Shown: piece by piece, positions 1 to 64,000 of the stretch | Layout of the letters: the number at the start of each line of letters is the position of its first letter | How positions within the stretch are numbered: the stretch's first letter is position 1 | Assembly (NCBI RefSeq): GCF_004114375.1 | Contig: NZ_CP034692.1 | Span: 620,001 to 684,000, forward strand | From: Halorubrum sp. BOL3-1 | GTDB taxonomy: Archaea; Halobacteriota; Halobacteria; Halobacteriales; Haloferacaceae | Direction: 5' to 3' | Length of the DNA: 64,000 bases | Notes under the pieces: model-generated | Told to the model about the DNA's origin: nothing | The model's input: the letters and a program-made list of their open reading frames with translations, nothing else | The model's database searches: none | Made by a program: the position numbers and the translations under genes

Positions 1-49
1 GTTCCGCGGGCGAGAGGCCGTCGACGTCGGAGTTAGCGGTGTCGCTCAT
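1..49 (-). CDS. 5' end of the next gene in the ABC transporter operon (partial)
   Basis: An ATG on the minus strand at 47-49 overlaps the TGA stop of the livF gene (46-48) as ATGA, the same coupling seen elsewhere in this operon. Sixteen codons are visible, starting MSDTANSDVDGLSPAE, and then the window ends. The N-terminus is acidic and polar and gives no clue to function. The tight overlap says the gene is co-translated with the transporter, so it may encode an enzyme that uses the imported substrate; that is inference only. Confidence 0.55.
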   Translation of the reverse strand, partial: MSDTANSDVDGLSPAE

Positions 50-789
50 ACGCCGAGGTACTCCCGTCTGACCTCGTCGTTCGCCTCGATCTCCGCCGAA
101 GTCCCTTGGTAGACGACGCTGCCCTGGTCGAGGACGTAGCAGTAGTCGGCGAGTTTGATCGCCGCGGCCGCGTTCTGCTCGACGAGCAGGATCGTCTTCC
201 CTTGGTCGGCGATCTCTTGGATGATATCGACGACGTCCTGTACGATCTGTGGGGCGAGCCCCTCTGACGGTTCGTCTAGCATGAGTAGTTTGGTGTCCTG
301 TTTGAGCGTTCGAGCGATAGCGAGCATCTGCTGTTCCCCGCCGCTGAGCGTGCCGGCTTTCTGGTCGCGACGCTCGTCGAGACGAGAGAACTGCTCGTAT
401 ATCTCCTCGTCGCTGACGCCGGTCTTGCCGGTCTCGACCGACCGGCCGATCCGGTTCAGAAGGTTCTTCGAGATGTCCGGGACGTGGAGGTTCTCGGCGA
501 CGGTCAGGTTCGAGAACATCCGTCGTTCTTCGGGCACGAGGGACAGCCCGCGCGCCGAGATGTCTTCGGGCTTCTGGCCGGTGATATCGGTACCGTCGAA
601 CCGAATGGTGCCGCTCCGCACTTCCGGTGGGGTCGTCCCCGTGATGCTTCGCAGCGTGGTGGTCTTGCCGGCGCCGTTCCGCCCCAGCAGGGCGATGATC
701 TGCCCCTCTTCGACGTCCATCGTCACGTCCCGGAGGATGTGACTCTCCCCGTAGTAGGAGTTGACGCCCTCGAGTTCGAGCAGGCTCAT
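46..789 (-). CDS. livF: Branched-chain amino acid-type ABC transporter ATP-binding protein LivF
   Basis: The 247-residue protein is one of two cytoplasmic ATPases of a HAAT/Liv-type importer. It has Walker A GRNGAGKTT near residue 36, signature LSGGEQQ near 148, Walker B LLMLDEPSEGLAP near 168 and the LLVEQN sequence usual for LivF in place of a canonical H-loop. Length is normal for LivF. The start ATG (787-789) overlaps the livG stop as ATGA, so the two ATPases are translationally coupled. The substrate cannot be read from the sequence: Liv-type systems carry branched-chain amino acids, urea, amides or carboxylates. Confidence 0.93.
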   Translation of the reverse strand: MSLLELEGVNSYYGESHILRDVTMDVEEGQIIALLGRNGAGKTTTLRSITGTTPPEVRSGTIRFDGTDITGQKPEDISARGLSLVPEERRMFSNLTVAENLHVPDISKNLLNRIGRSVETGKTGVSDEEIYEQFSRLDERRDQKAGTLSGGEQQMLAIARTLKQDTKLLMLDEPSEGLAPQIVQDVVDIIQEIADQGKTILLVEQNAAAAIKLADYCYVLDQGSVVYQGTSAEIEANDEVRREYLGV

Positions 790-1541
790 ATCTCGACACC
801 CCCGAGGTACGCCTCCTGAACGCTGGGATCGCCGCGGATCTCTTCCGGCGTTCCGTCGGCGATCTTCGCCCCGCGGTTGAGCACCGCGATGCGGTCGGAG
901 ACGCGGAAGATGATCTCCATGTCGTGTTCGATCAAGACGATCGTGACCCCGCGTTCGTCCTTGATGCGCTGGATGAGGTCGACCGTGTCGTCGGTCTCGT
1001 CGGGCGACATCCCGGCGGTCGGCTCGTCGAGGAAGAGGAGGTCGGGATCCCCGGCGAGCGCGAGCGCCATCTCGAGTCGACGCTTGTCGCCGTACGGCAG
1101 CGACTTGGCCTTGATGTCGCGTTGCTCGTACAGCCCCATGTCCTCGAGCGTTCGTCTCGCGCGCGCGGAGACGTCGTCGTAGCCGGCGAGACGCTTGAAG
1201 AAGTTTAGGCTGAACGAGCCGTGTTCGGCGCCCAACGAGGCGACGACCGCGTTCCGCTCGACGGTCAGGTCGGGGAAGATCGACGCCGTCTGGAACGACT
1301 TGCTCAGGCCCTGTTGGACGATCTCGTGCGGCTCCTTCCCGGTGATGTCCTCACCGCGGTACCGCACCGTCCCGTCGGTGGGGTTCAACAGTCCCGTGAT
1401 GAGGTTCACTGTCGTCGATTTTCCCGCGCCGTTCGGTCCGATGATACTCATCAACTCGCCCTCCTCGAGCTGGAGGTCGATCTCGTCGACTGCCGTCAGT
1501 TCACCGAACTGTTTCGTGAGTCCGTTTGTTTCCAGAAGCAT
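786..1541 (-). CDS. livG: Branched-chain amino acid-type ABC transporter ATP-binding protein LivG
   Basis: The 251-residue protein is the second ATPase of the importer. Walker A GPNGAGKST lies near residue 36, followed by the LivG-typical KSFQTASIF region, the signature LPYGDKRRLE near 148, Walker B LLFLDEPTAGMSP and the H-loop IEHDME. LivG differs from LivF by the insertion around the Q-loop and by the real H-loop histidine, both seen here. Its ATG shares one base with the livM stop (TGATG) and its stop overlaps the livF start, so the whole cassette is tightly packed. Confidence 0.93.
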   Translation of the reverse strand: MLLETNGLTKQFGELTAVDEIDLQLEEGELMSIIGPNGAGKSTTVNLITGLLNPTDGTVRYRGEDITGKEPHEIVQQGLSKSFQTASIFPDLTVERNAVVASLGAEHGSFSLNFFKRLAGYDDVSARARRTLEDMGLYEQRDIKAKSLPYGDKRRLEMALALAGDPDLLFLDEPTAGMSPDETDDTVDLIQRIKDERGVTIVLIEHDMEIIFRVSDRIAVLNRGAKIADGTPEEIRGDPSVQEAYLGGVEI

Positions 1542-2623
1542 CAGGAGTCATCCTCCGAGAGTTGCTCGCGAACGGTCGACCGGGCGCTGCTGACGATCCC
1601 CCAGATGCCGGCGGGGAACAGCCAGACGACGGTCACGAAGAGCGTCCCGAGGACGAGCAGCCAAAAGGCTATCTCGCCGGAGACGATGTTCTCGATGTAG
1701 AGGAACGCGACCGTTCCCGCCACCGGGCCGAAGACGGATCCGATCCCGCCCAACACCGTGATGATCACGATGTCGCCGCTCGTGATCCAGAACAGCGATC
1801 CGACGGCGACGTACTGTGCGTGGATCGTGTGAAGCCCGCCGGCGACGCCGGCGAACGCGCCCGAGAGAACGAACGCGGTGATCTTGTACCGCCAGACGTT
1901 CAGTCCGAGGAACCTCACGCGCTGTTCGTTCTCCGCGATCGCTTGGAAGATGGTCCCGTACGGCGACCTGACGATCCGGACGGCGACCGCGACGGCAAGC
2001 ACGAAGAAGCCGGCGAACAGCACGTACGAGATGTCGTGAAAGACCGTCCCGAGCACGCCGGCGAACCCCTGGTCGAGGCCGATGACTCCGAGCAGCGGTT
2101 CGACGCTGACGCCGGTGAACCCGTCCTCGCCGCCGGTGATCCCTCCCAGCGGACCGAGGGCCAAGAAGTACATCATCTGCCCGAACGCGAGCGTCAGGAT
2201 CGCGAAGTAGATCCCGCCGCGCCGGAGCGAGAGGACACCGATGATCAACGCGAGGACGACCGCGGTGGCCGTCGCCACGAGTACCATGAGCAGCGGTTCG
2301 CCGTAGAAGTTCGCGCTGAACAGTCCGGCGGCGTACGCGCTGCCGCCCCAGAAGACGGCGTGACCGAAGGACAGCAGTCCCGTGTAGCCCAACAGCAGGT
2401 CGAACCCGATGGCGAAGATGGCCCAGATGTAAATCAGTTCCACCAGCGACATGTACCCGTTGTACGCCGGCAGGTTGGTGAAGATCATCGGGAAGACGAC
2501 GACGAACGCGATCGCCCCCAGTATCGAGAACGACTCGCGCTCCCGAAGCGCGTCCCATCGGTCGAAAAGGCCGGCCGCGTCCGCGCTCTCGGCCGACGTC
2601 GGGGTCTCGGTCTGTTCGCTCAT
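1541..2623 (-). CDS. livM: Branched-chain amino acid-type ABC transporter permease LivM
   Basis: This is the larger permease subunit, about 360 residues with eight to ten hydrophobic segments and the family's conserved region around GLLSFGHAVFWGGSAYAAG. The frame stays open to 2710, but those 29 codons are Arg/Gly-rich and lie inside livH. The ATG at 2621-2623 (MSEQTETPTS) overlaps the livH stop as ATGA and is the likely start. Together with LivH it should form the membrane channel. The C-terminal end is cytoplasmic and acidic. Confidence 0.92.
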   Translation of the reverse strand: MSEQTETPTSAESADAAGLFDRWDALRERESFSILGAIAFVVVFPMIFTNLPAYNGYMSLVELIYIWAIFAIGFDLLLGYTGLLSFGHAVFWGGSAYAAGLFSANFYGEPLLMVLVATATAVVLALIIGVLSLRRGGIYFAILTLAFGQMMYFLALGPLGGITGGEDGFTGVSVEPLLGVIGLDQGFAGVLGTVFHDISYVLFAGFFVLAVAVAVRIVRSPYGTIFQAIAENEQRVRFLGLNVWRYKITAFVLSGAFAGVAGGLHTIHAQYVAVGSLFWITSGDIVIITVLGGIGSVFGPVAGTVAFLYIENIVSGEIAFWLLVLGTLFVTVVWLFPAGIWGIVSSARSTVREQLSEDDS

Positions 2624-3555
2624 TCGTCCACCTCCACGACGCCCATCAGTCCCGCGGGGCGAACCAGCAGGACGACCGCGGCGAGCGCGTAGATGCCGAC
2701 CGACGACCACGTGGGGGCGTTCATCTGTAGTCCGACCTCGACGGCCCCGATCAGGAGGCCGCCGACGACGGAGCCGGCGATGCTACCCACGCCGCCGACG
2801 ACGACGACGAGGAACGCCGGGACCAGCACGCCGACCCCGACCTCCGGGACGACGCTGAAAACGGGACCGCCGACGACGCCCGCCGCGCCGGCGAGCCCCG
2901 ATCCGACGCCGAAAATGACGAGGAACGGTCGCGTTGCGCGGATGCCGAGGAGATTCACCATCTCCGCGTCCTCCGTGCCCGCCCGGACCGCGAGTCCGAC
3001 GTCGGTGTACTCGATGTACAGGTACACCGCGAGGACGAGCACCGCCGTGATCCCGATGATCGTGAGCCGCCAACTGGCGTACGTGCCGAGCGGTCCGAGG
3101 CTGATCGCTCCCTCGGCCCAGTCCGGCCGAGAGAAGGTGATCGAGCGGCCGCCGACGAACGCTCTGATCAGCTCCTGGACGATCAATAGGATCCCGAACG
3201 TCACCAGGATCTGGTCGGTGTCCGGCCGGTCGTAGAAGGGCCGGGCGACGAACCGCTCCATCAGCAGTCCGAGACCGAACGTGACGATCGGAACGATAGC
3301 GAGCGCGGCCAGGAAGCCCAAGTCGAGGCCGAAGCTCTCAAGACCGATGCTTCCGGCGAGGTCGCCGGAGAACTGGAGTTCGAGCGCGACCGCGAGCCCG
3401 ACGTAGACGCCGGCCAAGTACATCGCGGCGTGGGCGAAGTTCACGAACTTCAGCGTCCCGAGCGTTATCGACAGCCCGATCGCGACGAGGATGTAGATCG
3501 AGGAGACTGCGAGCGTCTGGATGGCGAAGCCGACGATCGATCCGGCGACGCTCAC
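2620..3555 (-). CDS. livH: Branched-chain amino acid-type ABC transporter permease LivH
   Basis: This is a 311-residue inner permease with about eight transmembrane helices. It begins SIYILVAIGLSITLGTLKFV, and the family motif FVNFAHAAMYLAG follows near residue 36. The start codon is GTG (3553-3555). The gene lies 85 bp downstream of the binding-protein gene and its stop overlaps the livM start, so order and spacing match a standard HAAT cassette of binding protein, H, M, G, F. A Gly/Val-rich stretch near residues 220-260 forms the later helices. Confidence 0.92.
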   Translation of the reverse strand: MSVAGSIVGFAIQTLAVSSIYILVAIGLSITLGTLKFVNFAHAAMYLAGVYVGLAVALELQFSGDLAGSIGLESFGLDLGFLAALAIVPIVTFGLGLLMERFVARPFYDRPDTDQILVTFGILLIVQELIRAFVGGRSITFSRPDWAEGAISLGPLGTYASWRLTIIGITAVLVLAVYLYIEYTDVGLAVRAGTEDAEMVNLLGIRATRPFLVIFGVGSGLAGAAGVVGGPVFSVVPEVGVGVLVPAFLVVVVGGVGSIAGSVVGGLLIGAVEVGLQMNAPTWSSVGIYALAAVVLLVRPAGLMGVVEVDE

Positions 3556-3640
3556 GCGTTCACCTCCACCGTGTGTCTGTTGTTGTACATGCGTTGAATT
3601 AATAGGGAAAATCGGTGTGTCCGGCTATGCTACCCGCCGC

Positions 3641-5020
3641 TCACTCGTCGCCGTACTCGCCGAGTTCACATTCGGCGGCCGGACCGTTCTCGCAGTCGTA
3701 GCCGACCGCGTCCGGGTAGGACGACTGTTCGACGACCTCCCAGTATCGGCCGCTGTCCGGGTCCTGTTCGCTTTCGGAGAGACCGCGGACGACCAAGATG
3801 TCGCGCATCGTCTGGTGGTCGCACTCGCGCATGATCTCGTCGCCGATGCCGCCGTTGCTCCACTCGTGGCCTTCGAGCTCGCGGATGACCTCCGGCGGGT
3901 AGAACGTCCCGGCGCGCTCGACGGCGGCCGCGTAGTTCAGCGTCCCCGAGTACGCCAGCCGCGCCGGGGAGCTCGGGGTCGAGTCGTACTCTTCCTCGAA
4001 CGACTCGGCGAACACCTGCGTCGGCTCGTTGTCGAGGTTCGCGTCCCAGCCGTCCGTCCCGAAGACGCCCTCGATGGAACCGCCCGCACCGGCCGCCATC
4101 GGGACGTTGTACAGCGGAACGACGATCTCCATGTCCTCGTTGATACCCTGGTCGACGGCCTGTGAGACGGAGTTCGACCCGTCGAGGCCGTAGTGGTCCA
4201 AAAAGAGGACGTCCGCGCCCGAGTCCCGGGCGTCCTGAAGGAACGTCGAGTAGTCGTCGGACCCGAGCGGCGTCGGGACGGAGTCGATCTCGTTCCAACC
4301 CGCATCCTCGAAGAAGTCGCGGATCGACTGCTCTACGGTCTGGCCCCACGTGTAGTCGGCGTACAGCTGGTAGAAGTCCAGTCCGTCGCCGAACTCCTCT
4401 TTGACGATCGGCGCGAGCGCCTGCCCGGTCATGTAGGCGTTGAACATTTCCCGGAAGCCGTACCGGACGCAGTCCCCGCCGGTGGTGTCGTTCGAGTGAG
4501 TCAGACAGCACATGTACAGGACCTTCTCCTGCTGTGCGAGCCCCTGCTGGGCGATCGCCGTCGCGCTCGAGGATCCGCCGCCGAACATGATGACATCGTC
4601 CCGCTCGATCATCCGCGAGGCGGACTCGCGTGCGGTGTCGGCGTCGGTCGCCGTGTCACCGGTCACGTAGTCGATCTCGTAGCCGTTGACGCCGTCGCCG
4701 GAGAGGTCGTCCCACATGTCGACCCAACCGCCGCCGTTGTTGAGGTGGTCGGCCGCGAGTTCGTACGCGCGGAGCTCGTCGGCGCCCTCCTCCTGGTACG
4801 GCCCGGTCTGCGGGACGTTGAAGCCGATCGTGGCGGTGTCGCCTTCGATCGGGTAGTTGCCGAGTGAGGGGTACTCCGAGTCTCCACCGCCCCCGCCGCC
4901 CCCTTCGAGACAGCCGGCGAGGCCGGCGATGCCGACCATCCCCGCACCGCCGGCCGTCTTCAGCACGTCGCGTCGTGATTGTGTGTTATTTTCAGTCATG
5001 TTTTCGTCGTCTGTGGACAT
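3641..5020 (-). CDS. ABC transporter substrate-binding lipoprotein (periplasmic-binding type 1, Liv family)
   Basis: The 459-residue protein has a Tat signal, SRRDVLK, a hydrophobic stretch and the lipobox LAGC followed by a Gly-rich linker, so it should be exported folded and lipid-anchored, as is usual in haloarchaea. The mature part is a two-lobed type 1 binding protein (IGFNVPQTGPYQEEG; later AIAQQGLAQQEKVLY). Two starts are possible: the first ATG at 5020 or ATG at 4999 (MTENNTQSRR), which sits closer to the Tat motif. An AT-rich block at 5021-5050 is a likely promoter, so the transporter may be transcribed both from here and from acs upstream. Confidence 0.9.
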   Translation of the reverse strand: MSTDDENMTENNTQSRRDVLKTAGGAGMVGIAGLAGCLEGGGGGGGDSEYPSLGNYPIEGDTATIGFNVPQTGPYQEEGADELRAYELAADHLNNGGGWVDMWDDLSGDGVNGYEIDYVTGDTATDADTARESASRMIERDDVIMFGGGSSSATAIAQQGLAQQEKVLYMCCLTHSNDTTGGDCVRYGFREMFNAYMTGQALAPIVKEEFGDGLDFYQLYADYTWGQTVEQSIRDFFEDAGWNEIDSVPTPLGSDDYSTFLQDARDSGADVLFLDHYGLDGSNSVSQAVDQGINEDMEIVVPLYNVPMAAGAGGSIEGVFGTDGWDANLDNEPTQVFAESFEEEYDSTPSSPARLAYSGTLNYAAAVERAGTFYPPEVIRELEGHEWSNGGIGDEIMRECDHQTMRDILVVRGLSESEQDPDSGRYWEVVEQSSYPDAVGYDCENGPAAECELGEYGDE

Positions 5021-5058
5021 AATAGTATTATTCTTTTATTATAATTGTGCCCTTCAGC

Positions 5059-7044
5059 TCAGGCCCTGTTCTGGATCTCTTCGACGATCTCGGGGTTCCG
5101 CAGCGTGCTCGTGTTCCCGAGTTCCTCGCCGTCAGCGATGTTCTCGAGCAGACGGCGCATGATCTTTCCCGAGCGCGTCTTCGGCAGGTCGGGCGTGAAC
5201 ACGACCTGCTCGGGGCGCGCGATCGGACCGATGGCGTCCTCGACGCCCGCGACGATCGCGTCGCGGAGTTCGTCGTCGCCCTCGTGGCCGTCCTCGGTCG
5301 TCACGTAGGTGTACACCGCTTCACCCTTGATGTCGTGATTCCCGCCGACGACGGCCGCCTCGGCGACGCCCTCGACGCCGACGATGGCGGACTCGATCTC
5401 CATCGTTCCCAGCCGGTGCCCGGAGACGTTGAGCACGTCGTCGACCCGGCCGAGAACGGTGATGTAGCCGTCGTCGTCGATCTTCGCGCCGTCCTCGGGG
5501 AAGTACACCCAGTCGTCGGGGTCGTCGCTGTCGGTGTCCGAGTACTCCGCCCAGTACTCCTCGATGTAGCGCTCGTCGTTGTTGTACAGCGTCCGGAGCA
5601 TCCCCGGCCACGGCTTCTGTACCGTGAGGTAGCCGGCTTTCCCCGGCTCGACCTCTTCGCCGAGCGTGTCGAGGACCTGAACGTCGAGTCCCGGCAGCGG
5701 CGGTCCGGCCGCTCCCGGCTTCATGTCCTTGATTCCGGGGAGCGTGGTCACCATCATCCCGCCCGTCTCCGTCTGCCACCACGTGTCGACGATCGGGCAC
5801 TCCTCGTTGCCGATGTGTTGGTAGTACCACTTCCACGCGCGCGGGTTTATCGGCTCGCCGACCGTGCCGAGCAGCCGCAGTGAGGAGAGGTCGTGGCGGT
5901 CCGGGAACTCCTCGCCCCACTTCATGAACGCGCGGATCGCGGTCGGGGCGGTGTACAGCTGGGTCGCCTCGTGGTCCTCGACGATCTCCCAGAGCCGGTC
6001 GCGCTCCGGGTGATCGGGCGTCCCCTCGTACATCATCGTCGTCGTGCCGAGCGAGAGCGGCCCGTAGACGATGTACGAGTGTCCGGTGATCCAGCCGATG
6101 TCGGCCGAGCAGAAGTAGGTGTCCTCGGGCTTGACGTCGAGGACCGCCTGCGAGGTCCACGTCACCCACGAGAGGTAGCCGCCGGTCGTGTGTTTCACGC
6201 CCTTCGGCTTGCCCGTCGTCCCCGAGGTGTACATTAAGAACAGCATGTCCTCGGCGTCGCGGGTGACCGGGTCGACCTCGGCGCCCTCGTGGTCCGCGAC
6301 GAGGTCGCCGTAGTCTATCTGGTCGTCGTCGAGGTCGTGGCCGAAGTCGTCGCCGTTCGGACCGAGCCGGTCGACGACGACCGTGGTCGTCTCGTGGTCG
6401 ACGCCGGAGAGTCCTTCGTTGGCCTTGTCGAGGTGGTCGAGGGGGTCGCCGCGTCGGTAGTAGCCGTCGCAGGTGACGAGATACTCCGACTCGGCGGAGT
6501 TCATCCGCGTCGCGAGCGCGTCGGCCGAGAACCCGGCGAACACGACGCTGTGGGGCGCACCGATGCGCGCACACGCCAGCATCGCGATCGGCAGCTCCGG
6601 GATCATCGGCATGTACATCGTGACGACGTCGTCCTCCTCGACGCCCTGCGCCCGGAGCGCGGCCGCGAACTCGTTCACCTCGCGGTGGAGCTCCTCGTAG
6701 GTGTACGAGCGGTCGTCCTCGTCGATCGGTTCACCGACCCACTCGATCGCGACCTCGTCGCCGCGCTCGTCGAGGTGTCGGTCGAGGCAGTTCGCGGACG
6801 CGTTCAGCTCGCCGCCGGTGAACCACTCGTAGAACGGCGGGTCGCTGTCGTCGAGCACCCGGTCGTAGTCGGATTCCCAGTCGAGCAGCCCCGCCGCGGC
6901 CTCCCAACACTGCGGCCAGTTCTCGTCGAACGTCTCGTAGATTTCCGGGTCCGAGACGTTCGCCTGCCCGACGAACGACTCGGACGGCTCGAACACCTCC
7001 TGTTCTTCCAGTCTCGCTTCCAGTTGGCCGTCACCCTCTGTCAT
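5059..7044 (-). CDS. acs: Acetyl-CoA synthetase (AMP-forming)
   Basis: The 661-residue enzyme activates acetate, or another short-chain acid, to the acyl-CoA through an acyl-AMP. It has the P-loop MYTSGTTGKPKGVKH, the DTWWQTETGG motif and the C-terminal PKTRSGKIMRR, whose Lys is the catalytic residue regulated by acylation in this family. Length matches Acs. It lies 38 bp upstream of the binding-protein gene on the same strand, which suggests that uptake and CoA activation of one substrate are linked. A paralogue is at 9396-11351, so the two may differ in substrate (acetate versus propionate, for example). Confidence 0.93.
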   Translation of the reverse strand: MTEGDGQLEARLEEQEVFEPSESFVGQANVSDPEIYETFDENWPQCWEAAAGLLDWESDYDRVLDDSDPPFYEWFTGGELNASANCLDRHLDERGDEVAIEWVGEPIDEDDRSYTYEELHREVNEFAAALRAQGVEEDDVVTMYMPMIPELPIAMLACARIGAPHSVVFAGFSADALATRMNSAESEYLVTCDGYYRRGDPLDHLDKANEGLSGVDHETTTVVVDRLGPNGDDFGHDLDDDQIDYGDLVADHEGAEVDPVTRDAEDMLFLMYTSGTTGKPKGVKHTTGGYLSWVTWTSQAVLDVKPEDTYFCSADIGWITGHSYIVYGPLSLGTTTMMYEGTPDHPERDRLWEIVEDHEATQLYTAPTAIRAFMKWGEEFPDRHDLSSLRLLGTVGEPINPRAWKWYYQHIGNEECPIVDTWWQTETGGMMVTTLPGIKDMKPGAAGPPLPGLDVQVLDTLGEEVEPGKAGYLTVQKPWPGMLRTLYNNDERYIEEYWAEYSDTDSDDPDDWVYFPEDGAKIDDDGYITVLGRVDDVLNVSGHRLGTMEIESAIVGVEGVAEAAVVGGNHDIKGEAVYTYVTTEDGHEGDDELRDAIVAGVEDAIGPIARPEQVVFTPDLPKTRSGKIMRRLLENIADGEELGNTSTLRNPEIVEEIQNRA

Positions 7045-7068
7045 GTTACGGACGTACCCAACCGATCT

Positions 7069-7080
7069 CGCTATATAAAC
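7069..7080 (-). promoter_or_regulatory. TATA box of acs
   Basis: On the minus strand GTTTATATAG is centred about 31 bp upstream of the ATG at 7044. This is the spacing expected when transcription starts at or next to the start codon, so the acs mRNA is probably leaderless. Confidence 0.6.
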
Positions 7081-7140
7081 GCTGACGCTAAATACGAAAA
7101 ATCGTGATAGACCCCGCCCCGCCGGGACGAGGTAACGCCC

Positions 7141-8928
7141 TCACTCGTCGGTGCGGACCGCGCGCTCCTCGCGGTCCCGGACCGACCGCTCCCCGACGTC
7201 TTCGAAGACGCCGTCGAGCAGGGCGCGCTGGGCCTTTCGGAGGTGGTTATGGAACGTCGGCGACGACACGCCCATCGCGTCTGCCACCTCCTCGGCCGTA
7301 CTCCCGCGCGGCCAGTCGAAGTAGCCGCCGTGGTACGCCGCGGACAGCGCGGCCCACTGCCGGTCCGTGAACCGGTCGGTGACCCCGTCCCGCAGAGACG
7401 ACTCCTCTCGCGGCGAGCGGGCGACGGACTCCTTGCTGGCGAGCCGGACGTCCGCGAACCGATCGCGGAGGCCGTCCGCGATGGGCCTGACGTTCGTTCC
7501 CTCGGGGAAGTCGGCGACGACGCGGACCCGACCGTCGGCGGCGGTCGCCTCGCGGACCGTCGCGCCGTGGTCCACGAGCGCCCGCACCAGCGAGCCGTCA
7601 GCGAGGCGAAGCGACGCCGAACACCCGTCTTCGCGGGTCTCGATCACCCGGAAGTCGGAGACGCCCGTCGCCGCCTCGACGACGGTCGCGACCTCCTGCG
7701 GGCGGGCCCCGTCGACGGAGAGGTACGCCCGGGAGACATCGTCGTCAACGTCGACCGTCGACGCCAGCTCGATCCGGCAGTCCAGCCGGTCGCTCGCCCG
7801 GGCGAGGAACGCCCCCTCGTCGGTCGTGTGAAACTCGACTTCCGTGACCGCGTCCGAGTGGAGTAGGTCCCGCCACCGGTCCGCGGTGATCGCCCGGCCG
7901 AGACACCGCCCGAGGGCGGCGAGCGCCCGCCGCTCGGTCTCGTCGGTCGGGTCGCCGTCGGCTGCGACGACACAGAGCGCACCGTGGACGACCCCCTCGT
8001 GGGCCGCCGGCACCGCGACCGCCGGCCGTCCCCCCGTGCCCTGGCCGCCGTCGGTCGCGGTCGGCGCGCCGTCCGCCATCGCGTCCGACCACGGTCCCTC
8101 GGCCACCCCGCTGCGGTCCGCGAGCGCCTCGCGGTCGACGCCCGCCGCCGCGGCGACGTCGATCCGGTCGCCGCCGACCGCGCGGCGGACGACCCAGGCC
8201 TCGGCCCAGCGGTCGGCCTCGATCAGGCCCGCCGGGACGGCCGTGACGGAGTCCGACGATCCGGGGTCCGCGAGCGCCTCGAACCCCGGGAGGACGGTCG
8301 TTCCGGTCGGCTCTGCGGCCGCTTCGTCGGAATCCTCGCTGCCGGCTATCGCGGCCGCGAGCGCCTCCCCGTCGAGCGGGTCGAGGTAGGGGTCGAGCGT
8401 GGCGAGCGACTCCCACCCCCCCGCGTCCCGGACTGCTCGGGGGCCGACGTCGCGGTCGACGAGCAGTCGCCGGGCGAACGTCTTCCGGAGGAGGCTGGGC
8501 GTGACCCGCTCGTCGAGCGGGGTCTCAGTGAGGCCGGCCGCCCGCGCCGCGGTCTCGCTCACGATCATCTGGACGCGGCGGGGAGAGACGTCGACGTACG
8601 GGTCGTCGTCGCCGAGGCCCTCGCTCCTCGCGTACCGGTCGAGGTCCGCCGCCAGCGAGGCCGAAACGACGGTCTCTCGGTCGACGCGTTCGTCGTCGGA
8701 CGCGACCGACGCCGCGTCGCCGCTCTCGTCGCCGTCGGCCGCGGGCACCGAGAGGATGCGAGCGCCCGCGGTCGACTCCGCCTCGCGGAGGTCCCGTGGC
8801 GCGACGCGGGTTATCTCCTCAGCTCGGAGCCCGGCCTCGCCGGCCAGCCTGACGACGAGCGCCGCGCGATACGTCTCCGCGGCGGTGACGAGCGCGTCGT
8901 AGGCGTCCGCGTCGAGACCGTCAGCCAT
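7141..8928 (-). CDS. Bat-type HTH-10 regulator with a tyrosine-recombinase-like N-terminal domain
   Basis: The 595-residue protein sits between two acetyl-CoA synthetase genes. Residues 1-190 resemble the catalytic domain of tyrosine recombinases: GLR with R35, SLLR with R148, GGW with W172 and PYLD with Y181. The box II histidine is replaced by S145, so recombinase activity is doubtful. A GAF-like middle (about 215-350) and a bacterioopsin-activator region (about 360-520) follow. The C-terminal HTH-10 (about 530-585) includes STAEEVADAMGVSSPTFHNH. The likely role is a sensor-regulator of the adjacent acs genes; the effector is unknown. The ATG at 8926-8928 directly follows an inverted repeat. 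Confidence 0.82.
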   Translation of the reverse strand: MADGLDADAYDALVTAAETYRAALVVRLAGEAGLRAEEITRVAPRDLREAESTAGARILSVPAADGDESGDAASVASDDERVDRETVVSASLAADLDRYARSEGLGDDDPYVDVSPRRVQMIVSETAARAAGLTETPLDERVTPSLLRKTFARRLLVDRDVGPRAVRDAGGWESLATLDPYLDPLDGEALAAAIAGSEDSDEAAAEPTGTTVLPGFEALADPGSSDSVTAVPAGLIEADRWAEAWVVRRAVGGDRIDVAAAAGVDREALADRSGVAEGPWSDAMADGAPTATDGGQGTGGRPAVAVPAAHEGVVHGALCVVAADGDPTDETERRALAALGRCLGRAITADRWRDLLHSDAVTEVEFHTTDEGAFLARASDRLDCRIELASTVDVDDDVSRAYLSVDGARPQEVATVVEAATGVSDFRVIETREDGCSASLRLADGSLVRALVDHGATVREATAADGRVRVVADFPEGTNVRPIADGLRDRFADVRLASKESVARSPREESSLRDGVTDRFTDRQWAALSAAYHGGYFDWPRGSTAEEVADAMGVSSPTFHNHLRKAQRALLDGVFEDVGERSVRDREERAVRTDE

Positions 8929-8930
8929 TC

Positions 8931-8958
8931 GTTTCGGAAATCAACACATAGCCGAAAC
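8931..8958 (-). promoter_or_regulatory. Inverted repeat upstream of the Bat-type regulator
   Basis: GTTTCGG (8931-8937) and CCGAAAC (8952-8958) form a perfect 7-bp inverted repeat spaced by 14 bp, beginning 2 bp upstream of the regulator ATG. The arm-to-arm centre distance is two helical turns, which suits a dimeric regulator and suggests autoregulation. This is inference from position and symmetry. Confidence 0.4.
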
Positions 8959-9086
8959 AAAACCGTTCCGGTGAACAGCGCTCTCCGCGTCAAGCGGCCC
9001 GTGTCCCAGAAGCGTTCACGAAGGAGGTCGATGAGACGGGCGAACGCTTTCGGATTCTCAACGAGTTCCGAAACGGTCGGCGGCGA

Positions 9087-9326
9087 TCACCCGGACGCGC
9101 CGACGCCCCACGACACGTGGTCCCACAGGCGCTCGTAGCCGTAATAAGTGAGTGTCTTTACGGCGTTGGCCACGAAGCCGATGCTCGCCGCCTGGCCGAC
9201 GTCACCGACGACGAGCCACGCGACGACGACCGTGATCGTCACCATCAATGCCCGGTAGCGGAGGGTCTTGACGACCGCACGGCGTCGAGCGTTGATCGCG
9301 TCCCGCGAGAAGACGCTCGTGTTCAT
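9087..9326 (-). CDS. DUF2061 small membrane protein
   Basis: The 79-residue protein has the DUF2061 pattern: a basic N-terminus RRAVVKTLRYRALMV, a first helix VTITVVVAWLVVGDV and a second helix ending NAVKTLTYYGYERLW. The ATG at 9326 (MNTSVFSRD) is preferred over an upstream TTG at 9353. The function is unknown; bacterial relatives are sometimes encoded near sulfate assimilation genes, which are not present here. It lies between the regulator and the second acs gene on the same strand. Confidence 0.75.
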   Translation of the reverse strand: MNTSVFSRDAINARRRAVVKTLRYRALMVTITVVVAWLVVGDVGQAASIGFVANAVKTLTYYGYERLWDHVSWGVGASG

Positions 9327-9395
9327 ACCACGTGCTTCGGTCGCCGCGAACAAGTAACCAATAAGCGTGTCTCAACACGTGAAAAGAAACTGTAG

Positions 9396-11351
9396 TCAGT
9401 TACTTCTGTCCCGGATGGTCGACTCGATCTCCCCCACGACTTCCGGGTTGCGGAGGGCACTCACGTCACCGAACTCCTCGCCGCGAGCGATGTCCTCCAA
9501 CAGCCGTCGCATGATCTTCCCGGAGCGCGTCTTCGGGAGTTCGGGAGTGAACACGATCCGGTCCGGGCGGGCCACGTCACCGACCGCGCTCGCCAGCCGG
9601 TCCGCGATAGAGTCGCGGAGGGTCTCGCCCGGTTCGACGCCGCCTTTGGTCGTCACGTACGCGACGATCCGACCGTCGTCGTCCCCGACGACCGCGGCCT
9701 CGGTCACGCCTTCGGCGTCGACGATTGCCGCCTCTAACTCCCCGGTATTGAACCGCTGGGCGCGGACGTTGATCACGTCGTCGACGCGTCCGAGGATCGT
9801 GACGTAGCCGTCCTCGTCGACGGCCGCGCCGTCGCCGGTGCGGTAGCGCCAGCCGTCCTCTCCCTCCAGCCAGTACTCCCGCAGGTAGCGCTCGTCGCCT
9901 TCGCGGAGTCCGCGCAGCATGCCGGGCCACGGCGACCCGAGGGTCAGATAGCCGGACTCGCCGGGGGCGACCGGGTCGCCGTCCTCGTCGACGACGCGGG
10001 CGTCGATCCCCGGCAGGGGCGGTCCGACCTTCCCCGGTTTCATCGGCGTGAAGCCAGGCAGCGTGGCGAGCGCGATGGCACCGGTCTCGGTCTGCCACCA
10101 CGTGTCCACGACGGGCGCCTCGCCGCCGCCGACGTGTTCGCGGTACCAGCGCCACGCCTTCGGCGTGATCGACTCACCGACCGTGCCGAGCAGCCGGATC
10201 GACGAGAGGTCGTGCGAGTCGGGGTACTCCGCGCCCCACTTCATGAACGACCGGATCGCGGTCGGCGAGGTGTAGAAGACGCTCACCGCGTTGCGCTCGA
10301 TCAGGTCCCAGACGCGGTCGCGGTCGGGGTAGTCGGGCGACCCCTCGTACAGCACCGTCGTCGTCCCCGCCGCGAGCGGGCCGTACACACCGTAGGAGTG
10401 ACCGGTGATCCAGCCGATGTCGGCGGCACACCAGTAGGTGTCCTCGGGCCGCACGTCCAAGACGTTCCGCGTCGTCCACGCGACGTGCGCGAGGTAGCCG
10501 CCCGTCGCGTGTTCGACCCCCTTCGGCTGCCCGGTCGTCCCCGACGTGTACATCACGAAGAGGAGGTCAGTCGCGGCGCGGGCGACCGGCTCGACCGTCT
10601 CGCCGTCGTGCGCCTCAACGAGCGCTTCGTACCCCCGCTCGTCGTCGCCGAGCGAGACGGAGAGCTCGTCCCCGAGGCGGTCGACGACGACCGCGGCCGA
10701 CAGCTCCTGATCGGTGCGGATCCGAGCGTTGTCCGCCTTCGACTTCTGGTTGAACGCGTCCTCTCGGCGGTAGTAGCCGTCGCAGGTGATCAGGTACTCG
10801 GAGTCGGCGGCGTCGATCCGCGTCGCGAGCGCCTCCGCGGACAGCCCCGCGAACACGACGTTGTGCGGCGCGCCGATGCGGGCGCAGGCCAGCATCGCGA
10901 TCGGCAGCTCCGGGATCATCGGCAGGTAGAGCGTGACGACGTCGTCCTCCTCGACGCCGAGGTCGCGGAGTCCGGCCGCGACCGCGTTCACCTCGCGGTG
11001 GAGGTCTAGGTAGGTGTACGACCGGCGCTCGCCGCGCTTGCCGAACCACCGGATCGCGAGCTGGTTCCGGCGGTCGTCGAGGTGGCGGTCGACGCAGTTC
11101 GCCGCGGCGTTGAGCCGACCGTCCGGGAACCACTCGTAGAAGGGCGGCTCGGAGCCGTCGAGGACGGTCTCGTACGGCGTCTCCCACTCCAACAGGTCGG
11201 CCGCCTCGCGCCACGCGTCCGGCCACTCCCGTTCGAACCGCTCGTACGCCGCGGGGTCGCTCGCGACGGCTCGCTCCCGGAAGTCGGCCGGCGGCGGGAC
11301 GACGTCCTCGTCGCTGTCGACGAGCCGACCGTCGCCCCCGAAATCGTCCAT
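9396..11351 (-). CDS. acs: Second acetyl-CoA synthetase paralogue (AMP-forming)
   Basis: The protein of about 651 residues has the same motifs as the first Acs: MYTSGTTGQPKGVEH, DTWWQTETGA and the C-terminal PKTRSGKIMRRLL with the catalytic Lys. The start is ATG 11349-11351 (MDDFGGDGRL); an upstream TTG at 11360 is less likely because a TATA box lies 30 bp before the ATG. It is clearly a paralogue rather than a recent duplicate, with many differences in the N-terminal 130 residues and in the acyl pocket region, so a different acid substrate is possible. Confidence 0.9.
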   Translation of the reverse strand: MDDFGGDGRLVDSDEDVVPPPADFRERAVASDPAAYERFEREWPDAWREAADLLEWETPYETVLDGSEPPFYEWFPDGRLNAAANCVDRHLDDRRNQLAIRWFGKRGERRSYTYLDLHREVNAVAAGLRDLGVEEDDVVTLYLPMIPELPIAMLACARIGAPHNVVFAGLSAEALATRIDAADSEYLITCDGYYRREDAFNQKSKADNARIRTDQELSAAVVVDRLGDELSVSLGDDERGYEALVEAHDGETVEPVARAATDLLFVMYTSGTTGQPKGVEHATGGYLAHVAWTTRNVLDVRPEDTYWCAADIGWITGHSYGVYGPLAAGTTTVLYEGSPDYPDRDRVWDLIERNAVSVFYTSPTAIRSFMKWGAEYPDSHDLSSIRLLGTVGESITPKAWRWYREHVGGGEAPVVDTWWQTETGAIALATLPGFTPMKPGKVGPPLPGIDARVVDEDGDPVAPGESGYLTLGSPWPGMLRGLREGDERYLREYWLEGEDGWRYRTGDGAAVDEDGYVTILGRVDDVINVRAQRFNTGELEAAIVDAEGVTEAAVVGDDDGRIVAYVTTKGGVEPGETLRDSIADRLASAVGDVARPDRIVFTPELPKTRSGKIMRRLLEDIARGEEFGDVSALRNPEVVGEIESTIRDRSN

Positions 11352-11376
11352 GGCAACCAATCGCTCGCGGAAGACC

Positions 11377-11386
11377 GTATACTTTG
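11377..11386 (-). promoter_or_regulatory. TATA box of the second acs gene
   Basis: CAAAGTATAC on the minus strand is centred 30 bp before the ATG at 11351, consistent with a leaderless transcript and with the ATG chosen here rather than the TTG upstream. Confidence 0.5.
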
Positions 11387-11418
11387 TCCGGGGTCCCGGC
11401 GCGTGGGAGGGTCCGAGA

Positions 11419-12789
11419 CTACGTCGACTCCGCCGACTCCCTCGACCCGCCGAGCACCCGCGACGAGACGTCGGCCGCCTTCGCGCGGGCGCGAGAGACG
11501 ATCGACGGCTTCGCCTCGAAGTCGACGGTCACCTGGTCGCCCGCGTACGCCTCCTCGGCGACGTGCCCGTGGTCGTGGACCCACGAGACGAGGCTCATCG
11601 CGTCGTCCGAGACGGGCAAGACGAGCCGCTCGCGCTCCCAGTCGGGGAGTTCGCCCTCCACGCGGTCGCGGAGTTCGGCCACGCCCACGCCCGTCTTCGC
11701 GGAGACTGCGATCGGATCGGGTGCCACGCCCGAGAGCGCTGCGCGCCTGTCTGCCAGCTCTCCCGGCTCCAGCCGGTCGATCTTGTTGAAGACGGTGACG
11801 ACGGGCGCCTCGTTGCGCTCGTAGAGGGTGTCGTGGCTCGTGACGAGCTTCTCGCGCATCGCCTCGACGGACTCGCTGGCGTCGACGACGAGCAGCACGA
11901 GGTCGGCGCGGTAGACGGAGTCGAGCGTCGACTCGAACGACTCCACGAGCCAGTGGGGGAGGTCCGAGATGAACCCGACGGTGTCGGTCAGGAGGACGTC
12001 GCGCTTGTCCATCTCGGCCCGCCGGGTGGTGGTGCCGAGCGTCGTGAACAGCATGTCCTGCGACTCGGCGGTGGTGTCGAGGTCGCGGTGCCGCTCGGCG
12101 TTCTCGTCGACTTCCAGCTCGTCCGCGAGCCGGCGCATCAGCGTCGACTTCCCGGCGTTGGTGTAGCCCGCGAGCGCGACCAGGTCGAACCCGGAGTCGC
12201 GGCGCTGCTCGCGGCGCGCCTCCTCCTTTTCCGCGATCGACTCCAGCTCGTCGCGGATCTCCGATATCTGGCGTTTGATGTCGCGCTCGACGCTCTCGTC
12301 GTACTCACCGAGTCCCATGAACCCCGGCCGCTCGTCGCGTTTCGCCAGGCTCGCCTTCGCCTCGGCGCGGGGTAGCTCGTACCGCAGCTCCGCCAGCTCG
12401 ACCTGGATCTGCGCCTTCCGCGTGTTGGCGCGCTGGCCGAAGATCTCTAAGATGAGCGCGAACCGGTCGATGACCTCGACGTCCTCGGGGAGTTTTCCCC
12501 CGACGTTGAACGTCTGGTACGGTCCCACGTCGTTGTCGACGATGACGGCGTTCGCGTCGGTGCGGCGGACGAGGTCGCGCAGCTCCGCGACCTTTCCCTC
12601 ACCGAACATGAACGCGGCGTCCTCCGTGCGGGTCTGGGTGAGTTCACCGACCACGTCGTAGCCCGCGGCGGCCGCGAGCTGACCGATCTCGGTCAGGTCG
12701 GCCTCCCCGGCGTCGACGCGCTTGGCGACGACTGCTCGGTGTCCCTCGGCGCTCGGCTCGGCGTCCGCCCTCCCGGCGTCCCCGCTCAT
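11419..12789 (-). CDS. hflX: Ribosome-associated GTPase HflX
   Basis: This 456-residue GTPase binds the large ribosomal subunit and in bacteria splits stalled ribosomes. The N-terminal HflX domain includes the conserved sequence ERDIKRQIS after a coiled region. The G domain has G1 GYTNAGKST, G3 DTVGFISDLP and G4 VFNKID, then SAKTGVG as G5. Its ATG overlaps the stop of the upstream DUF2209-like gene as ATGA. Length is typical for archaeal HflX with a short acidic N-terminal extension. Confidence 0.93.
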   Translation of the reverse strand: MSGDAGRADAEPSAEGHRAVVAKRVDAGEADLTEIGQLAAAAGYDVVGELTQTRTEDAAFMFGEGKVAELRDLVRRTDANAVIVDNDVGPYQTFNVGGKLPEDVEVIDRFALILEIFGQRANTRKAQIQVELAELRYELPRAEAKASLAKRDERPGFMGLGEYDESVERDIKRQISEIRDELESIAEKEEARREQRRDSGFDLVALAGYTNAGKSTLMRRLADELEVDENAERHRDLDTTAESQDMLFTTLGTTTRRAEMDKRDVLLTDTVGFISDLPHWLVESFESTLDSVYRADLVLLVVDASESVEAMREKLVTSHDTLYERNEAPVVTVFNKIDRLEPGELADRRAALSGVAPDPIAVSAKTGVGVAELRDRVEGELPDWERERLVLPVSDDAMSLVSWVHDHGHVAEEAYAGDQVTVDFEAKPSIVSRARAKAADVSSRVLGGSRESAEST

Positions 12790-13168
12790 CGGAGGAGGTC
12801 CCGGGCGGCGTACGCGGCGTGGTGTGCTGCCTGCACTGTCTCGCGTTCGCCTATGCTCTCGACGTATTTAAAATCGGGCTGGAAGCCGAGTCCCACCCGC
12901 TCGGCCGGCTCCTCGTAGAACTCGCCGCCCTCCGCGACGATCGGCCCGTCGGGCGGTTCGGGGAGATCACCCACCGCCTCGGCGGTGAGCGCCACCGTCG
13001 CCTCCAGCGTCGGTCCCTCGCGCGCGGCGGCGAACCCCATCCCCTCGACCGACCGGATCCGCGCGGAGTCGATCCGCGCGTGGACCGCGGCCGCGACCAT
13101 GAGGTACCCGCCGTCCTCCTCGTGGCGGCCGCTGATGTCGACGCCGACGACCTCAGGGGCGGGGGCAC
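12786..13168 (-). CDS. DUF2209-like protein, start region apparently frameshifted
   Basis: The first in-frame ATG (13098-13100) gives 104 residues starting MVAAAVHARID. The same frame continues upstream with what looks like the true N-terminus, PEVVGVDISGRHEEDGGYL, yet there is no ATG, GTG or TTG before a TGA at 13209-13211. A GTG (13166-13168) lies just outside the frame; one extra C in the C5 run at 13161-13165 would join it and give MPPAPEVVGVDISGR. So the gene either lost one base there or has a sequencing error. Family assignment is from memory of the VDISGRH motif. It is coupled to hflX by ATGA; the function is unknown. Confidence 0.6.
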
Positions 13169-13268
13169 TCCACCTCGGTTGCGCGGCATCGCGGGGGCGT
13201 TCCGGCAGTCAGTCCTCCCATGTTCGGTCGTACGTCGTCCGTCGAATTGAAGCTTTCCGTGGGTCGAC

Positions 13269-13943
13269 TCACTCTCCGAAGTCGGGAGTCTCGAGTCTCG
13301 TGTCCTCGCTCGGGTCGAACGACTCGTAATGGACGACTTCGTCGACCGGACGCCGGCCCTTGCGCTCGTTCTCGACGTCCGCCGCGCCGTCGGCGGGATA
13401 CCCGAGCGTCACGATCATCACCGGCTCGTAGCCCTCGGGAACGTCGAACGCGTCGACGATCGCGTCGGCGTCGAACCCCTCCATCGGGCAGCTGGCGACG
13501 CCGTGGTCCCGCGCCGCGTACATGAGCGTCATCGCCGCGAGGGCGGTCGATCGGGTGGTCCAGACCCGCCGCTCCGCCTCCGGAACGTCGGCCATGGCCT
13601 CGACGTTGCCGAGCAGCGCGGACCGGACCTCCTCGTTCGGGATGTAGCCCTTCGCGAGCCAGTCGTCGAAGACGGGCTCCGCGTGGGCCATCGGGTCGGT
13701 GTTCCCGAGGACCACGACCGCCGTGTCGGCTTCGAGGACGTGTTCCTGCCCGTTCGCCGCCTCCATCAGGGCCGTCTTCGTCTCCTCCTCGCGGAGCGCG
13801 AGGAACTCCCACGGCTGGAGGTTGTAGCCGGACGGCGAGAGCGTCGCCGTCTCGAAGACCTCTCGCAGAGTCGACTGATCGATCGGCTCGTCGCTGTACT
13901 CGTGAACGGACCGCCTCGCGTCGACTACGTTTTCGAAGTCCAC
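13269..13943 (-). CDS. Nitroreductase family FMN oxidoreductase
   Basis: The 224-residue protein has the nitroreductase fold signature: RRSVHEYSDEPI near the N-terminus (FMN phosphate contact), SPSGYNLQPWEFLAL near residue 36, and the C-terminal GLYP-like motif VTLGYPADG followed by RKGRRPVDEVVHYESF. Such enzymes reduce nitro groups, quinones or flavins with NAD(P)H; the physiological substrate is not predictable. The start is GTG (13941-13943). It is transcribed alone, with the DUF2209-like gene about 100 bp downstream. Confidence 0.87.
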   Translation of the reverse strand: MDFENVVDARRSVHEYSDEPIDQSTLREVFETATLSPSGYNLQPWEFLALREEETKTALMEAANGQEHVLEADTAVVVLGNTDPMAHAEPVFDDWLAKGYIPNEEVRSALLGNVEAMADVPEAERRVWTTRSTALAAMTLMYAARDHGVASCPMEGFDADAIVDAFDVPEGYEPVMIVTLGYPADGAADVENERKGRRPVDEVVHYESFDPSEDTRLETPDFGE

Positions 13944-14048
13944 ACTGATCCCTCCGAGTCCGCGGTCAAATCCGTGTCGCTACCGGCGATCGGAGGTCCG
14001 TCCGTGACCGGTCGCCGTTGAGCCGCCGCCGGCGTCTCAAGCCGTGAG

Positions 14049-15101
14049 TCAGGCTCGCAGGCCTCCCACGACGTCGGCGATCCGGTCGACCGCGGCGTCG
14101 ACGTCGTCTACGTCGACGTCGAGGTGCGTCGTGAACCGCGTCACGTAGTCGTCAAACTCGACGCAGCCGACGCCGGCCGCCTTACAGGCGGTCACGAGGT
14201 CGGCGGCCTCGACGCCGGCCGCTTCGGTGTGCGCCACGACGATGTTGGTGTCGGGCGCGGGCGCGTCGACGCCGTCGAGCGCGTCGAGTCCGGCCGCGAG
14301 CCGCTCCGCGTTGGCGTGGTCGTCGGCGAGGCGGTCGACGTTCTCCAGCGCCCTCAGCCCGGGCGCGGCGATCATCCCGGCCTGCCGCATCCCGCCGCCG
14401 AACAGCTTGCGGACGCGGCGCGCGTCCTCGACGAAGTCATCGTCGCCGGCGAGGATCGAGCCGACTGGCGCGCCGAGTCCCTTCGAGAGACAGAATGTGA
14501 CGCTGTCGACGGGGGCGACGACCTCGCTCGCGTCGACGCCGAGCGCGACCGCGGCGTTGAACACGCGCGCGCCGTCGAGGTGGACCGACACGTCGGCTTC
14601 GCGCGCGGTCTCGGCCGCGGCCGCGATACGTTCCACCGGGACCGCGATCCCGCCGCGGTAGTTGTGGGTGTTCTCCACGGCGAGGAGACCGGTTCCGGGG
14701 CGGTGGAGGTCCTCGTCGACGAGCCCTTCCCGGACCGCCTCGGGGGTCGGGACGCAGCGTTCGCCGGCGTCTATCGTCCGGGTCTGGACGCCGGAGAGCT
14801 TCGCCGCGCCCGCCAGTTCCCAGCGGTAGATGTGCGACTCGCGCTCCAGGAGGAGTTCCTGCCCCGGCTCCGTGTGGACGTGGACCGCGATCTGGTTCGC
14901 CATCGTCCCCGAGGGAACGTACAGCGCGGCCTCGGTGCCGACCGCCTCGGCGGCGCACCGCTCCAGTTCGTTCACGGCCGGGTCGTCGCGGTACACGTCG
15001 TCACCGACCTCGGCGGTCGCGGCCGCCTCCCGCATCTCGTCCGAGGGGGTCGTGACGGTGTCGGACCGCAGGTCAACGTTGAGTCCGTCGGCTTCGGGCA
15101 T
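14049..15101 (-). CDS. ltaE: Low-specificity L-threonine aldolase (PLP)
   Basis: The 350-residue fold-type I PLP enzyme cleaves L-threonine or allo-threonine to glycine and acetaldehyde. Conserved features are the N-terminal LRSDTVTTPSDEMREA, the glycine-rich GDDVYRDDP, the YVPSGTMANQIA cofactor segment, HLDGARVFNAAVALG and the Schiff-base lysine in SVTFCLSKGLGAPVGS. Length fits. It is divergent from the carboxypeptidase gene, with a minus-strand TATA element near 15134. With GcvT and the sarcosine-type dehydrogenase it adds to glycine and one-carbon metabolism in this window. Confidence 0.9.
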   Translation of the reverse strand: MPEADGLNVDLRSDTVTTPSDEMREAAATAEVGDDVYRDDPAVNELERCAAEAVGTEAALYVPSGTMANQIAVHVHTEPGQELLLERESHIYRWELAGAAKLSGVQTRTIDAGERCVPTPEAVREGLVDEDLHRPGTGLLAVENTHNYRGGIAVPVERIAAAAETAREADVSVHLDGARVFNAAVALGVDASEVVAPVDSVTFCLSKGLGAPVGSILAGDDDFVEDARRVRKLFGGGMRQAGMIAAPGLRALENVDRLADDHANAERLAAGLDALDGVDAPAPDTNIVVAHTEAAGVEAADLVTACKAAGVGCVEFDDYVTRFTTHLDVDVDDVDAAVDRIADVVGGLRA

Positions 15102-15127
15102 CGGTTGTAGGTCGTTCCGCGGCGGCG

Positions 15128-15203
15128 GTCATATATCCCGCGCTCGCCGGCCACCGGTCCCGGACGCGGCGTTCGGCGCGTTCCGCGTCCGGTTCCTTAT
15201 TAA
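15128..15203. promoter_or_regulatory. Divergent promoters of ltaE and the M32 carboxypeptidase
   Basis: On the minus strand GGGATATATGA (about 15129-15139) lies about 33 bp before the ltaE ATG at 15101. On the plus strand CTTATTAA (15196-15203) lies about 28 bp before the carboxypeptidase ATG at 15227. Both spacings fit leaderless transcripts. Confidence 0.55.
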
Positions 15204-15226
15204 CGACGCGGATCGATCCGAAACAC

Positions 15227-16762
15227 ATGGCAACGGAAGCCACGGCAGACGATACGGACGACGCGTCTGACGCACCGGACGCCTACGACGCCCTCCTCGA
15301 CCGCGTCCAGCAGTGGAACGCGGTCGGCAGCGCGTCCGGGGTGCTCGGCTGGGACCAGCAGGTGATGATGCCCGAGGGCGGCACGCCCGCCCGGTCGAAG
15401 CAGCTCTCGGCGCTGTCCTCCGTCCACCACGACATGGTCACCGACGACGAGACGGGCGAGCTGCTCGACGAGCTCGACGACGCCGACCTCAGTGAGGAGC
15501 GGGCCGCGGTCGTCCGCGAGGTCCGCCGCGAGTACGAGCGCGCCGACGCCGTCCCGGTCGAACTCGTCGAGGAAATCTCCGAGACCGGCTCCGAGGCGCT
15601 CCAGGCGTGGGAGGAGGCGAAAGCCGCGGACGACTTTGACCAGTTCGCCCCGTACCTGGAGAAGCACGTCGAGCTGAAACGCGAGTACGCCGAGCACATC
15701 GACCCCGACCGGGACCCCTACGAGGTCCTCTTCGAGGAGTTCGAGCCGTGCCTGTCGATGGAGCGCGCCGAGTCGATTCTGACCGAGCTCCGCGAGGCGC
15801 TCGTCCCCATGATCGAGGACATCCGCGAGTCCGACGTCGAACTCGCGGTCGACACTTTTGAGGGGACGTTCCCCGAGGAGACGCAGGAGGAACTCTCCCG
15901 TGAGATCCTCGAACACGTCGGCTACGACTTCGACCGCGGGCGTCTCGACGTCTCCTCGCACCCGTTCACCGCCGGCAACCAGTTCGACTGCCGCGTCACC
16001 ACCCGGTTCGACGAGACCGATCCGCTCGGAGCCGTCGGCTCGACGATCCACGAGTTCGGCCACGCGCAGTACAACCTCGGGCTCCCGCAGGACCACTTCG
16101 GCACGCCGCTCGGCGAGTCGCGGGACCTCTCGGTCCACGAGTCGCAGTCGCGCCTCTGGGAGAACCACGTCGGGCGCAGCCAGGCGTTCTGGGAGGAGTT
16201 CCTCCCCGTCTTCCAAGACCACTTCCCGCAGACGGAGGAGGCGACGGTTCGGGACGCCTACGAGGCGTTCAACCAGGTGTACGAGGACAACTTCATTCGC
16301 GTCGAGGCCGACGAACTCACCTATCACCTCCACATCGTCATCCGGTTCGAGATCGAGCGCGACCTGATCCGCGGCGACCTCGGCGTCGAGGACGTGCCCG
16401 AAGTGTGGAACGACAAGTACGAGGAGTACCTCGGAATTCGGCCCGACACCGACAGCGAGGGCTGTCTCCAGGACATCCACTGGAGCCACGGCAACTTCGG
16501 CTACTTCCCCACCTACTCGCTCGGCTCCGTGATGGCCGCCCAGCTGTTCGACGCCGCCGACAGCGAGATCGGCGACCTCGATTCGAAGGTCGCTGACGGC
16601 GACTTCGACGACCTCCGCGAGTGGCTCGGAGAGAACGTCCATCGGCACGGCTCCCGCTACGAGACGAACGAGCTGGTCAAGCGCGCGACCGGCGAGGACT
16701 TCTCGGCCGACGCCTTCCTCGACTACGTCGACGAGAAGTACGGCGAGCTGTACGAGTTATAA
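15227..16762 (+). CDS. Thermostable-type metallocarboxypeptidase (peptidase family M32)
   Basis: The 511-residue zinc carboxypeptidase removes C-terminal residues from peptides in the cytoplasm. The HEFGH zinc motif is at residues 275-279 within STIHEFGHAQYN. The M32 signatures LGWDQQVMMP near residue 42 and the C-terminal DIHWSHGNFGYFPTYSLGS are present, and the third zinc ligand is expected in the ESQSRLWEN segment. Length matches the family (about 500). It has its own leaderless-type promoter and ends in a convergent arrangement with etfA. Confidence 0.93.
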   Translation: MATEATADDTDDASDAPDAYDALLDRVQQWNAVGSASGVLGWDQQVMMPEGGTPARSKQLSALSSVHHDMVTDDETGELLDELDDADLSEERAAVVREVRREYERADAVPVELVEEISETGSEALQAWEEAKAADDFDQFAPYLEKHVELKREYAEHIDPDRDPYEVLFEEFEPCLSMERAESILTELREALVPMIEDIRESDVELAVDTFEGTFPEETQEELSREILEHVGYDFDRGRLDVSSHPFTAGNQFDCRVTTRFDETDPLGAVGSTIHEFGHAQYNLGLPQDHFGTPLGESRDLSVHESQSRLWENHVGRSQAFWEEFLPVFQDHFPQTEEATVRDAYEAFNQVYEDNFIRVEADELTYHLHIVIRFEIERDLIRGDLGVEDVPEVWNDKYEEYLGIRPDTDSEGCLQDIHWSHGNFGYFPTYSLGSVMAAQLFDAADSEIGDLDSKVADGDFDDLREWLGENVHRHGSRYETNELVKRATGEDFSADAFLDYVDEKYGELYEL

Positions 16763-16852
16763 ACGGCCGGGCGGAACGAACCCCGGGAACGGCATCCGCC
16801 TCGACCGCCTACGGATCCGAGACCGAAGCCGATCACCTCCACCCCGCTTGTA

Positions 16853-16872
16853 CCGACCGGCGAACCGGTCGG
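16853..16872. other. Perfect hairpin between convergent genes
   Basis: CCGACCGG-CGAA-CCGGTCGG is a perfect 8-bp hairpin with a tetraloop in the 161-bp gap between the convergent ends of the M32 gene and etfA. It may limit read-through, but it lacks the T-run of a typical archaeal terminator, so the role is uncertain. Confidence 0.35.
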
Positions 16873-16923
16873 GACGACTCCGGCCGTTTCGGCTGTCGAC
16901 GCAGAAGAGCGGCCCTTCCGCCC

Positions 16924-17895
16924 TCAGCGGTGCTTCTCCCGGATAGTCCGGTTTATTTCCGGGACGACATCGTGGAGATCGGCGATTACGGCGTAGTCGG
17001 CCTTCCCGATGATCGCGGCCTCGGGATCGGTGTTGATCGCCAGGACGTTCTCGCTGCTTTTACATCCGACCCAGTGTTGGACCGCGCCGCTGATCCCGGT
17101 CGCGACGTACAGCTCTGGGGCGATCTTAGTGCCGGTCTGGCCGATCTGGTCGTCGTGCGGCCGCCAGCCTTCGTTAACCGCCGCTCGTGACGAACCGACC
17201 GCCCCGTCGAGCAGATCGGCGAGCTCCTCGAGCTTGTCGAAGCCCTCCGCGCTGCCGACGCCGCGACCGCCACCGACGACGACGCGGGCCTGATCGAGTG
17301 CTACGCCCTCCGTGTCTGCCTCCTCTCGGCGTTCGACACGGACGAGGCGATCCGATTCGTCGAGGTCCGGAGCGTGCGATTCGAGCGTCGCCGCGCCGAC
17401 CTCGGCCGCGGGGGCCGCAGCCACCTCGTGAGGAGCGATCGCGAGGAGGTTCGGGTCGGCGTCGATCTCCGCGTACTCGCGGAGACTACCACCCCACCGG
17501 TGTCTCGTGACCTCGTAGCTGTCTCCCGCGTCGACATCGACGACGTTCGCCGCAAGCGGGAGGTCGGCGATCGCCGCTAGGTGTGCGATCGTCTCGTTGC
17601 CGCGATCGGTCCCCGGCGCGACGACTGCGCTCGGCTCCCGCGCGTCGACTAACTCCCGGACGCTTTTTGCCCACGCGACCGGCGCGTAGTCGGTCAGCCC
17701 CTCGTGGGCCACGCCGTGGACGGTGTCGACGCCGTACTCGCCGAGTCTGTCGGCGGTCTCGCCCGAAACGGTTCCGAAACCGATCGCCTCCAGCGATTCG
17801 TCCTCCTGGGCGGCGATCTCGCGGGCGAGCGTGGCCGTCTCCAGCGACGTGTCGGCGACCGCTCCGCCCTCGTGTTCGACGAGCGCGAGCACCAT
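16924..17895 (-). CDS. etfA: Electron transfer flavoprotein alpha subunit
   Basis: This 323-residue subunit carries the FAD. The conserved C-terminal part reads ATGISGAVQHWVGCKSS, then LAINTDPEAAIIGKADYAV and ADLHDVVPEI. VVGGGRGVGS in the middle is the usual ETF alpha loop. It starts one base after the etfB stop. The pair takes electrons from flavoprotein dehydrogenases; the gene next upstream in the same run is such a dehydrogenase (18728-21247), so a dedicated electron path is likely. Confidence 0.94.
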   Translation of the reverse strand: MVLALVEHEGGAVADTSLETATLAREIAAQEDESLEAIGFGTVSGETADRLGEYGVDTVHGVAHEGLTDYAPVAWAKSVRELVDAREPSAVVAPGTDRGNETIAHLAAIADLPLAANVVDVDAGDSYEVTRHRWGGSLREYAEIDADPNLLAIAPHEVAAAPAAEVGAATLESHAPDLDESDRLVRVERREEADTEGVALDQARVVVGGGRGVGSAEGFDKLEELADLLDGAVGSSRAAVNEGWRPHDDQIGQTGTKIAPELYVATGISGAVQHWVGCKSSENVLAINTDPEAAIIGKADYAVIADLHDVVPEINRTIREKHR

Positions 17896-17896
17896 C

Positions 17897-18655
17897 TCAG
17901 ATCACCTCCAGCTCCTCGAAGACGGAGACGACATCCTCGGCGGCCTCGGCGCTCTCACCGAGTATCTCCGCGGGGCTGTCGTCGCTCTCGGGAGTTTCGA
18001 GTTCGATCGTCGTCACGTCGTTCGCGTCGGACCGCTCCGCTGTCGAGGCGGTGACCTCCGCTTGACGTGCTTGCATCTTGCTTCGCATCGAGGGATACCG
18101 CGGTGAGTTCAACCCCTCTCTGACCGTCAGGACGGCCGGGGTCGGCAGCTCGTAGATCTCCGATCCGCCGGCGTCCTCTCGTTCGGCGACAATCGTGTCG
18201 CCGTCCCGCTCGACGTTTTTGATGCCGGTTACTACGGGAAGACCGAGCTTGTGGGCGACCCGTACGCCCACCTGATGATTCACTTGGTCGGCGGACTCGT
18301 TGCCCAAAAACAGGAGATCGAACGTCTCGTCGACCGCCTCGATCTCGTCGGCTATCGCGGTCGCGGTGGCTCGCGGTCCCCATTCCTCGCCGTCAGTCTC
18401 GAGGTGGATCGCCTCGTCGGCACCCATCGCGATCCCCGTTCGGAGCTGTTCGTCCGCCTCCGGGGAGCCCAGCGTGAGCACGGTCGCCGCCCCGCCGGTC
18501 TCTTCGGCCAGCCGGACGCTCTCCTCGACGGCGCACTCCTCGTGGGGACTGATAGTGAAGCCGAGGCTCGTGGTGTCGATGGATCGATTGTCGTCGGTCA
18601 GTACGATCTTCGCGCCCGTTTCGGGCACGCGCTTGATACAGGCCAGTGTGTTCAT
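17897..18655 (-). CDS. etfB: Electron transfer flavoprotein beta subunit
   Basis: The 252-residue partner of EtfA has the family pattern: CIKRVPETGAKIVLTDDNRS at the N-terminus, SPHEECAVEESVRLAEE near residue 37, and the nucleotide-binding LTLGSPEADEQLRTGIAMGADEAIHL. The C-terminal tail is acidic and longer than in bacteria, a halophilic trait. It lies 72 bp downstream of the dehydrogenase stop and directly before etfA, in one operon on the minus strand. Confidence 0.93.
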   Translation of the reverse strand: MNTLACIKRVPETGAKIVLTDDNRSIDTTSLGFTISPHEECAVEESVRLAEETGGAATVLTLGSPEADEQLRTGIAMGADEAIHLETDGEEWGPRATATAIADEIEAVDETFDLLFLGNESADQVNHQVGVRVAHKLGLPVVTGIKNVERDGDTIVAEREDAGGSEIYELPTPAVLTVREGLNSPRYPSMRSKMQARQAEVTASTAERSDANDVTTIELETPESDDSPAEILGESAEAAEDVVSVFEELEVI

Positions 18656-18727
18656 GTCGTGACAGGGGGTTACGTCGTCGGTGGTCGATCGGAAGCGGTT
18701 CGCCGGTGAAACACCGGATGGGGTCGG

Positions 18728-21247
18728 TCAGCCGAAGAGCCGCTCGTTCTCCGGGTCGAAGAGCGGCTTGCTACCGACGCGTTCGACGGTGACCGGATAG
18801 GTGTCGCCCATGTACGACACCCGCAGATCTCGCCCCTCCTCGGCGTGCTCTCGCGGGAGGTACGCCATCAGCAGGTGTTTGCCGAGTGAGGGGGCACTGC
18901 CCGCGCTCGTGACGTACGAACGTCGGCCCTCCTTGTCGACGAGGACGTCGCCGTCCTGCGAGAGAATCGGCTGGTTACCCAGCGGGAACCGCCGAACGTC
19001 GTCCGAGCACTCGTGGTCGGTTACCGAGAGGGTACACAGCGTCGCGGCGTCCTCCGTCTCGATCGCCTCGGCGTACGCCTCCTTGCCGACGAAGTCCGCG
19101 TCCTTCACACCGTGGAACGTGAGCCCTGCTTCGGCCGGATCGTATTCGAGTTCGAGCTCGTGACCGTACAGCCGGTAGCCCTTCTCCAGCCGGCCGGTCG
19201 TGCCGTAGACGCCCATCCCGACCGGACGCACGTCGTGCTCCTGGCCGGCCTCGTAGACGATGTCCCAGAGGCGGCCGGTCCGTTCCATCGGGGCGTACAG
19301 CTCCCAACCGAGTTCGCCGACGTAGGAGACTCGGAACGCCCACGCGTCGACCTCGCCGATCGTCACCTCTCGGGCGGTGTAGGCGGGGAACGCCTCGTCG
19401 GATACGGCCTCTTCGGCGATCGAGTCGACCAGCTCGCGGGCGTTCGGCCCCCATACGCCGAGCGTCCCGAGCGCCGACGTCTTGTCGATCAGCCGAACGT
19501 CGAGATCGTCCATATGGTCTCTGAACCACCGTTTGTTCGGACCGACCTCGCCGCCGCCGGTGATGACCCGGTAGGCGTCCTCGGCGAGCCGGACCATCGT
19601 GAGGTCTGACCGGAACCCGCCGCTGGGGTCGAGGATCGGCGTGTAGACGGACTTGCCGACTGGCACGTCCATTCGGCCGACCGCCACCTTCTCGGCGAAC
19701 GCCTCCGCGTCGTCGCCGACGAGGTCGAAGATTCCGAAGCCCATGTCTCCGATCATCCCGACGTTCTCGCGCATGTGTAGGTGCTCGCCGAGTATTATCT
19801 CGGACCACCAGCGGCTGTCCCACTCGTAGGGACGGCTGAGCGGTTCGATCTCGTCCGCGTACTCTTCGACGAGGTCCGCGTTGGATTCGAACCACTGTGG
19901 GCGCTCCCAGCCGGCGGATTCGAAGAACTCCGCGCCGAGGTCTGCCTGGCGGTCGTGGAAGCCGCTCTGTCTGAGCGGACGGGAAGACTGCCACTGCTCG
20001 GCGGGATGAACGACGTCGTATATCTTCTGGAACCCCTCGTTCGCGCGGTTCTCCACGAACCGCTTCGAGGTCCCGTAGCCGTCGAACCGGTTCACGTCCG
20101 ACTGATGCAGGTCGACGTCCGGGTAGCCGCGGGTCATCCATTGGGCGGTGTACTTCGCGAACGCCGGGGCCTCTTTGATCCAGATCGCCGCGCACGACCA
20201 CAGCCCGTCGACGTCACGAAGCGGCCCGATCACGGGCATCCCGTCCGGCGTCACCGACAACAGCCCGTCGATCGAGTGACGGACCTCCGCGTCTTCGAGC
20301 ACCTCCGGCATGATCTCGAGGGCGTGTTCCATCGACGGGGCGAACGCCTCCTCGGTCAGCGGCGGCTGGGTGGGCGACAGCGCGGCCTCCTCGTTCGACG
20401 GGATATCGTCGACGTCCCAGAGGATCGGCCGGTGCTCGTAGGAGCCGACCTCCATGTCGTTGCCGCTCGGTCGTTCGTACATCTGTGTGTCGACATCTCG
20501 AACGATCGGGTAGCCGACCTCCTCGCCGGTCTCCTCCAACTCGTCGATCGGTCCGGCACTTACGAGCTGGTGAACGGCGGGCGTGAGCGGGATCTCGGTG
20601 CCCGCCATGCGAGCGAACTTCGGGCTCCAGAGCCCCGCGGCGACGACGACCTCCTCGCAGGCGATCCGCCCGCGATCGGTCGCGACGGCCCGGACCTCGC
20701 CGCCTTCGGTCTCGATATCGGTCACCTCAGTGTTCGCGAAGCTCCGGAGCGCGCCGGTCGACTCGGCGTCCTTGCGCTTGATCTCGCCGAATCGGAGGGG
20801 ATCGACGACGCCGGCGTTCGGCTCCCAGAACCCACCGGTCACCAACTCCTCGTTGATGTACGGGACCTTCGATTTGACCTCGGCCGGCGAGATGATCTCC
20901 GCGTCGTTGCCCCACGCGGACGCCGAATCGAGCTGCCGTTCGAACTCGTCGAGGCGTTCCTCGGTTCGAGCGACCTCGATCCCGCCGCTCGTGGTGTAGA
21001 GGTCCTCAGATTTGTACTGGCGCATCGCCTCCTGGGTCGTCAGCGCCATTTCCTTGTTGTTCTCGATCGGGAACACGAAGTTCGACGCGTGTCCAGTCGA
21101 GCCGCCGGGATCCGGGAACGGTCCCTTGTCGACGAGCACGATATCGTCCCGCCCCTGATCGACGAGATGATACGCCAGGCTGTTTCCAACGATACCGGCA
21201 CCGATAATCACGGTACGCGCTCTTTGTGGCACGTCAGATTTGCTCAT
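18728..21247 (-). CDS. Dimethylglycine/sarcosine dehydrogenase-like flavoprotein (DAO-FAO_M-GcvT fusion)
   Basis: The 839-residue protein joins an FAD-dependent amine oxidoreductase (Rossmann motif VIIGAGIVGNSLAYHLV at about residues 13-29) to a GcvT-type folate-binding C-terminal half (from about residue 430), the architecture of dimethylglycine and sarcosine dehydrogenases. GSTGHASNF near residue 49 keeps the His that is covalently flavinylated in the mitochondrial enzymes, although the usual neighbouring Trp is Gly. The likely reaction is oxidative demethylation of an N-methyl glycine or betaine derivative, passing one-carbon units to folate and electrons to EtfAB next door. Exact substrate unknown. 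Confidence 0.87.
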   Translation of the reverse strand: MSKSDVPQRARTVIIGAGIVGNSLAYHLVDQGRDDIVLVDKGPFPDPGGSTGHASNFVFPIENNKEMALTTQEAMRQYKSEDLYTTSGGIEVARTEERLDEFERQLDSASAWGNDAEIISPAEVKSKVPYINEELVTGGFWEPNAGVVDPLRFGEIKRKDAESTGALRSFANTEVTDIETEGGEVRAVATDRGRIACEEVVVAAGLWSPKFARMAGTEIPLTPAVHQLVSAGPIDELEETGEEVGYPIVRDVDTQMYERPSGNDMEVGSYEHRPILWDVDDIPSNEEAALSPTQPPLTEEAFAPSMEHALEIMPEVLEDAEVRHSIDGLLSVTPDGMPVIGPLRDVDGLWSCAAIWIKEAPAFAKYTAQWMTRGYPDVDLHQSDVNRFDGYGTSKRFVENRANEGFQKIYDVVHPAEQWQSSRPLRQSGFHDRQADLGAEFFESAGWERPQWFESNADLVEEYADEIEPLSRPYEWDSRWWSEIILGEHLHMRENVGMIGDMGFGIFDLVGDDAEAFAEKVAVGRMDVPVGKSVYTPILDPSGGFRSDLTMVRLAEDAYRVITGGGEVGPNKRWFRDHMDDLDVRLIDKTSALGTLGVWGPNARELVDSIAEEAVSDEAFPAYTAREVTIGEVDAWAFRVSYVGELGWELYAPMERTGRLWDIVYEAGQEHDVRPVGMGVYGTTGRLEKGYRLYGHELELEYDPAEAGLTFHGVKDADFVGKEAYAEAIETEDAATLCTLSVTDHECSDDVRRFPLGNQPILSQDGDVLVDKEGRRSYVTSAGSAPSLGKHLLMAYLPREHAEEGRDLRVSYMGDTYPVTVERVGSKPLFDPENERLFG

Positions 21248-21330
21248 CTCATATCACGTCTCCCAGTCATAATCGATCGTCTAAGACTCATGCATCGGCA
21301 ACGTTCCGCCCGTATCTGCAAAAGAATCTG

Positions 21331-21357
21331 CCTGAACACGTTCAGGTATTTAAATAC
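21331..21357 (-). promoter_or_regulatory. Promoter and palindromic operator of the dehydrogenase-ETF operon
   Basis: GTATTTAAATAC (21346-21357), a palindromic TATA-type element, abuts the 16-bp palindrome CCTGAACACGTTCAGG (21331-21346). On the minus strand the palindrome lies immediately downstream of TATA, covering the region up to the expected start site near 21325, so a bound repressor would block polymerase. A leader of roughly 75 nt would precede the ATG at 21247. Confidence 0.55.
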
Positions 21358-21621
21358 TCTTACCTATTCAACCGCCGCGGTGCGCCCGCTGATTCGCGCG
21401 TCCGAACGGAGGCGAGACCGCCTCCTCGGTCCGCTACCCCGGCCGACGCCGAGCCCGCGGGGCGTCGGGTCGATAAGCGTCGAGACCGATCAACTGAATG
21501 AGGAGCCTTTCAGCCGGAGTCAGACAGGCCGACCCCGCGTTCGGGTCGACCCGCTGTGGAACCCCGCTACTCGCGGGCCACAGGCCCGCTCGTTTACAGT
21601 GGCCTCACTTCGTTCGACCAC
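21358..21621. other. Intergenic region without a recognisable gene
   Basis: This 264-bp stretch lies between the dehydrogenase promoter and the 3' end of dehydroquinate synthase II. It holds a 7-bp perfect hairpin GCGGGCC-ACA-GGCCCGC (21573-21589), which could serve as a transcript end signal for the trp-aro run arriving from the right. No conserved ORF or tRNA is apparent. Confidence 0.4.
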
Positions 21622-22794
21622 TCACTTCTCGATGATGCTCTCTTCGACCGCCTCGCCGAAGTGCCGCGCCACGTCTTCGTAGTAGAGGAGCGCCTCGTCG
21701 CCCTCCTCTAGATCGGTGACCGCCTTCTTGCCGTCCGCGGTCGCCACCTTCACCGTCTCGGCGTTCTGGATCAGCGTCTCCACGCGGTCGGTCCCCTCTT
21801 CCGTCTCGACTTCCGCCTGGATCCGGAACATCGGGCGTTTCTCGATCTTCACGCGGCCGACGACCGCCTCTCGGGTGTGACCGTCGGTGTCGACGACCTG
21901 GACCTCGTCGCCGCTCGACAGCTCCACGAGGTAGTTAGTGCCGCCCTCGGCGTTGCGGACGTACGCGTGGACCGCGCCGGCGTTCACGCGGAACGGGCGC
22001 GAGGCGACGTACGGCGACTCCGCGGTCTCCGCGTGAACGAAGAACAGCCCGCGCGACATCGACCCCACGAGCATCCCCTCGGTGTCGTCCATCAGCGAGC
22101 CGGTGTCGATACAGACCCGGTCGGCCATGCCGGTCTGTTCGATCTCGGTCACCTCGGCGTGTCGCAGGTCGAGCGTCTCGCGGTCGGCGGCGTCGCGCGC
22201 CTCGACCGCCCCGCGGATCTCGTCGGGGTCGTCGGAATCGAGGAGGACCCCGTCGGCGCCGATCTCCAGCGTCTCGAAGGCGGTCCGGGCCTCCGCGGCC
22301 GTCGTCGCGCCCGCGACGAGGTGGGTCTCTCCCCCGACCCGCGCGATGAGGTTTTCGAGGGGAATGATAGACCAGTCCTCACCGACGACCACGGTGAACT
22401 CGGCGTCGTCGGCCGCGGTCTCCGCGAACGCCTCGTACTCGGTCCCGAGGACGCGGACGTACGCGCCCTGCGCGCGATCGTCGCGCCGACGGAGCGTGGT
22501 CAGGTCCGCCGACCCGGAGAGGTCCTCGGGCATCGAGATAGTCCCGTCTCCCTCGCCGCCTTTCCCGACGAAGTAGGCGTCCGCCTCGGCGTCGCTCTCG
22601 GCGTCGTCGATCACGTCGGCGTCGGACCGGAACGCCGCGACGTTCACGTCGCCCAGCTCCCGGACGCGAGCCACGTCGCCCTCGTCGACGAGCACCCAGT
22701 CCGCCCCGGCCTCGATGGCGGTCGTGACCCGTCGCTTGCGCGCCTCCCAGTCACCGACGTCGCCGTCGGCCTTCACCCAGACCGTGCGTGTCAT
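21622..22794 (-). CDS. aroB': 3-dehydroquinate synthase II
   Basis: The 390-residue archaeal enzyme converts 2-amino-3,7-dideoxy-D-threo-hept-6-ulosonate to 3-dehydroquinate by NAD-dependent oxidative deamination and cyclisation, the second step of the archaeal shikimate entry that avoids DAHP. The N-terminus MTRTVWVKADGDVGDW and the conserved middle GMLVGSMSRGLFFVHAET are typical, as is the C-terminal half rich in RVNAGAVHAYV and related blocks. It follows the gene for the preceding enzyme by 83 bp in the same direction. Confidence 0.93.
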   Translation of the reverse strand: MTRTVWVKADGDVGDWEARKRRVTTAIEAGADWVLVDEGDVARVRELGDVNVAAFRSDADVIDDAESDAEADAYFVGKGGEGDGTISMPEDLSGSADLTTLRRRDDRAQGAYVRVLGTEYEAFAETAADDAEFTVVVGEDWSIIPLENLIARVGGETHLVAGATTAAEARTAFETLEIGADGVLLDSDDPDEIRGAVEARDAADRETLDLRHAEVTEIEQTGMADRVCIDTGSLMDDTEGMLVGSMSRGLFFVHAETAESPYVASRPFRVNAGAVHAYVRNAEGGTNYLVELSSGDEVQVVDTDGHTREAVVGRVKIEKRPMFRIQAEVETEEGTDRVETLIQNAETVKVATADGKKAVTDLEEGDEALLYYEDVARHFGEAVEESIIEK

Positions 22795-22877
22795 TGTCGG
22801 AACCTCACGGCGGGCGGGCTTGAAAACTGCGGAAGGAACAGGAGCCGACCGGCGGAGCGGCAGGAGTCGCGGAGCCT

Positions 22878-23669
22878 TCAGGCCTCGACGAACCCGCCCG
22901 CCCGCAGCGCCTCCTCGACCGCCGCGTCGTCGTGAACGATCGCGGAGACGGCGCGGGCGATCCCCTCGGGGTCTTCGTGCTGGAAGATCGACCGACCCAT
23001 CGACACGCCGGCGGCGTCGCCGTCCATCGCGCCGCGGACCATCTCGACCGTCTCGCGGTCGGTCCCCTTCGAGCCGCCGGCGATGACGACCGGTAGGCGG
23101 GTCGACTCCGTCACGCGCGAAAAGGAGTCGCCGTCGCCGGAGTAGCCCGTCTTCACCACGTCGGCACCGAGCTCCTCCGCGAGCCGAACGGCGTGCCCGA
23201 GCGACTCGGGGTCCGTACTGTCGACGCCCGAGCCGCGAGCGTACGCCATCGCGAGCACGGGCAGGCCGAGCCGCTCGGCGTCCGCGGTCAGCTCCGCCAG
23301 CTCCTCGATCTGGTCCGGCTCGTACTCCGAGCCGACGTTGATGTGGAAGGAGACGGCGTCGGCGCCGGCCCGGACCGCGTCCTCGGCGGTGCCGGTGACG
23401 CGCTTGTCGCTCTCGTCGGGACCGATCGTCGTCGACCCGTTGAGGTGGACGATGTAGCCCGCTCCGTTCCTGTTCTCGTGGACGCGCGGGGCGACCCCGC
23501 GCTGGGTGAGCACCGCGTCCGCGCCGCCGCTCGTGACGCCGTCGATCGTCGACTCGATGTCGACGAGCCCCTCGACGGCGCCCATCGTGATCCCGTGGTC
23601 CATCGGGACGATGAGGTATCGGTCGTTCGTGGAGATGCGGTCGAGTCGTGCCGAGAGTCCTGCTGTCAT
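22878..23669 (-). CDS. aroA': 2-amino-3,7-dideoxy-D-threo-hept-6-ulosonate (ADH) synthase
   Basis: This 263-residue class I (Schiff base) aldolase-type enzyme makes the seven-carbon amino sugar that feeds dehydroquinate synthase II. It begins MTAGLSARLDRISTND, with VPMDHGITMGAVEGL following, and has the lysine-bearing VVKTGYSGD and the phosphate-binding VVIAGGSKG and SMGRSIFQHEDP. The frame is open far upstream, but the ATG at 23667-23669 gives the family N-terminus; the upstream part is an Arg-rich shadow of trpA. It lies between trpA and dehydroquinate synthase II. Confidence 0.93.
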   Translation of the reverse strand: MTAGLSARLDRISTNDRYLIVPMDHGITMGAVEGLVDIESTIDGVTSGGADAVLTQRGVAPRVHENRNGAGYIVHLNGSTTIGPDESDKRVTGTAEDAVRAGADAVSFHINVGSEYEPDQIEELAELTADAERLGLPVLAMAYARGSGVDSTDPESLGHAVRLAEELGADVVKTGYSGDGDSFSRVTESTRLPVVIAGGSKGTDRETVEMVRGAMDGDAAGVSMGRSIFQHEDPEGIARAVSAIVHDDAAVEEALRAGGFVEA

Positions 23670-23749
23670 GGTGAGGTCGGCCGTTGTGTGAGCGTGTGTC
23701 AATCGGAGGTAAGTGGGTTTCGTTCGGGGACGTATTGGTTCGTTTCGAG

Positions 23750-24646
23750 TCAGGCGGACTCGACGGTCTCGGTCCGCGACCGGTAGCCGCGCTCGGCGCC
23801 CTCCTTCAGTTCGCGCGCGAGCGCTTCCAGTCGGTCCGCGACCTCGGCGGTCGGCAGGTCCTCCGAGGCGCCCTCCGCGACCACGTCGACGAGCGCGGAA
23901 CCGACGATGACCCCGTCGGCGCCGCCCGCGACGATTCGCTCGGCGTGGTCGCCCGTCGAGATGCCGAACCCGACCGCCTTCGGCACGTCGTACTCGCGGA
24001 GCCGGCCGAGGCTCGCCGTCGTCTGGTCGGACACGTCGTCCCGGGCGCCCGTGGTTCCCAGGCGGGCCTGAACGTACACGTAGCCGGAGACGTTGGCCAT
24101 GATGCGGTCGAGGCGGTCGCCGCGCGTGGTGGGGGCGACGATGAAGACCAGATCCAGTCCGAACTCGTCGCACGCCTCCCGCAGCGGATCGGCCTCCTCG
24201 GCCGGGAGGTCGGGGACGACGAGCCCCTCGATGCCGGCCGCGGCGGCGCGTTCGACGAAGGGGCGGGGTCCCGTGCTCGCAGCGTCGCCGCTCGCGTTCG
24301 AGGCGCTTCGCGCCTCGCCCGACCCGTATTGGTAGACCAGGTTGTAGTACGTCATACAGACGAGCGCGGCGTCGACGTCGAGGCCCTCCGCGAACGCGAA
24401 GAATCGGTCCGGCGTCATCCCCGCGTCGAGCGAGCGGACGAGGGCCTCCTGGATCGTCGACCCCTCCGCGATCGGCTCCGAGAAGGGGAGACCGAGTTCG
24501 ATCACGTCGGCGCCGCCGCGGTCGAGCGCCTCGACGTACGCCGTCGAGGCCGACTCGTCCGGATCGCCCGCGACGAGGTACGGGACGAAGGCCGGCCCGT
24601 CAGCGAAGGCGGCCGCGATGGCCTCGGAGTTGTCGGCGTCCGCCAC
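23750..24646 (-). CDS. trpA: Tryptophan synthase alpha subunit
   Basis: The 298-residue TIM-barrel subunit cleaves indole-3-glycerol phosphate. It has the catalytic Glu in [15 protein letters not shown] and Asp in [12 protein letters not shown], and the phosphate site [13 protein letters not shown] and [10 protein letters not shown]. The start is GTG 24644-24646, directly after the trpB stop. A linker near residues 136-149 ([13 protein letters not shown]) is longer than usual. It forms the alpha2-beta2 complex with TrpB. Confidence 0.94.
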
Positions 24647-25945
24647 TCAGATCCCCCCCGTGAACATCGACATGTCGGGCGCGCCGTCGACGTCGCGCTT
24701 GTCCGTCTCCTCGATGGCGGCGTCGAGGTCCTTGTCGCCGCGCCCGGAGACGTTCACGACCACGCGCTCACCCAGCTCCTCGTGGTGTTCCTCCAGGAAG
24801 CCGAAGGCGTGCGCCGTCTCCAGGGCCGGGATGATCCCCTCGGTCGAGGAGAGCCGGTGGAACCCCTCCAGGGCGGCGTCGTCGTCGACCGCGACCGGCT
24901 CGACGCGCCCCTCGTCGACGAGGTACGCCAGCTCGGGACCGACGCCGGCGTAGTCGAGCCCGGAAGAGATCGAGTGGCTCTCCATGATCTGGCCGTCGGA
25001 GTCCTGGAGGAGCTTCGTGCGCGCACCGTGGAGGACGCCCTCGTCGCCGGCGTACAGCGACGCGGAGTTCGGGGCGACGCCCGCCTCCTCGTCGACCTCC
25101 AGCGTCGAGCCGCCGGCCTCGACCGCGCGGAGCGCGACCGACTCGTCGTCGACGAACTCCGCGAACGTGCCCATCGTGTTCGACCCGCCGCCCGCGCAGG
25201 CGACCACGTCGGTCGGGAGACCGCCCGTCTTCTCTATCGCCTGCTCGCGCGCCTCCTCCGATATGATCGCTTGGAAGTCGCGGACCATCACCGGGAACGG
25301 GTGCGGGCCGACGATGGAACCGATCACGTAGTGGGTGTCCTCGACGGTCTCGGCCCAGTCGCGCATCGTCTCGGAGATAGCCTCCTTCAGCGTCCCGCGG
25401 CCCGTCGTGACCGGCTTCACCTCGCTCCCGTTGAGCTTCATCCGGAAGACGTTGGGGCGCTGGCGGTTGATGTCGCGCTCGCCCATGTAGACCGTACAGG
25501 GCATGTCGAGGTGCGCGGCCGCCATCGCGGTCGCGGTCCCGTGTTGCCCGGCACCCGTCTCCGCGATGATTCGCTCTTTCCCCATGTACTTCGCCAACAG
25601 CACCTGGCCGAGGGCGTTGTTCAGCTTGTGGGCGCCGCCGTGGAGGAGGTCCTCGCGCTTGAGGTAGACGTCGCGGTCGTAGCGCTCCGAGAGCCGGTCG
25701 GCGCGCTGGAGCGGGGTCGGTCGCCCGCCGAAGTCCGCGAGCCGCTCGCGGAACTCGTCCACGAACCCGTCCTCGTTATCGAGGACGTAGCGCTCGTAGG
25801 CGTCCGTCAGCTCCGATATCGCCGGCATCAGCGCCTCCGGGACGTACTGGCCACCGTAGCGGCCGAACTTCCCGTCCTCGCGGCCGCGCTCGCGGCCGGG
25901 GCGTCGCGCCGTCTCCTCCGTCGTCCGCGTGTCGGTCTCGCTCAT
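24647..25945 (-). CDS. trpB: Tryptophan synthase beta subunit
   Basis: The 432-residue PLP subunit condenses indole with serine. The PLP lysine lies in [15 protein letters not shown], the ammonium/substrate motif in [12 protein letters not shown] and the phosphate-binding loop in [12 protein letters not shown]. Start and stop are both coupled: its ATG overlaps the trpC stop as ATGA, and its stop abuts the trpA GTG. The N-terminus has about 20 acidic/basic extra residues before the conserved [11 protein letters not shown]. Confidence 0.95.
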
Positions 25946-26796
25946 GTAGGTGTCTCCGTCGTGTCTCGGGGAGTGCTCCCGCCGCTCGCGTCGCTCTCTC
26001 CACTCGCGTCGGCCTCGCCGCCGTCCGCCTCCGCTCGCACAAACTCGCGCGTGTTCGCCTCGACGTCGCCGTCCATGATCGCGCTGCCGACGAGGAGGGC
26101 GTCGGCGCCCGCAGCGCGCATCCGGCGGACGTCGGCCGGCGAGCCGATACCGCTCTCCGCGATCAGCGTCACGTCGTCGGGAACGCGGGGCGCCACGGAC
26201 TCGACGGTTCCGAGGTCGACGTCGAGCGCCGCGAGGTCGCGGTTGTTCACGCCGACCGTCGTCGCGCCCGCGTCGAGCGCGGCCACCAGTTCGTCGCGGT
26301 CGTGGACCTCGACGAGGACCCGGAAGCCGCGGTCGCGCGCGGCCGCAAGCAGGTCCGAGAGGTCGTCGCCGACGAACCGGGCGATGAGCAGGACGACGTC
26401 GCTATCGACGGCGTCCAACTGCCCCTCGTCGACGACGAAGTCCTTCCGGAGGACCGGCACGTCGACGGCGTCGCGCACGCGTTCGAGGGTGTCGACGCTC
26501 CCGCCGAAGTGGTCCGGCTCGGTGAGCACGCTCAGGGCGGCCGCCCCGCCGGCGACCATCCCCTCCGCGAGCGCGACCGGATCGTCCTCGCGGGACCCCT
26601 CGGTCGTCGGACTCGTCGGCTTCACTTCGGCTATCACCGGGACGCGCCCGTCGGCCTCGGCCCGCTCGAACGCGGCGGCGAGGTCTCGGGGCGCGACCGA
26701 GACGGTCTCTCCCCTTCCCGGTCCCGGATCCGCGCGGTCGCGAGCGGCCGACAGGATCGACCTGACCGCCGGCGCCAGCTCGTCTGGATCGTCCAT
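25942..26796 (-). CDS. trpC: Indole-3-glycerol phosphate synthase
   Basis: The 284-residue TIM barrel makes indole-3-glycerol phosphate from CdRP. It has the N-terminal [14 protein letters not shown] and [13 protein letters not shown] with the catalytic Lys, [14 protein letters not shown], and the phosphate loop [14 protein letters not shown] with [11 protein letters not shown]. The C-terminal 30 residues are an acidic, Ser/Gly-rich tail absent from most relatives. It is the first gene of the run trpC-trpB-trpA-aroA'-aroB', while the other trp genes must lie elsewhere. Confidence 0.94.
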
Positions 26797-26801
26797 TACT
26801 A

Positions 26802-26829
26802 TACACTAATGTACTTATCTGTTCATAAG
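26802..26829 (-). promoter_or_regulatory. trpC promoter with palindrome at the start site
   Basis: On the minus strand CTTATGAAC (about 26821-26829) is centred about 29 bp before the trpC ATG (26796). TACACTAATGTA (26802-26813), a 4-4-4 palindrome, lies between TATA and the ATG, over the expected start site. It resembles TGTACA-like TRP boxes of other archaea only loosely. It is a candidate operator for tryptophan control. Confidence 0.45.
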
Positions 26830-26914
26830 ACTTGCGGGGACCGCGTCGATCGAGTCGAGATATCCGTCCCGGACGCGGTCGGCTACGCCCGACGTCGACA
26901 GGTCGCGCAGCCGA

Positions 26915-26947
26915 TGATTTAAATAGATAACCCTTCCAACGAAGGGT
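26915..26947 (+). promoter_or_regulatory. Promoter and inverted repeat of the MGMT-like gene
   Basis: ATTTAAATA (26917-26925) is centred about 27-30 bp before the ATG at 26948. ACCCTTC-CAAC-GAAGGGT (26930-26947) is a perfect 7-bp inverted repeat ending at the base before the ATG. It lies over the expected start of a leaderless transcript and is a candidate operator. Confidence 0.5.
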
Positions 26948-27412
26948 ATGACCGTGTCGGGTACGTCCGGCGTTTTCGCCCGGGAGTTCGACGAGATCGG
27001 CCGTACCGTCGAGGTCGGCTTCGCCGGCGGTCGCGTCATCTCGGTGTCGTTCCCGGCGGAACCGCCGGCGGACGCCGAGGGCGATCACGACCTGTTGGAC
27101 CGGATCGGCGCGTACCTCGGCGGCGAGCGCGACGAGTTCCCCGCGGTCGCGCTCGGACTGACGGTGCCGACCGACCAGCGAGCGGTGTTGGAGTCGCTCC
27201 GGAGCGTGCCGTACGGCGAGGAGGTGTCGGTGAGTCGGCTCGCGCGGCTCGGCGGGTTCGACCCCGACGACGCCGACGACGTCGAGACGGTGCGGGGCGC
27301 GCTCGCGGACAACCCGATCCCCCTCCTGTTGCCGGACCACCGGGTGGGTGGCGGGCCGCACGCGACGCCGGGCGACGTTCGGAGCGCGCTCCGGCGCGCC
27401 GAAGGAATCTGA
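26948..27412 (+). CDS. MGMT-like DNA-binding protein lacking the acceptor cysteine
   Basis: The 154-residue protein has the C-terminal fold of O6-alkylguanine-DNA alkyltransferases, with VPYGEEVSVSRLARLGG as the DNA-binding helix region and NPIPLLLPDHRVGGG at the active site. The family motif is PCHR; here the alkyl-accepting Cys is Asp130 (codon GAC at 27335-27337). It therefore cannot act as a suicide alkyltransferase and resembles alkyltransferase-like proteins, which bind lesions and recruit excision repair, although those usually have Trp at this place. It has its own promoter, divergent from trpC. Confidence 0.8.
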   Translation: MTVSGTSGVFAREFDEIGRTVEVGFAGGRVISVSFPAEPPADAEGDHDLLDRIGAYLGGERDEFPAVALGLTVPTDQRAVLESLRSVPYGEEVSVSRLARLGGFDPDDADDVETVRGALADNPIPLLLPDHRVGGGPHATPGDVRSALRRAEGI

Positions 27413-27440
27413 GAGCGGACCGTCCGGGCGTCGACGCTCC

Positions 27441-28055
27441 TCAGATATCGAAGTCGGGCGTATCGAACGCCCCCTCGTCGGCGTCGAGGTCGTACCCCTC
27501 GATACCCGTGAGCGCGACGTCGAGCGTCGCCGCGGCGTCCCAGCGGCCCGTGTTAATGACCAGGTCGTAGATGGACCGGTCGGAGAGGTCGATCCCGTAG
27601 TAGGACTTGTAACGCTGCTCTTCGATGACCTCCCGGACCTGCATCTCGGAGGTCATCTCCTCGCGGTCCGCGGTGCGGTCCGCGCGGACCTCCTCGGGGG
27701 CGTCGAGCCAGATTCGGATGTCGGCGCGGTTGCCGGCGATCCAGCCCGCGAGCCGCGATTCGAGGACGAACGCCTTGTTCGCGGTCCCCCACTTCTCCGC
27801 GATCCGGCGGAGCCGCCGGTCGAGCGCGCGGTCGATCTCCTTGGACTCGCCGGTTTCGGCGATGAGCTGTGAGAGGCTCATACCGCGCTCGGCGGCGATG
27901 TCGCGGAACAGCTCGCCGCCCGAGACGTAGCCGCAGTCGAGGGCATCCGCGACCCCCTCGACGAGCGTCGTGGCGCCACAGCCCGGCGGGCCGGAGACGG
28001 TGACGAACAGGTTCCGGTCGATCCGTCGGTCGGGGTCCGGCGAGCTGCCGCTCAT
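27441..28055 (-). CDS. cmk: Archaeal cytidylate kinase
   Basis: The 204-residue NMP kinase phosphorylates CMP/dCMP. The P-loop is VSGPPGCGATT near residue 18, followed by SGGELFRDIAAERGMSL and the base-recognition stretch typical of the archaeal Cmk type (VLESRLAGWIAGN, then IWLDAPEEVRADR). The ATG at 28053-28055 is chosen because the upstream open frame is only repeat DNA. A minus-strand TATA element (CGTTTATCC, 28081-28089) sits 29 bp before it. An acidic C-terminal tail ends DTPDFDI. Confidence 0.87.
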   Translation of the reverse strand: MSGSSPDPDRRIDRNLFVTVSGPPGCGATTLVEGVADALDCGYVSGGELFRDIAAERGMSLSQLIAETGESKEIDRALDRRLRRIAEKWGTANKAFVLESRLAGWIAGNRADIRIWLDAPEEVRADRTADREEMTSEMQVREVIEEQRYKSYYGIDLSDRSIYDLVINTGRWDAAATLDVALTGIEGYDLDADEGAFDTPDFDI

Positions 28056-28087
28056 ACGTGCGGTGGCACGGAAGGCTGGCGGATAAA

Positions 28088-28250
28088 CGGGTCGGTTCCT
28101 CCGAGCGTTCCGGGGAGCCGACGGACAACGGGTCGGTTCCTCCGAGCGTTCCGGGGAGCCGACGGACAACGGGTCGGTTCCTCCGAGCGTTCCGGGGAGC
28201 CGACGGACAACGGGTCGGTTCCTCCGAGCGTTCCGGAGGACCGACGCAAC
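28088..28250. repeat. Four tandem copies of a 41-bp repeat
   Basis: Units start at 28088, 28129, 28170 and 28211. The first three are identical over 41 bp and the fourth matches for 26 bp before diverging. Each contains an imperfect self-complementary stretch (CGGTTCCTCCG with CCGGGGAGCCG, allowing G-T pairs), so each could form a hairpin. The array fills the space between the divergent cmk and lhr promoters. Since 41 is not a multiple of 3 it is not coding. Confidence 0.9.
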
Positions 28251-28281
28251 CGATTTCCCTTCCCGAACCCTCGTAGACTCC

Positions 28282-31197
28282 GTGAGCGAGTCCACGGACC
28301 GCGGCGACGAGGCGACCGCGCGGGCACTCCTCCGAGACGCGGTCGAGCGCGGCGCGATCGCGGACCCCGACTTCGACTCGGAGTCGGTCCCGATCGACGA
28401 CGCCGACGTCCTCACACGGCTCTCGCCGCCGGTCCGTCGCTGGTGGGTCGAGCGGTTCGGCGGGTACGTCGTCGAGAACGGCGGCTTCTTCACGCCGCCC
28501 CAGCGGAAGGCCATCCCCCACGTCGACGAGGGAGAGAACTGTCTCGTCGCGGCGCCGACGGGGAGCGGCAAGACGCTCGCCTCCTTCATCGCGGTCCTCG
28601 ACGACCTGTTCGAACGCGACCGCGCCGGCGACCTGGAGAACTCGGTCTACTGTCTGTACGTCTCGCCGCTGAAGTCGCTCGCGAACGACATCGAGCGCAA
28701 CCTCGAAGCCCCGCTCGCGGGAATCGGTGAGGCGATCGCGACCGCGGAGGGAGAGAGCGGAGACGACGCCGACGACCCCGGCGTCAGGCAGGCGATCCGC
28801 CACGGCGATACCTCGAAGGCGGACCGACAGGCGATGCTCTCTGAGACGCCACACGTCCTCAACACCACGCCGGAGACGCTCGCGATCCTGCTCAACTCAC
28901 CGAAGTTCAAGGAGAAGCTCCGCACCGTCGAGTACGTGATCGTCGACGAGATCCACTCGCTGGCCGCGAACAAGCGCGGCACCCACCTCTCGGTGTCGCT
29001 GGAACGGCTGACCGAGCTGATCGCAGCGGGGGACGACGCGGAGTCCGCCGCCGGTCCGCCGACGAGAATCGGTTGCTCAGCGACCGTCGAACCGCTCGAC
29101 GGGATCGCCTCGTTCCTCGTCGGTCGCGAGCGCGTCGCGGGCGAGACGGGGGATGTCGACGGCTTCGAGACCCGGTCCTGCGAGGTGGTCGACGCGCGGT
29201 TCTCCCGCGAGTTCGACCTCGAACTCCGGACCCCCGCGGCCGACCTGATCCACACGCCGCGGTCGACGGTGACCGACCGGTTCTACGACGACCTCCGCGG
29301 TCTGATCGAGTCCCACGAGAACACGCTCGTGTTCACGAACTCGCGATCGGGCGCGGAGCGGACCCTCCAGGAACTCCGACAGCGGTTCGACTACGACGAG
29401 TCCGACTCGGGGTGTCATCACGGCAGCCTCGGGGAAAGCCAGCGGACCCGCGTCGAGGAGGGGCTGAAGGCCGGCGACCTCGACGCGGTCACCACCTCGA
29501 CGAGCCTCGAACTCGGCATCGACATGCCCCACCTCGACTTGGTCGTCCAGGTCGGCTCACCGAAATCGGTCGCGGCGCTGCTCCAGCGCGTCGGCCGCGC
29601 GGGCCACAGCCCCGGCGAGACCGTCGAAGGACGGGTGTTCGCCCTCGACCGCGACGAGCTGATCGAGTGCGCCACGCTGCTCGCGCGCGCCGAGGCGGGG
29701 TTCGTCGACCGCGTGTTCCCGCCCGAGGGCGCCTACGACGTCGCCGCCCAACACGTGTACGGGATGGCGATAAACCGGATCCGACCCGACCGCCAGGTCC
29801 GCGAGGTGCTGCGTCGGGCGCACCCGTATCGGGGCTTCGACGCCGCCGCCTACGAGCGACTGCTGCGGTACCTCACCGCCGACTACGACGGGCTGGAGTC
29901 GAAGAACGTCTACCCGAAGGTGTGGCGCGACGCGAACGACCCGCCCGACGGCGAACATCACCACCCCGAGTTCCCGGTCGGCGAGACGCTCGTCGGGAAG
30001 CGCGGCCGGCTCGCACGGGTCATCTACATGACGAACATCGGGACGATCCCCGACTCGTTCACCTGCGACGTGTTCACGCGCGGCGACGAGTGGGTCGGCA
30101 CGCTCGACGAGTCGTACCTCGACACGCTGGACGCCGGCGACGTGTTCGCGCTCGGCGGCGAGCGGTTCGCGTTCCGCTACCGCCGCGGATCGAAGGTGTA
30201 CGCCGACCGCACGAGCGAGCGCCCGACGGTCCCTTCGTGGTTCGCGGAGCGTCTCCCCCTCTCCGCGGACCTCGCCCGCGAGGTGCTGGCGTTCCAGGCC
30301 GAACTCCTCGACCGACTCGCCGGGGACGACCCGAACGCCGGTCCCGCCGCGGTCCGCGCGTGGCTCCGGGAGTTCCCCCTCGACGGGAACGCCGTCCGGG
30401 CGCTCGCCCGCATGTACGACGAGCAGGTCCGATACGCGGGCCCGGCGGGCGTCTCGACGCCCGACCGCCTCGTCGTCGAGGAGGAACTCGACCGGAGCGA
30501 GTACAAGCGCCGCTTCTACGTCCACGCCGTCTCCGGCCGGCGGTTCAACGACGGGCTGTCGCGGCTGGTCGCCGCCGAGGCCGCGAACCGGACCGACGCC
30601 AACGTCGCGGTCGCGGTCGCGGACCGCGGGTTCTCGCTCGCGCTCCCGCTGAACCGCAAGGTCGACGTGGCGGGGATTCTGGCCGACCTCGACCCCGAGA
30701 CGGTCCGCGAGGACCTCCGCGAGGCCGTTCGGGGGACCGACCTGCTCCAGCGCTACTTCCGGATCGACGCCGGGCGCTCGCTCATGATCCTGAAGCGGTA
30801 CAAGGGCTACGAGAAGTCCGCCGCCGAACAGCAGGTCTCCGCCGAGATGCTGCTGTCCTTTGCGGCCGACTTGGAGGAGTTCGCCGTGTTGGAGGAGACG
30901 TACCGCGAGCTGTTGGAGGACCGCCTCGACGTCGCGGGGATCCGCGAGGTCGTCGGGCGGATCTCGGCGGACGAGTTGGCGGTGGAACACCGCGTCGTTG
31001 ACTCCCCCAGCCCGCTCGCGTTCGGGCTGGCGACGCTCGTCGACTCGGACACCGTCATCGCCGACGACGAGTCCGCCGTCCTCCGGGAGTTCCACGCCCG
31101 GGTGATGGAGGAGATCGACGAGGCGCCGCGGACCACTGAGGACGGCGAGACCGCCGACCCCGACGCCGAACCGCCGACGGACCGACGGACGGACTGA
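28282..31197 (+). CDS. lhr: Lhr-type ATP-dependent DNA helicase
   Basis: The 971-residue superfamily 2 helicase has motif I AAPTGSGKTLASF, motif II (DEIH) VIVDEIHSLAANKRG, motif III GCSATVEP, and motif VI QRVGRAGHSPGE. The long C-terminal part is the winged-helix and Lhr core region. Lhr core enzymes are 3'-5' helicases that displace strands at forks and are linked to repair. The start is GTG 28282-28284. The acidic tail is haloarchaeal. It is followed one base later by the phosphatidyltransferase gene. Confidence 0.93.
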   Translation: MSESTDRGDEATARALLRDAVERGAIADPDFDSESVPIDDADVLTRLSPPVRRWWVERFGGYVVENGGFFTPPQRKAIPHVDEGENCLVAAPTGSGKTLASFIAVLDDLFERDRAGDLENSVYCLYVSPLKSLANDIERNLEAPLAGIGEAIATAEGESGDDADDPGVRQAIRHGDTSKADRQAMLSETPHVLNTTPETLAILLNSPKFKEKLRTVEYVIVDEIHSLAANKRGTHLSVSLERLTELIAAGDDAESAAGPPTRIGCSATVEPLDGIASFLVGRERVAGETGDVDGFETRSCEVVDARFSREFDLELRTPAADLIHTPRSTVTDRFYDDLRGLIESHENTLVFTNSRSGAERTLQELRQRFDYDESDSGCHHGSLGESQRTRVEEGLKAGDLDAVTTSTSLELGIDMPHLDLVVQVGSPKSVAALLQRVGRAGHSPGETVEGRVFALDRDELIECATLLARAEAGFVDRVFPPEGAYDVAAQHVYGMAINRIRPDRQVREVLRRAHPYRGFDAAAYERLLRYLTADYDGLESKNVYPKVWRDANDPPDGEHHHPEFPVGETLVGKRGRLARVIYMTNIGTIPDSFTCDVFTRGDEWVGTLDESYLDTLDAGDVFALGGERFAFRYRRGSKVYADRTSERPTVPSWFAERLPLSADLAREVLAFQAELLDRLAGDDPNAGPAAVRAWLREFPLDGNAVRALARMYDEQVRYAGPAGVSTPDRLVVEEELDRSEYKRRFYVHAVSGRRFNDGLSRLVAAEAANRTDANVAVAVADRGFSLALPLNRKVDVAGILADLDPETVREDLREAVRGTDLLQRYFRIDAGRSLMILKRYKGYEKSAAEQQVSAEMLLSFAADLEEFAVLEETYRELLEDRLDVAGIREVVGRISADELAVEHRVVDSPSPLAFGLATLVDSDTVIADDESAVLREFHARVMEEIDEAPRTTEDGETADPDAEPPTDRRTD

Positions 31198-31198
31198 C

Positions 31199-31990
31199 AT
31201 GTCGGGGTCCGAGCCGCACGCAGCCCCGCCATCTCGCCTCCGGCTACAGTTCGTCGCCGTCGCGGCGCTCGGCGTCCTCGGTCTCACCGCGCTGTGGCGT
31301 CCGCTCGGTACCGAGTGGCTCCTCGCCGCGGCCCCGCCCGGGGCGTACCTGACGGCGTACGCGTGGACCAACCTCGCGGCGAACCGCCCGCCCGGCGGCG
31401 GCGACCCGCGCCCCCGAATCGGCCCGGCGAACGCGGTCACGCTGTTCCGCGGCTGGCTGGCCGTGGCCCTCGCCGGCGCGGCGGTCGCGCCGCCCCCGGC
31501 GCCGTGGGTCCCCGTCGCGCTCTTCGCCGGCGCGGTCGGTCTCGACGCGGCGGACGGAGCGGTCGCCCGCCGCACCGGCGAGACGGTTCTCGGCGCGCGG
31601 CTCGACGGCGCGACCGACGCGCTGGCCGTCCTCGTCGGCGCCGCGGTCGCGGTCGCGGCCGGCGCGCTCCCGGCCTGGTACCTCCTCGCCGGCGGCGTCT
31701 GGTACGCCTACGCCGGGTCGCTGTGGCGGCGCAGACGGAACGGGGCGCCGGTGTACGAACTCCCCCCGAGCCGGGTCAGACGGTTCGTCGGCGTCGCACA
31801 GTTCGCCGTCGTCGCGCTCGCGCTCCTGCCGGGCGTCGGCGGTGCGGACGGGCGACCCGCTTGGCTCGCCGCGTTCGCGGCGGTCGCGGTCGCGGCGCTG
31901 TTGGCGAGCTTCGCCCGCGACTGGGCGGCCGCGACGGGGCGGCTCGGTCGCGACGATCCGCCGATCGCGGCCGGCCGAGGCGAGAAGTGA
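31199..31990 (+). CDS. CDP-alcohol phosphatidyltransferase family membrane protein
   Basis: The 263-residue integral membrane enzyme has the full catalytic motif DAADGAVARRTG followed by GARLDGATD, that is D-x2-D-G-x2-A-R-x8-G-x3-D-x3-D. Such enzymes transfer an alcohol phosphate from a CDP-activated lipid, as in archaetidyl-serine, -inositol or -glycerol synthesis; the acceptor is not determined. About six hydrophobic helices are visible. The ATG lies one base after the lhr stop, so it is in the same transcript. Confidence 0.87.
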   Translation: MSGSEPHAAPPSRLRLQFVAVAALGVLGLTALWRPLGTEWLLAAAPPGAYLTAYAWTNLAANRPPGGGDPRPRIGPANAVTLFRGWLAVALAGAAVAPPPAPWVPVALFAGAVGLDAADGAVARRTGETVLGARLDGATDALAVLVGAAVAVAAGALPAWYLLAGGVWYAYAGSLWRRRRNGAPVYELPPSRVRRFVGVAQFAVVALALLPGVGGADGRPAWLAAFAAVAVAALLASFARDWAAATGRLGRDDPPIAAGRGEK

Positions 31991-32028
31991 CGGAGAGAGC
32001 CGACAGGGGGAGGAAAGCGCGACGCCAA

Positions 32029-32388
32029 CTACGACTCGCGGTACAGCAGGACCGCGAGAACGGCGATCAGCACGGCCTGTGCGACCTTATCGACCGCGTG
32101 GCTCGGCGGGATCGGAGGAACGGGGTTGAGTACCCACCACATGACGATCTGGCCAGCGGTGAAGGGGATCCCCAGCGCGTACACCGCGCGTCGGTGGTAG
32201 CCGGTGACGATCGCCGTCACGCCCGCGCCGAACCCGAGCGTCGCGAAAAGGAAGAGGATCATGAACGTCCCACCGAACTGGATACCAAGGACGACGTGGG
32301 CGGTCCCCGTCACGGTCGCCGCGAGGACCCCGATCCAGTGGAGGGGCGTCAGCGATTCGGTGTCGACGCCGGTATCGGTGTGTGTCAT
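32029..32388 (-). CDS. Small haloarchaeal membrane protein, function unknown
   Basis: The protein is about 119 residues from ATG 32388 (MTHTDTGVDTESL), with four hydrophobic segments: HWIGVLAATVTGTAHVVLG, FMILFLFATLGFGAGVTAI, AVYALGIPFTAGQIVMWWV and AQAVLIAVLAVLLY. The frame is open to 32439, but the 17 extra codons are poor and a TATA-like AGAATAAAC near 32420 fits the ATG chosen. I do not recognise the family. It is convergent with the phosphatidyltransferase and divergent from the truncated-gene operon. Confidence 0.7.
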   Translation of the reverse strand: MTHTDTGVDTESLTPLHWIGVLAATVTGTAHVVLGIQFGGTFMILFLFATLGFGAGVTAIVTGYHRRAVYALGIPFTAGQIVMWWVLNPVPPIPPSHAVDKVAQAVLIAVLAVLLYRES

Positions 32389-32460
32389 AAACACATGGAA
32401 TACAGTTTCGGTCGGTTTATTCTTACCCCCTCGCCGCACCCGGGTTCGGCTTCGCGGGGG

Positions 32461-32480
32461 CTTTATATCGGACCGGTCCG
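32461..32480 (+). promoter_or_regulatory. TATA box with adjacent 12-bp palindrome upstream of the truncated-gene operon
   Basis: CTTTATATC (32461-32469) is followed directly by the perfect palindrome CGGACCGGTCCG (32469-32480). The first gene of the operon starts at 32536, so the leader would be about 45 nt. The palindrome covers the zone between TATA and start site, a common repressor position. Confidence 0.45.
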
Positions 32481-32535
32481 TACTATCAATAATGCCACAC
32501 CGTCTCAGTCGTCCGTTGCGGACGGGTGAGTCTGA

Positions 32536-32787
32536 GTGAACGACGGCGCCGGACGCGCGGTGGAGTTCGCCGGACCGGAGCGCGTCGACGCGGTCCCCAT
32601 CGACGACCCCGTCCCCGGTCCGGACGAGGTGGTCGTCGAGGCCGCAGTCTCGGCGGTGAACGCGGGGTCGGAACTGCTCGCGTACCGCGGGGAGCCCGAC
32701 CCCGGAACCGTCGCGGACGCGCCGACCGCGTACCGACGGCTCGCGGACGAGCGGGACGCCGCCCTCCAGATCCTATTCACCTACTGA
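32536..32787 (+). pseudogene. Zinc-type alcohol dehydrogenase with its catalytic core deleted
   Basis: Only 83 residues remain of a medium-chain zinc-dependent dehydrogenase of about 330. The first 55 resemble the N-terminus (AVEFAGPERVDAVPI, then VSAVNAGSELLAYRGE) and the last 23 (TAYRRLADERDAALQILFTY) resemble the extreme C-terminus of haloarchaeal homologues. The zinc and NAD(P) domains between are missing, yet the frame is kept and the stop still overlaps the next ATG by one base (TGATG). It cannot be an active dehydrogenase. The comparison to full-length relatives is from memory. Confidence 0.65.
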
Positions 32788-33026
32788 TGTACGAACTCAC
32801 CGTCACCGAGCCGTTCGTCGCACAGCACTACCTCACCGTCCCGAATCTGCCGGCCGACGGGGCGACGCCCAACGACCACCCCGACGGGAACCCGAGCGCC
32901 GAGCGGCCGGCCCGGGCGCTGTTCGACGCGCTCGCAGACGTCGACGCCCCCGCCGCGACCGAACTGACCGTGGCCGTTCACGAGGACGACGTCGCGCGCG
33001 TCTCGTACTCGGGCGCGCTGGAGTGA
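32787..33026 (+). pseudogene. 6-pyruvoyl-tetrahydropterin synthase-like protein with internal deletion
   Basis: The 79-residue product keeps the N-terminus of the archaeal PTPS/QueD-like family (VTEPFVAQHYLTVP) and the C-terminal part (NPSAERPARALFDAL, then ELTVAVHEDDVARVSY). About 50-60 residues between are missing, including the HxH zinc ligands. The frame is intact and its TGA overlaps the GTG of the glycosyltransferase. Compared with the normal length of about 120-130 it should be inactive as a pterin synthase. Confidence 0.65.
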
Positions 33027-34177
33027 CGGAGATGCGCGTCGCCCTCGTGCTCGCCGGCGACATCGACTCGGCGTCCGGCGGCTTCTACTACGACCGTCGG
33101 CTCCGCGACCGCCTCCGCGAGCGCGGACACGCGGTCGCGGTCGTCTCGCTCCCGCGGGGGTCCTACCGGGAGCGCCTCGCGCCGAACCTCCGCGCCCGCC
33201 GGCTCGCGGACCGGCTCTCCGGGTTCGACGTCGTCGTCGAGGACGGGCTGGCGCACCCGTCGGTGCTCGCTGTCAACCGCCGGGTTGACGTCCCGACCGT
33301 CGCCCTCGTCCACATGATCGCCTGGCGGGCGCGGGCGGCTCGGAGAACGACGGAAACGGACGTCGCGGGGCGCGTCCGCACCGAAATCGGTCGTCGGGGT
33401 GTCGCGGCTGTCGAGCGCTGCTTCCTTCGGGGGGTCGACGCCGCGGTGTACAACGCCGAGACGACTCGGCGCGACGCGGCCGGACTCGGCGGTCCGGACC
33501 GGTACCTGGTCGCGCCGCCGGCCGGCGACCGATTCGAGCCGGCGATCGAAGCGTCCGGGATCCGAACGCGGGCGCGATCCGGGCCGCTTGAGGTGACGTT
33601 CCTCGGCAACGTCGTCCCGCGGAAGGGACTCGACGCGCTCGTCGGCGGCGTCGCCCGGCTCGACCCGGACGAGGTCGACTGGCGGCTGACGGTCGTCGGT
33701 GACCGGACCGTCGCGCGCGATTACGCTCAGTCCGTCGCGGACGCGGCCGCGACGGCCGGGATCGACGACCGGATCCGCTTCGCCGGCCGACTCGACGACG
33801 AGGCGGTCGCGGCGCGGCTCCGCGAGAGCCACGTCCTGGCGGTCCCCTCGCGCTACGAGCCGTTCGGGATGGTCTATCTGGAGGCGATGGGGTTCGGCTG
33901 CGTCCCGCTGGCGACGACCGCGGGCGGGGCGGCCGAGTTCGTCCGCGACGGGGAGTCCGGGCTCCTCGCATCGCCCGACGACCCCTGCGCCGTCGCTCGG
34001 GCGCTCCGGGATCTCGACGACCGCGACCGACTGGCCGAGATGGGCGTCGCCGCGCGCCGCGACTACGAGGCGCGGCCCGGGTGGCCCGAGACGCTCGACC
34101 GCGTGGTCGACTTCTTGGAGACCGAGGCCGACGCGGCTGCCGCCGGCCGACGGAAGCCGAGAGAGGCGGAGCCGTGA
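33023..34177 (+). CDS. Glycosyltransferase family 4
   Basis: The 384-residue GT-B enzyme has an N-terminal RVALVLAGDIDSASGGFYYD and a C-terminal nucleotide-sugar domain with FLGNVVPRKGLDAL and the E-x7-E motif in PSRYEPFGMVYLEAMGFGC. The start is GTG 33023, overlapping the previous stop as GTGA; ATG 33032 is the alternative. Unlike its neighbours it is full length. It presumably transfers a sugar to a small molecule or lipid made by the ancestral pterin/dehydrogenase/methyltransferase operon; the acceptor is unknown. Confidence 0.85.
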   Translation: MTEMRVALVLAGDIDSASGGFYYDRRLRDRLRERGHAVAVVSLPRGSYRERLAPNLRARRLADRLSGFDVVVEDGLAHPSVLAVNRRVDVPTVALVHMIAWRARAARRTTETDVAGRVRTEIGRRGVAAVERCFLRGVDAAVYNAETTRRDAAGLGGPDRYLVAPPAGDRFEPAIEASGIRTRARSGPLEVTFLGNVVPRKGLDALVGGVARLDPDEVDWRLTVVGDRTVARDYAQSVADAAATAGIDDRIRFAGRLDDEAVAARLRESHVLAVPSRYEPFGMVYLEAMGFGCVPLATTAGGAAEFVRDGESGLLASPDDPCAVARALRDLDDRDRLAEMGVAARRDYEARPGWPETLDRVVDFLETEADAAAAGRRKPREAEP

Positions 34178-34608
34178 CCGACCACGCGACGTGCCTCGAC
34201 GCCGCGCCCGCGGTCGACGCGCTCTCGTCGGTGGCGCCGATCGCGTACGCCCCGATGACGTACGACGGTGCGACGACGGTCTCGTCGGCCGATCCGGACG
34301 ATGAAGACGTCCTCAGGACGTATCACCGTCACATGAGCGAGTACCGCGCCGGCGGGCCCGACGGGGCGACAGCGCTGGCGCGAGCGGTGACTGACGTCAT
34401 CGCGACCGGGCCCTCGTCGTGGCGGATCGAGCCGCCGTACGCGGACGGCGGGCGGACCGTCCTCGCACACCCCCTCAACACGATCGAGTCCGCGGTCGCC
34501 GAGACGGGCCGCGACGCGAGCGACTGGGCGGTGCGCCGGCGAGCGGCGCTGGCCTCCGGCAGGCTCGAGTACGCGGCACGGAATCGGGACCTGCTCGTTC
34601 GCTCATAA
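34174..34608 (+). pseudogene. C-terminal part of a class I SAM methyltransferase-like gene, core missing
   Basis: The 144-residue product starts at GTG 34174, overlapping the glycosyltransferase stop as GTGA. From residue 24 (APIAYAPMTYDGATTV) to the end it resembles the C-terminal half of a haloarchaeal methyltransferase found in the same operon type. The SAM-binding Rossmann part with a GxGxG loop is absent; only about 20 N-terminal residues precede the junction. It therefore seems to be a third internally deleted gene in this operon. Family assignment is from memory and moderate. Confidence 0.5.
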
Positions 34609-34655
34609 GGAACGCCGCGGTCGCGTGCCGCGTCCGTCACGGTCGAATCGGGTGA

Positions 34656-34844
34656 TCACGGCCGCGGCAGCTCCGACGGGATCACGTCCGGGAGTCCGTC
34701 GAGGACGAAGGCGATGTAGTGGAGGAAGACGGCGAGCGCGGCCAGCGACAACAGCACCAGAAACAGCAGGATCGCCCGCTCGTTGCTGCGGACGACCGCG
34801 CTGGCGTCCCCACCGAAGCGGGAGAGGATTCGACGCACTGTCAT
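34656..34844 (-). CDS. Small single-span membrane protein, function unknown
   Basis: The 62-residue protein from ATG 34842-34844 has a basic amphipathic N-terminus (MTVRRILSRFGG) and one hydrophobic helix, LLFLVLLSLAALAVFLHYIAF (about residues 26-46, 21 residues, first 20 typical lipids-facing), ending Pro-rich. The frame runs open further upstream as Arg-rich sequence that is not credible. It is convergent with the methyltransferase remnant and 86 bp downstream of purU. Many haloarchaea carry such short proteins; I know no function. Confidence 0.65.
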   Translation of the reverse strand: MTVRRILSRFGGDASAVVRSNERAILLFLVLLSLAALAVFLHYIAFVLDGLPDVIPSELPRP

Positions 34845-34930
34845 CGGCGTGAGATACGCCTCGGGCGGATTAAAAGGGGTCGGTCGCTCGACCTCGGCCC
34901 GGGGGGATCGGGCGATCGCGCACCGCGTAC

Positions 34931-35911
34931 TCAGTCGGTGCCGGCCGTCCGAGGCTCCGACTGCGTGAGCGGATCGCCGTCGACCGGCTCGTCGGGGTTG
35001 GCTTCGACGGCCTCCGTGGAGAGGCCGATCTGGGCCCACGCGCCGACGTCGTCTCGGACGTGGACCGTGCCGCGATGGATCGTGACCGCGTTGGCGATGT
35101 GGAGTTGGACCGCGTTGAGCAACACGTCCGCCTCGAGCGGTTGTCCGCGGCGTTTGATCCCGTCGACGCCGGCACCGTCGGGGACGTCGAAGGCGCGCTG
35201 GGCGATCACCGGTCCCTGATCGAGGTCGGTCGTCACGTAGTGGGCCGTGACACCGGCGATCCGGACGCCGGCGTCCTTCGCCTGTCGGTACGCCTCCGCG
35301 CCGGGGAACGCCGGCAGGAGCGAGGGGTGGACGTTGATGATACGCCCCTCGAAGCGGAAGACGACCTCGGGCGAGAGGATGCGCATGTAGCGGGCCAACG
35401 CGATCAGGTCGACCTCGTACTCCGCCAACAGGTCGAGCAGCCGACCCTCGTCGGTGTTGCCGCTGCCGTCGCCGATGTCGTAGAAGGGCTTGCCGTAGCG
35501 CTCCGCGAGCGACCGGAGGTCGCCGCGGTTCCCGATCACGACCGGGATCTCCGCCTCGCCGTCCTCGGCGAGTCTGTCCTCGGCTTCGGCCTCCAGAAGG
35601 GCCTCTGGCGCGTGAGACTCTTTGGTAACGAGCAGCGCGACACGACGGGCGTCACGGTCGCTCGGGAAGCGGACCTGGATGTCGACGTCGAGTTCGCGGC
35701 TCAGGTCGGCGAGCTCGCGCCGGAGGTCGGCACGGGACGCCTCCATCTCCGAGGTGTCGACGCTGCTCGTCATCCGGAAGACGCCGTCGCGGACCGCCTG
35801 ATCGAGGTCCTCGATGTTGACTCCCTCCTCGGCCAGCAGAGATGTGAACCGCTGAATAAGTCCGGCTTTATCTCCGCCGACAACCGTGATCTCGGTCAGT
35901 TCACGGGTCAT
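34931..35911 (-). CDS. purU: Formyltetrahydrofolate deformylase
   Basis: The 326-residue protein has an N-terminal ACT domain (TEITVVGGDKAGLIQRFTSLL) and a formyltransferase-fold catalytic domain with NVHPSLLPAFPGAEAYRQA and GVTAHYVTTDLDQGPVI. It hydrolyses 10-formyl-THF to formate and THF, supplying formate for purine synthesis or balancing one-carbon pools. The C-terminal 30-40 residues are an acidic extension. It is divergent from purS-purQ, so both sides of this 178-bp promoter region serve purine or one-carbon metabolism. Confidence 0.9.
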   Translation of the reverse strand: MTRELTEITVVGGDKAGLIQRFTSLLAEEGVNIEDLDQAVRDGVFRMTSSVDTSEMEASRADLRRELADLSRELDVDIQVRFPSDRDARRVALLVTKESHAPEALLEAEAEDRLAEDGEAEIPVVIGNRGDLRSLAERYGKPFYDIGDGSGNTDEGRLLDLLAEYEVDLIALARYMRILSPEVVFRFEGRIINVHPSLLPAFPGAEAYRQAKDAGVRIAGVTAHYVTTDLDQGPVIAQRAFDVPDGAGVDGIKRRGQPLEADVLLNAVQLHIANAVTIHRGTVHVRDDVGAWAQIGLSTEAVEANPDEPVDGDPLTQSEPRTAGTD

Positions 35912-36035
35912 ACGACAAGCACATCCACCAGTTCGAACGACTTCATGTGATCATACGAGAACTCAGGGTGTTTTTTCCCTTTCGCTCCGTGCGGTCCTTG
36001 CCGCTCGGATAGCCGATCGGTTTATCCATGAATGT

Positions 36036-36045
36036 GTATATAAAA
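36036..36045 (+). promoter_or_regulatory. TATA box upstream of purS
   Basis: GTATATAAAA is centred about 50 bp before the purS ATG (36090), implying a leader of about 20-25 nt; a second T-rich site (TTTTTACAC, about 36060) sits at the distance for a leaderless transcript. No Shine-Dalgarno sequence precedes the ATG. Confidence 0.45.
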
Positions 36046-36089
36046 GACGTTCCAAAACGGTTTTTACACACGACTCCGCACTACCGCAC

Positions 36090-36341
36090 ATGACTACATT
36101 CACCGCGACGGTGACGGTCCGGCTGAAGCGGGGCGTCCTCGACCCGGAGGCCGAGACGACCCAGCAGGCCCTCGAACGCCTCGGGTTCGAGCTGTCGGAC
36201 CTCCGGTCGGCAGACCGGTTCGAGGTCGACCTCGACGCGGCCGACGCCGACGAGGCCGCCGATCGCGCCACCGAGATGGCCGAGCGGCTGCTCGCGAACC
36301 CGACGATCCACGACTACGACGTGACGGTCTCGGAGCGATGA
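36090..36341 (+). CDS. purS: Phosphoribosylformylglycinamidine synthase subunit PurS
   Basis: The 83-residue subunit has the PurS pattern: TATVTVRLKRGVLDPEAETT, LERLGFELSDLRSADRFEVDL and the C-terminal LLANPTIHDYDVTV. It bridges PurQ and PurL in the three-part FGAM synthase. The start is ATG 36090; the frame upstream has no similarity. Its TGA overlaps the purQ ATG as ATGA. PurL must be encoded elsewhere. Confidence 0.94.
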   Translation: MTTFTATVTVRLKRGVLDPEAETTQQALERLGFELSDLRSADRFEVDLDAADADEAADRATEMAERLLANPTIHDYDVTVSER

Positions 36342-37015
36342 CGGTCTCGGTGATCCAGTTCGGCGGCTCGAACTGCGACCGCGACGCGGTCCGCGCGCTG
36401 GAACACCTCGGCCTCGACGCCGAACGCGTCTGGCACGAAGACGGTCTCCCGGCCGACACCGACGGGATCGTGCTCCCCGGCGGGTTCTCCTACGGCGACT
36501 ACCTCCGGGCCGGCGCGATGGCCGCCCGCGACCCGATCATGGACGAGGTCCGCGACGCGGCCGAGGCGGGCGTCCCCGTGATCGGGATCTGTAACGGCGC
36601 GCAGATCGGCTCCGAGTCGGGGGTGACGCCCGGCGCGTTCACCACGAACGCCTCCGCGCGCTTCCAGTGCGAGCCGGCCCGCCTGCGTGTCGAGCGCGCC
36701 GACACGCCCTGGACCGCCGCCTACGACGAGGGCGACGTGATCGAGGTCCCCATCGCGCACGGCGAGGGGCGCTTCGAGATCGGCGCGGACGCGCACGCCG
36801 ACCTCGTCGACGACGACCGCGTCCTCTTCCGCTACTGCGACGCCGACGGGAACGTCACCGACGCCGCGAACCCGAACGGCTCCACCGACAACGTCGCCGG
36901 CGTCCTCGGCGAGCGCGAGACGGTCGCCGTGCTGATGCCCCACCCCGAGCGCGCCACCCTCCCCGACCTCGGCCGCACCACCGACGGCGCCGGTATCCTC
37001 GAAGCGTTCGCTTGA
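36338..37015 (+). CDS. purQ: Phosphoribosylformylglycinamidine synthase subunit PurQ
   Basis: The 225-residue glutaminase subunit feeds ammonia to PurL. It begins VSVIQFGGSNCDRDAVRAL; the nucleophile Cys is in VIGICNGAQIGSESG and the His/Glu of the triad lie in VLMPHPERATLPDLG. LPGGFSYGDYLRAGAMAA is the oxyanion region. Length is typical. The gene is translationally coupled to purS and followed after 24 bp by the convergent SHOCT gene. Confidence 0.95.
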   Translation: MTVSVIQFGGSNCDRDAVRALEHLGLDAERVWHEDGLPADTDGIVLPGGFSYGDYLRAGAMAARDPIMDEVRDAAEAGVPVIGICNGAQIGSESGVTPGAFTTNASARFQCEPARLRVERADTPWTAAYDEGDVIEVPIAHGEGRFEIGADAHADLVDDDRVLFRYCDADGNVTDAANPNGSTDNVAGVLGERETVAVLMPHPERATLPDLGRTTDGAGILEAFA

Positions 37016-37039
37016 GAAACGGTCGGCCGCTGTGGTCTG

Positions 37040-37516
37040 CTACCGCTCGCGTACCGAGACCGAACGCTCCGAGTTCGCTCCTTCGAAGTCCGTCTGGTGC
37101 TCGACGTCTCGGTCGGACTCCTCGCCCGCCAACTCGCGCTCTAGCGCCCGCTCGAACTCGGCCTCCGTGAGCTCTCCGTCGGTGTACCGCCGCTTGATCC
37201 GAGCGACCGGATCGACCGTCTCGTCGTCGGCCCGATCGGTCTCGTCCGCTCCGGCGAGAGCGCGGATCCCGACGGAGCCGAGCACAAAGAGGGCCGCGAA
37301 CGTGAGGAACATAGACGGGAAGAAGACGAACGGGAAGCCTCCCGGCCCGCCCATCATCCCGGGGCCGCCCATCATTTCGGAGCCACCCATCATTCCGGGG
37401 CCGCCGGACGTGCTCGCGACCGGTATTCCGACGAGGAGCGCGAGGGCGCCGACGCCCGCGAGCGCGGCGACGGCGACGCTGGCGGCGACGCGTTCGGCTC
37501 GGCTGAGCGCGGTCAT
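37040..37516 (-). CDS. SHOCT-domain membrane protein with Met/Gly repeats
   Basis: The 158-residue protein (ATG 37514-37516) has a transmembrane helix at about residues 11-34, then the repeat PGMMGGSEMMGGPGMMGG (about 40-57), a second helix (about 61-85), and a C-terminal SHOCT motif (about 102-128, VARIKRRYTDGELTEAEFER). SHOCT is a short oligomerisation module common in archaeal membrane proteins. The paired methionines between the helices could bind soft metals such as Cu(I) or simply be a flexible external loop. Function unknown. TATA element GGTATATAAG (37541-37550) lies 30 bp upstream. Confidence 0.8.
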   Translation of the reverse strand: MTALSRAERVAASVAVAALAGVGALALLVGIPVASTSGGPGMMGGSEMMGGPGMMGGPGGFPFVFFPSMFLTFAALFVLGSVGIRALAGADETDRADDETVDPVARIKRRYTDGELTEAEFERALERELAGEESDRDVEHQTDFEGANSERSVSVRER

Positions 37517-37540
37517 ACGAGACGGAAGCACCTCCAATCG

Positions 37541-37550
37541 CTTATATACC
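37541..37550 (-). promoter_or_regulatory. TATA box of the SHOCT gene
   Basis: GGTATATAAG on the minus strand is centred 30 bp before the ATG at 37516, as for a leaderless transcript. Confidence 0.55.
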
Positions 37551-37614
37551 GGGATCGGTCTCGCGACCTCGAAATCCCCGTCGCTTTTTGCGCCCTCAGA
37601 CCGAACCGACCCAC

Positions 37615-38007
37615 ATGCGAGCACGCCACATCGACCACGTCAACCTCCGGATCCCCGCGGACGGAGTCGACGACGCCCGGGAGTTCTACGGCGAGAACCT
37701 GGGATTCGGGATCGAGGACGCGCTCTACGAGACGGACGGGAAGCCGTTCTTCGACGTGCGGCTCTCGGCCACCGCGGTGATCCACCTGTGGCCCACCGAC
37801 GAGTTCGAATCGCCGACGAAGACGAACTACAACCACGTCGCGGTCGTCGTCGAGGAGTCCCCCGACGAGATCGAGACCGAACTCGCGGACGCGGGCGTCG
37901 AGGTCGAGAAGACGCTCGACTCGCCGCTCGGCGCGACCGGCGAGGCGGGCGCGGTGTACGTCCGCGACCCGTTCGGGTATCGGGTGGAGCTGAAGGCGCG
38001 GGTGTGA
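37615..38007 (+). CDS. VOC-family (glyoxalase/dioxygenase fold) protein
   Basis: The 130-residue protein from ATG 37615 (MRARHIDHVNLRIPADG) has two beta-alpha-beta-beta-beta modules: DHVNLRI with AREFYGENLGF and, in the second half, NHVAVVVEESPDEIE with VYVRDPFGYRVELKAR. Likely metal ligands are His in DHVNL, His in NHVAV and Glu in RVELK. The substrate is unknown; the family includes glyoxalase I, antibiotic-binding and dioxygenase enzymes. An upstream TTG (37588) is a poorer start. Confidence 0.82.
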   Translation: MRARHIDHVNLRIPADGVDDAREFYGENLGFGIEDALYETDGKPFFDVRLSATAVIHLWPTDEFESPTKTNYNHVAVVVEESPDEIETELADAGVEVEKTLDSPLGATGEAGAVYVRDPFGYRVELKARV

Positions 38008-38076
38008 ACGGGAACTGAGGCGAGACCGCCCCCGAACCCGTTCGCCCCGCCGAGCAACCCTCGCCCCGACGCGGCG

Positions 38077-38083
38077 GTTTAAG
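38077..38083 (+). promoter_or_regulatory. TATA box of ilvD
   Basis: GTTTAAG is centred 27 bp before the ilvD ATG (38107), giving a probably leaderless transcript. Confidence 0.45.
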
Positions 38084-38106
38084 AGTCCCGAGCGACAGGA
38101 GCGAGT

Positions 38107-39897
38107 ATGAGCGAACAGCAGCCGCGGTCCGACGACGACGAGCGGCGTCGTCGCCGGGAGGACACCGATCGATTCGCCGGCGGGAAAGACGAGGACCTGC
38201 GGAGCCGCGAGGTGACCGAGGGACCGGACAAGGCGCCGCACCGCGCGATGTTCCGGGCGATGGGATTCGACGACGACGACCTCTCTTCGCCTATCGTCGG
38301 CGTGCCGAACCCGGCGGCCGACATCACGCCCTGTAACGTCCACCTCGACGACGTGGCCGACGCCGCGCTCGACGGCATCGACGCCGCCGGCGGGATGCCG
38401 ATCGAGTTCGGGACGATCACCATCTCCGACGCCGTCTCGATGGGGACGGAGGGGATGAAGGCGAGCCTCATCTCGCGGGAGGTCATCGCGGACTCGGTCG
38501 AACTCGTCTCCTTCGGTGAGCGCATGGACGCCCTCGTGACGGTCGCGGGCTGCGACAAGAACCTCCCCGGGATGATGATGGCGGCCATCAGGACCGACCT
38601 GCCCAGCGTCTTCCTCTACGGCGGCTCGATCATGCCCGGGCGACACGACGGGCGCGACGTGACGATCGTCCAGGTGTTCGAGGGCGTCGGCACCTACGCG
38701 CAGGGCGACATGGACGCCGACGAACTCGACGACCTGGAGCGCAACGCCTGCCCCGGCGCCGGCTCCTGCGGCGGGATGTTCACCGCGAACACGATGGCGT
38801 CGCTCTCGGAGGCGCTCGGGCTGGCCCCGCTCGGGTCCGCCTCGCCGCCCGCCGAGGACGAGGCGCGCTACGCGGTCGCGGAGCGCGCGGGCGAGCTCGC
38901 GATGGACTGTATCGAGAACGACCGCCGCCCGTCCGACATCCTCTCCCGGAAGTCGTTCGAGAACGCGATCGCGGCCCAGACCGCGATGGGCGGGTCGACG
39001 AACGCGGTTCTCCACCTACTCGCGCTCGCCGGCGAGGCCGACGTCGACCTCTCCATCGAGGACTTCGACGAGATCTCGCGGCGCACGCCGAAGATCGCGA
39101 ACCTCCAGCCCGGCGGGACGCGCGTGATGAACGACCTCCACGAGGTCGGCGGCGTCCCCGTCGTCCTCCGCCGCCTGCTGGAGGCCGACCTGCTCCACGG
39201 CGACGCGACGACCGTCACGGGCCGGACGATCGCGGAAGAACTCGACGAACTGGAGGAGCGCGACGAACTGCCGGACGACGACGAGATAGAGAGCGACTTC
39301 CTCTACACGGTCGACGACCCCAAAGAGGAGGAGGGCGCCATCAAGATCCTCGACGGGAACCTCGCGCCGGACGGCTCGGTGCTGAAGGTGACCGGCGACG
39401 ACGAGTTCTACCACGAGGGTCCCGCCCGCGTGTTCGAAAACGAGGAGGACGCGATGGAGTACGTCCAGTCGGGCGAGATCGAGTCCGGTGACGTGATCGT
39501 CATCCGCAACGAGGGGCCCCGCGGCGGTCCCGGGATGCGAGAGATGCTCGGCGTCACCGCCGCGGTCGTCGGCGCGGGCCACGAGGACGACGTCGCCCTC
39601 CTGACCGACGGTCGGTTCTCCGGCGGCACCCGCGGCCCGATGATCGGTCACGTCGCGCCCGAGGCCGCCGTCGGCGGCCCGATCGGGCTCGTCGAGGACG
39701 GCGACCACGTCACCGTCGACATCCCCGAGCGCGACCTGACGGTAGACCTCTCTGACGACGAACTCGCCGCCCGCCGCGAGGGGTGGGAGGCGCCCGAACC
39801 CCCGTACGAGGGCGGCATCCTCGCGAAGTACGGCCGCGACTTCGCCTCCGCCGCCGACGGCGCGGTGACGAACCCGCGGCTCACACGGGACCTGTAA
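38107..39897 (+). CDS. ilvD: Dihydroxy-acid dehydratase
   Basis: The 596-residue iron-sulfur enzyme catalyses the dehydration step of valine, isoleucine and CoA-precursor synthesis. Three Cys expected to hold the cluster lie in [26 protein letters not shown] and [18 protein letters not shown]. The C-terminal [15 protein letters not shown] and [13 protein letters not shown] are the family hallmarks. The first 25 residues are a charged extension. It stands alone, followed by a non-coding structured element. Confidence 0.95.
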
Positions 39898-39972
39898 CCG
39901 GGCGCGAAGCCCCGAAGCCATCGGGACCGCCCGATTTTACCCAGGCTCGGAATCAACAATCCCAACGACCCC

Positions 39973-39982
39973 TTTTTATATG
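39973..39982 (+). promoter_or_regulatory. TATA-like element of structured element A
   Basis: TTTTTATATG lies just upstream of the conserved GTGGCGCG start of element A. Element B has TTTATGAAC in the same relative place, so the promoter-like sequence is part of what the two share. With the usual 26-bp spacing transcription would begin near 40003. Confidence 0.4.
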
Positions 39983-39987
39983 CCATC

Positions 39988-40239
39988 GTGGCGCGCGCCT
40001 CCGAGCGCCCGAGAGGGCGCGAGGAGCGCGTGCGAGGGAGTCGCTGGCGGTCGAGCGAAGCGGAGGGGCCAGCGACGAGGGTGGGGGGGCGTGAGGCTGC
40101 GGTGCTGGGCGGGACTCGAAGGGGCAGCCGGGAGGACGAAGCGCGGCGAAGCAAGGACCGCAGGGAGCGAACGGAGTGAGCGACTGAGGACCGCAACGAG
40201 CCGCGCTTCGTCCTCCCGGCTGGGGCTTCGGCGGTCGTG
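39988..40239 (+). ncRNA. Structured intergenic element A (candidate non-coding RNA or repeat)
   Basis: No convincing ORF covers this region. Three nested stems can be drawn: an outer hairpin at 39990-40034 with inner stem GCGCCC-GAGA-GGGCGC (40005-40020) flanked by tandem GA/GA; GTCGCTGGC/GCCAGCGAC (40040-40048 with 40068-40076); and a perfect 22-bp stem (40126-40147 with 40200-40221). Between them is a conserved unpaired block including GGCGGGACTCGAAGGGGCAG (40108-40127). The right arm runs into GGCTGGGGCTTCGGCGG (40218-40234). Element B on the opposite strand has the same order of parts with different stem bases, which supports a conserved RNA fold. Confidence 0.5.
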
Positions 40240-40364
40240 TTCGGAGAGTCGATCACGAGCGACCCGACCACGTCCAGCCGAGCGACTCGGAGTTCAGAGG
40301 TAGCCATTCCGTCTGCCGAGTCGCGCTCAACGACCGAGCGAAACTCGTCCGTAGGCCTCCGTTC
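40240..40364. other. Intergenic tail between element A and the convergent small gene
   Basis: This 125-bp stretch has no recognisable gene. The frame GWGFGG (from 40218) stays open but the residues that follow are not conserved in element B. Confidence 0.4.
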
Positions 40365-40616
40365 TTATTGCGGTGAGCCGCCGTCAGTGACCGCGGTCTC
40401 GACGGACTCGGCGCACCAGACGTTGCTCCGGCGGCCGGCGCGCGAGAGCTCCATTTCGACCACCGAGCCGACCGACAGGTCCGCGACGCGCTCGCGGGCC
40501 TCCTCGTCGGCGTAGTCGACGACGTGGTACGTCTCGTTGCGCGGATGGGCACGTACCGTGGTACATTCATGATCGTTCTGCTCGGAAATGACGGTATATA
40601 TGTTTGATCGAGACAT
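40365..40616 (-). CDS. Small conserved haloarchaeal protein, function unknown
   Basis: The 83-residue protein (ATG 40614-40616) begins MSRSNIYTVISEQNDHECTT and is rich in beta-prone residues: TYHVVDYADEEARERVADL, then GSVVEMELSRAG and VWCAESVETAV. The pattern suggests a small OB- or SH3-like barrel, but I cannot name a family with certainty. A minus-strand TATA-like ATTAAAATAGG (about 40639-40650) lies 30 bp upstream in an AT-rich gap. It lies between structured element A and the NYN gene. Confidence 0.7.
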   Translation of the reverse strand: MSRSNIYTVISEQNDHECTTVRAHPRNETYHVVDYADEEARERVADLSVGSVVEMELSRAGRRSNVWCAESVETAVTDGGSPQ

Positions 40617-40821
40617 CTTAAACCCATATTCTTGGATATCCTATTTTAATTCTCCGTATATTCACTACGGTCGTGAGAGAGGAGGTAATACGGATATAAG
40701 GTGTCTAAGTGCCGAAACAAACAGTCGCTGCGCGGGGCTCGCGACGAGCGCGTCGCACGCCGCTCCGTTCCCGTCGCTCGCGGATCACCACGCCTATTTC
40801 CGGCGACCGCGGAAGGCGTCC
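40617..40821. promoter_or_regulatory. AT-rich divergent promoter region of the small orphan gene and the NYN gene
   Basis: The first 90 bp are strikingly AT-rich compared with the surroundings and contain the palindrome GGATATCC (40634-40641) and several TATA-like sites on both strands (TTTTAAT, GTATATTC, GGATATAAGG near 40691-40700). The last 100 bp return to normal GC. Confidence 0.4.
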
Positions 40822-41409
40822 ATGGAACAAGGCGACGAGGCGGTCGAGGAGCCGATTCCGGACGCCGACGGGCAGACGGACCCGGACGCCGGCGGGCAGA
40901 CGGACCCGGACGCCGACGGCGTGGCGCTGTTCGTCGACGGCCCGAACGTGTTGCGCGAGGAGTTCGACGTCGACTTAGACGACGTGCGCCGGGCGGCCGA
41001 GGCGGAGGGACCGCTGGTGACGACCCGGCTCTACCTCGACGAACACGCGACGCCGGGGCTGATACAGGCGGCGGAGGCGCGGGGCTTCGAGGTCGTGATA
41101 ACGAGCGGCGATGTCGACGTGAAGCTCGCGGTCGACGCCGCGCGGTTCGCGGCCGAGGGGCGGATGGACACGCTCGCGGTCGCCTCCCGCGACACCGACT
41201 TCAAGCCGGTCGTCGAGACCGCCAACGGCTACGGGATCCGGACGCTCGCGATCGCGCCCGGCGAGTTCGGGCGCTCTGACGCGCTCCGCAACGCCGCCAA
41301 CGGGTCGGTGACGCTCGACGGCGACGAGAACGCGGACAGCGAGTCCGACGACGGCGACGGTTCTGCGATCGATTCCGGGAGCGACTCCGAATCGGCTTCG
41401 ACGCGGTAG
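40822..41409 (+). CDS. NYN-domain protein (PIN-like ribonuclease fold)
   Basis: The 195-residue protein from ATG 40822 has a NYN core at about residues 34-165: VALFVDGPNVLREEFD with the first acidic residue D39, VVITSGDVDVKLAVDAARFA, and VASRDTDFKPVVETANGYGI with further acidic residues. NYN proteins are metal-dependent RNases related to PIN and LabA/YacP proteins. The N-terminal tail holds a 24-bp duplicated DNA unit (40870-40914) encoding GQTDPDA twice, and the C-terminus is Ser/Asp-rich. It is flanked by the two inverted structured elements. Its RNA target is unknown. Confidence 0.85.
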   Translation: MEQGDEAVEEPIPDADGQTDPDAGGQTDPDADGVALFVDGPNVLREEFDVDLDDVRRAAEAEGPLVTTRLYLDEHATPGLIQAAEARGFEVVITSGDVDVKLAVDAARFAAEGRMDTLAVASRDTDFKPVVETANGYGIRTLAIAPGEFGRSDALRNAANGSVTLDGDENADSESDDGDGSAIDSGSDSESASTR

Positions 41410-41431
41410 CGATCGAGTGACGTCGTCCGCG

Positions 41432-41442
41432 GCTATTTATAT
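41432..41442 (+). promoter_or_regulatory. Plus-strand TATA-like element antisense to element B
   Basis: GCTATTTATATG lies just after the NYN gene and points into the tail of element B on the opposite strand. It resembles the TATA element before element A (TTTTTATATG, both followed by GATGGCG/CGTGGCG). It could drive an antisense transcript of element B. Confidence 0.35.
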
Positions 41443-41469
41443 GTGGATGGCGATTCTGCTTGAACCGTC

Positions 41470-41606
41470 TCCAAAGCTCCAGCCGCTCGTTTGTGCGTCA
41501 CGGCTGCTGTACAGCACACCACCGAAGCCCCAGCCGCTCTGCTGGACGAGAGTGTTCTTGCTGATAAATTCGCGATCGACACGAGGACCGCCGAGGCCCC
41601 AGCCGC
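41470..41606 (-). repeat. Three copies of a GGCTGGGGCTTCGG motif in the tail of element B
   Basis: On the minus strand the 11-mer GCGGCTGGGGC occurs with cores at 41596-41606 and 41527-41537, and as GCGGCTGGAGC at 41476-41486. Spacings are 69 and 51 bp, both multiples of 3, so one frame reads GWGLGG, GWGFGG and GWSFGD in turn. Element A has one such copy at 40218-40231. Whether the repeats act as RNA or as peptide code is open. Confidence 0.6.
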
Positions 41607-41839
41607 GAGGCGGACGCACGCTCGTTGCGCGCTTCAGTCGATCGCTGCGCTCGCTCCTTCCAGTGCTTACGTCGTCTGCGCCCGCCTCGCGACTGCCCCT
41701 TCGAATCCCGCCCCGCACAGCACCGCAGCCTCACGCCTCCCCAGCCTCGTCAGTCGCCGTCGCTTCGCTCCGGCGACTGACTCCCTCGCGCGTGCTGACT
41801 CGCGGCCGCCGAGGGCGGCCGCTCACAGGCACGCGCCAC
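41583..41839 (-). ncRNA. Structured intergenic element B, inverted relative of element A
   Basis: Read on the minus strand this region repeats the parts of element A: GTGGCGCG; an outer stem (41826-41836 with 41788-41797) around GCGGCCGCC-CTC-GGCGGCCGC (41822-41802); a 10-bp stem GTCAGTCGCC/GGCGACTGAC (41781-41749); the conserved block GAGGCGTGAGGCTGCGGTGCTG and GGCGGGATTCGAAGGGGCAG; then an 18-bp stem (41694-41677 with 41618-41601) that is fully paired if two G-U pairs are allowed. Stem sequences differ from element A but pairing is kept. No convincing protein gene is present. Confidence 0.5.
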
Positions 41840-41905
41840 CGCGTTCATAAACGGTTGTCGTCCCCGTTAATTGGTGTTTAAATACCGTATCGTCGCCGGT
41901 TCGAC
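41840..41905. promoter_or_regulatory. Upstream region of element B with two minus-strand TATA-like sites
   Basis: On the minus strand CGTTTATGAACG (about 41842-41853) sits where element A has its TATA element, and CGGTATTTAAACACC (41873-41887) lies 30 bp further upstream and is a stronger match. The latter would start a transcript near 41853, before the whole of element B. The region is downstream of the signal peptidase gene on the same strand. Confidence 0.4.
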
Positions 41906-42568
41906 TCACCGCCGTGTACTCCGCCGGAGCCGTCCCAGGAGCAGCGCACCGAATCCGCCGACGAGCCCCGCGGACCCGACGAGGACGACCCCGGTCGCGA
42001 CCCCGCCGTACCGCGCTGCCGCCGCGTCGATTCCCACCCGGATCCAGCCGAGGTTCGGCACCGCGAACAGCGCCTTCCCGGCGATCCGCGCGTCGGGGAC
42101 GACCGGTGCGATGCCCGCGCTTTGGTCGTACAGCTCGTTCGCGTCGCCGCGCGTGACGTACCCGTCGTACGGCGCCGGGCAGGTGGAAAGCTCCGCGCAG
42201 TCGCCGGAGAGGAGGGCCGGGTCGGCCCGCTCCGTCCAGTCCTCGCCGGCGGCGACGGGAAACGCCAGGCGGTGGAACACCGGTCTCTCCCCGGCGCCCG
42301 GAACGGCGTACACGACTACGTCGCCGTCGCCGCCGAGCCGCGTCGGCGCGTTCGGATCGCTCGCGGTCGAGAGGTCGCCCCACGGCGCCCGGTCGGTCGC
42401 GGTGACGACGACGAGGTCGCCGCGCTCGACGCCGGGGGCCATGCTGCCGCTCTCGACGGCGACGAACGGGGGCCACGTCCCGGCGAGCGCGCCGAGCAGG
42501 ACCGCGATCAGGAGGACCGCGACCGCGGGGGCGACCGCACCGGTGCGACCGGGACGAGGGCTGCTCAC
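41906..42568 (-). CDS. Signal peptidase I (archaeal type, S26B)
   Basis: The 220-residue membrane protease cleaves Sec and Tat signal peptides outside the membrane. One N-terminal helix (about residues 11-30) precedes ESGSMAPG with the nucleophile S42; H99 lies in VFHRLAF and D142 in VTRGDANE, the Ser/His/Asp set of archaeal enzymes in place of bacterial Ser/Lys. A second helix (about 187-210) ends the protein with a basic tail. The start is GTG (42566-42568). Some haloarchaea have several paralogues with different roles. Confidence 0.9.
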   Translation of the reverse strand: MSSPRPGRTGAVAPAVAVLLIAVLLGALAGTWPPFVAVESGSMAPGVERGDLVVVTATDRAPWGDLSTASDPNAPTRLGGDGDVVVYAVPGAGERPVFHRLAFPVAAGEDWTERADPALLSGDCAELSTCPAPYDGYVTRGDANELYDQSAGIAPVVPDARIAGKALFAVPNLGWIRVGIDAAAARYGGVATGVVLVGSAGLVGGFGALLLGRLRRSTRR

Positions 42569-42668
42569 GCCCGGTAAGGGGACCGGCGACCGCTTGAGGC
42601 TGTCGCCCGAGCCGGTCGATACCCTGTCCGAGCCGGTCGTCGCTCCGGCCCGCGGACCGCCGATGTCA

Positions 42669-42678
42669 CAAAAGCTTA
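42669..42678 (+). promoter_or_regulatory. Weak TATA-like element of gcvT
   Basis: CAAAAGCTTA is centred about 29 bp before the GTG start at 42703. No riboswitch-like fold was seen in the 134-bp gap. Confidence 0.35.
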
Positions 42679-42702
42679 GCCCCGTCCGAGAGAGGTGCGG
42701 GT

Positions 42703-43896
<1,194 letters not shown>

Positions 43897-43919
43897 GACG
43901 CGTCGCCGTCCGCCCGCGG

Positions 43920-44465
43920 CTACTGGTCGACCGCCTCCTTTCGCTTCTCGACGACCTCGACGCCCGTGATTCCGGTGTCGGGGTACCCGCCGTCCGCGTC
44001 CTTCTCGGCCGCCTTCACCATGTCCCAGACCGTGTTGAGTCCCGTCGTGACTCCCTCTAACGCCTCCATCTCGCAGCCGGTCTTCCCGGTGGTCTCGACC
44101 GCGACCGTCAGCTTGATCCGGTCGTCGTCGACCGAGAAGCCGGTGTCGACGTTCGTGATCGGGATCTGGTGACACATCGGGATCGTCTCCCAGGTGTGTT
44201 TCACGGCCTGAACCGCGCCGATCCGAGCGGTCGCCAGCACGTCGCCCTTCTCGACCGCGTCCGCCTCGACCGCGGCGACCGTCTCCGGCGTCAGCCGGAT
44301 CTCGCCGCGCGCGACCGCGCGACGGCCGCTGTCGGGCTTGTCCCCGACGTCGACCATCTGGACGTCGCCGTCGGCGGTCGTGTGCGTCAGTTCGTCGCCG
44401 TCGGCGGTCGTGCGGGCCGAGCCGTCGGGTCCCGCGCTGGTGTCCGTGTCCGCGTCCTCACTCAT
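43920..44465 (-). CDS. moaC: Cyclic pyranopterin monophosphate synthase MoaC
   Basis: This enzyme, about 181 residues, completes cPMP synthesis in molybdenum cofactor biogenesis. Conserved parts are VQMVDVGDKPDSGRRAVARG, KHTWETIPMCHQIPITNV and VETTGKTGCEMEALEGVTTG, plus KAAEKDADGGYPD at the C-terminal active site. The N-terminus has an acidic, partly repeated extension (LTHTTADGD). ATG 44465 is chosen over GTG 44468; it overlaps the previous stop by 8 nt (ATGAGTGA). Confidence 0.93.
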   Translation of the reverse strand: MSEDADTDTSAGPDGSARTTADGDELTHTTADGDVQMVDVGDKPDSGRRAVARGEIRLTPETVAAVEADAVEKGDVLATARIGAVQAVKHTWETIPMCHQIPITNVDTGFSVDDDRIKLTVAVETTGKTGCEMEALEGVTTGLNTVWDMVKAAEKDADGGYPDTGITGVEVVEKRKEAVDQ

Positions 44466-45924
44466 CACGCATCGCCTCCGGCAGCCGGTCGGGTAAGTCC
44501 GTCGCCACCAGCCCGGTCCCGTTCGCGTCAGCGGCGGCGTCGCCCGCGCGCCCGACGGCGTACGCGCCGACCGCGGCCGCCCGAAACGGGTCTGTCACGG
44601 CCGCGAGCGAGCCGACCGTTCCCGCCAGCACGTCGCCGGTCCCGCCGACGGTCATCCCCGGGTTGCCGGTGCGGTTCAGCCGCACGTCGTCGCCGTCCGA
44701 GACCACGTCGACCGGCCCCTTGACGAGGAGCGTGTGGCCGATCTCCGCGGCGAACTCGCGGACCAGTCCGGCGCGTTCGTCGGAGTCGTCGGCGGTCTCG
44801 CCGTCCATGCCGACGAACTCGCCCCGGTGGGGCGTACAGATCAGGTCGGCGTCGGTGTCGACCTCGGGGACGACCGCGAGCGCGTCGGCGTCGACGACGG
44901 CGCGCCCCGCGTAGGTCGTCAGGAACTTCCGGACGAACCCCCGCGTCCCGTCGTCGTTACCGAGTCCCGGTCCGAGCACGACGACGTCGCTGCCGGCCGC
45001 GAGCGATACGACCCGCTCTCGGTGCGAGGGACCGACGCGGTCGCCGGGGAGCGCGCGGACGATGAGGTTCGGTGAGAACCCCTGGACCTCCTGTGCCACC
45101 GACTCGGGGCAGGCGACGCGGACGAGGTCGGCGCCGGCCCGGAACGCCGAGAGCGCCGCGAGCGTCGGCGCGCCCGCGTACGGCCCGCCGCCGACCACGA
45201 GGACCTCGCCGTTCTCGCCCTTGTGCGAGTCCGGGTCGCGGTCGAGTCCGAGGAGGTCGCCGGGGCCGACGTACCGCTCCGCGGCCGTCGGGATCCCGAT
45301 GTCAGCGACCGTGACCTCGGCGTCGAGGCCCGCCAGTCCGGGCTTCTGGTCGTGGAAGGTCACCACGCGGTCGGCGTCGATCGCGCAGGGATCGCCCCCG
45401 CCGCCCCCGCCCGTCGGCTCGCCGGTGTCGGCGTCGATTCCGGAGGGGACGTCGACCGCGACCACCGTCGCGTCGCTCGCGTCGATCGCCTCGGCCGCCG
45501 TGTGTTCAGGTTCGCGGAGCGCCCCCGCCACCCCCGAGCCGAGCATCGCGTCGACGATCACGTCGGGGTCGTCGCCGTCGGGGCCGGTGAGATCGAAACC
45601 GCGCGAGTCGGTGACGGTCTCGGCCGGAATCTCGGCGCGCGCGAGCGCCTCCCAGTTCTCGCGGGCGATATCGGTCCGGATCGTCTCCGGGCGGCCGAGC
45701 AGGCGGACCGCAACGTCGTACTCCGCGAGGAACCGCGCCGCGACCAGGGCGTCGCCGCCGTTGTTCCCGCGGCCGCAGACCAGGGTGACGGTCGCTCCCC
45801 GGTCCGCGACCGCGCGCACCTCGCGGGCGACGGCGTTGCCGGACGACTCCATCAGCTGTTTTCGGGGCACGCCGAGCGCCGCCGCGTTGGCGTCGACGGC
45901 CGCCATGCGGTCGGTCGTGATCAT
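44458..45924 (-). CDS. nnr: Bifunctional NAD(P)HX epimerase/dehydratase
   Basis: The 488-residue fusion repairs hydrated NAD(P)H. The N-terminal epimerase (NnrE, about 1-215) has LMESSGNAVAREV and CGRGNNGGDALVAARFL; the C-terminal dehydratase (NnrD, about 220-485) has HKGENGEVLVVGGG, GPGLGNDDGTRGF and the NPGMTVGGTGDVLAG motif. In a ring insert of Gly (residues near 171-177) a GGGGGGD run lies between the two halves of the epimerase. It precedes moaC and overlaps it by 8 nt. Confidence 0.92.
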   Translation of the reverse strand: MITTDRMAAVDANAAALGVPRKQLMESSGNAVAREVRAVADRGATVTLVCGRGNNGGDALVAARFLAEYDVAVRLLGRPETIRTDIARENWEALARAEIPAETVTDSRGFDLTGPDGDDPDVIVDAMLGSGVAGALREPEHTAAEAIDASDATVVAVDVPSGIDADTGEPTGGGGGGDPCAIDADRVVTFHDQKPGLAGLDAEVTVADIGIPTAAERYVGPGDLLGLDRDPDSHKGENGEVLVVGGGPYAGAPTLAALSAFRAGADLVRVACPESVAQEVQGFSPNLIVRALPGDRVGPSHRERVVSLAAGSDVVVLGPGLGNDDGTRGFVRKFLTTYAGRAVVDADALAVVPEVDTDADLICTPHRGEFVGMDGETADDSDERAGLVREFAAEIGHTLLVKGPVDVVSDGDDVRLNRTGNPGMTVGGTGDVLAGTVGSLAAVTDPFRAAAVGAYAVGRAGDAAADANGTGLVATDLPDRLPEAMRDE

Positions 45925-46062
45925 GTCCGACCGTTCGGGCGCCCGGGGATTAAGCGGGCGGGATCCGGGTTCCGCGGACGACGCCGGCGGGAGCGGGTTC
46001 CGCGGACGACGTCGACCCGATCCGGATTCGTCGCCGTCCGGGCGCCCGCGGCGCCTCGAGAA

Positions 46063-46075
46063 ATGAAAATGTTGA
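46063..46075 (+). promoter_or_regulatory. AT-rich promoter-like site upstream of the short ORF and GT4 gene
   Basis: GAAATGAAAATGTTG is the only AT-rich patch in the 334-bp gap and lies about 33 bp before the ATG at 46101. This spacing points to a leaderless transcript starting at the short ORF. The rest of the gap (45925-46060) holds a direct repeat of GGGTTCCGCGGACGACG and nothing else I can identify. Confidence 0.35.
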
Positions 46076-46100
46076 AGCGGTCAGGTGGAGAATCCCGCAG

Positions 46101-46262
46101 ATGACCGTGGTATCGGCACTACCCCTCGGTGGGGCCGCTTCGCTCCCGGTCCCCGCGGCCGACGCACTCGGGGCGCCGGGCGCGCCCGGCGCGTTCCCTC
46201 CACTCCGAGTCGACCGCGGCGGCCGCGGCCGACCGCGACCGCTCGACCGCCAGACATCATGA
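46101..46262 (+). CDS. Candidate short upstream ORF overlapping the GT4 start
   Basis: A 53-codon ORF from ATG 46101 begins MTVVSALPLGGAASLPVPAA and becomes Pro/Gly then Arg-rich. Its TGA (46260-46262) overlaps the glycosyltransferase ATG (46259-46261) as ATGA, like the real gene pairs here. It is the first ATG after the promoter-like site, so ribosomes would reach it first. Its composition is not clearly protein-like, so it may be a leader ORF or chance. Confidence 0.3.
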   Translation: MTVVSALPLGGAASLPVPAADALGAPGAPGAFPPLRVDRGGRGRPRPLDRQTS

Positions 46263-47323
46263 ACATCGGCTTCTTCACCGACAGCTACTTTCCCGGGGTC
46301 GACGGCGTCACCTACACCATTCAGGCGTGGCGCGACCGGCTCGAAGCGCGGGGCCACGACGTGTACGTGGTCTACCCCGCGAGCAGCCACGAGCCCGACG
46401 ACCGCGAGATTCCGGTCTCCTCGCTGCCGAACCCCCTTTACAGGCAGTACCGCGTCCCCCTCTACCGCCGCCTGTCGACGCTCCCCGACCTCGACGTCGT
46501 CCACTGTCACGGCCCGGCGTCGACCGGACTGATGGGACTCCGCTACGCGAAGCGGTGCGGCGCGACGTCGGTGTACACCCACCACACCCCCGTCGAGGAC
46601 TACTTCGTTCAGGGGCTCAAGTCCGAGCGGCTCGCCGCGCTCGCCGGGAAGGCGTACGTCGCCTACGAGAACCGGTTCCTGGGCGCGTTCGACTGCGTCA
46701 CGGCCTCGACCTCGCGGATCCGCCGCGACGTGGACCCGCACAAGCTCCCCGTCGGCATCGAGATGGACCGCTTCCGTCCCGGCGAGAATGCTCGGGTCGA
46801 CGCGCTCACGACCGACGGCGGGCCGACCGCGGCCGACGCCCCGGTGATCGGGTACAGCGGACGGATGACCCACAACAAGAACGTCGACGAGATCATCCGG
46901 CTCGCGGAGCGGCTACCCGAGCTGCGGTTCGAGCTGGTCGGGGAGGGACCGGTCCGCGCAGAGCTGGAGGCGAACGCGCCCGCGAACGCCCGGTTCCACG
47001 ACTTCCTTCCGCGTGAGGACCTCCCCGACTTCTACGGCGCGCTCGACGTCTTCGTCACGGCCTCGACGTGCGACACGCTGGGTCTCTCGACGCTCGAAGC
47101 GAACGCCTGCGGCACCCCGGTCGCCGCCGCGGACGTGGCGCCGTTCGACGAGACGATCGGTCCCGAGAACGGCGAGCGGTTCGCGCTGCGCGACCTCGAC
47201 GACATGGAGCGGGCGGTCCGCGACTGCCTCGACGGCGACAGGGACACCCGCGCCGCGGTCGAGCGGTTCTCCGTCTCCGAGACGATAGACGAGCTCGAAT
47301 CCATCTACGGGGTGACCGCGTAG
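46259..47323 (+). CDS. Glycosyltransferase family 4
   Basis: The 354-residue GT-B enzyme starts at ATG 46259 (MNIGFFTDSYFPGVDGVTYT), the usual N-terminus with the Gly-rich acceptor loop. HCHGPASTGLMGLRYAKR follows, and the C-terminal domain has IGYSGRMTHNKNVDEII and the donor motif in FVTASTCDTLGLSTLEANACG. It resembles enzymes that add mannose or glucose to lipids or glycans. Its stop directly abuts the DUF2070 gene start, which suggests joint function at the membrane. The substrate is unknown. Confidence 0.88.
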   Translation: MNIGFFTDSYFPGVDGVTYTIQAWRDRLEARGHDVYVVYPASSHEPDDREIPVSSLPNPLYRQYRVPLYRRLSTLPDLDVVHCHGPASTGLMGLRYAKRCGATSVYTHHTPVEDYFVQGLKSERLAALAGKAYVAYENRFLGAFDCVTASTSRIRRDVDPHKLPVGIEMDRFRPGENARVDALTTDGGPTAADAPVIGYSGRMTHNKNVDEIIRLAERLPELRFELVGEGPVRAELEANAPANARFHDFLPREDLPDFYGALDVFVTASTCDTLGLSTLEANACGTPVAAADVAPFDETIGPENGERFALRDLDDMERAVRDCLDGDRDTRAAVERFSVSETIDELESIYGVTA

Positions 47324-49066
47324 ATGGGCGCGGACAACGTCGACGCCTTCCAGCGGCTCGTCTTTTCCGTGCCGCGGCTTCGTGTTCAGGCGGCCGCGCT
47401 CGCCGTCCTCAGCGCGGTCTATGGGATCGCCACCGTCGCGGCGATAACGCTTTTCACGCCGTTCGCGCCGGACCCATCTCGGATCGTGCCGGTGGCGGTC
47501 CTCATCTTTCTGGTCCCGTTCGTCGCCGCCGCCGAACTCTTCCCTCGCGTCCTCGACGGCTATCCGCGGTCGTGGAGCTACTTCCTCGCGCTCACCTCGC
47601 AGCTCGTCCTGTTCGTGTACGCCTTGGTGCTCTCCGGCGCGAACGACGTCGGGAACGCGTGGAGCATCATCTGGCTGAGCTTCATCACGCTGTACCTGAT
47701 CAACATCCTGGTGCTCGTCGTCTCGACCGGCATCGACCGGTCCGCCCGTGTCCTGCTCGTGTCGCTCGCGGAGCCGGCGGCGCTCATCGCCGCCTTCTAC
47801 GCGCTCGGCGGGAGCGAGTTCGGCTTCGCGACGTACCGCCACGTCTTCGCGTTCGCCTCGCTGGGAATCGCCGCCGGGTTCCTCGTGTTGGTCCTCGTCG
47901 TCGTCGACTACCTGATCCGGAGCAACACGGACGTCTCCGCGTTCGCGCTCACCTCCGGTCTCCTCAGAAACGACCGGGAGTCGCTCGACTTAGGCGTCGA
48001 GGCTCGCCCGTTCGTTGAGACGTTCGCCGTCGACAACGGCGACCGCCTCACCGTCGCGGCCCCCTGGGTCCACCCCGGTCCACTCGGCGGGTTCGGCGGG
48101 GGCCAGCTGAGCGGGAACCTGATCGACGCGCTGAACGGCGACGCCGGGAGCGCGACGGAAGACGCCGGAAGCGCGACGGAAGACAGCGATCGAACGGCCG
48201 ACGACCGCGTTCACGACGGCTCGGCCGGGTTCTTTTTTCACGTCCCGTGTACGCACAAGGAGGACCTCTCGGACCCGGCCGACGCGGAGCGGATCCTCGA
48301 CGCGGTGGCGGAGCCGGACCGGACCGGGCGCGCCTCGCGGCTCGTCACCGAGTCGTACGGCGAGCGGGAGGGGTACGCCGACGTCCGGTTCCGCGGCCGC
48401 CGGATCGGGGACAAAGAGGTGATCGTCCTCCACGGCGAGGGGATCGACGACTACGACATCGGCGTGTTCATGCGCGACATCGACCACGACGAGGTGCTGT
48501 TGATCGACCAGCACAGACACGACATCCAGAACGGACCCGACGCCGAGATCCAGCACGGCTCCGCGGAGGCGAACCACCTGAAACGCGCGTTCGACGACTT
48601 CCGCGAGCGGCTCGCGGAGGAACCCCTCGACGACTACGCGGCCGGGTTCGCGCTGGCGGGCTCGGACCAGCACGCGCTGGCGTTCGTCGAGGAAGTGGAC
48701 GGCGAGGAGGTCCTCTGGGTCGGCGTCGACACGAACGGACTCACCCCGGACGTGCGGGCGACTGCCGACGCGTACCGCGACGGATTCGACGCGGTGATCC
48801 CCTTCTCGACGGACACTCACGCGTCGATCCACGAGCTGGCGAACGCCCGCGAGTCCGACGTCGACGCCATCGAGCGCGCGGTCGACAGCGCGGTCGACGA
48901 CGTCGCGCCCGCGACCGTGGGACTGGCCAGCCGTCGGACGGCGCCGGTGAAGCTCCTGAAGAACGACTACAACGGGCTGGTGTTCAGCGTCAACATACTC
49001 ATCCGGCTGACGGTCATCTCGCTCGCGACGCTGTACGTCCTGCTCGTGTTGTGGCTGTTCTTCTGA
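47324..49066 (+). CDS. DUF2070 polytopic membrane protein
   Basis: The 580-residue protein has about six to seven N-terminal helices (residues 18-205), a large soluble domain (about 215-550) and one C-terminal helix (LTVISLATLYVLLVLWLFF). DUF2070 is an archaeal family without known function. The soluble part contains HPGPLGGFGGGQLSGNLIDAL and CTHKEDLSDP with conserved His and Asp that could bind metal, plus a short in-frame duplication (DAGSATED twice, near residue 270). It starts right after the GT4 stop. Confidence 0.85.
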   Translation: MGADNVDAFQRLVFSVPRLRVQAAALAVLSAVYGIATVAAITLFTPFAPDPSRIVPVAVLIFLVPFVAAAELFPRVLDGYPRSWSYFLALTSQLVLFVYALVLSGANDVGNAWSIIWLSFITLYLINILVLVVSTGIDRSARVLLVSLAEPAALIAAFYALGGSEFGFATYRHVFAFASLGIAAGFLVLVLVVVDYLIRSNTDVSAFALTSGLLRNDRESLDLGVEARPFVETFAVDNGDRLTVAAPWVHPGPLGGFGGGQLSGNLIDALNGDAGSATEDAGSATEDSDRTADDRVHDGSAGFFFHVPCTHKEDLSDPADAERILDAVAEPDRTGRASRLVTESYGEREGYADVRFRGRRIGDKEVIVLHGEGIDDYDIGVFMRDIDHDEVLLIDQHRHDIQNGPDAEIQHGSAEANHLKRAFDDFRERLAEEPLDDYAAGFALAGSDQHALAFVEEVDGEEVLWVGVDTNGLTPDVRATADAYRDGFDAVIPFSTDTHASIHELANARESDVDAIERAVDSAVDDVAPATVGLASRRTAPVKLLKNDYNGLVFSVNILIRLTVISLATLYVLLVLWLFF

Positions 49067-49148
49067 GAAGGCCGACCCCGAGACCGCCGGAGGTGGCTGG
49101 GTCTCACTCGCTCCGAACGCTTTTCGCTTCCCGCGGAGACTCCGAGAT

Positions 49149-49622
49149 GTGTCCCCGAAAGCCCTCCTCGGTTCCGGCCGAGCCGGTCGCCGCACGCTCG
49201 GGGCGGCAGCGGTCGCCGTCGCGACCGCGTCGGTCCCCGTGGTCCTGCCGTGGGAGCCGATACGGACGGCCGGCGGGCACTCGATCTGGGCCGTCCTCGT
49301 CGCGGTCGGTCCCGCCCTCGCGGCCCGCGCCGGCCGGCGTTGAGCCGGCCTCGCAGCCGGCCGGGGCGCCACCCTCCTCGCGACCTGCTGGATCTTCGTG
49401 ATCCCCCCGCTCGCGGCGCTCGTCCGCGGCGATACGTTCGGCACCGGCGGCTACGCGGTCCCGCGGCCGTCCGCAGTCGGACTGGACCCGCGCGCCGAAC
49501 TCCTGACCGGACTCCGGGTCGGGCCGGTCGTCGCTGCGGCGGTCGCGCTCGTCCTCTGGAGCGCGGCGTACGAACTCGGCGCGGCGCTGCGTCGACGTTC
49601 GGACCAGTCGCTCGACGCGTGA
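49149..49622 (+). pseudogene. Four-helix membrane protein gene interrupted by an in-frame TGA
   Basis: From GTG 49149 the frame encodes 64 residues, stops at TGA 49341-49343, and continues in the same frame for another 93 codons to TGA 49620-49622. The two halves together make about 157 residues with four hydrophobic helices (for instance LLATCWIFVIPPLAALV and VVAAAVALVLWSAAYEL). The codon before is CGT in an Arg-rich turn, and a CGA to TGA change would explain the stop. It is either a recent nonsense mutant or two small proteins; the first is likelier. Function unknown. Confidence 0.55.
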
Positions 49623-49784
49623 GTCCCCGTCCTACTCGAACGCCTCCCGCTCTACTGGCATTATTGAAATTCTCTGTGTTTGATAATTTACGTTCCGAAT
49701 CGCTCAATACAGACGAACGACCCAACATGGGACACACCGGCGTATCTAACAGTTGGCAAGACAGACGTACAAGGTACAGAGCTT

Positions 49785-51557
49785 CTATTCAGTATCAACC
49801 GCGACACCAGTAAACTCGAACCGTGCCCCGCCATTGGAACCTTCCGTGATATGGATATCCCACCCATGAGCTTCAACAATTTGACTCACAATTGAGAGCC
49901 CGAACCCTGTCCCAGCTTGCGTCGTTGTGTACCCAGCGTCAAACACATTATCTCGCTCATCTTCAGGAATCCCTGGCCCGTCATCTTCAATATAGAACCC
50001 GTCCGCAAGCCCACCAACAGTGATACCGACTCCTGGCCCTCCATGTTCAGCTGCGTTTCGGAACACGTTCTCAAGTAACTGTATGAGCCGGCTCCGATCC
50101 GCTTGGATAGTGTACCTACCTCCCGTCTGGAGAGTCGCCTCAGCTGTCTCAACGTTTTGCCAGCAATCGTTGGCTACCTCTGTAAGATCCGCTGACTGTA
50201 CGCTACGTATCTGATCGCCTACACGAGCTAATTGGAGCAGATCACCGATCAGATCATCCATCCGCGTGAGCGCACGCTCAACAGTATCGATTCGGTTACT
50301 CTCACACTCCTCACGCAGGAGCTTCAAATTGCCTTCCGCGACGTTGAGTGGGTTCCGGAGGTCATGGCTGACAATGCTCGCGAACTCATCAAGCCGTTTA
50401 TTCCGACGTTCCAGTTCACCTTCTCGTTGCTTTCGGTCAGAGATATCCCGCAGTATTCCCACAGACCCGTTGAACGACTCTCCCTCATACGGGAGGACCG
50501 CCATGTGATCCTCACAAGGGATTGACTCACCGCTTTTTGATCGAATTTCCGTTTCAAAGTAGACACCGTCGGGTCCATCAGCTGAAAGGATCCGCCCGAG
50601 ATTATTCAGCCCCTGCTCTACAGATTGTTCATCTTTGATTATTGCTACATCACTTCCTATCACCTCGTCGAATTCATACCCGAACGTCTCGACGAAAGAC
50701 TCATTGACGAATTGAAATTGTCCGTCCTCGTCGAGGACATACACTGGATCATTTAACGCCTCTACGAGCGTACGATACCGATTGAGTTGTTCCTCGGATT
50801 CTATCTGATCAGAGATGTCCCTCACCGTACAGATCGTTGCGTCGCCCTCGGTTGCGGATATAATACAGTCCTGTGTAAATATCGTGCCGTCGACGCGACG
50901 GCCAGTCGTTCGCCCGTGCCAGTATCCGTGTTCTTCGACAGTATGAAAGATTTCAGCACGGACGTACTCCGCTTCATCCTCCGGGTACAGCGTCGTCCAG
51001 TGTTCACCGATTAATTCTTCGGGCTCAGTACGGTAAATATCGGCATACGCTTGGTTCACACTAATATAATAGCCGTCTGAATCAAGAATTCCGATTCCTT
51101 CTCGTGCAGTTTCAATAGCTTCTAATTGTTGTTGCTGCCGTCGCTGTGCGCGAGCCCGCTCAACGAGTGTCCCGATACGATTTGCCAGCACCGTGTACTG
51201 GCCGGTACCACGTTCTTTTTGAAGATAGTCAGATGCGCCGGCCGCAATAGCGTCGCTGGCGACTTCCTCAGAGCCTTTGCCTGTGTACAAAATAAACGGA
51301 AGGGCAGAATATTTTTTACGGACGGTTTCGAGGAACTCTATTCCGTCCATCTTCGGCATATCGTAATCGGAGATTACACAATCGAACGTAGCGTCGGCAA
51401 GGCACGCAAGCCCATCGCTGGCACTGGGTGTAGTTTCAACATTGAGTCGGTCGTCTTCGCGTTCCAGAAAGGCTGCAGCAGTGTCGGCGAAATCCGGCTC
51501 GTCATCGACATGGAGAACGTCGATCGTCTGTTCCGGATTCAAGCCAGCCGGTAGCAT
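49785..51557 (-). CDS. Hybrid histidine kinase: receiver, two PAS domains, HisKA, HATPase
   Basis: The 590-residue soluble protein from ATG 51557 (MLPAGLNPEQ; GTG 51581 is possible) has a receiver with phospho-acceptor D64 (VISDYDMPKMDG), PAS domains at about 145-255 and 263-378, a HisKA box with H398 (FASIVSHDLRNPLN), the N box at N501 (VFRNAAEH) and G boxes IEDDGPGIPEDE and TGFGLSIVSQIV. No membrane helix is seen, so it senses a cytoplasmic or redox signal through PAS. The gene is clearly AT-richer, with codons such as AAT and TTA, unlike its neighbours, suggesting transfer. Confidence 0.92.
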   Translation of the reverse strand: MLPAGLNPEQTIDVLHVDDEPDFADTAAAFLEREDDRLNVETTPSASDGLACLADATFDCVISDYDMPKMDGIEFLETVRKKYSALPFILYTGKGSEEVASDAIAAGASDYLQKERGTGQYTVLANRIGTLVERARAQRRQQQQLEAIETAREGIGILDSDGYYISVNQAYADIYRTEPEELIGEHWTTLYPEDEAEYVRAEIFHTVEEHGYWHGRTTGRRVDGTIFTQDCIISATEGDATICTVRDISDQIESEEQLNRYRTLVEALNDPVYVLDEDGQFQFVNESFVETFGYEFDEVIGSDVAIIKDEQSVEQGLNNLGRILSADGPDGVYFETEIRSKSGESIPCEDHMAVLPYEGESFNGSVGILRDISDRKQREGELERRNKRLDEFASIVSHDLRNPLNVAEGNLKLLREECESNRIDTVERALTRMDDLIGDLLQLARVGDQIRSVQSADLTEVANDCWQNVETAEATLQTGGRYTIQADRSRLIQLLENVFRNAAEHGGPGVGITVGGLADGFYIEDDGPGIPEDERDNVFDAGYTTTQAGTGFGLSIVSQIVEAHGWDIHITEGSNGGARFEFTGVAVDTE

Positions 51558-51793
51558 GGTATACGATACTAACGTTCGCACATATTAGAACCCATGATAT
51601 AAATTCCATAATATAAAAATTAAAAAAAGCGTTTGGAAGGAGGGCTTCATGCTGTATGCGCGTCCTGTATCTTTCGCGGCAATCTAACATTATCTGGAAC
51701 TGGTACGACTCTCGGCGGTCAAATCGCACTCTTCAGCGACCGGCTGTTTCAGACGAGAACGCATCTGAAGAAGAGGATTTCAGCGGAGCCGCC
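51558..51793. other. AT-rich intergenic region upstream of the kinase
   Basis: The 236 bp include several A/T runs (near 51592-51630) that can supply the kinase promoter on the minus strand. No ORF here shows coding character; the GC content rises again after 51790 where the flippase-like gene ends. Confidence 0.4.
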
Positions 51794-52807
51794 CTACTCG
51801 AACGCCTTGACGCCCAGCGCGGACGCCGACGCGCCGCCAACGACCATCGGGAGCCAGTAGACCGCGCCGCGGAAGACGAAGACCGCGGCGGTGACCGCGG
51901 ACGCGGCGACCCCGGTCGTGGGAACGAGCAGGCCGACGAGCGCGGCCTCGATACCGCCGAGTCCGCCGGGGAGCGGCGTCGCGCCCGCCACGTACGACAG
52001 CGGGACGACGAAGACGGGGATCAGCGGCGATATCGGATGGCCGACCGCGGCGAACGCGACCGTGAGCGCGGCCGCCTGAAACAGCCAGCCGACGAGCGAT
52101 AGCGCGACGATCCCGAGGAGTCGTCGCCGGTCGGTGCCGACGCGTTCGATGTCGGCGAAAAAGTTTCTCAACCGGTCTGCGAGTCCGGCCTCGACGGTCT
52201 CGGCGTCGAAGCGGTCGAACCGGCCGAGGAAGGGGCCGACGGCGCCCGGGAAGTAGTCGATGACCGCGACTCGGTAGCGCCAGACGAGGGCGATCGCCGT
52301 GACGATTCCGGCGATCAGCGCGACCGCGCTCGCGACAGCGAACTCGACGCGCTCCTCGACCGCGGCCGTGGCCGCGTACGAACCCACTCCGAGGAAGACG
52401 AGCGACACCGAGGGGACGACGTTGAGCACGTCGACGCTCGCGATGCCGACGAGTCCCGTCTCGTAGCGCGCCTCCCCGACCTTCGAGATGAGCGCCGCGG
52501 CGACCGGCTCCCCGCCCGCCTGCCCGAACGGGGTGACGTTGTTCGCGAAGGCGGCGCCGCTGTACACGAGGAACGCGGTCGCGACCGACATCTCGAGGTC
52601 GAGCGCGCCCAGCACGGCCCGCAGCATGAGGCTCCACGCGGCGAGCCAACAGAGACCGAGTCCGGCGGTCGCGACGACGAGGACCGGGTCCGCAGCCGCG
52701 AGCGCGTCGACGACGCGATCGACCCCGACGACGACGAAGAGCAGCGTGAGGAGGACGACCGCCCCGCCCGTCCCGAGTATCAGCGCGCGCCGTTGCGGGC
52801 CGTCCAT
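51794..52807 (-). CDS. Flippase-like membrane protein (lysylphosphatidylglycerol synthase TM-region family)
   Basis: The 337-residue protein has about eight hydrophobic helices and the family pattern: SGAAFANNVTPFGQAGGEPVA near residue 83 and the C-terminal SYVAGATPLPGGLGGIEAAL. Members resemble the MprF flippase part and are often next to glycosyltransferases, where they are thought to move lipid-linked sugars or lipids. Close to it lie a sulfatase-like protein and a GT4 enzyme on the opposite strand. The transported lipid is unknown. Confidence 0.85.
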   Translation of the reverse strand: MDGPQRRALILGTGGAVVLLTLLFVVVGVDRVVDALAAADPVLVVATAGLGLCWLAAWSLMLRAVLGALDLEMSVATAFLVYSGAAFANNVTPFGQAGGEPVAAALISKVGEARYETGLVGIASVDVLNVVPSVSLVFLGVGSYAATAAVEERVEFAVASAVALIAGIVTAIALVWRYRVAVIDYFPGAVGPFLGRFDRFDAETVEAGLADRLRNFFADIERVGTDRRRLLGIVALSLVGWLFQAAALTVAFAAVGHPISPLIPVFVVPLSYVAGATPLPGGLGGIEAALVGLLVPTTGVAASAVTAAVFVFRGAVYWLPMVVGGASASALGVKAFE

Positions 52808-52947
52808 AGGCGACGTGGCGCGGTAGCGAACTTGAAACGTCTGCTTCGCGTCCGCCCCGCGGGGCGGCCGGCTCGACCTCAGGGTCGACTCCCCCGCGGG
52901 AAACCGAAAGGGAATACATACGTACCGGCGGGCCGACGGACCACCCG

Positions 52948-53814
52948 ATGGAAGATCAGCGGTTCCTCGAGTCGGAGTGGGACTACTGTCTGGTGCTCGA
53001 CGCGTGCCGGTACGATGTCTTCGCGGACGTGTACGACGAGTACCTCGACGGAACGCTCGAAAAGCGGCGGAGTATCGGCTCTTCGACCCCCGAGTGGGCG
53101 TACCGGAACTTCACCGGCGACCACGACATCGCGTACTTCTCCGGGAACCCGTTCATCAACGACCTAGGGATCCCGCTGAACGAGCTCAAGTGGGGCGCGA
53201 GCTGCGACTACGACTGGACGGCCTCCGACCACATCAGCGACATCCACGACGTCTGGAAGACGGACTGGGACGACGACCTCGGAACGGTCCCGCCGGAGGG
53301 GCTCGCGGACGCGTTCCACCGCAACCGAGACGCCGTCGAGCGCGCCGACCGGACCGTCCTCCACTACATGCAGCCGCACGCCCCCTACCTCTCGCGGGGG
53401 AAGGGCCAGAAGCTCAAACAGATCCAGAAGGGGATCAAACGACAGGAGGAAGCGGAAGCGGGTGAGGGCGGCGACGAAGACGGTGGGCTGCTATCCTCGC
53501 TCAGCGACTCGGTCCGCCCGAAGATCGAGAGCCGGCTGGACGACAGCGAGTTCGCCCAGAAGGCCGGGCTGTGGCTCGAACTCGACCCGAAGGACCTCGT
53601 GATGGACGGCACGCGCGTTACCGCGTTGAGCATGTACGAGGAGAACCTCCGGATCGCCTTGGAGAACGTCTCGGAGGTCGTCGAGGAGCTCGACGGCGAC
53701 GTCGTCGTCACCGCCGACCACGGCGAGGCGTTCGGTGAGGAGGGCGTCTGGGAGCACCACATCGAGACGCACATCCCCGCGCTGATGGAGGTCCCGTGGC
53801 TGGAAGTCGACTGA
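52948..53814 (+). CDS. Sulfatase-like (alkaline phosphatase superfamily) protein
   Basis: The 288-residue protein has an N-terminal metal-binding LVLDACRYDVFADVY and the C-terminal VVVTADHGEAFGEEGVWEHH with the DHGE motif of the sulfatase/phosphatase superfamily. It lacks a signal peptide and transmembrane helix and is shorter than true sulfatases; residue 15-20 has Cys in DACRYD, a position used in such archaeal proteins. The likely role is hydrolysis or transfer of phosphate or sulfate on envelope glycans, as the next gene is a glycosyltransferase 37 bp on. Confidence 0.82.
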   Translation: MEDQRFLESEWDYCLVLDACRYDVFADVYDEYLDGTLEKRRSIGSSTPEWAYRNFTGDHDIAYFSGNPFINDLGIPLNELKWGASCDYDWTASDHISDIHDVWKTDWDDDLGTVPPEGLADAFHRNRDAVERADRTVLHYMQPHAPYLSRGKGQKLKQIQKGIKRQEEAEAGEGGDEDGGLLSSLSDSVRPKIESRLDDSEFAQKAGLWLELDPKDLVMDGTRVTALSMYEENLRIALENVSEVVEELDGDVVVTADHGEAFGEEGVWEHHIETHIPALMEVPWLEVD

Positions 53815-53851
53815 GCGCCCGAGCCGGACGCGCTCGAACCCGCCCCCACCG

Positions 53852-54907
53852 ATGAAAGTCAGCCACTACTTCGAGTTCGAGGAGCACGTCACCGGCGGTA
53901 TCGCCGCCTCCGTCGACCACCAGCGGAAGATGTTCGATCGGGTGGGAATCGAGTACACCACGGAGCCGACGCTCGACGCCGACGTGCTCCACCTCAACGT
54001 GATGGGACCGCGCTCGGTCTGGCACGCGCGCCGCGCCCGGAAGGCGGGCGTCCCGGTCGTCGCGCACACCCACGTCACCGCAGAGGACTTCGGTGACAGC
54101 TTCCGGTTCACCAACGCGCTCGCGCGGCCGCTCAAGCCGTACCTGCGGCGCGCGTACGGGCTCGCCGACCTACTCGTCTGCCCCTCCGAGTACAACCGCG
54201 ACCTGATCAAAGAGTACGCGGACGTCCCGACGACGGTGATCTCGAACGGCGTCGACCGCGAGAAGTTAGACGGGTTCGAGTCGCTCGAAGACGAGTACCG
54301 CGAGCGATACGACCTCTCCCCGCCGACGGTGTTCCTCGTCGGGCACGTGATCAAGCGGAAGGGGTTAGAGACGTTCGTCGAGACGGCTCACCGAACCCCC
54401 GACGTCGACTTCGCGTGGTTCGGTCCGATAGACCGGTCGCTGAAGGGACGCGAGACGACTCGTCTCATCGACGAGGCGCCCGACAACTGTACGTTCACAG
54501 GATTCATCGACGACATCCGCGGCGCGTACGCCGCGGGCGACGTCTTCTGTTTCCCGACCCACGAGGAGAACGAGGGGATCGCGCTGTTGGAGGCGATGGC
54601 GGCCGGGAAGCCGGTCGTCGTCCGCGACATCGAGACGTTCTCGTGGCTAGAAGACGGGAAAGACTGTCTCAAGGTTGGCGAGAGTGCCGGCGACGACCGG
54701 CACGACAGCGACAGCGGACACGACGACAGCGGGCCCGACCCCGTCGGCCGCGGCGACAACGCGGAGGGGTTCGTCGACGCCATCGACGAACTGCGCGACC
54801 CGGACCGGCGGGCGGAACTCGGAGCCAACGCCGCCGCGCGCAGCGGGGGGTTCTCGCTCGACGCGATCGCCGAGCGGTACCGGTCGCTGTACGACGAACT
54901 GGCCTGA
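53852..54907 (+). CDS. Glycosyltransferase family 4
   Basis: The 351-residue GT-B enzyme starts MKVSHYFEFEEHVTGGIAAS, with the acceptor loop Gly. The C-terminal part has VFLVGHVIKRKGLETFVETA and the E-x7-E donor motif in FCFPTHEENEGIALLEAMAAG. An acidic, Asp/Ser/His-rich insert (about residues 277-302) is unusual and probably a surface loop. It follows the sulfatase-like gene on the same strand; the pair and the divergent flippase-like gene likely serve envelope glycan or glycolipid synthesis. Confidence 0.88.
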   Translation: MKVSHYFEFEEHVTGGIAASVDHQRKMFDRVGIEYTTEPTLDADVLHLNVMGPRSVWHARRARKAGVPVVAHTHVTAEDFGDSFRFTNALARPLKPYLRRAYGLADLLVCPSEYNRDLIKEYADVPTTVISNGVDREKLDGFESLEDEYRERYDLSPPTVFLVGHVIKRKGLETFVETAHRTPDVDFAWFGPIDRSLKGRETTRLIDEAPDNCTFTGFIDDIRGAYAAGDVFCFPTHEENEGIALLEAMAAGKPVVVRDIETFSWLEDGKDCLKVGESAGDDRHDSDSGHDDSGPDPVGRGDNAEGFVDAIDELRDPDRRAELGANAAARSGGFSLDAIAERYRSLYDELA

Positions 54908-54996
54908 ACGGCGCGTTTCGAGCCGTTTGGAGAGATATCCGGGAAACTTGCGAAAACCGCAGTTGGTATGTCCGCCGACCGAGTCCGTAGAGCCAA

Positions 54997-55773
54997 ATGA
55001 CTCGAGTGAGCGTTATCGGCTGCGGGAACATGGGGAGTGCCCTGCTCGGGGGACTCGCCCGCGCGGGGGGGTACCACCTCACGGCGATCGATCTCGACCC
55101 CGAGGCGCTGGCCGCGGTCGAGGACGTCGTCGACGAGACAACTGACGACTCGGCGGCGGCGCGCGACGCGGACGTCGCCATCCTCGCGGTGAAGCCGGAC
55201 GTCGCGGAAGTCGTCCTTGACGACCTCGACCTCCGACCGGACCAGCGGCTCGTGACGCTGGCCGCCGGCCTTCCCCGCGAGTTCGTCGCGGAGCGCACCG
55301 ACGCCGACGTGGTCCGGATCATGCCGAACCTCGCGGCGGAGACGGGGAACATGGCCGCGGCGGCGACGACTGCGGGCCTCACCGACGAGGTTCGCGCCCT
55401 GCTCGACGACGTCGGGGAGTTCGTCGAGATCGACGAGTCGCTGATGGACGTCTCGACCGCCGTCAACGGCTCGGGTCCCGCGTTCGCCTTCTTCCTGATC
55501 GACGCGGTGAAGCGGGCCGGGATCGACGGCGGACTCGACCCCGAGCAGGCGGAGACGCTGGCGGCCCAGACGTTCAAGGGCGCCGCCGAGACGGTGCTGC
55601 GAGACGACCGCAGCGTCGACGAGCTGATCGACGCGGTCTGCTCCCCGAACGGGACGACGATAGAGGGCATGGAGGTACTGTGGGACAGCGACGCGGACGC
55701 GGCGGTCGAGGAGGCCGTCGCCGCGGCCGAGCGCCGGTCCCGCGAGCTTGCAGAGGCGTTCGACGATGCCTGA
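54997..55773 (+). CDS. proC: Pyrroline-5-carboxylate reductase
   Basis: The 258-residue NAD(P)H enzyme makes proline from P5C. The Rossmann motif is [20 protein letters not shown], followed by [33 protein letters not shown] and the signature [20 protein letters not shown]. It is the first gene of proC-proB-proA and overlaps proB by 8 nt (ATGCCTGA). Length is typical. Confidence 0.95.
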
Positions 55774-56665
55774 GGACGCGAGCGTCGATCGAGCGGGCAC
55801 GACGGACGGAGAGTGTGTCACGGTGGCCGACGCCGACCGTGCCGCGGCCGCTCGACGACTGGCGGCCGCGGCCGACCGCGTGATCGTCAAGGCCGGGACG
55901 AGCTCGCTGACGGACGACGAGTCCCGACTCGACCGCGTGAAGCTCGACAAGCTCGTCGCCGACGTGATGGACCTCCGCGAGCGCGGCACGGATGTCGTGT
56001 TGGTCTCGTCGGGCGCGGTCGGCGCCGGGACGGGACACCTCGATCACGGTCCCGACTCGCGGGACGGCGTCGACTCGATCGTCGAGAATCAGGCCCTCTC
56101 GACGGTCGGACAGGGGCTCCTGATGCGGCACTACACCCAGAGCTTCGAGCGCTTCGACCAGGACGTCGCCCAGATCCTCGTCACCGGGACCGACCTCGAC
56201 GCACCTGAACGGTTCGATAACTTCACTAACACCATCGAGACGCTGCTGTCGTGGGGCGTCGTCCCGGTCGTCAACGAGAACGACGCGGTGGCGACCGACG
56301 AGCTTCGGATCGGCGACAACGACATGCTGTCTGCGTCGGTCGCGCTCGGACTCGACGCCGACCTGCTCGTGACGCTCACCGACGTCGACGGCGTCTACAC
56401 CGAGAACCCGAAGCGAGACCCGGACGCGGAGCTGATCGAGGCGGTTGACGACGGCGACGACCGGCTTCGGGAGATCGTCGGCGACGGCACCGAGACCGAC
56501 TTCGGCGGGATCCGCACGAAGGTGGAGGGCGCCCACGACGTGAGCCGCCACGGGATCCCCGCGATCATCGCCGGCTCCGCCGAGCGCGACGTCTTGGACC
56601 GGATCGCAGCGGGTAAGCCGACTGGCACGCTATTCGTCCCGAAGACGAGTGACGACGATGAATGA
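55766..56665 (+). CDS. proB: Glutamate 5-kinase
   Basis: This protein of about 299 residues phosphorylates glutamate, the first step of proline synthesis. After a 30-residue acidic extension comes [18 protein letters not shown], then [15 protein letters not shown] and [20 protein letters not shown], with the C-terminal [20 protein letters not shown]. The PUA domain of bacterial enzymes is absent. ATG 55766 is preferred to an upstream frame extension because it overlaps the proC stop in the same 8-nt way seen at proB-proA. Confidence 0.93.
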
Positions 56666-58022
56666 GACAGATACCGACCCAGAGACCGACCTCGAAGCGG
56701 ACACGGACGAACTGGCCCGCCGGGCGGAACGCGCCGCGCTCCGGCTCGCGAACGCCGACGAGGCGACCCGGAACGAAGCGCTCCGGTCGATCGCCGGCGC
56801 GATCCGCGAGCGGGAGTCGGCGATCCTCGACGCCAACGCCGAGGACGTCGAGGCGGCCGAGGCGATGCTCGCGGACGGCGAGTACACGCGAGCGCTCGTC
56901 GACCGCCTGAAGCTCGACGCGACGAAAGTCGAGTCGATCGCGTCGATGGTCGAGTCGGTCGCCACACAGGACGACCCGCTCGGCGAGACGCTCGCGGCCC
57001 GCGAGCTCGACGAGGACCTGGAGCTGTACCGGGTCGCGGTGCCGATCGGCGTCGTCGCGACCGTCTTCGAGTCGCGGCCGGACGCCCTGGTCCAGATCGC
57101 GGCGCTCGCGCTGAAGTCCGGCAACGCCGTCGTCCTCAAGGGCGGCAGCGAGGCGAGTGAGTCGAACCGAATCTTATACGAGACCATCGTCGAGGCGACG
57201 CCGGACCTGCCCGACGGGTGGGCGGCGCAGGTCGAGGCCCACGAAGAGGTCGACCGCCTCCTCGAACTCGACGGCCGGGTCGATCTGGTCATGCCCCGCG
57301 GCTCCTCGAAGTTCGTCTCCTACATCCAGGAGAACACGCAGATCCCAGTGCTGGGCCACACCGAGGGGATCTGTCACGTGTACGTCGACGCGGACGCCGA
57401 CCTGAAGACGGCCGAGGACGTCGCCTTCGACGCGAAGGTCCAGTACCCGGCGGTGTGTAACGCCGTCGAGACGCTGCTCGTTCACGAGTCGGTCGCGGCC
57501 GAGTTCCTCCCCGACCTCGTCGAGCGCTACGAGGCGGCCGGCGTCGAGCTACGGGGAGACGAGCGAACCCGGGAAGTCGTCGACGTCGACCCCGCGACCG
57601 ACGACGACTGGGACACGGAGTACGGCGATCTGGAACTGTCGATCAAGGTTGTCGACGACGCCTACGTCGCGGTCGAACACGTGAACGATCACGGCTCGAA
57701 ACACACCGAGTCGGTCCTCACCGAGGACCCGGAGACGGCCGAGCGGTTCATGACCGGCGTCGACGCCGCGAGCGTCTTCCACAACGCCTCGACCCGGTTC
57801 GCGGACGGCTACCGGTACGGACTCGGCGCGGAGGTCGGCATCTCCACCGGGAAGGTCCACGCCCGCGGCCCGGTCGGACTGGAGGGACTCACCACCTACA
57901 AGTACTACCTCGAGGGCGACGGCCACCTCGTCGCGAGCTACAGCGGCGAGGACGCGACACCGTTCACCCACCGCGAACTCGACGGTGCGGAGTGGACGCC
58001 CGGCCGGCTGTCGAGTCGATAA
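56658..58022 (+). CDS. proA: Gamma-glutamyl phosphate reductase
   Basis: The enzyme, about 454 residues, reduces glutamyl phosphate to the semialdehyde. It has the cofactor part [20 protein letters not shown] and [12 protein letters not shown], and the catalytic Cys in [18 protein letters not shown]. The C-terminal [19 protein letters not shown] is conserved. ATG 56658 overlaps the proB stop by 8 nt (ATGAATGA); GTG 56649 is an alternative. With proB and proC it completes the route from glutamate to proline. Confidence 0.94.
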
Positions 58023-58149
58023 CCCGTTCGTCCCGCGCGCAGTCGAGTCGTCGGTCGCCGCTGCTCCGGCGGACGCCACGACGCGGGCGGCGTCGTCGCC
58101 CGGGGAGCGGCACCGATGCTACTAGGACGCCTCGGGCGTATCGTGACGT

Positions 58150-59592
58150 GTGACCACACCTGCCGATTACCGCGCGGGCTTTCGCACGCAGCGCGAGGAG
58201 GTCGACGACACCCGGTTACCCGTCGACGGCTCGTTTCCGGACTGGCTCACCGGTGACCTCGTCGGCAACGGTCCGGGGCAGTTCGAGGCCGGCGACACGT
58301 CGCTGCGTCACTGGTTCGACTCGCTGGCGATGATACGCCGGTTCCGGATCGACGACGGCGACGTGACGTACGCGAACCGGTTGGTCCGGAGTCGCGACTA
58401 CGAGTACGCGGAGCGCGAGGGCGGCGTCCGCACGCCGTTCCCCGGCACGCCGCCGGACCGCCCCGTCTGGACGCGACTCCGACAGGTCCTCGACGGAACG
58501 TTCCCCGACAACCCCGTTATCGGCGTCCAGCGCTTGGGCGACGAGGTCGCCGCAGTCACCGAGTCGCCGACCGCGCTGACGATCGATCTCGACACGCTCG
58601 ACACGACCGGCCGCACGGACCTCACCGCGGGACTCGACAGCGACCTCACGCTCGCGCACGTCCACTACGACCGCGACGAGGACGCCTTCTACAACCTCGG
58701 CGTCTCGTACGGTCGCGAGACCGTCTACACGCTGTTCCGACGCCCTGGCGACGGCGGTGCGCCCACCTCCCTGACGCGGCTCCGCTTCGAGGAGGCACCG
58801 TACATCCACTCGTTCGCGTTAACCGAGCGGTACGCCGTGGTCACGGTGAACGCGTTCGGGCTGGACACGGCTCGCCTCCTGCGCGGCGCGGTGACCAAGG
58901 AGACGTTCCTCGACGCGTTCAGAGCCTTGGACGCGCCGTTGCGCTTCGTCGTTCTCGACCGCGAGACGGGCGCCCACGAGACGACGGTGACGGCGCCTCC
59001 GGCGTTCGTCTATCACCACGCGAACGCCTACGAACGCGACCGCGAGGTCGTCGTCGACCTCGTCGCGTTCGAGGACGAGCGCGCGGTCTCCGGGCTCGGA
59101 CTGTCGAACCTCCGCAGCGACGACCCGGACCTGCCGCGGGGCGGCCTCTATCGCTACACGCTCCCCCTGACCGGCGGCGACGCCGAGCGCGAACGGCTCC
59201 ACCGCGGACCGGTCGAGTTCCCGACGATCAACTACCGGGACGTGAACGGCGAGCCGCACCGGTACGTCTACCTCGCGGAGACCGACGGGGGGTCGAGCCT
59301 CCCGACGGACGTCACGAAGGTCGACGTCGAGAGTCGCACCGTCCGTCGATGGGGTGAGACGGGCGCGTATCCGGGCGAACCGCTGTTCGTGTCGGCGCCC
59401 GACCCGGCCGGCGAGGACGACGGCGTGTTGCTCTCGGTGGTGCTCAAGCCGGGGGCGAACCGCTCGGACCTCGTGTGTCTAGACGCCGAGACCCTCCGCG
59501 AGTGCGGACGCGCGCGCCTCCCGCACCGGCTCCCGTACGGGTTCCACGGCCAGTTCTACGGGCCGTCCTCACCCGGTCGGAGCATGAACTGA
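58150..59592 (+). CDS. Carotenoid oxygenase family protein
   Basis: The 480-residue protein has the beta-propeller of carotenoid cleavage enzymes. Four His expected to bind Fe(II) are visible: LTLAHVHYD, YIHSFALTE, FVYHHANAY and YGFHGQFYGP. LVGNGPGQFE near residue 36 is the N-terminal hallmark. It may cleave beta-carotene to retinal or another apocarotenal, since haloarchaea make retinal for rhodopsins, though the usual archaeal enzymes for that are Brp/Blh. The start is GTG 58150. It is followed by a convergent small gene. Confidence 0.88.
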   Translation: MTTPADYRAGFRTQREEVDDTRLPVDGSFPDWLTGDLVGNGPGQFEAGDTSLRHWFDSLAMIRRFRIDDGDVTYANRLVRSRDYEYAEREGGVRTPFPGTPPDRPVWTRLRQVLDGTFPDNPVIGVQRLGDEVAAVTESPTALTIDLDTLDTTGRTDLTAGLDSDLTLAHVHYDRDEDAFYNLGVSYGRETVYTLFRRPGDGGAPTSLTRLRFEEAPYIHSFALTERYAVVTVNAFGLDTARLLRGAVTKETFLDAFRALDAPLRFVVLDRETGAHETTVTAPPAFVYHHANAYERDREVVVDLVAFEDERAVSGLGLSNLRSDDPDLPRGGLYRYTLPLTGGDAERERLHRGPVEFPTINYRDVNGEPHRYVYLAETDGGSSLPTDVTKVDVESRTVRRWGETGAYPGEPLFVSAPDPAGEDDGVLLSVVLKPGANRSDLVCLDAETLRECGRARLPHRLPYGFHGQFYGPSSPGRSMN

Positions 59593-59617
59593 GCGGCGTT
59601 TCCACCGCCGGCCGCCG

Positions 59618-59944
59618 CTACGACTCCCCTTCGCGCCACGCGAGCGACTGTCGGTTCAGTTCGTCGACGAGGGGATTTCCTTCGTCGAGCAGCCGCTCAG
59701 CGGTCTCGACGGCGTCGCGAAGTTGCGACGCCGAGAGGTGTTCGTACGCCGGTCGGCCCGCCACGTGGTCGTACCAGACGCCGTCGAACACGTCGTCGAG
59801 GACGATCCTCGCGAAGCAGTGGTCCTCGCTGACCGGCCAGTCGCCGCGTACTCGGGCCGCCCGCGGCAGTTCCGTCGTGACGAGCGCTCGGTATCGTCGG
59901 CGCAGTTCGGACAGGTCGTCCCCGCCGAGGGTTCGCTGTCCCAT
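59618..59944 (-). CDS. Conserved protein of unknown function
   Basis: The 108-residue protein (ATG 59942-59944) has a conserved-looking core DWPVSEDHCFARIVLDDVF, followed by WYDHV, then PAYEHLSASQLRDAVETAER and NRQSLAWREG at the C-terminus. The mix of Trp, His and Cys in the core and its hydrophilic helices suggest a soluble, mostly helical protein. Similar sequences occur in bacteria, as far as I recall, but no function is known to me. It is convergent with the carotenoid oxygenase gene. Confidence 0.7.
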   Translation of the reverse strand: MGQRTLGGDDLSELRRRYRALVTTELPRAARVRGDWPVSEDHCFARIVLDDVFDGVWYDHVAGRPAYEHLSASQLRDAVETAERLLDEGNPLVDELNRQSLAWREGES

Positions 59945-60026
59945 ACCGATCGAACGGCGCGCGGAGGTTTGAATCTGTCTCGGCCCGAGTCGGCGCTCAG
60001 CCGATACAGACGCGTTGTGACCGGGG

Positions 60027-60034
60027 ATTTAATT
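60027..60034 (+). promoter_or_regulatory. TATA box of the 44-residue acidic protein gene
   Basis: ATTTAATT is centred 32 bp before the ATG at 60063 and lies in the only AT-rich patch of the gap, as for a leaderless transcript. Confidence 0.5.
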
Positions 60035-60062
60035 TACTAGAGTCACTTTGGTATGTTGTATC

Positions 60063-60197
60063 ATGTGTCACGAGTACGGAAGTCGAGACTGGTCAAACCC
60101 TGTTGAGGACGAAGAGGACGAAGAACCGTCGCTGCCGGAGCGAGAACCGGCCGAGAACGTGGAAATAGTCACCGACGGCGGCGACGAGGAGTCGTAG
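60063..60197 (+). CDS. Very small acidic protein (44 residues)
   Basis: ATG 60063 opens a 44-codon frame beginning MCHEYGSRDWSNPVEDEED and ending ENVEIVTDGGDEES, followed by TAG 60195-60197. It is strongly acidic (pI far below 5), has a Cys-His pair at the N-terminus and a well-placed TATA box. Haloarchaea encode many short proteins with an MCH start and acidic body, some of which may bind zinc. Coding character and promoter make it likely real although too short for standard prediction. Confidence 0.55.
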   Translation: MCHEYGSRDWSNPVEDEEDEEPSLPEREPAENVEIVTDGGDEES

Positions 60198-60424
60198 ATC
60201 ACGGCTCCGCATCGGCCGCCACGATCGGATCCGGCGGAAACGCGTTCGGCGTCGGAAGCGGCCACGGTGATTCGCAGCTCCCGCCGGACCGGCGTCCCGG
60301 TCGCACGCGTCGTCCCGAGGCGAACTCATCGAGGCCGGTGACGGTGCCCGAGAGATCGGACTCACCACCGACACCGCCGGAGACGACGGCAAGCCCTGAG
60401 CGTCCGACACCCGTTCGAACCCGG

Positions 60425-61318
60425 TTACGACGACCGAACTCGGTCGAGCGCGCGCTCCTTGCCGCCCGCCTCGATCATCACGTCCGCCCGTTCGCGCAGC
60501 CAGTCCGGGAGGTCGGAGACGAACCGCGCGTGCGCCTGTGGCCGCGCCTCGGGATCTCGGAGCCGTTTCGGCTCCGAGTAATGGACGACCGGGCGGACGC
60601 CGTCCCACGTCTCGGCGGCGGTCTCGAACCCCTCACGGAACGTCTGCCCCCGGTCCGTGAAACAGTGGTGGTGGTAATCGAACACGGTCGGAACGCCGAC
60701 CCGGTCGCTCACCGCCGACGCGAACTCCTCGACGCTCCAGAGGCCCCGATTGTCGTCGTTCTCGACGGTCAGCCGGCGTCTCGCTCCCGGCGACAGCGAG
60801 CGGACCGCGTCACGGAAGCGGTCGGCGGTCGCCGCCTTGTCACCGTACGTCGCGCCGATGTGGACGTTGATCGAGTAGTACGGCGAACGGTCGAGCCCCA
60901 TCAGGTCGAGCCAGTCCGCGTGGTACTCTATCGCTTCGACCGAGCGCTCGACGGTGTCCCGTGAGTCGCTGGCGAGTTTACACCAGTAGTCGGGGTGGAA
61001 GGTCAGCCGCATCCCTTCGCTCTCGATCAGGTCACCGCACCGCTGTGCGAGCCCCTCGATCGCGTCGTACGCCGGGAGTTCGGTGAGGTCGAACTGAGAG
61101 TTCCACGGAACGAGCGTCGAGGTACACCGGTAGAACCGGACGTCGTGGTCGCGATTCCAGCGCAGGACCGTCAACAGGTCGGCGAGGTTCTGGCGCGTCA
61201 GTTCCGAGGCGTACGGCAGGCCTTCGGACTCCCACGTCGATCGCCGCATGTCGCGGTTACACCGAACCGGATCGGAGCGGTCCCGAAGGGTCCGGTTCAG
61301 GCAAGCGTATCCGAGCAC
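60425..61318 (-). CDS. uvsE: UV damage endonuclease UvsE/UvdE
   Basis: The 297-residue TIM-barrel nuclease nicks 5' of UV photoproducts and abasic sites, a back-up to photolyase and UvrABC. It begins LGYACLNRTLRDRSD, with NLADLLTVLRWNRDHDVRFYR following, and has metal-site residues in RLTFHPDYWCKL, NVHIGATYGDK, VENDDNRG and DYHHHCF. The C-terminal VHYSEPKRLRDPEARPQAHA is typical. The start is GTG (61316-61318). A short gap separates it from the EamA gene upstream on the same strand. Confidence 0.93.
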   Translation of the reverse strand: MLGYACLNRTLRDRSDPVRCNRDMRRSTWESEGLPYASELTRQNLADLLTVLRWNRDHDVRFYRCTSTLVPWNSQFDLTELPAYDAIEGLAQRCGDLIESEGMRLTFHPDYWCKLASDSRDTVERSVEAIEYHADWLDLMGLDRSPYYSINVHIGATYGDKAATADRFRDAVRSLSPGARRRLTVENDDNRGLWSVEEFASAVSDRVGVPTVFDYHHHCFTDRGQTFREGFETAAETWDGVRPVVHYSEPKRLRDPEARPQAHARFVSDLPDWLRERADVMIEAGGKERALDRVRSS

Positions 61319-61443
61319 ACGCGTCTCACGGTCTCCGGACGGTTAGCCGCCCGGGTTCGCCGAGGACCGCTCTCGCGGCGGACCCCGTCGCCGTCGGTGA
61401 AGGCCGGTCGGGAGGTCGGGCCGACCGCGGCGCGTCACCCGTC

Positions 61444-62385
61444 CTACCACCCGTTCCGGGCGCCCCAGCTGCGAACGGTCCGCCTGAGAGAGTCGGGCGC
61501 GCTCGGCGGGACCCCGCTCACGAGGAGGAAGCCGACGAATATCACGGCGAACCCGACGAGTGAGAGAGGAGAGACCGTCTCGCCGAGCAGCGCCCAGCCG
61601 GCGACCGCGGAGACGACGGGCACGAAGTAGAACAGGAGGTTCGCTCGGCTCGCGCCCGTCTCGTCGATCAGCGCGAAGTAGGCGAGGTACGCGATCGCGC
61701 CCGAACACACGCCGACGTACAGCAGCGCTGCGAGCGCGACCGGCGGCAGCGAGAGGCCGGTGACCGACTCGCCGGCGGACAGGCTGAGCGCGTGCGAGAG
61801 GACGGCCGCTATCGGGACGCCCCAGACCGTCCGGGCGGTGCTCGACATCGTCGCCTTCGCGCGCCGGATCACCACGGCGCCGAGCGCGCTGGTCACCGCG
61901 GCACAGAACAGCAACGGGACGCCCAGTCCGCCCGCGGCCAGCGCGGACGGGTCGGGATTCGCGACCAGTCCGACGCCGACGAGACCGAGGACGGTACCGG
62001 CCGCACCCTTCGTCGAGAGCCGGCCCTCGGACAGCAGAAGGCCGGCGAACACCGGCGTCAAGATCGGATTGAGGCTGAACACGACGGCGGCCACGCCGCT
62101 GGTGACGTGCTGTTGGCCGACGAACAGCAGCGCGTTCGTGAGGCCGATGACGAGCACGCCGGTCGCGAGGATGCCGACGGCGTCGCCCGCCGTCCGCGGC
62201 CGCAGGTCCGACCGCGACAGCTTCGTCGCGGCGAAGGCGGCGAGCACGACCGCGCCGATGTCGAACCGGACCGCGACGAAGAACAGCGGCGGGAGGTGTG
62301 CGAGGCCGGCCTTCGCGGCGACGAACGTCCCGCCGAAGAGGAGCGCCGACACGGCGAACAACAGACCGCTACGTCGCGTGAACAC
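61444..62385 (-). CDS. EamA/DMT-superfamily transporter
   Basis: The 313-residue protein has ten hydrophobic helices arranged as two EamA repeats of about 140 residues (first AVSALLFGGTFVAAKAGL; second AAVTSALGAVVIRRAK). Such proteins export or import amino acids and metabolites; the substrate cannot be predicted. The start is GTG (62383-62385). It is divergent from the HTH regulator gene, and two palindromes lie between them, so it is probably the regulator's target. Confidence 0.87.
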   Translation of the reverse strand: MFTRRSGLLFAVSALLFGGTFVAAKAGLAHLPPLFFVAVRFDIGAVVLAAFAATKLSRSDLRPRTAGDAVGILATGVLVIGLTNALLFVGQQHVTSGVAAVVFSLNPILTPVFAGLLLSEGRLSTKGAAGTVLGLVGVGLVANPDPSALAAGGLGVPLLFCAAVTSALGAVVIRRAKATMSSTARTVWGVPIAAVLSHALSLSAGESVTGLSLPPVALAALLYVGVCSGAIAYLAYFALIDETGASRANLLFYFVPVVSAVAGWALLGETVSPLSLVGFAVIFVGFLLVSGVPPSAPDSLRRTVRSWGARNGW

Positions 62386-62459
62386 GTGTCAGTCCACCGT
62401 GACGGTTCTTTCGCGGGTTCGGTCGGCGGGCGTGGAGGCGGCTATCATGGTAGTACGAA

Positions 62460-62501
62460 GGGTCTAGACCCGTATAACGGATCTCGGAAAGGATTCCGAG
62501 A
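62460..62501. promoter_or_regulatory. Two palindromes flanking a TATA-like site in the EamA-regulator gap
   Basis: GGGTCTAGACCC (62460-62471) is a perfect 12-bp palindrome. TCTCGGAA-AGGA-TTCCGAGA (62482-62501) is a perfect 8-bp inverted repeat. CGTATAACGG (62471-62480), a TATA-like site on either strand, lies exactly between. The arrangement suits two operators around a promoter for the EamA gene and/or the regulator. Confidence 0.5.
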
Positions 62502-62626
62502 CGAGAAACTCACGGGGGTCGCGACAGCCGATCACGGCGTGAAACAGTTTCTCGGCGGGGGGTCGTCCGGTCGCGATCCCGACGAACGAGCGAAGTCTGT
62601 TTCCCGCCACGCCCGTTACGCGTGGT

Positions 62627-63421
62627 ATGGACGCGCCGATCGAGGGGATCGAGTTCCTCGCCCGTTCGAAAAACCGGGTCGAAGTGTTGCGGCTGGTGGC
62701 GGCGGAGCCGCGCACCCGGGCGAGCCTCGCCCGCACCACCGGCGCGTCGCAGGCGACGCTCGGGCGGATCCTTGAGGACTTCACCGACCGCTCGTGGGTC
62801 AGGCGCGATCCCGACGGGTACGTCGCGACGGCCACGGGCGAGCTCGTCGCCGACGCCGTCGGCGACCTGCTATCGGTACTCGAGACGGAGAATCGGCTGC
62901 GGGGCGTGGTCGGGTACCTCCCGGAGGCGGAGTTGGGCTTCGACCTGCGTGAACTCGCCGACGCGACCGTCGCGGTGCCGACCCCCACGCACCCGAGCGC
63001 CCCGCTCCAGCGGGTCATCGACGCGATGGAGCGCGCCGACACGCTTCGGGCGTTCTCGCACGCGCTCAACGAACAGAGCCTGTCGACGGCGCTGTCTCGG
63101 GTTCAGTCCGGGGACCTAGTCTTCAAGACCGTCCTCTCGGAGAGCGCCATCGAAGCGCTCGCGGCCGAGGACGCACTCTGGGGTCGCCTGCGTGACCTGA
63201 CCGCAGAGGACGGCGCCGAGGTCCGCGTCCGCCGGGCCGACATCCCGCTCGCCGTGACCGTGGCCGACGGGACCGTCTCGGTACTCGTCCGCGACGAGCA
63301 CGGCGTCTTGCGGGCCTCGCTCCACACCGACGCGGAAGCGGTGAGGGGCTGGGCCGACGACCGGTTCGAGCGCTACTGGGAGGGAGCGACGCCATTCGAC
63401 CCCGCGGCGTTCGAGCGTTGA
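62627..63421 (+). CDS. Winged-helix transcriptional regulator (archaeal FilR1-like)
   Basis: The 264-residue protein has an N-terminal winged helix (about residues 10-75) with FLARSKNRVEVLRLVAAEP, then the recognition part RTTGASQATLGRILEDF. The C-terminal domain (about 110-255) is of the archaeal FilR1-type ligand domain (LVFKTVLSESAIEAL, then VTVADGTVSVLVRDEHG). Haloarchaea have many such regulators, mostly of unknown ligand. It is divergent from the EamA transporter with operators between, so it likely controls that gene and itself. Confidence 0.87.
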   Translation: MDAPIEGIEFLARSKNRVEVLRLVAAEPRTRASLARTTGASQATLGRILEDFTDRSWVRRDPDGYVATATGELVADAVGDLLSVLETENRLRGVVGYLPEAELGFDLRELADATVAVPTPTHPSAPLQRVIDAMERADTLRAFSHALNEQSLSTALSRVQSGDLVFKTVLSESAIEALAAEDALWGRLRDLTAEDGAEVRVRRADIPLAVTVADGTVSVLVRDEHGVLRASLHTDAEAVRGWADDRFERYWEGATPFDPAAFER

Positions 63422-63796
63422 GCTGACGCGCCGCGTGCCGTCGAGCGCGCGGGCGGACTAGCTCAGCCGTTTCCGCAGACTAGCCAGTCGACCTCTCACC
63501 CCGTCCGCTGTCCGTGAGTGACGATTCCGTCCGGTAAGCCGTGTGGTTCCAGCGATTTTCAAGGACCACGACTACGAATTCCGAGAGCGGTACCGTTCGG
63601 ACGGGAGTGCCGTCGTTGGGTCGCGCTGTGGTTCCGGGATCCGACCCGAAACTGTGAGATCACAGAGACTCAATTTAATATAGCGACATACGATACACAT
63701 ATCGCGCTCGCCACACTAATCTGTTGCTAAAGAGGCAACAAATTACTCGGCAGGCCCGTCGAACTCCGGAATAATTACCCCCACGCCCGCGCAGCG
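63422..63796. promoter_or_regulatory. Intergenic region with palindromes and the promoter of the MBL-fold gene
   Basis: No gene is convincing in these 375 bp. CTGTGA-GA-TCACAG (63652-63665) and TGTTGC-TAAAGAG-GCAACA (63722-63740) are perfect inverted repeats, and the region 63655-63750 is AT-rich compared with the neighbours. GGAATAATTACC (63768-63779) is about 30 bp before the second ATG (63803) of the MBL gene and is a probable TATA element. Confidence 0.4.
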
Positions 63797-64000
63797 ATGC
63801 TCATGGTCGACTCCGACTGGGGCGACTGGCTGCCGCGCGCGGTGGCCGACGCCGACCCCGACACGGTGGCGCTGTGGTATCTCGGCTGTAACGGCTTCGC
63901 GATCAAGGGCAGCGAGGGGACCGTCTTCTGGATCGACCCGTACGTCGGGACTGGCGACCCCCCGCGAACGATTCGGATGATTCCGATCCCGTTCGATCCC
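63797..64000 (+). CDS. Metallo-beta-lactamase-fold hydrolase (UlaG-like), N-terminal part
   Basis: The visible 68 residues start MLMVDSDWGDWLPRAVADAD (ATG 63797; ATG 63803 fits the TATA spacing better). LWYLGCNGFAIKGSEGTVFW and IDPYVGTGDPPR match the first strands of UlaG-like MBL proteins, which hydrolyse lactones or phosphodiesters in the cytoplasm. The metal-binding HxHxDH lies beyond the window end, so activity cannot be judged. Confidence 0.7.
   Translation, partial: MLMVDSDWGDWLPRAVADADPDTVALWYLGCNGFAIKGSEGTVFWIDPYVGTGDPPRTIRMIPIPFDP

Follow-up and report, generated by a model that had tools for sequence, protein, structure and literature searches.

The window, that is, the whole 64,000-nucleotide stretch of DNA analysed here (G000:C3:620001-684000), lies on a single 3.37 Mb chromosomal contig of a member of the genus Halorubrum. 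Four consecutive ORFs, designated g1, g2, GT4 and g4, span positions 32536-34608, in line with the positions given in a first-pass annotation of this DNA. The ORFs and a promoter-like element are as follows:

32462..32467, + strand: TATA-box-like TTTATA, putative operon promoter (sequence and alignment)
32536..32787, + strand: g1, remnant of a zinc-type alcohol dehydrogenase, 83 codons (alignment; no Pfam match)
32787..33026, + strand: g2, PTPS-like remnant, 79 codons (alignment; below the PF01242 cut-off)
33023 (GTG) or 33032 (ATG)..34177, + strand: GT4 glycosyltransferase, intact (Pfam PF00534/PF13692)
34174..34608, + strand: g4, remnant of a SAM methyltransferase, 144 codons (alignment; no Pfam/NCBIfam match)

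The locus was compared with that of eight relatives, one genome per species: G045, G015, G029 (H. sodomense), G046 (H. tebenquichense), G050 (H. xinjiangense), G011 (H. ezzemoulense), G025 and G008 (H. coriense). All eight showed the same gene order and carried full-length g1 (349-353 aa), g2 (123 aa), GT4 and g4 (257 aa), so that the short proteins of the window are not a family shared by relatives. Each remnant aligned to both ends of its full-length gene, with the ends joined in frame. Compared to the relatives, 264-265 codons are missing from g1, 44 from g2 and 113 from g4, in each case by a single in-frame deletion; only about 7-10 codons of the N-terminal part of g4 are left. The proposal of the first-pass annotation that three genes had lost their cores in frame around an intact GT4, while retaining joined N- and C-terminal parts, was thus borne out by the alignments.

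The deletions removed the nucleotide-binding VFGxGVVGLL segment of g1, the HxH metal motif (HSH) of g2 and SAM motif I (EVGAGT) of g4. In line with this, no PF00107 (ADH_zinc_N) match was found for g1 in Pfam, compared to 73.9 bits for the G045 homologue, and g2 reached 17.7 bits against PF01242, where the gathering cut-off is 22.4 and the ancestral homologue scored 66.7 bits. For g4, no match to a SAM-binding domain (PF13649 and relatives) was obtained in Pfam or NCBIfam, while the G045 homologue scored 31.5 bits.

The GT4 protein, by contrast with these remnants, matched Glycos_transf_1 in Pfam with 100 bits and was 79-84% identical to its counterparts in the relatives, with dN/dS values of about 0.3-0.45. 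Its alternative start, the ATG at 33032, was better conserved than the GTG at 33023. Since this GTG is GAC in 5 of the 8 relatives, and the ORF caller picked an ATG nine bases past the GTG position for GT4 of G029, it is questionable whether g2 and GT4 overlap by GTGA. The TGATG overlap of g1 and g2 was present in G029, but a 13-base overlap was found in its place in G045 and G015. The TTTAT of the promoter-like element was kept in all aligned relatives.

Two further genes of the window were recorded. At 34931-35911 (minus strand), a purU gene (formyltetrahydrofolate deformylase-like) stands on a long branch of 0.22, and its protein shares only about 81-84% identity with any of the relatives. 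At 32029-32439 (minus strand), a divergent small membrane protein is encoded which, by eye, resembles ones adjoining or lying between pathway genes elsewhere in Halorubrum, namely:

L076 9214-9600: look-alike small membrane protein (by eye)
L085 3067-3486: look-alike small membrane protein (by eye)
L088 5765-6124: look-alike small membrane protein (by eye)

Short direct repeats were found at all three joins, as the first-pass annotation had anticipated:

32710..32719, + strand: g1 join, GTCGCGGACG, matching both parental ends
32864..32868, + strand: g2 join, GACGC; parental repeat GACGCTC, 7 bp, exact in G046
34196..34202, + strand: g4 join, TCGACGC; exact 7-8 bp direct repeat in 8 of 8 relatives

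The g1 repeat is 10 bp long in G045, G015 and G046, where one position is mismatched, and 4-6 bp are exact in the nearest relatives. In a random-breakpoint test for microhomology, the g4 join reached significance with each of the eight relatives (P about 0.01). The results for g1 and g2 were mixed, because the ancestral repeat survives in the nearest relatives only; there the signal was clear, with best P values of 0.002-0.012. Judging from these junctions, each loss is a single deletion joined at a GC-rich direct repeat of 4-10 bp.

With the full-length proteins of G045 as queries, a genus-wide search revealed a second cassette in G000, 0.73 Mb from the operon, with intact homologues of precisely those three genes that the operon has lost (identity is to the lost genes):

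C3:1378859-1379869: island dehydrogenase, 48% identity
C3:1379918-1380277: island PTPS, 46% identity
C3:1380307-1381116: island methyltransferase (MTase), 38% identity

These genes are preceded by a GTP cyclohydrolase III gene and a divergent sulfatase-like gene, and GT4 is absent from this cassette. Both the island PTPS and ancestral g2 score above the PF01242 cut-off. The GC content of the island is 0.54-0.62, compared to 0.65-0.74 in its surroundings, and its flanks are contiguous in G045, G015 and G033, where the site is empty. Base composition and the empty site suggest that the island was most likely acquired horizontally. Just 3' of the island MTase lies an AT-rich repeated element (L072 11182-11590), of which further copies occur in G000, G033 and G042; it is possibly a miniature mobile element tied to island movement. 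In G008 and G042, the cassette lies upstream of the same TatD-like gene, as does a diverged form of it in G024, G027 and G037 (loci L074, L075, L079, L080 and L081), and this position may be a recurrent or an ancestral cassette site.

A parallel second case was found in G033 (MAG SW_8_68_21), which carries the same island, with 90% DNA identity over 5.3 kb, at another chromosomal site. Its old dehydrogenase gene carries two deletions: one is internal and in frame, and the other fuses the core to the last PTPS codons; this fusion is in frame across a GCGCTG repeat and ends at the PTPS stop codon beside GT4. GT4 itself is intact, and the MTase gene downstream of it is frameshifted and truncated. 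In GT4 trees, moderate support was obtained for a placement of the intact, island-free G045, G015 and G046 between G000 and G033. Because these genomes separate the two, the losses in G000 and G033 are best read as independent.

The second genome also bears on the possibility, raised by the first-pass annotation, that the genes were collapsed at repeats by an assembly or sequencing error. That the deletions end at direct repeats would fit such an artefact, but 4-10 bp is well below the repeat length at which assemblies collapse, and the chromosome is a single contig. A background scan, which is less sensitive for short genes, compared 464 kb of G000 with 400 kb of G045; about 200 orthologues showed no further large in-frame core deletion, the only other indels being of 15-22 aa. 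Further, the same three genes carry other deletions in G033, which was assembled independently. On the strength of the scan and the second genome, an artefact was rejected as highly improbable.

Highly improbable, too, is the reading that the short products are functional miniproteins under selection. Its supports are the three frames that are still open and dN/dS values of the remnants to relatives that are mostly about 0.25-0.6. These values, however, mainly record the history before the deletions, and GC-rich DNA easily keeps frames open. The catalytic and cofactor segments are gone, the same short forms occur in no relative and the G033 remnants differ strongly in shape. The g4 remnant (34196-34608) showed dN of about 0.22 and dS of about 0.6-0.78 to every relative, around twice the GT4 values, which perhaps reflects an older divergence or import via recombination. 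The use of remnant acceleration as a clock was dropped, since g1 and g2 were not clearly faster, the sample was small and g4 had diverged at dN as well as dS.

The association between island and operon decay was analyzed in the 46 genus members with GT4, with relatedness left in the counts. Old genes were lost or broken in 4 of 5 genomes with the island, compared to 0 of 41 without it, or conservatively 3 of 41 when the incomplete or error-prone, island-free G035, G040 and G051 were counted as losses (Fisher P=3e-5 and 1e-3, respectively, both uncorrected for relatedness). The carriers are G000 and G033, which are gutted, G043, which has the island copies and GT4 only, G008, whose operon is intact, and G042, whose PTPS gene is broken by a 1-base change in a CCCC run. 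This last frameshift, a possible homopolymer sequencing error, was set aside as strong support.

G004, G028 and G047 lack GT4 and the other three genes as well, and G024, G027 and G037 have a different, GT4-free cassette type, with the operon-type GT4 absent and a different GT4 adjoining. Across the genus (loci L076-L091), the pathway genes occur as the four-gene operon, as a pair of GTP cyclohydrolase III and GT4 with the remaining genes dispersed, and as GT4-free cassettes. At the search threshold, the dehydrogenase was detected in 121 of 148 genomes of the family, nearly all with one strong copy. Therefore, the module is widely kept, and in G000 it is kept through the island.

The first-pass annotation held three in-frame core deletions to be unlikely by chance. 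In 400 kb of G045 genes, however, direct repeats 45-1000 bp apart shared codon phase in 66% (at least 6 bp), 72% (7 bp) and 77% (8 bp) of cases, compared to 33% expected without periodicity. Since 66-77% of repeats of 6-8 bp are in phase, the chance probability of three in-frame losses is about 0.3-0.45 and not 1/27, and with this measurement, the three events were rejected as proof of selection. As the window case was picked for being in frame, G033 alone provides a fresh test of frame preservation. Upstream of GT4, 4 of 4 deletions in G000 and G033 are in frame against the 66-77% expected, although the events are few.

These counts leave some room for selection on translational coupling, as suggested earlier, in which only in-frame deletions would have survived since GT4 translation would need ribosomes that terminate in the upstream remnants. 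In Haloferax volcanii, overlapping genes are coupled by termination-reinitiation, which requires a very short stop-start spacing and fails at about 20 nt; a short 3' end of the upstream gene, its final 15 nt, is enough in E. coli (PMC10666635). In line with coupling, the promoter-like element is still present, the G033 fusion of g1 and g2 ends at the g2 stop codon beside GT4, and the frameshifted MTase of G033 lies downstream of GT4. However, mutational bias by itself would leave 66-77% of deletions in frame, and the g4 deletion of G000 is in frame although g4 is downstream of GT4. Further, the probable GT4 start, the conserved ATG, does not overlap g2, and in G042, a frameshifted PTPS gene lies upstream of an intact GT4, unless this is a sequencing error. 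We therefore regard coupling selection as possible but rather doubtful as the explanation; given the mutational bias, the data do not require it.

The module comprises GTP cyclohydrolase III, a PTPS-family protein, a dehydrogenase, a methyltransferase and GT4; frequent companions are a sulfatase-like protein and a fusion of an oxidoreductase with an aldo-keto reductase. This composition may point to a glycosylated, methylated pterin- or pyrimidine-type compound as the pathway product. Literature searches returned nothing usable on halopterin/sulfohalopterin or on a haloarchaeal PTPS with a glycosyltransferase. A housekeeping GTP cyclohydrolase III, about 52% identical to the island copy, was intact in 52 of 52 genomes; its role is probably a separate one, in riboflavin/F420. 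The housekeeping enzyme of Haloferax volcanii (arfA, HVO_1284) is needed for riboflavin (PMC8305020), and PTPS-IV has been credited, as unpublished work, with archaeal F420 synthesis (PMC5041015).

The best explanation for the gutted operon involves a cause absent from the first-pass annotation, the second dehydrogenase-PTPS-MTase cassette elsewhere in the genome. We consider it probable that redundancy, or xenologous displacement, with ongoing erosion of the operon accounts for the observations. The ancestral operon would have encoded four proteins of one pathway, namely a zinc-type dehydrogenase, a PTPS-family enzyme, GT4 and a methyltransferase. The lineage would then have gained the distant low-GC island with GTP cyclohydrolase III, dehydrogenase, PTPS and methyltransferase genes, making the three old genes redundant. 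GT4 would have stayed intact because the island carries the other three genes but no GT4, leaving it as the only old gene still needed and, presumably, still in use. The redundant genes, their decay presumably following the redundancy, would have eroded via deletions between GC-rich direct repeats of 4-10 bp. The shared codon phase that short repeats tend to have in GC-rich genes would account for the losses being largely in frame, and such deletions would not block expression of the downstream gene.

Several findings run counter to this scheme. G008 carries the island and an intact operon; therefore, redundancy need not cause decay. Although a GTP cyclohydrolase III came with the island, the housekeeping copy was never lost among the 52 genomes. 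The island genes are only 38-48% identical to the lost ones, and because of this distance, that they do the same job is something we infer. The divergence of the g4 remnant (dN 0.22, dS 0.61) exceeds that of its neighbours and is left unexplained by redundancy.

This locus provides a replicated snapshot of partial operon replacement, in which two non-sister lineages share a cassette, located differently in each, and have both lost one set of three resident genes while keeping the gene that the cassette lacks. GT4 is thereby tied to the PTPS, dehydrogenase and methyltransferase pathway, which yields a testable prediction for the product of an uncharacterised haloarchaeal module. Further, codon-phase bias is a general, measurable reason for in-frame remnants in GC-rich genomes, and a null expectation to beat before selection for frame preservation is claimed. 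As a tentative extension, GC-rich operons might lose genes singly without polar effects, since codon periodicity keeps most deletions between short repeats in frame, and the in-frame remnants might double as minimal leader ORFs that keep the downstream gene translated.

With regard to known systems, the PTPS family (COG0720) includes ancestral g2 and the island PTPS, which pass the PF01242 cut-off, whereas the g2 remnant falls below it and has lost its HxH motif. The joins resemble short-repeat deletions formed by replication slippage or end joining, being single and leaving one repeat copy of 4-10 bp, but differ in the strong codon-phase bias of GC-rich coding DNA, whose products are mostly in frame. 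As in haloarchaeal termination-reinitiation (PMC10666635), overlapping or near-adjacent stop and start codons were kept after the deletions; here, however, the most conserved GT4 start has no overlap.

In xenologous gene displacement, an acquired homologue replaces a resident gene. The present case is probably of this known kind and no new kind of system: diverged homologues lie on a low-GC island, relatives lack the island at that site, and the resident copies decay. It differs in that several genes of one operon would have been displaced together, the non-redundant member was kept and the remnants are in frame.
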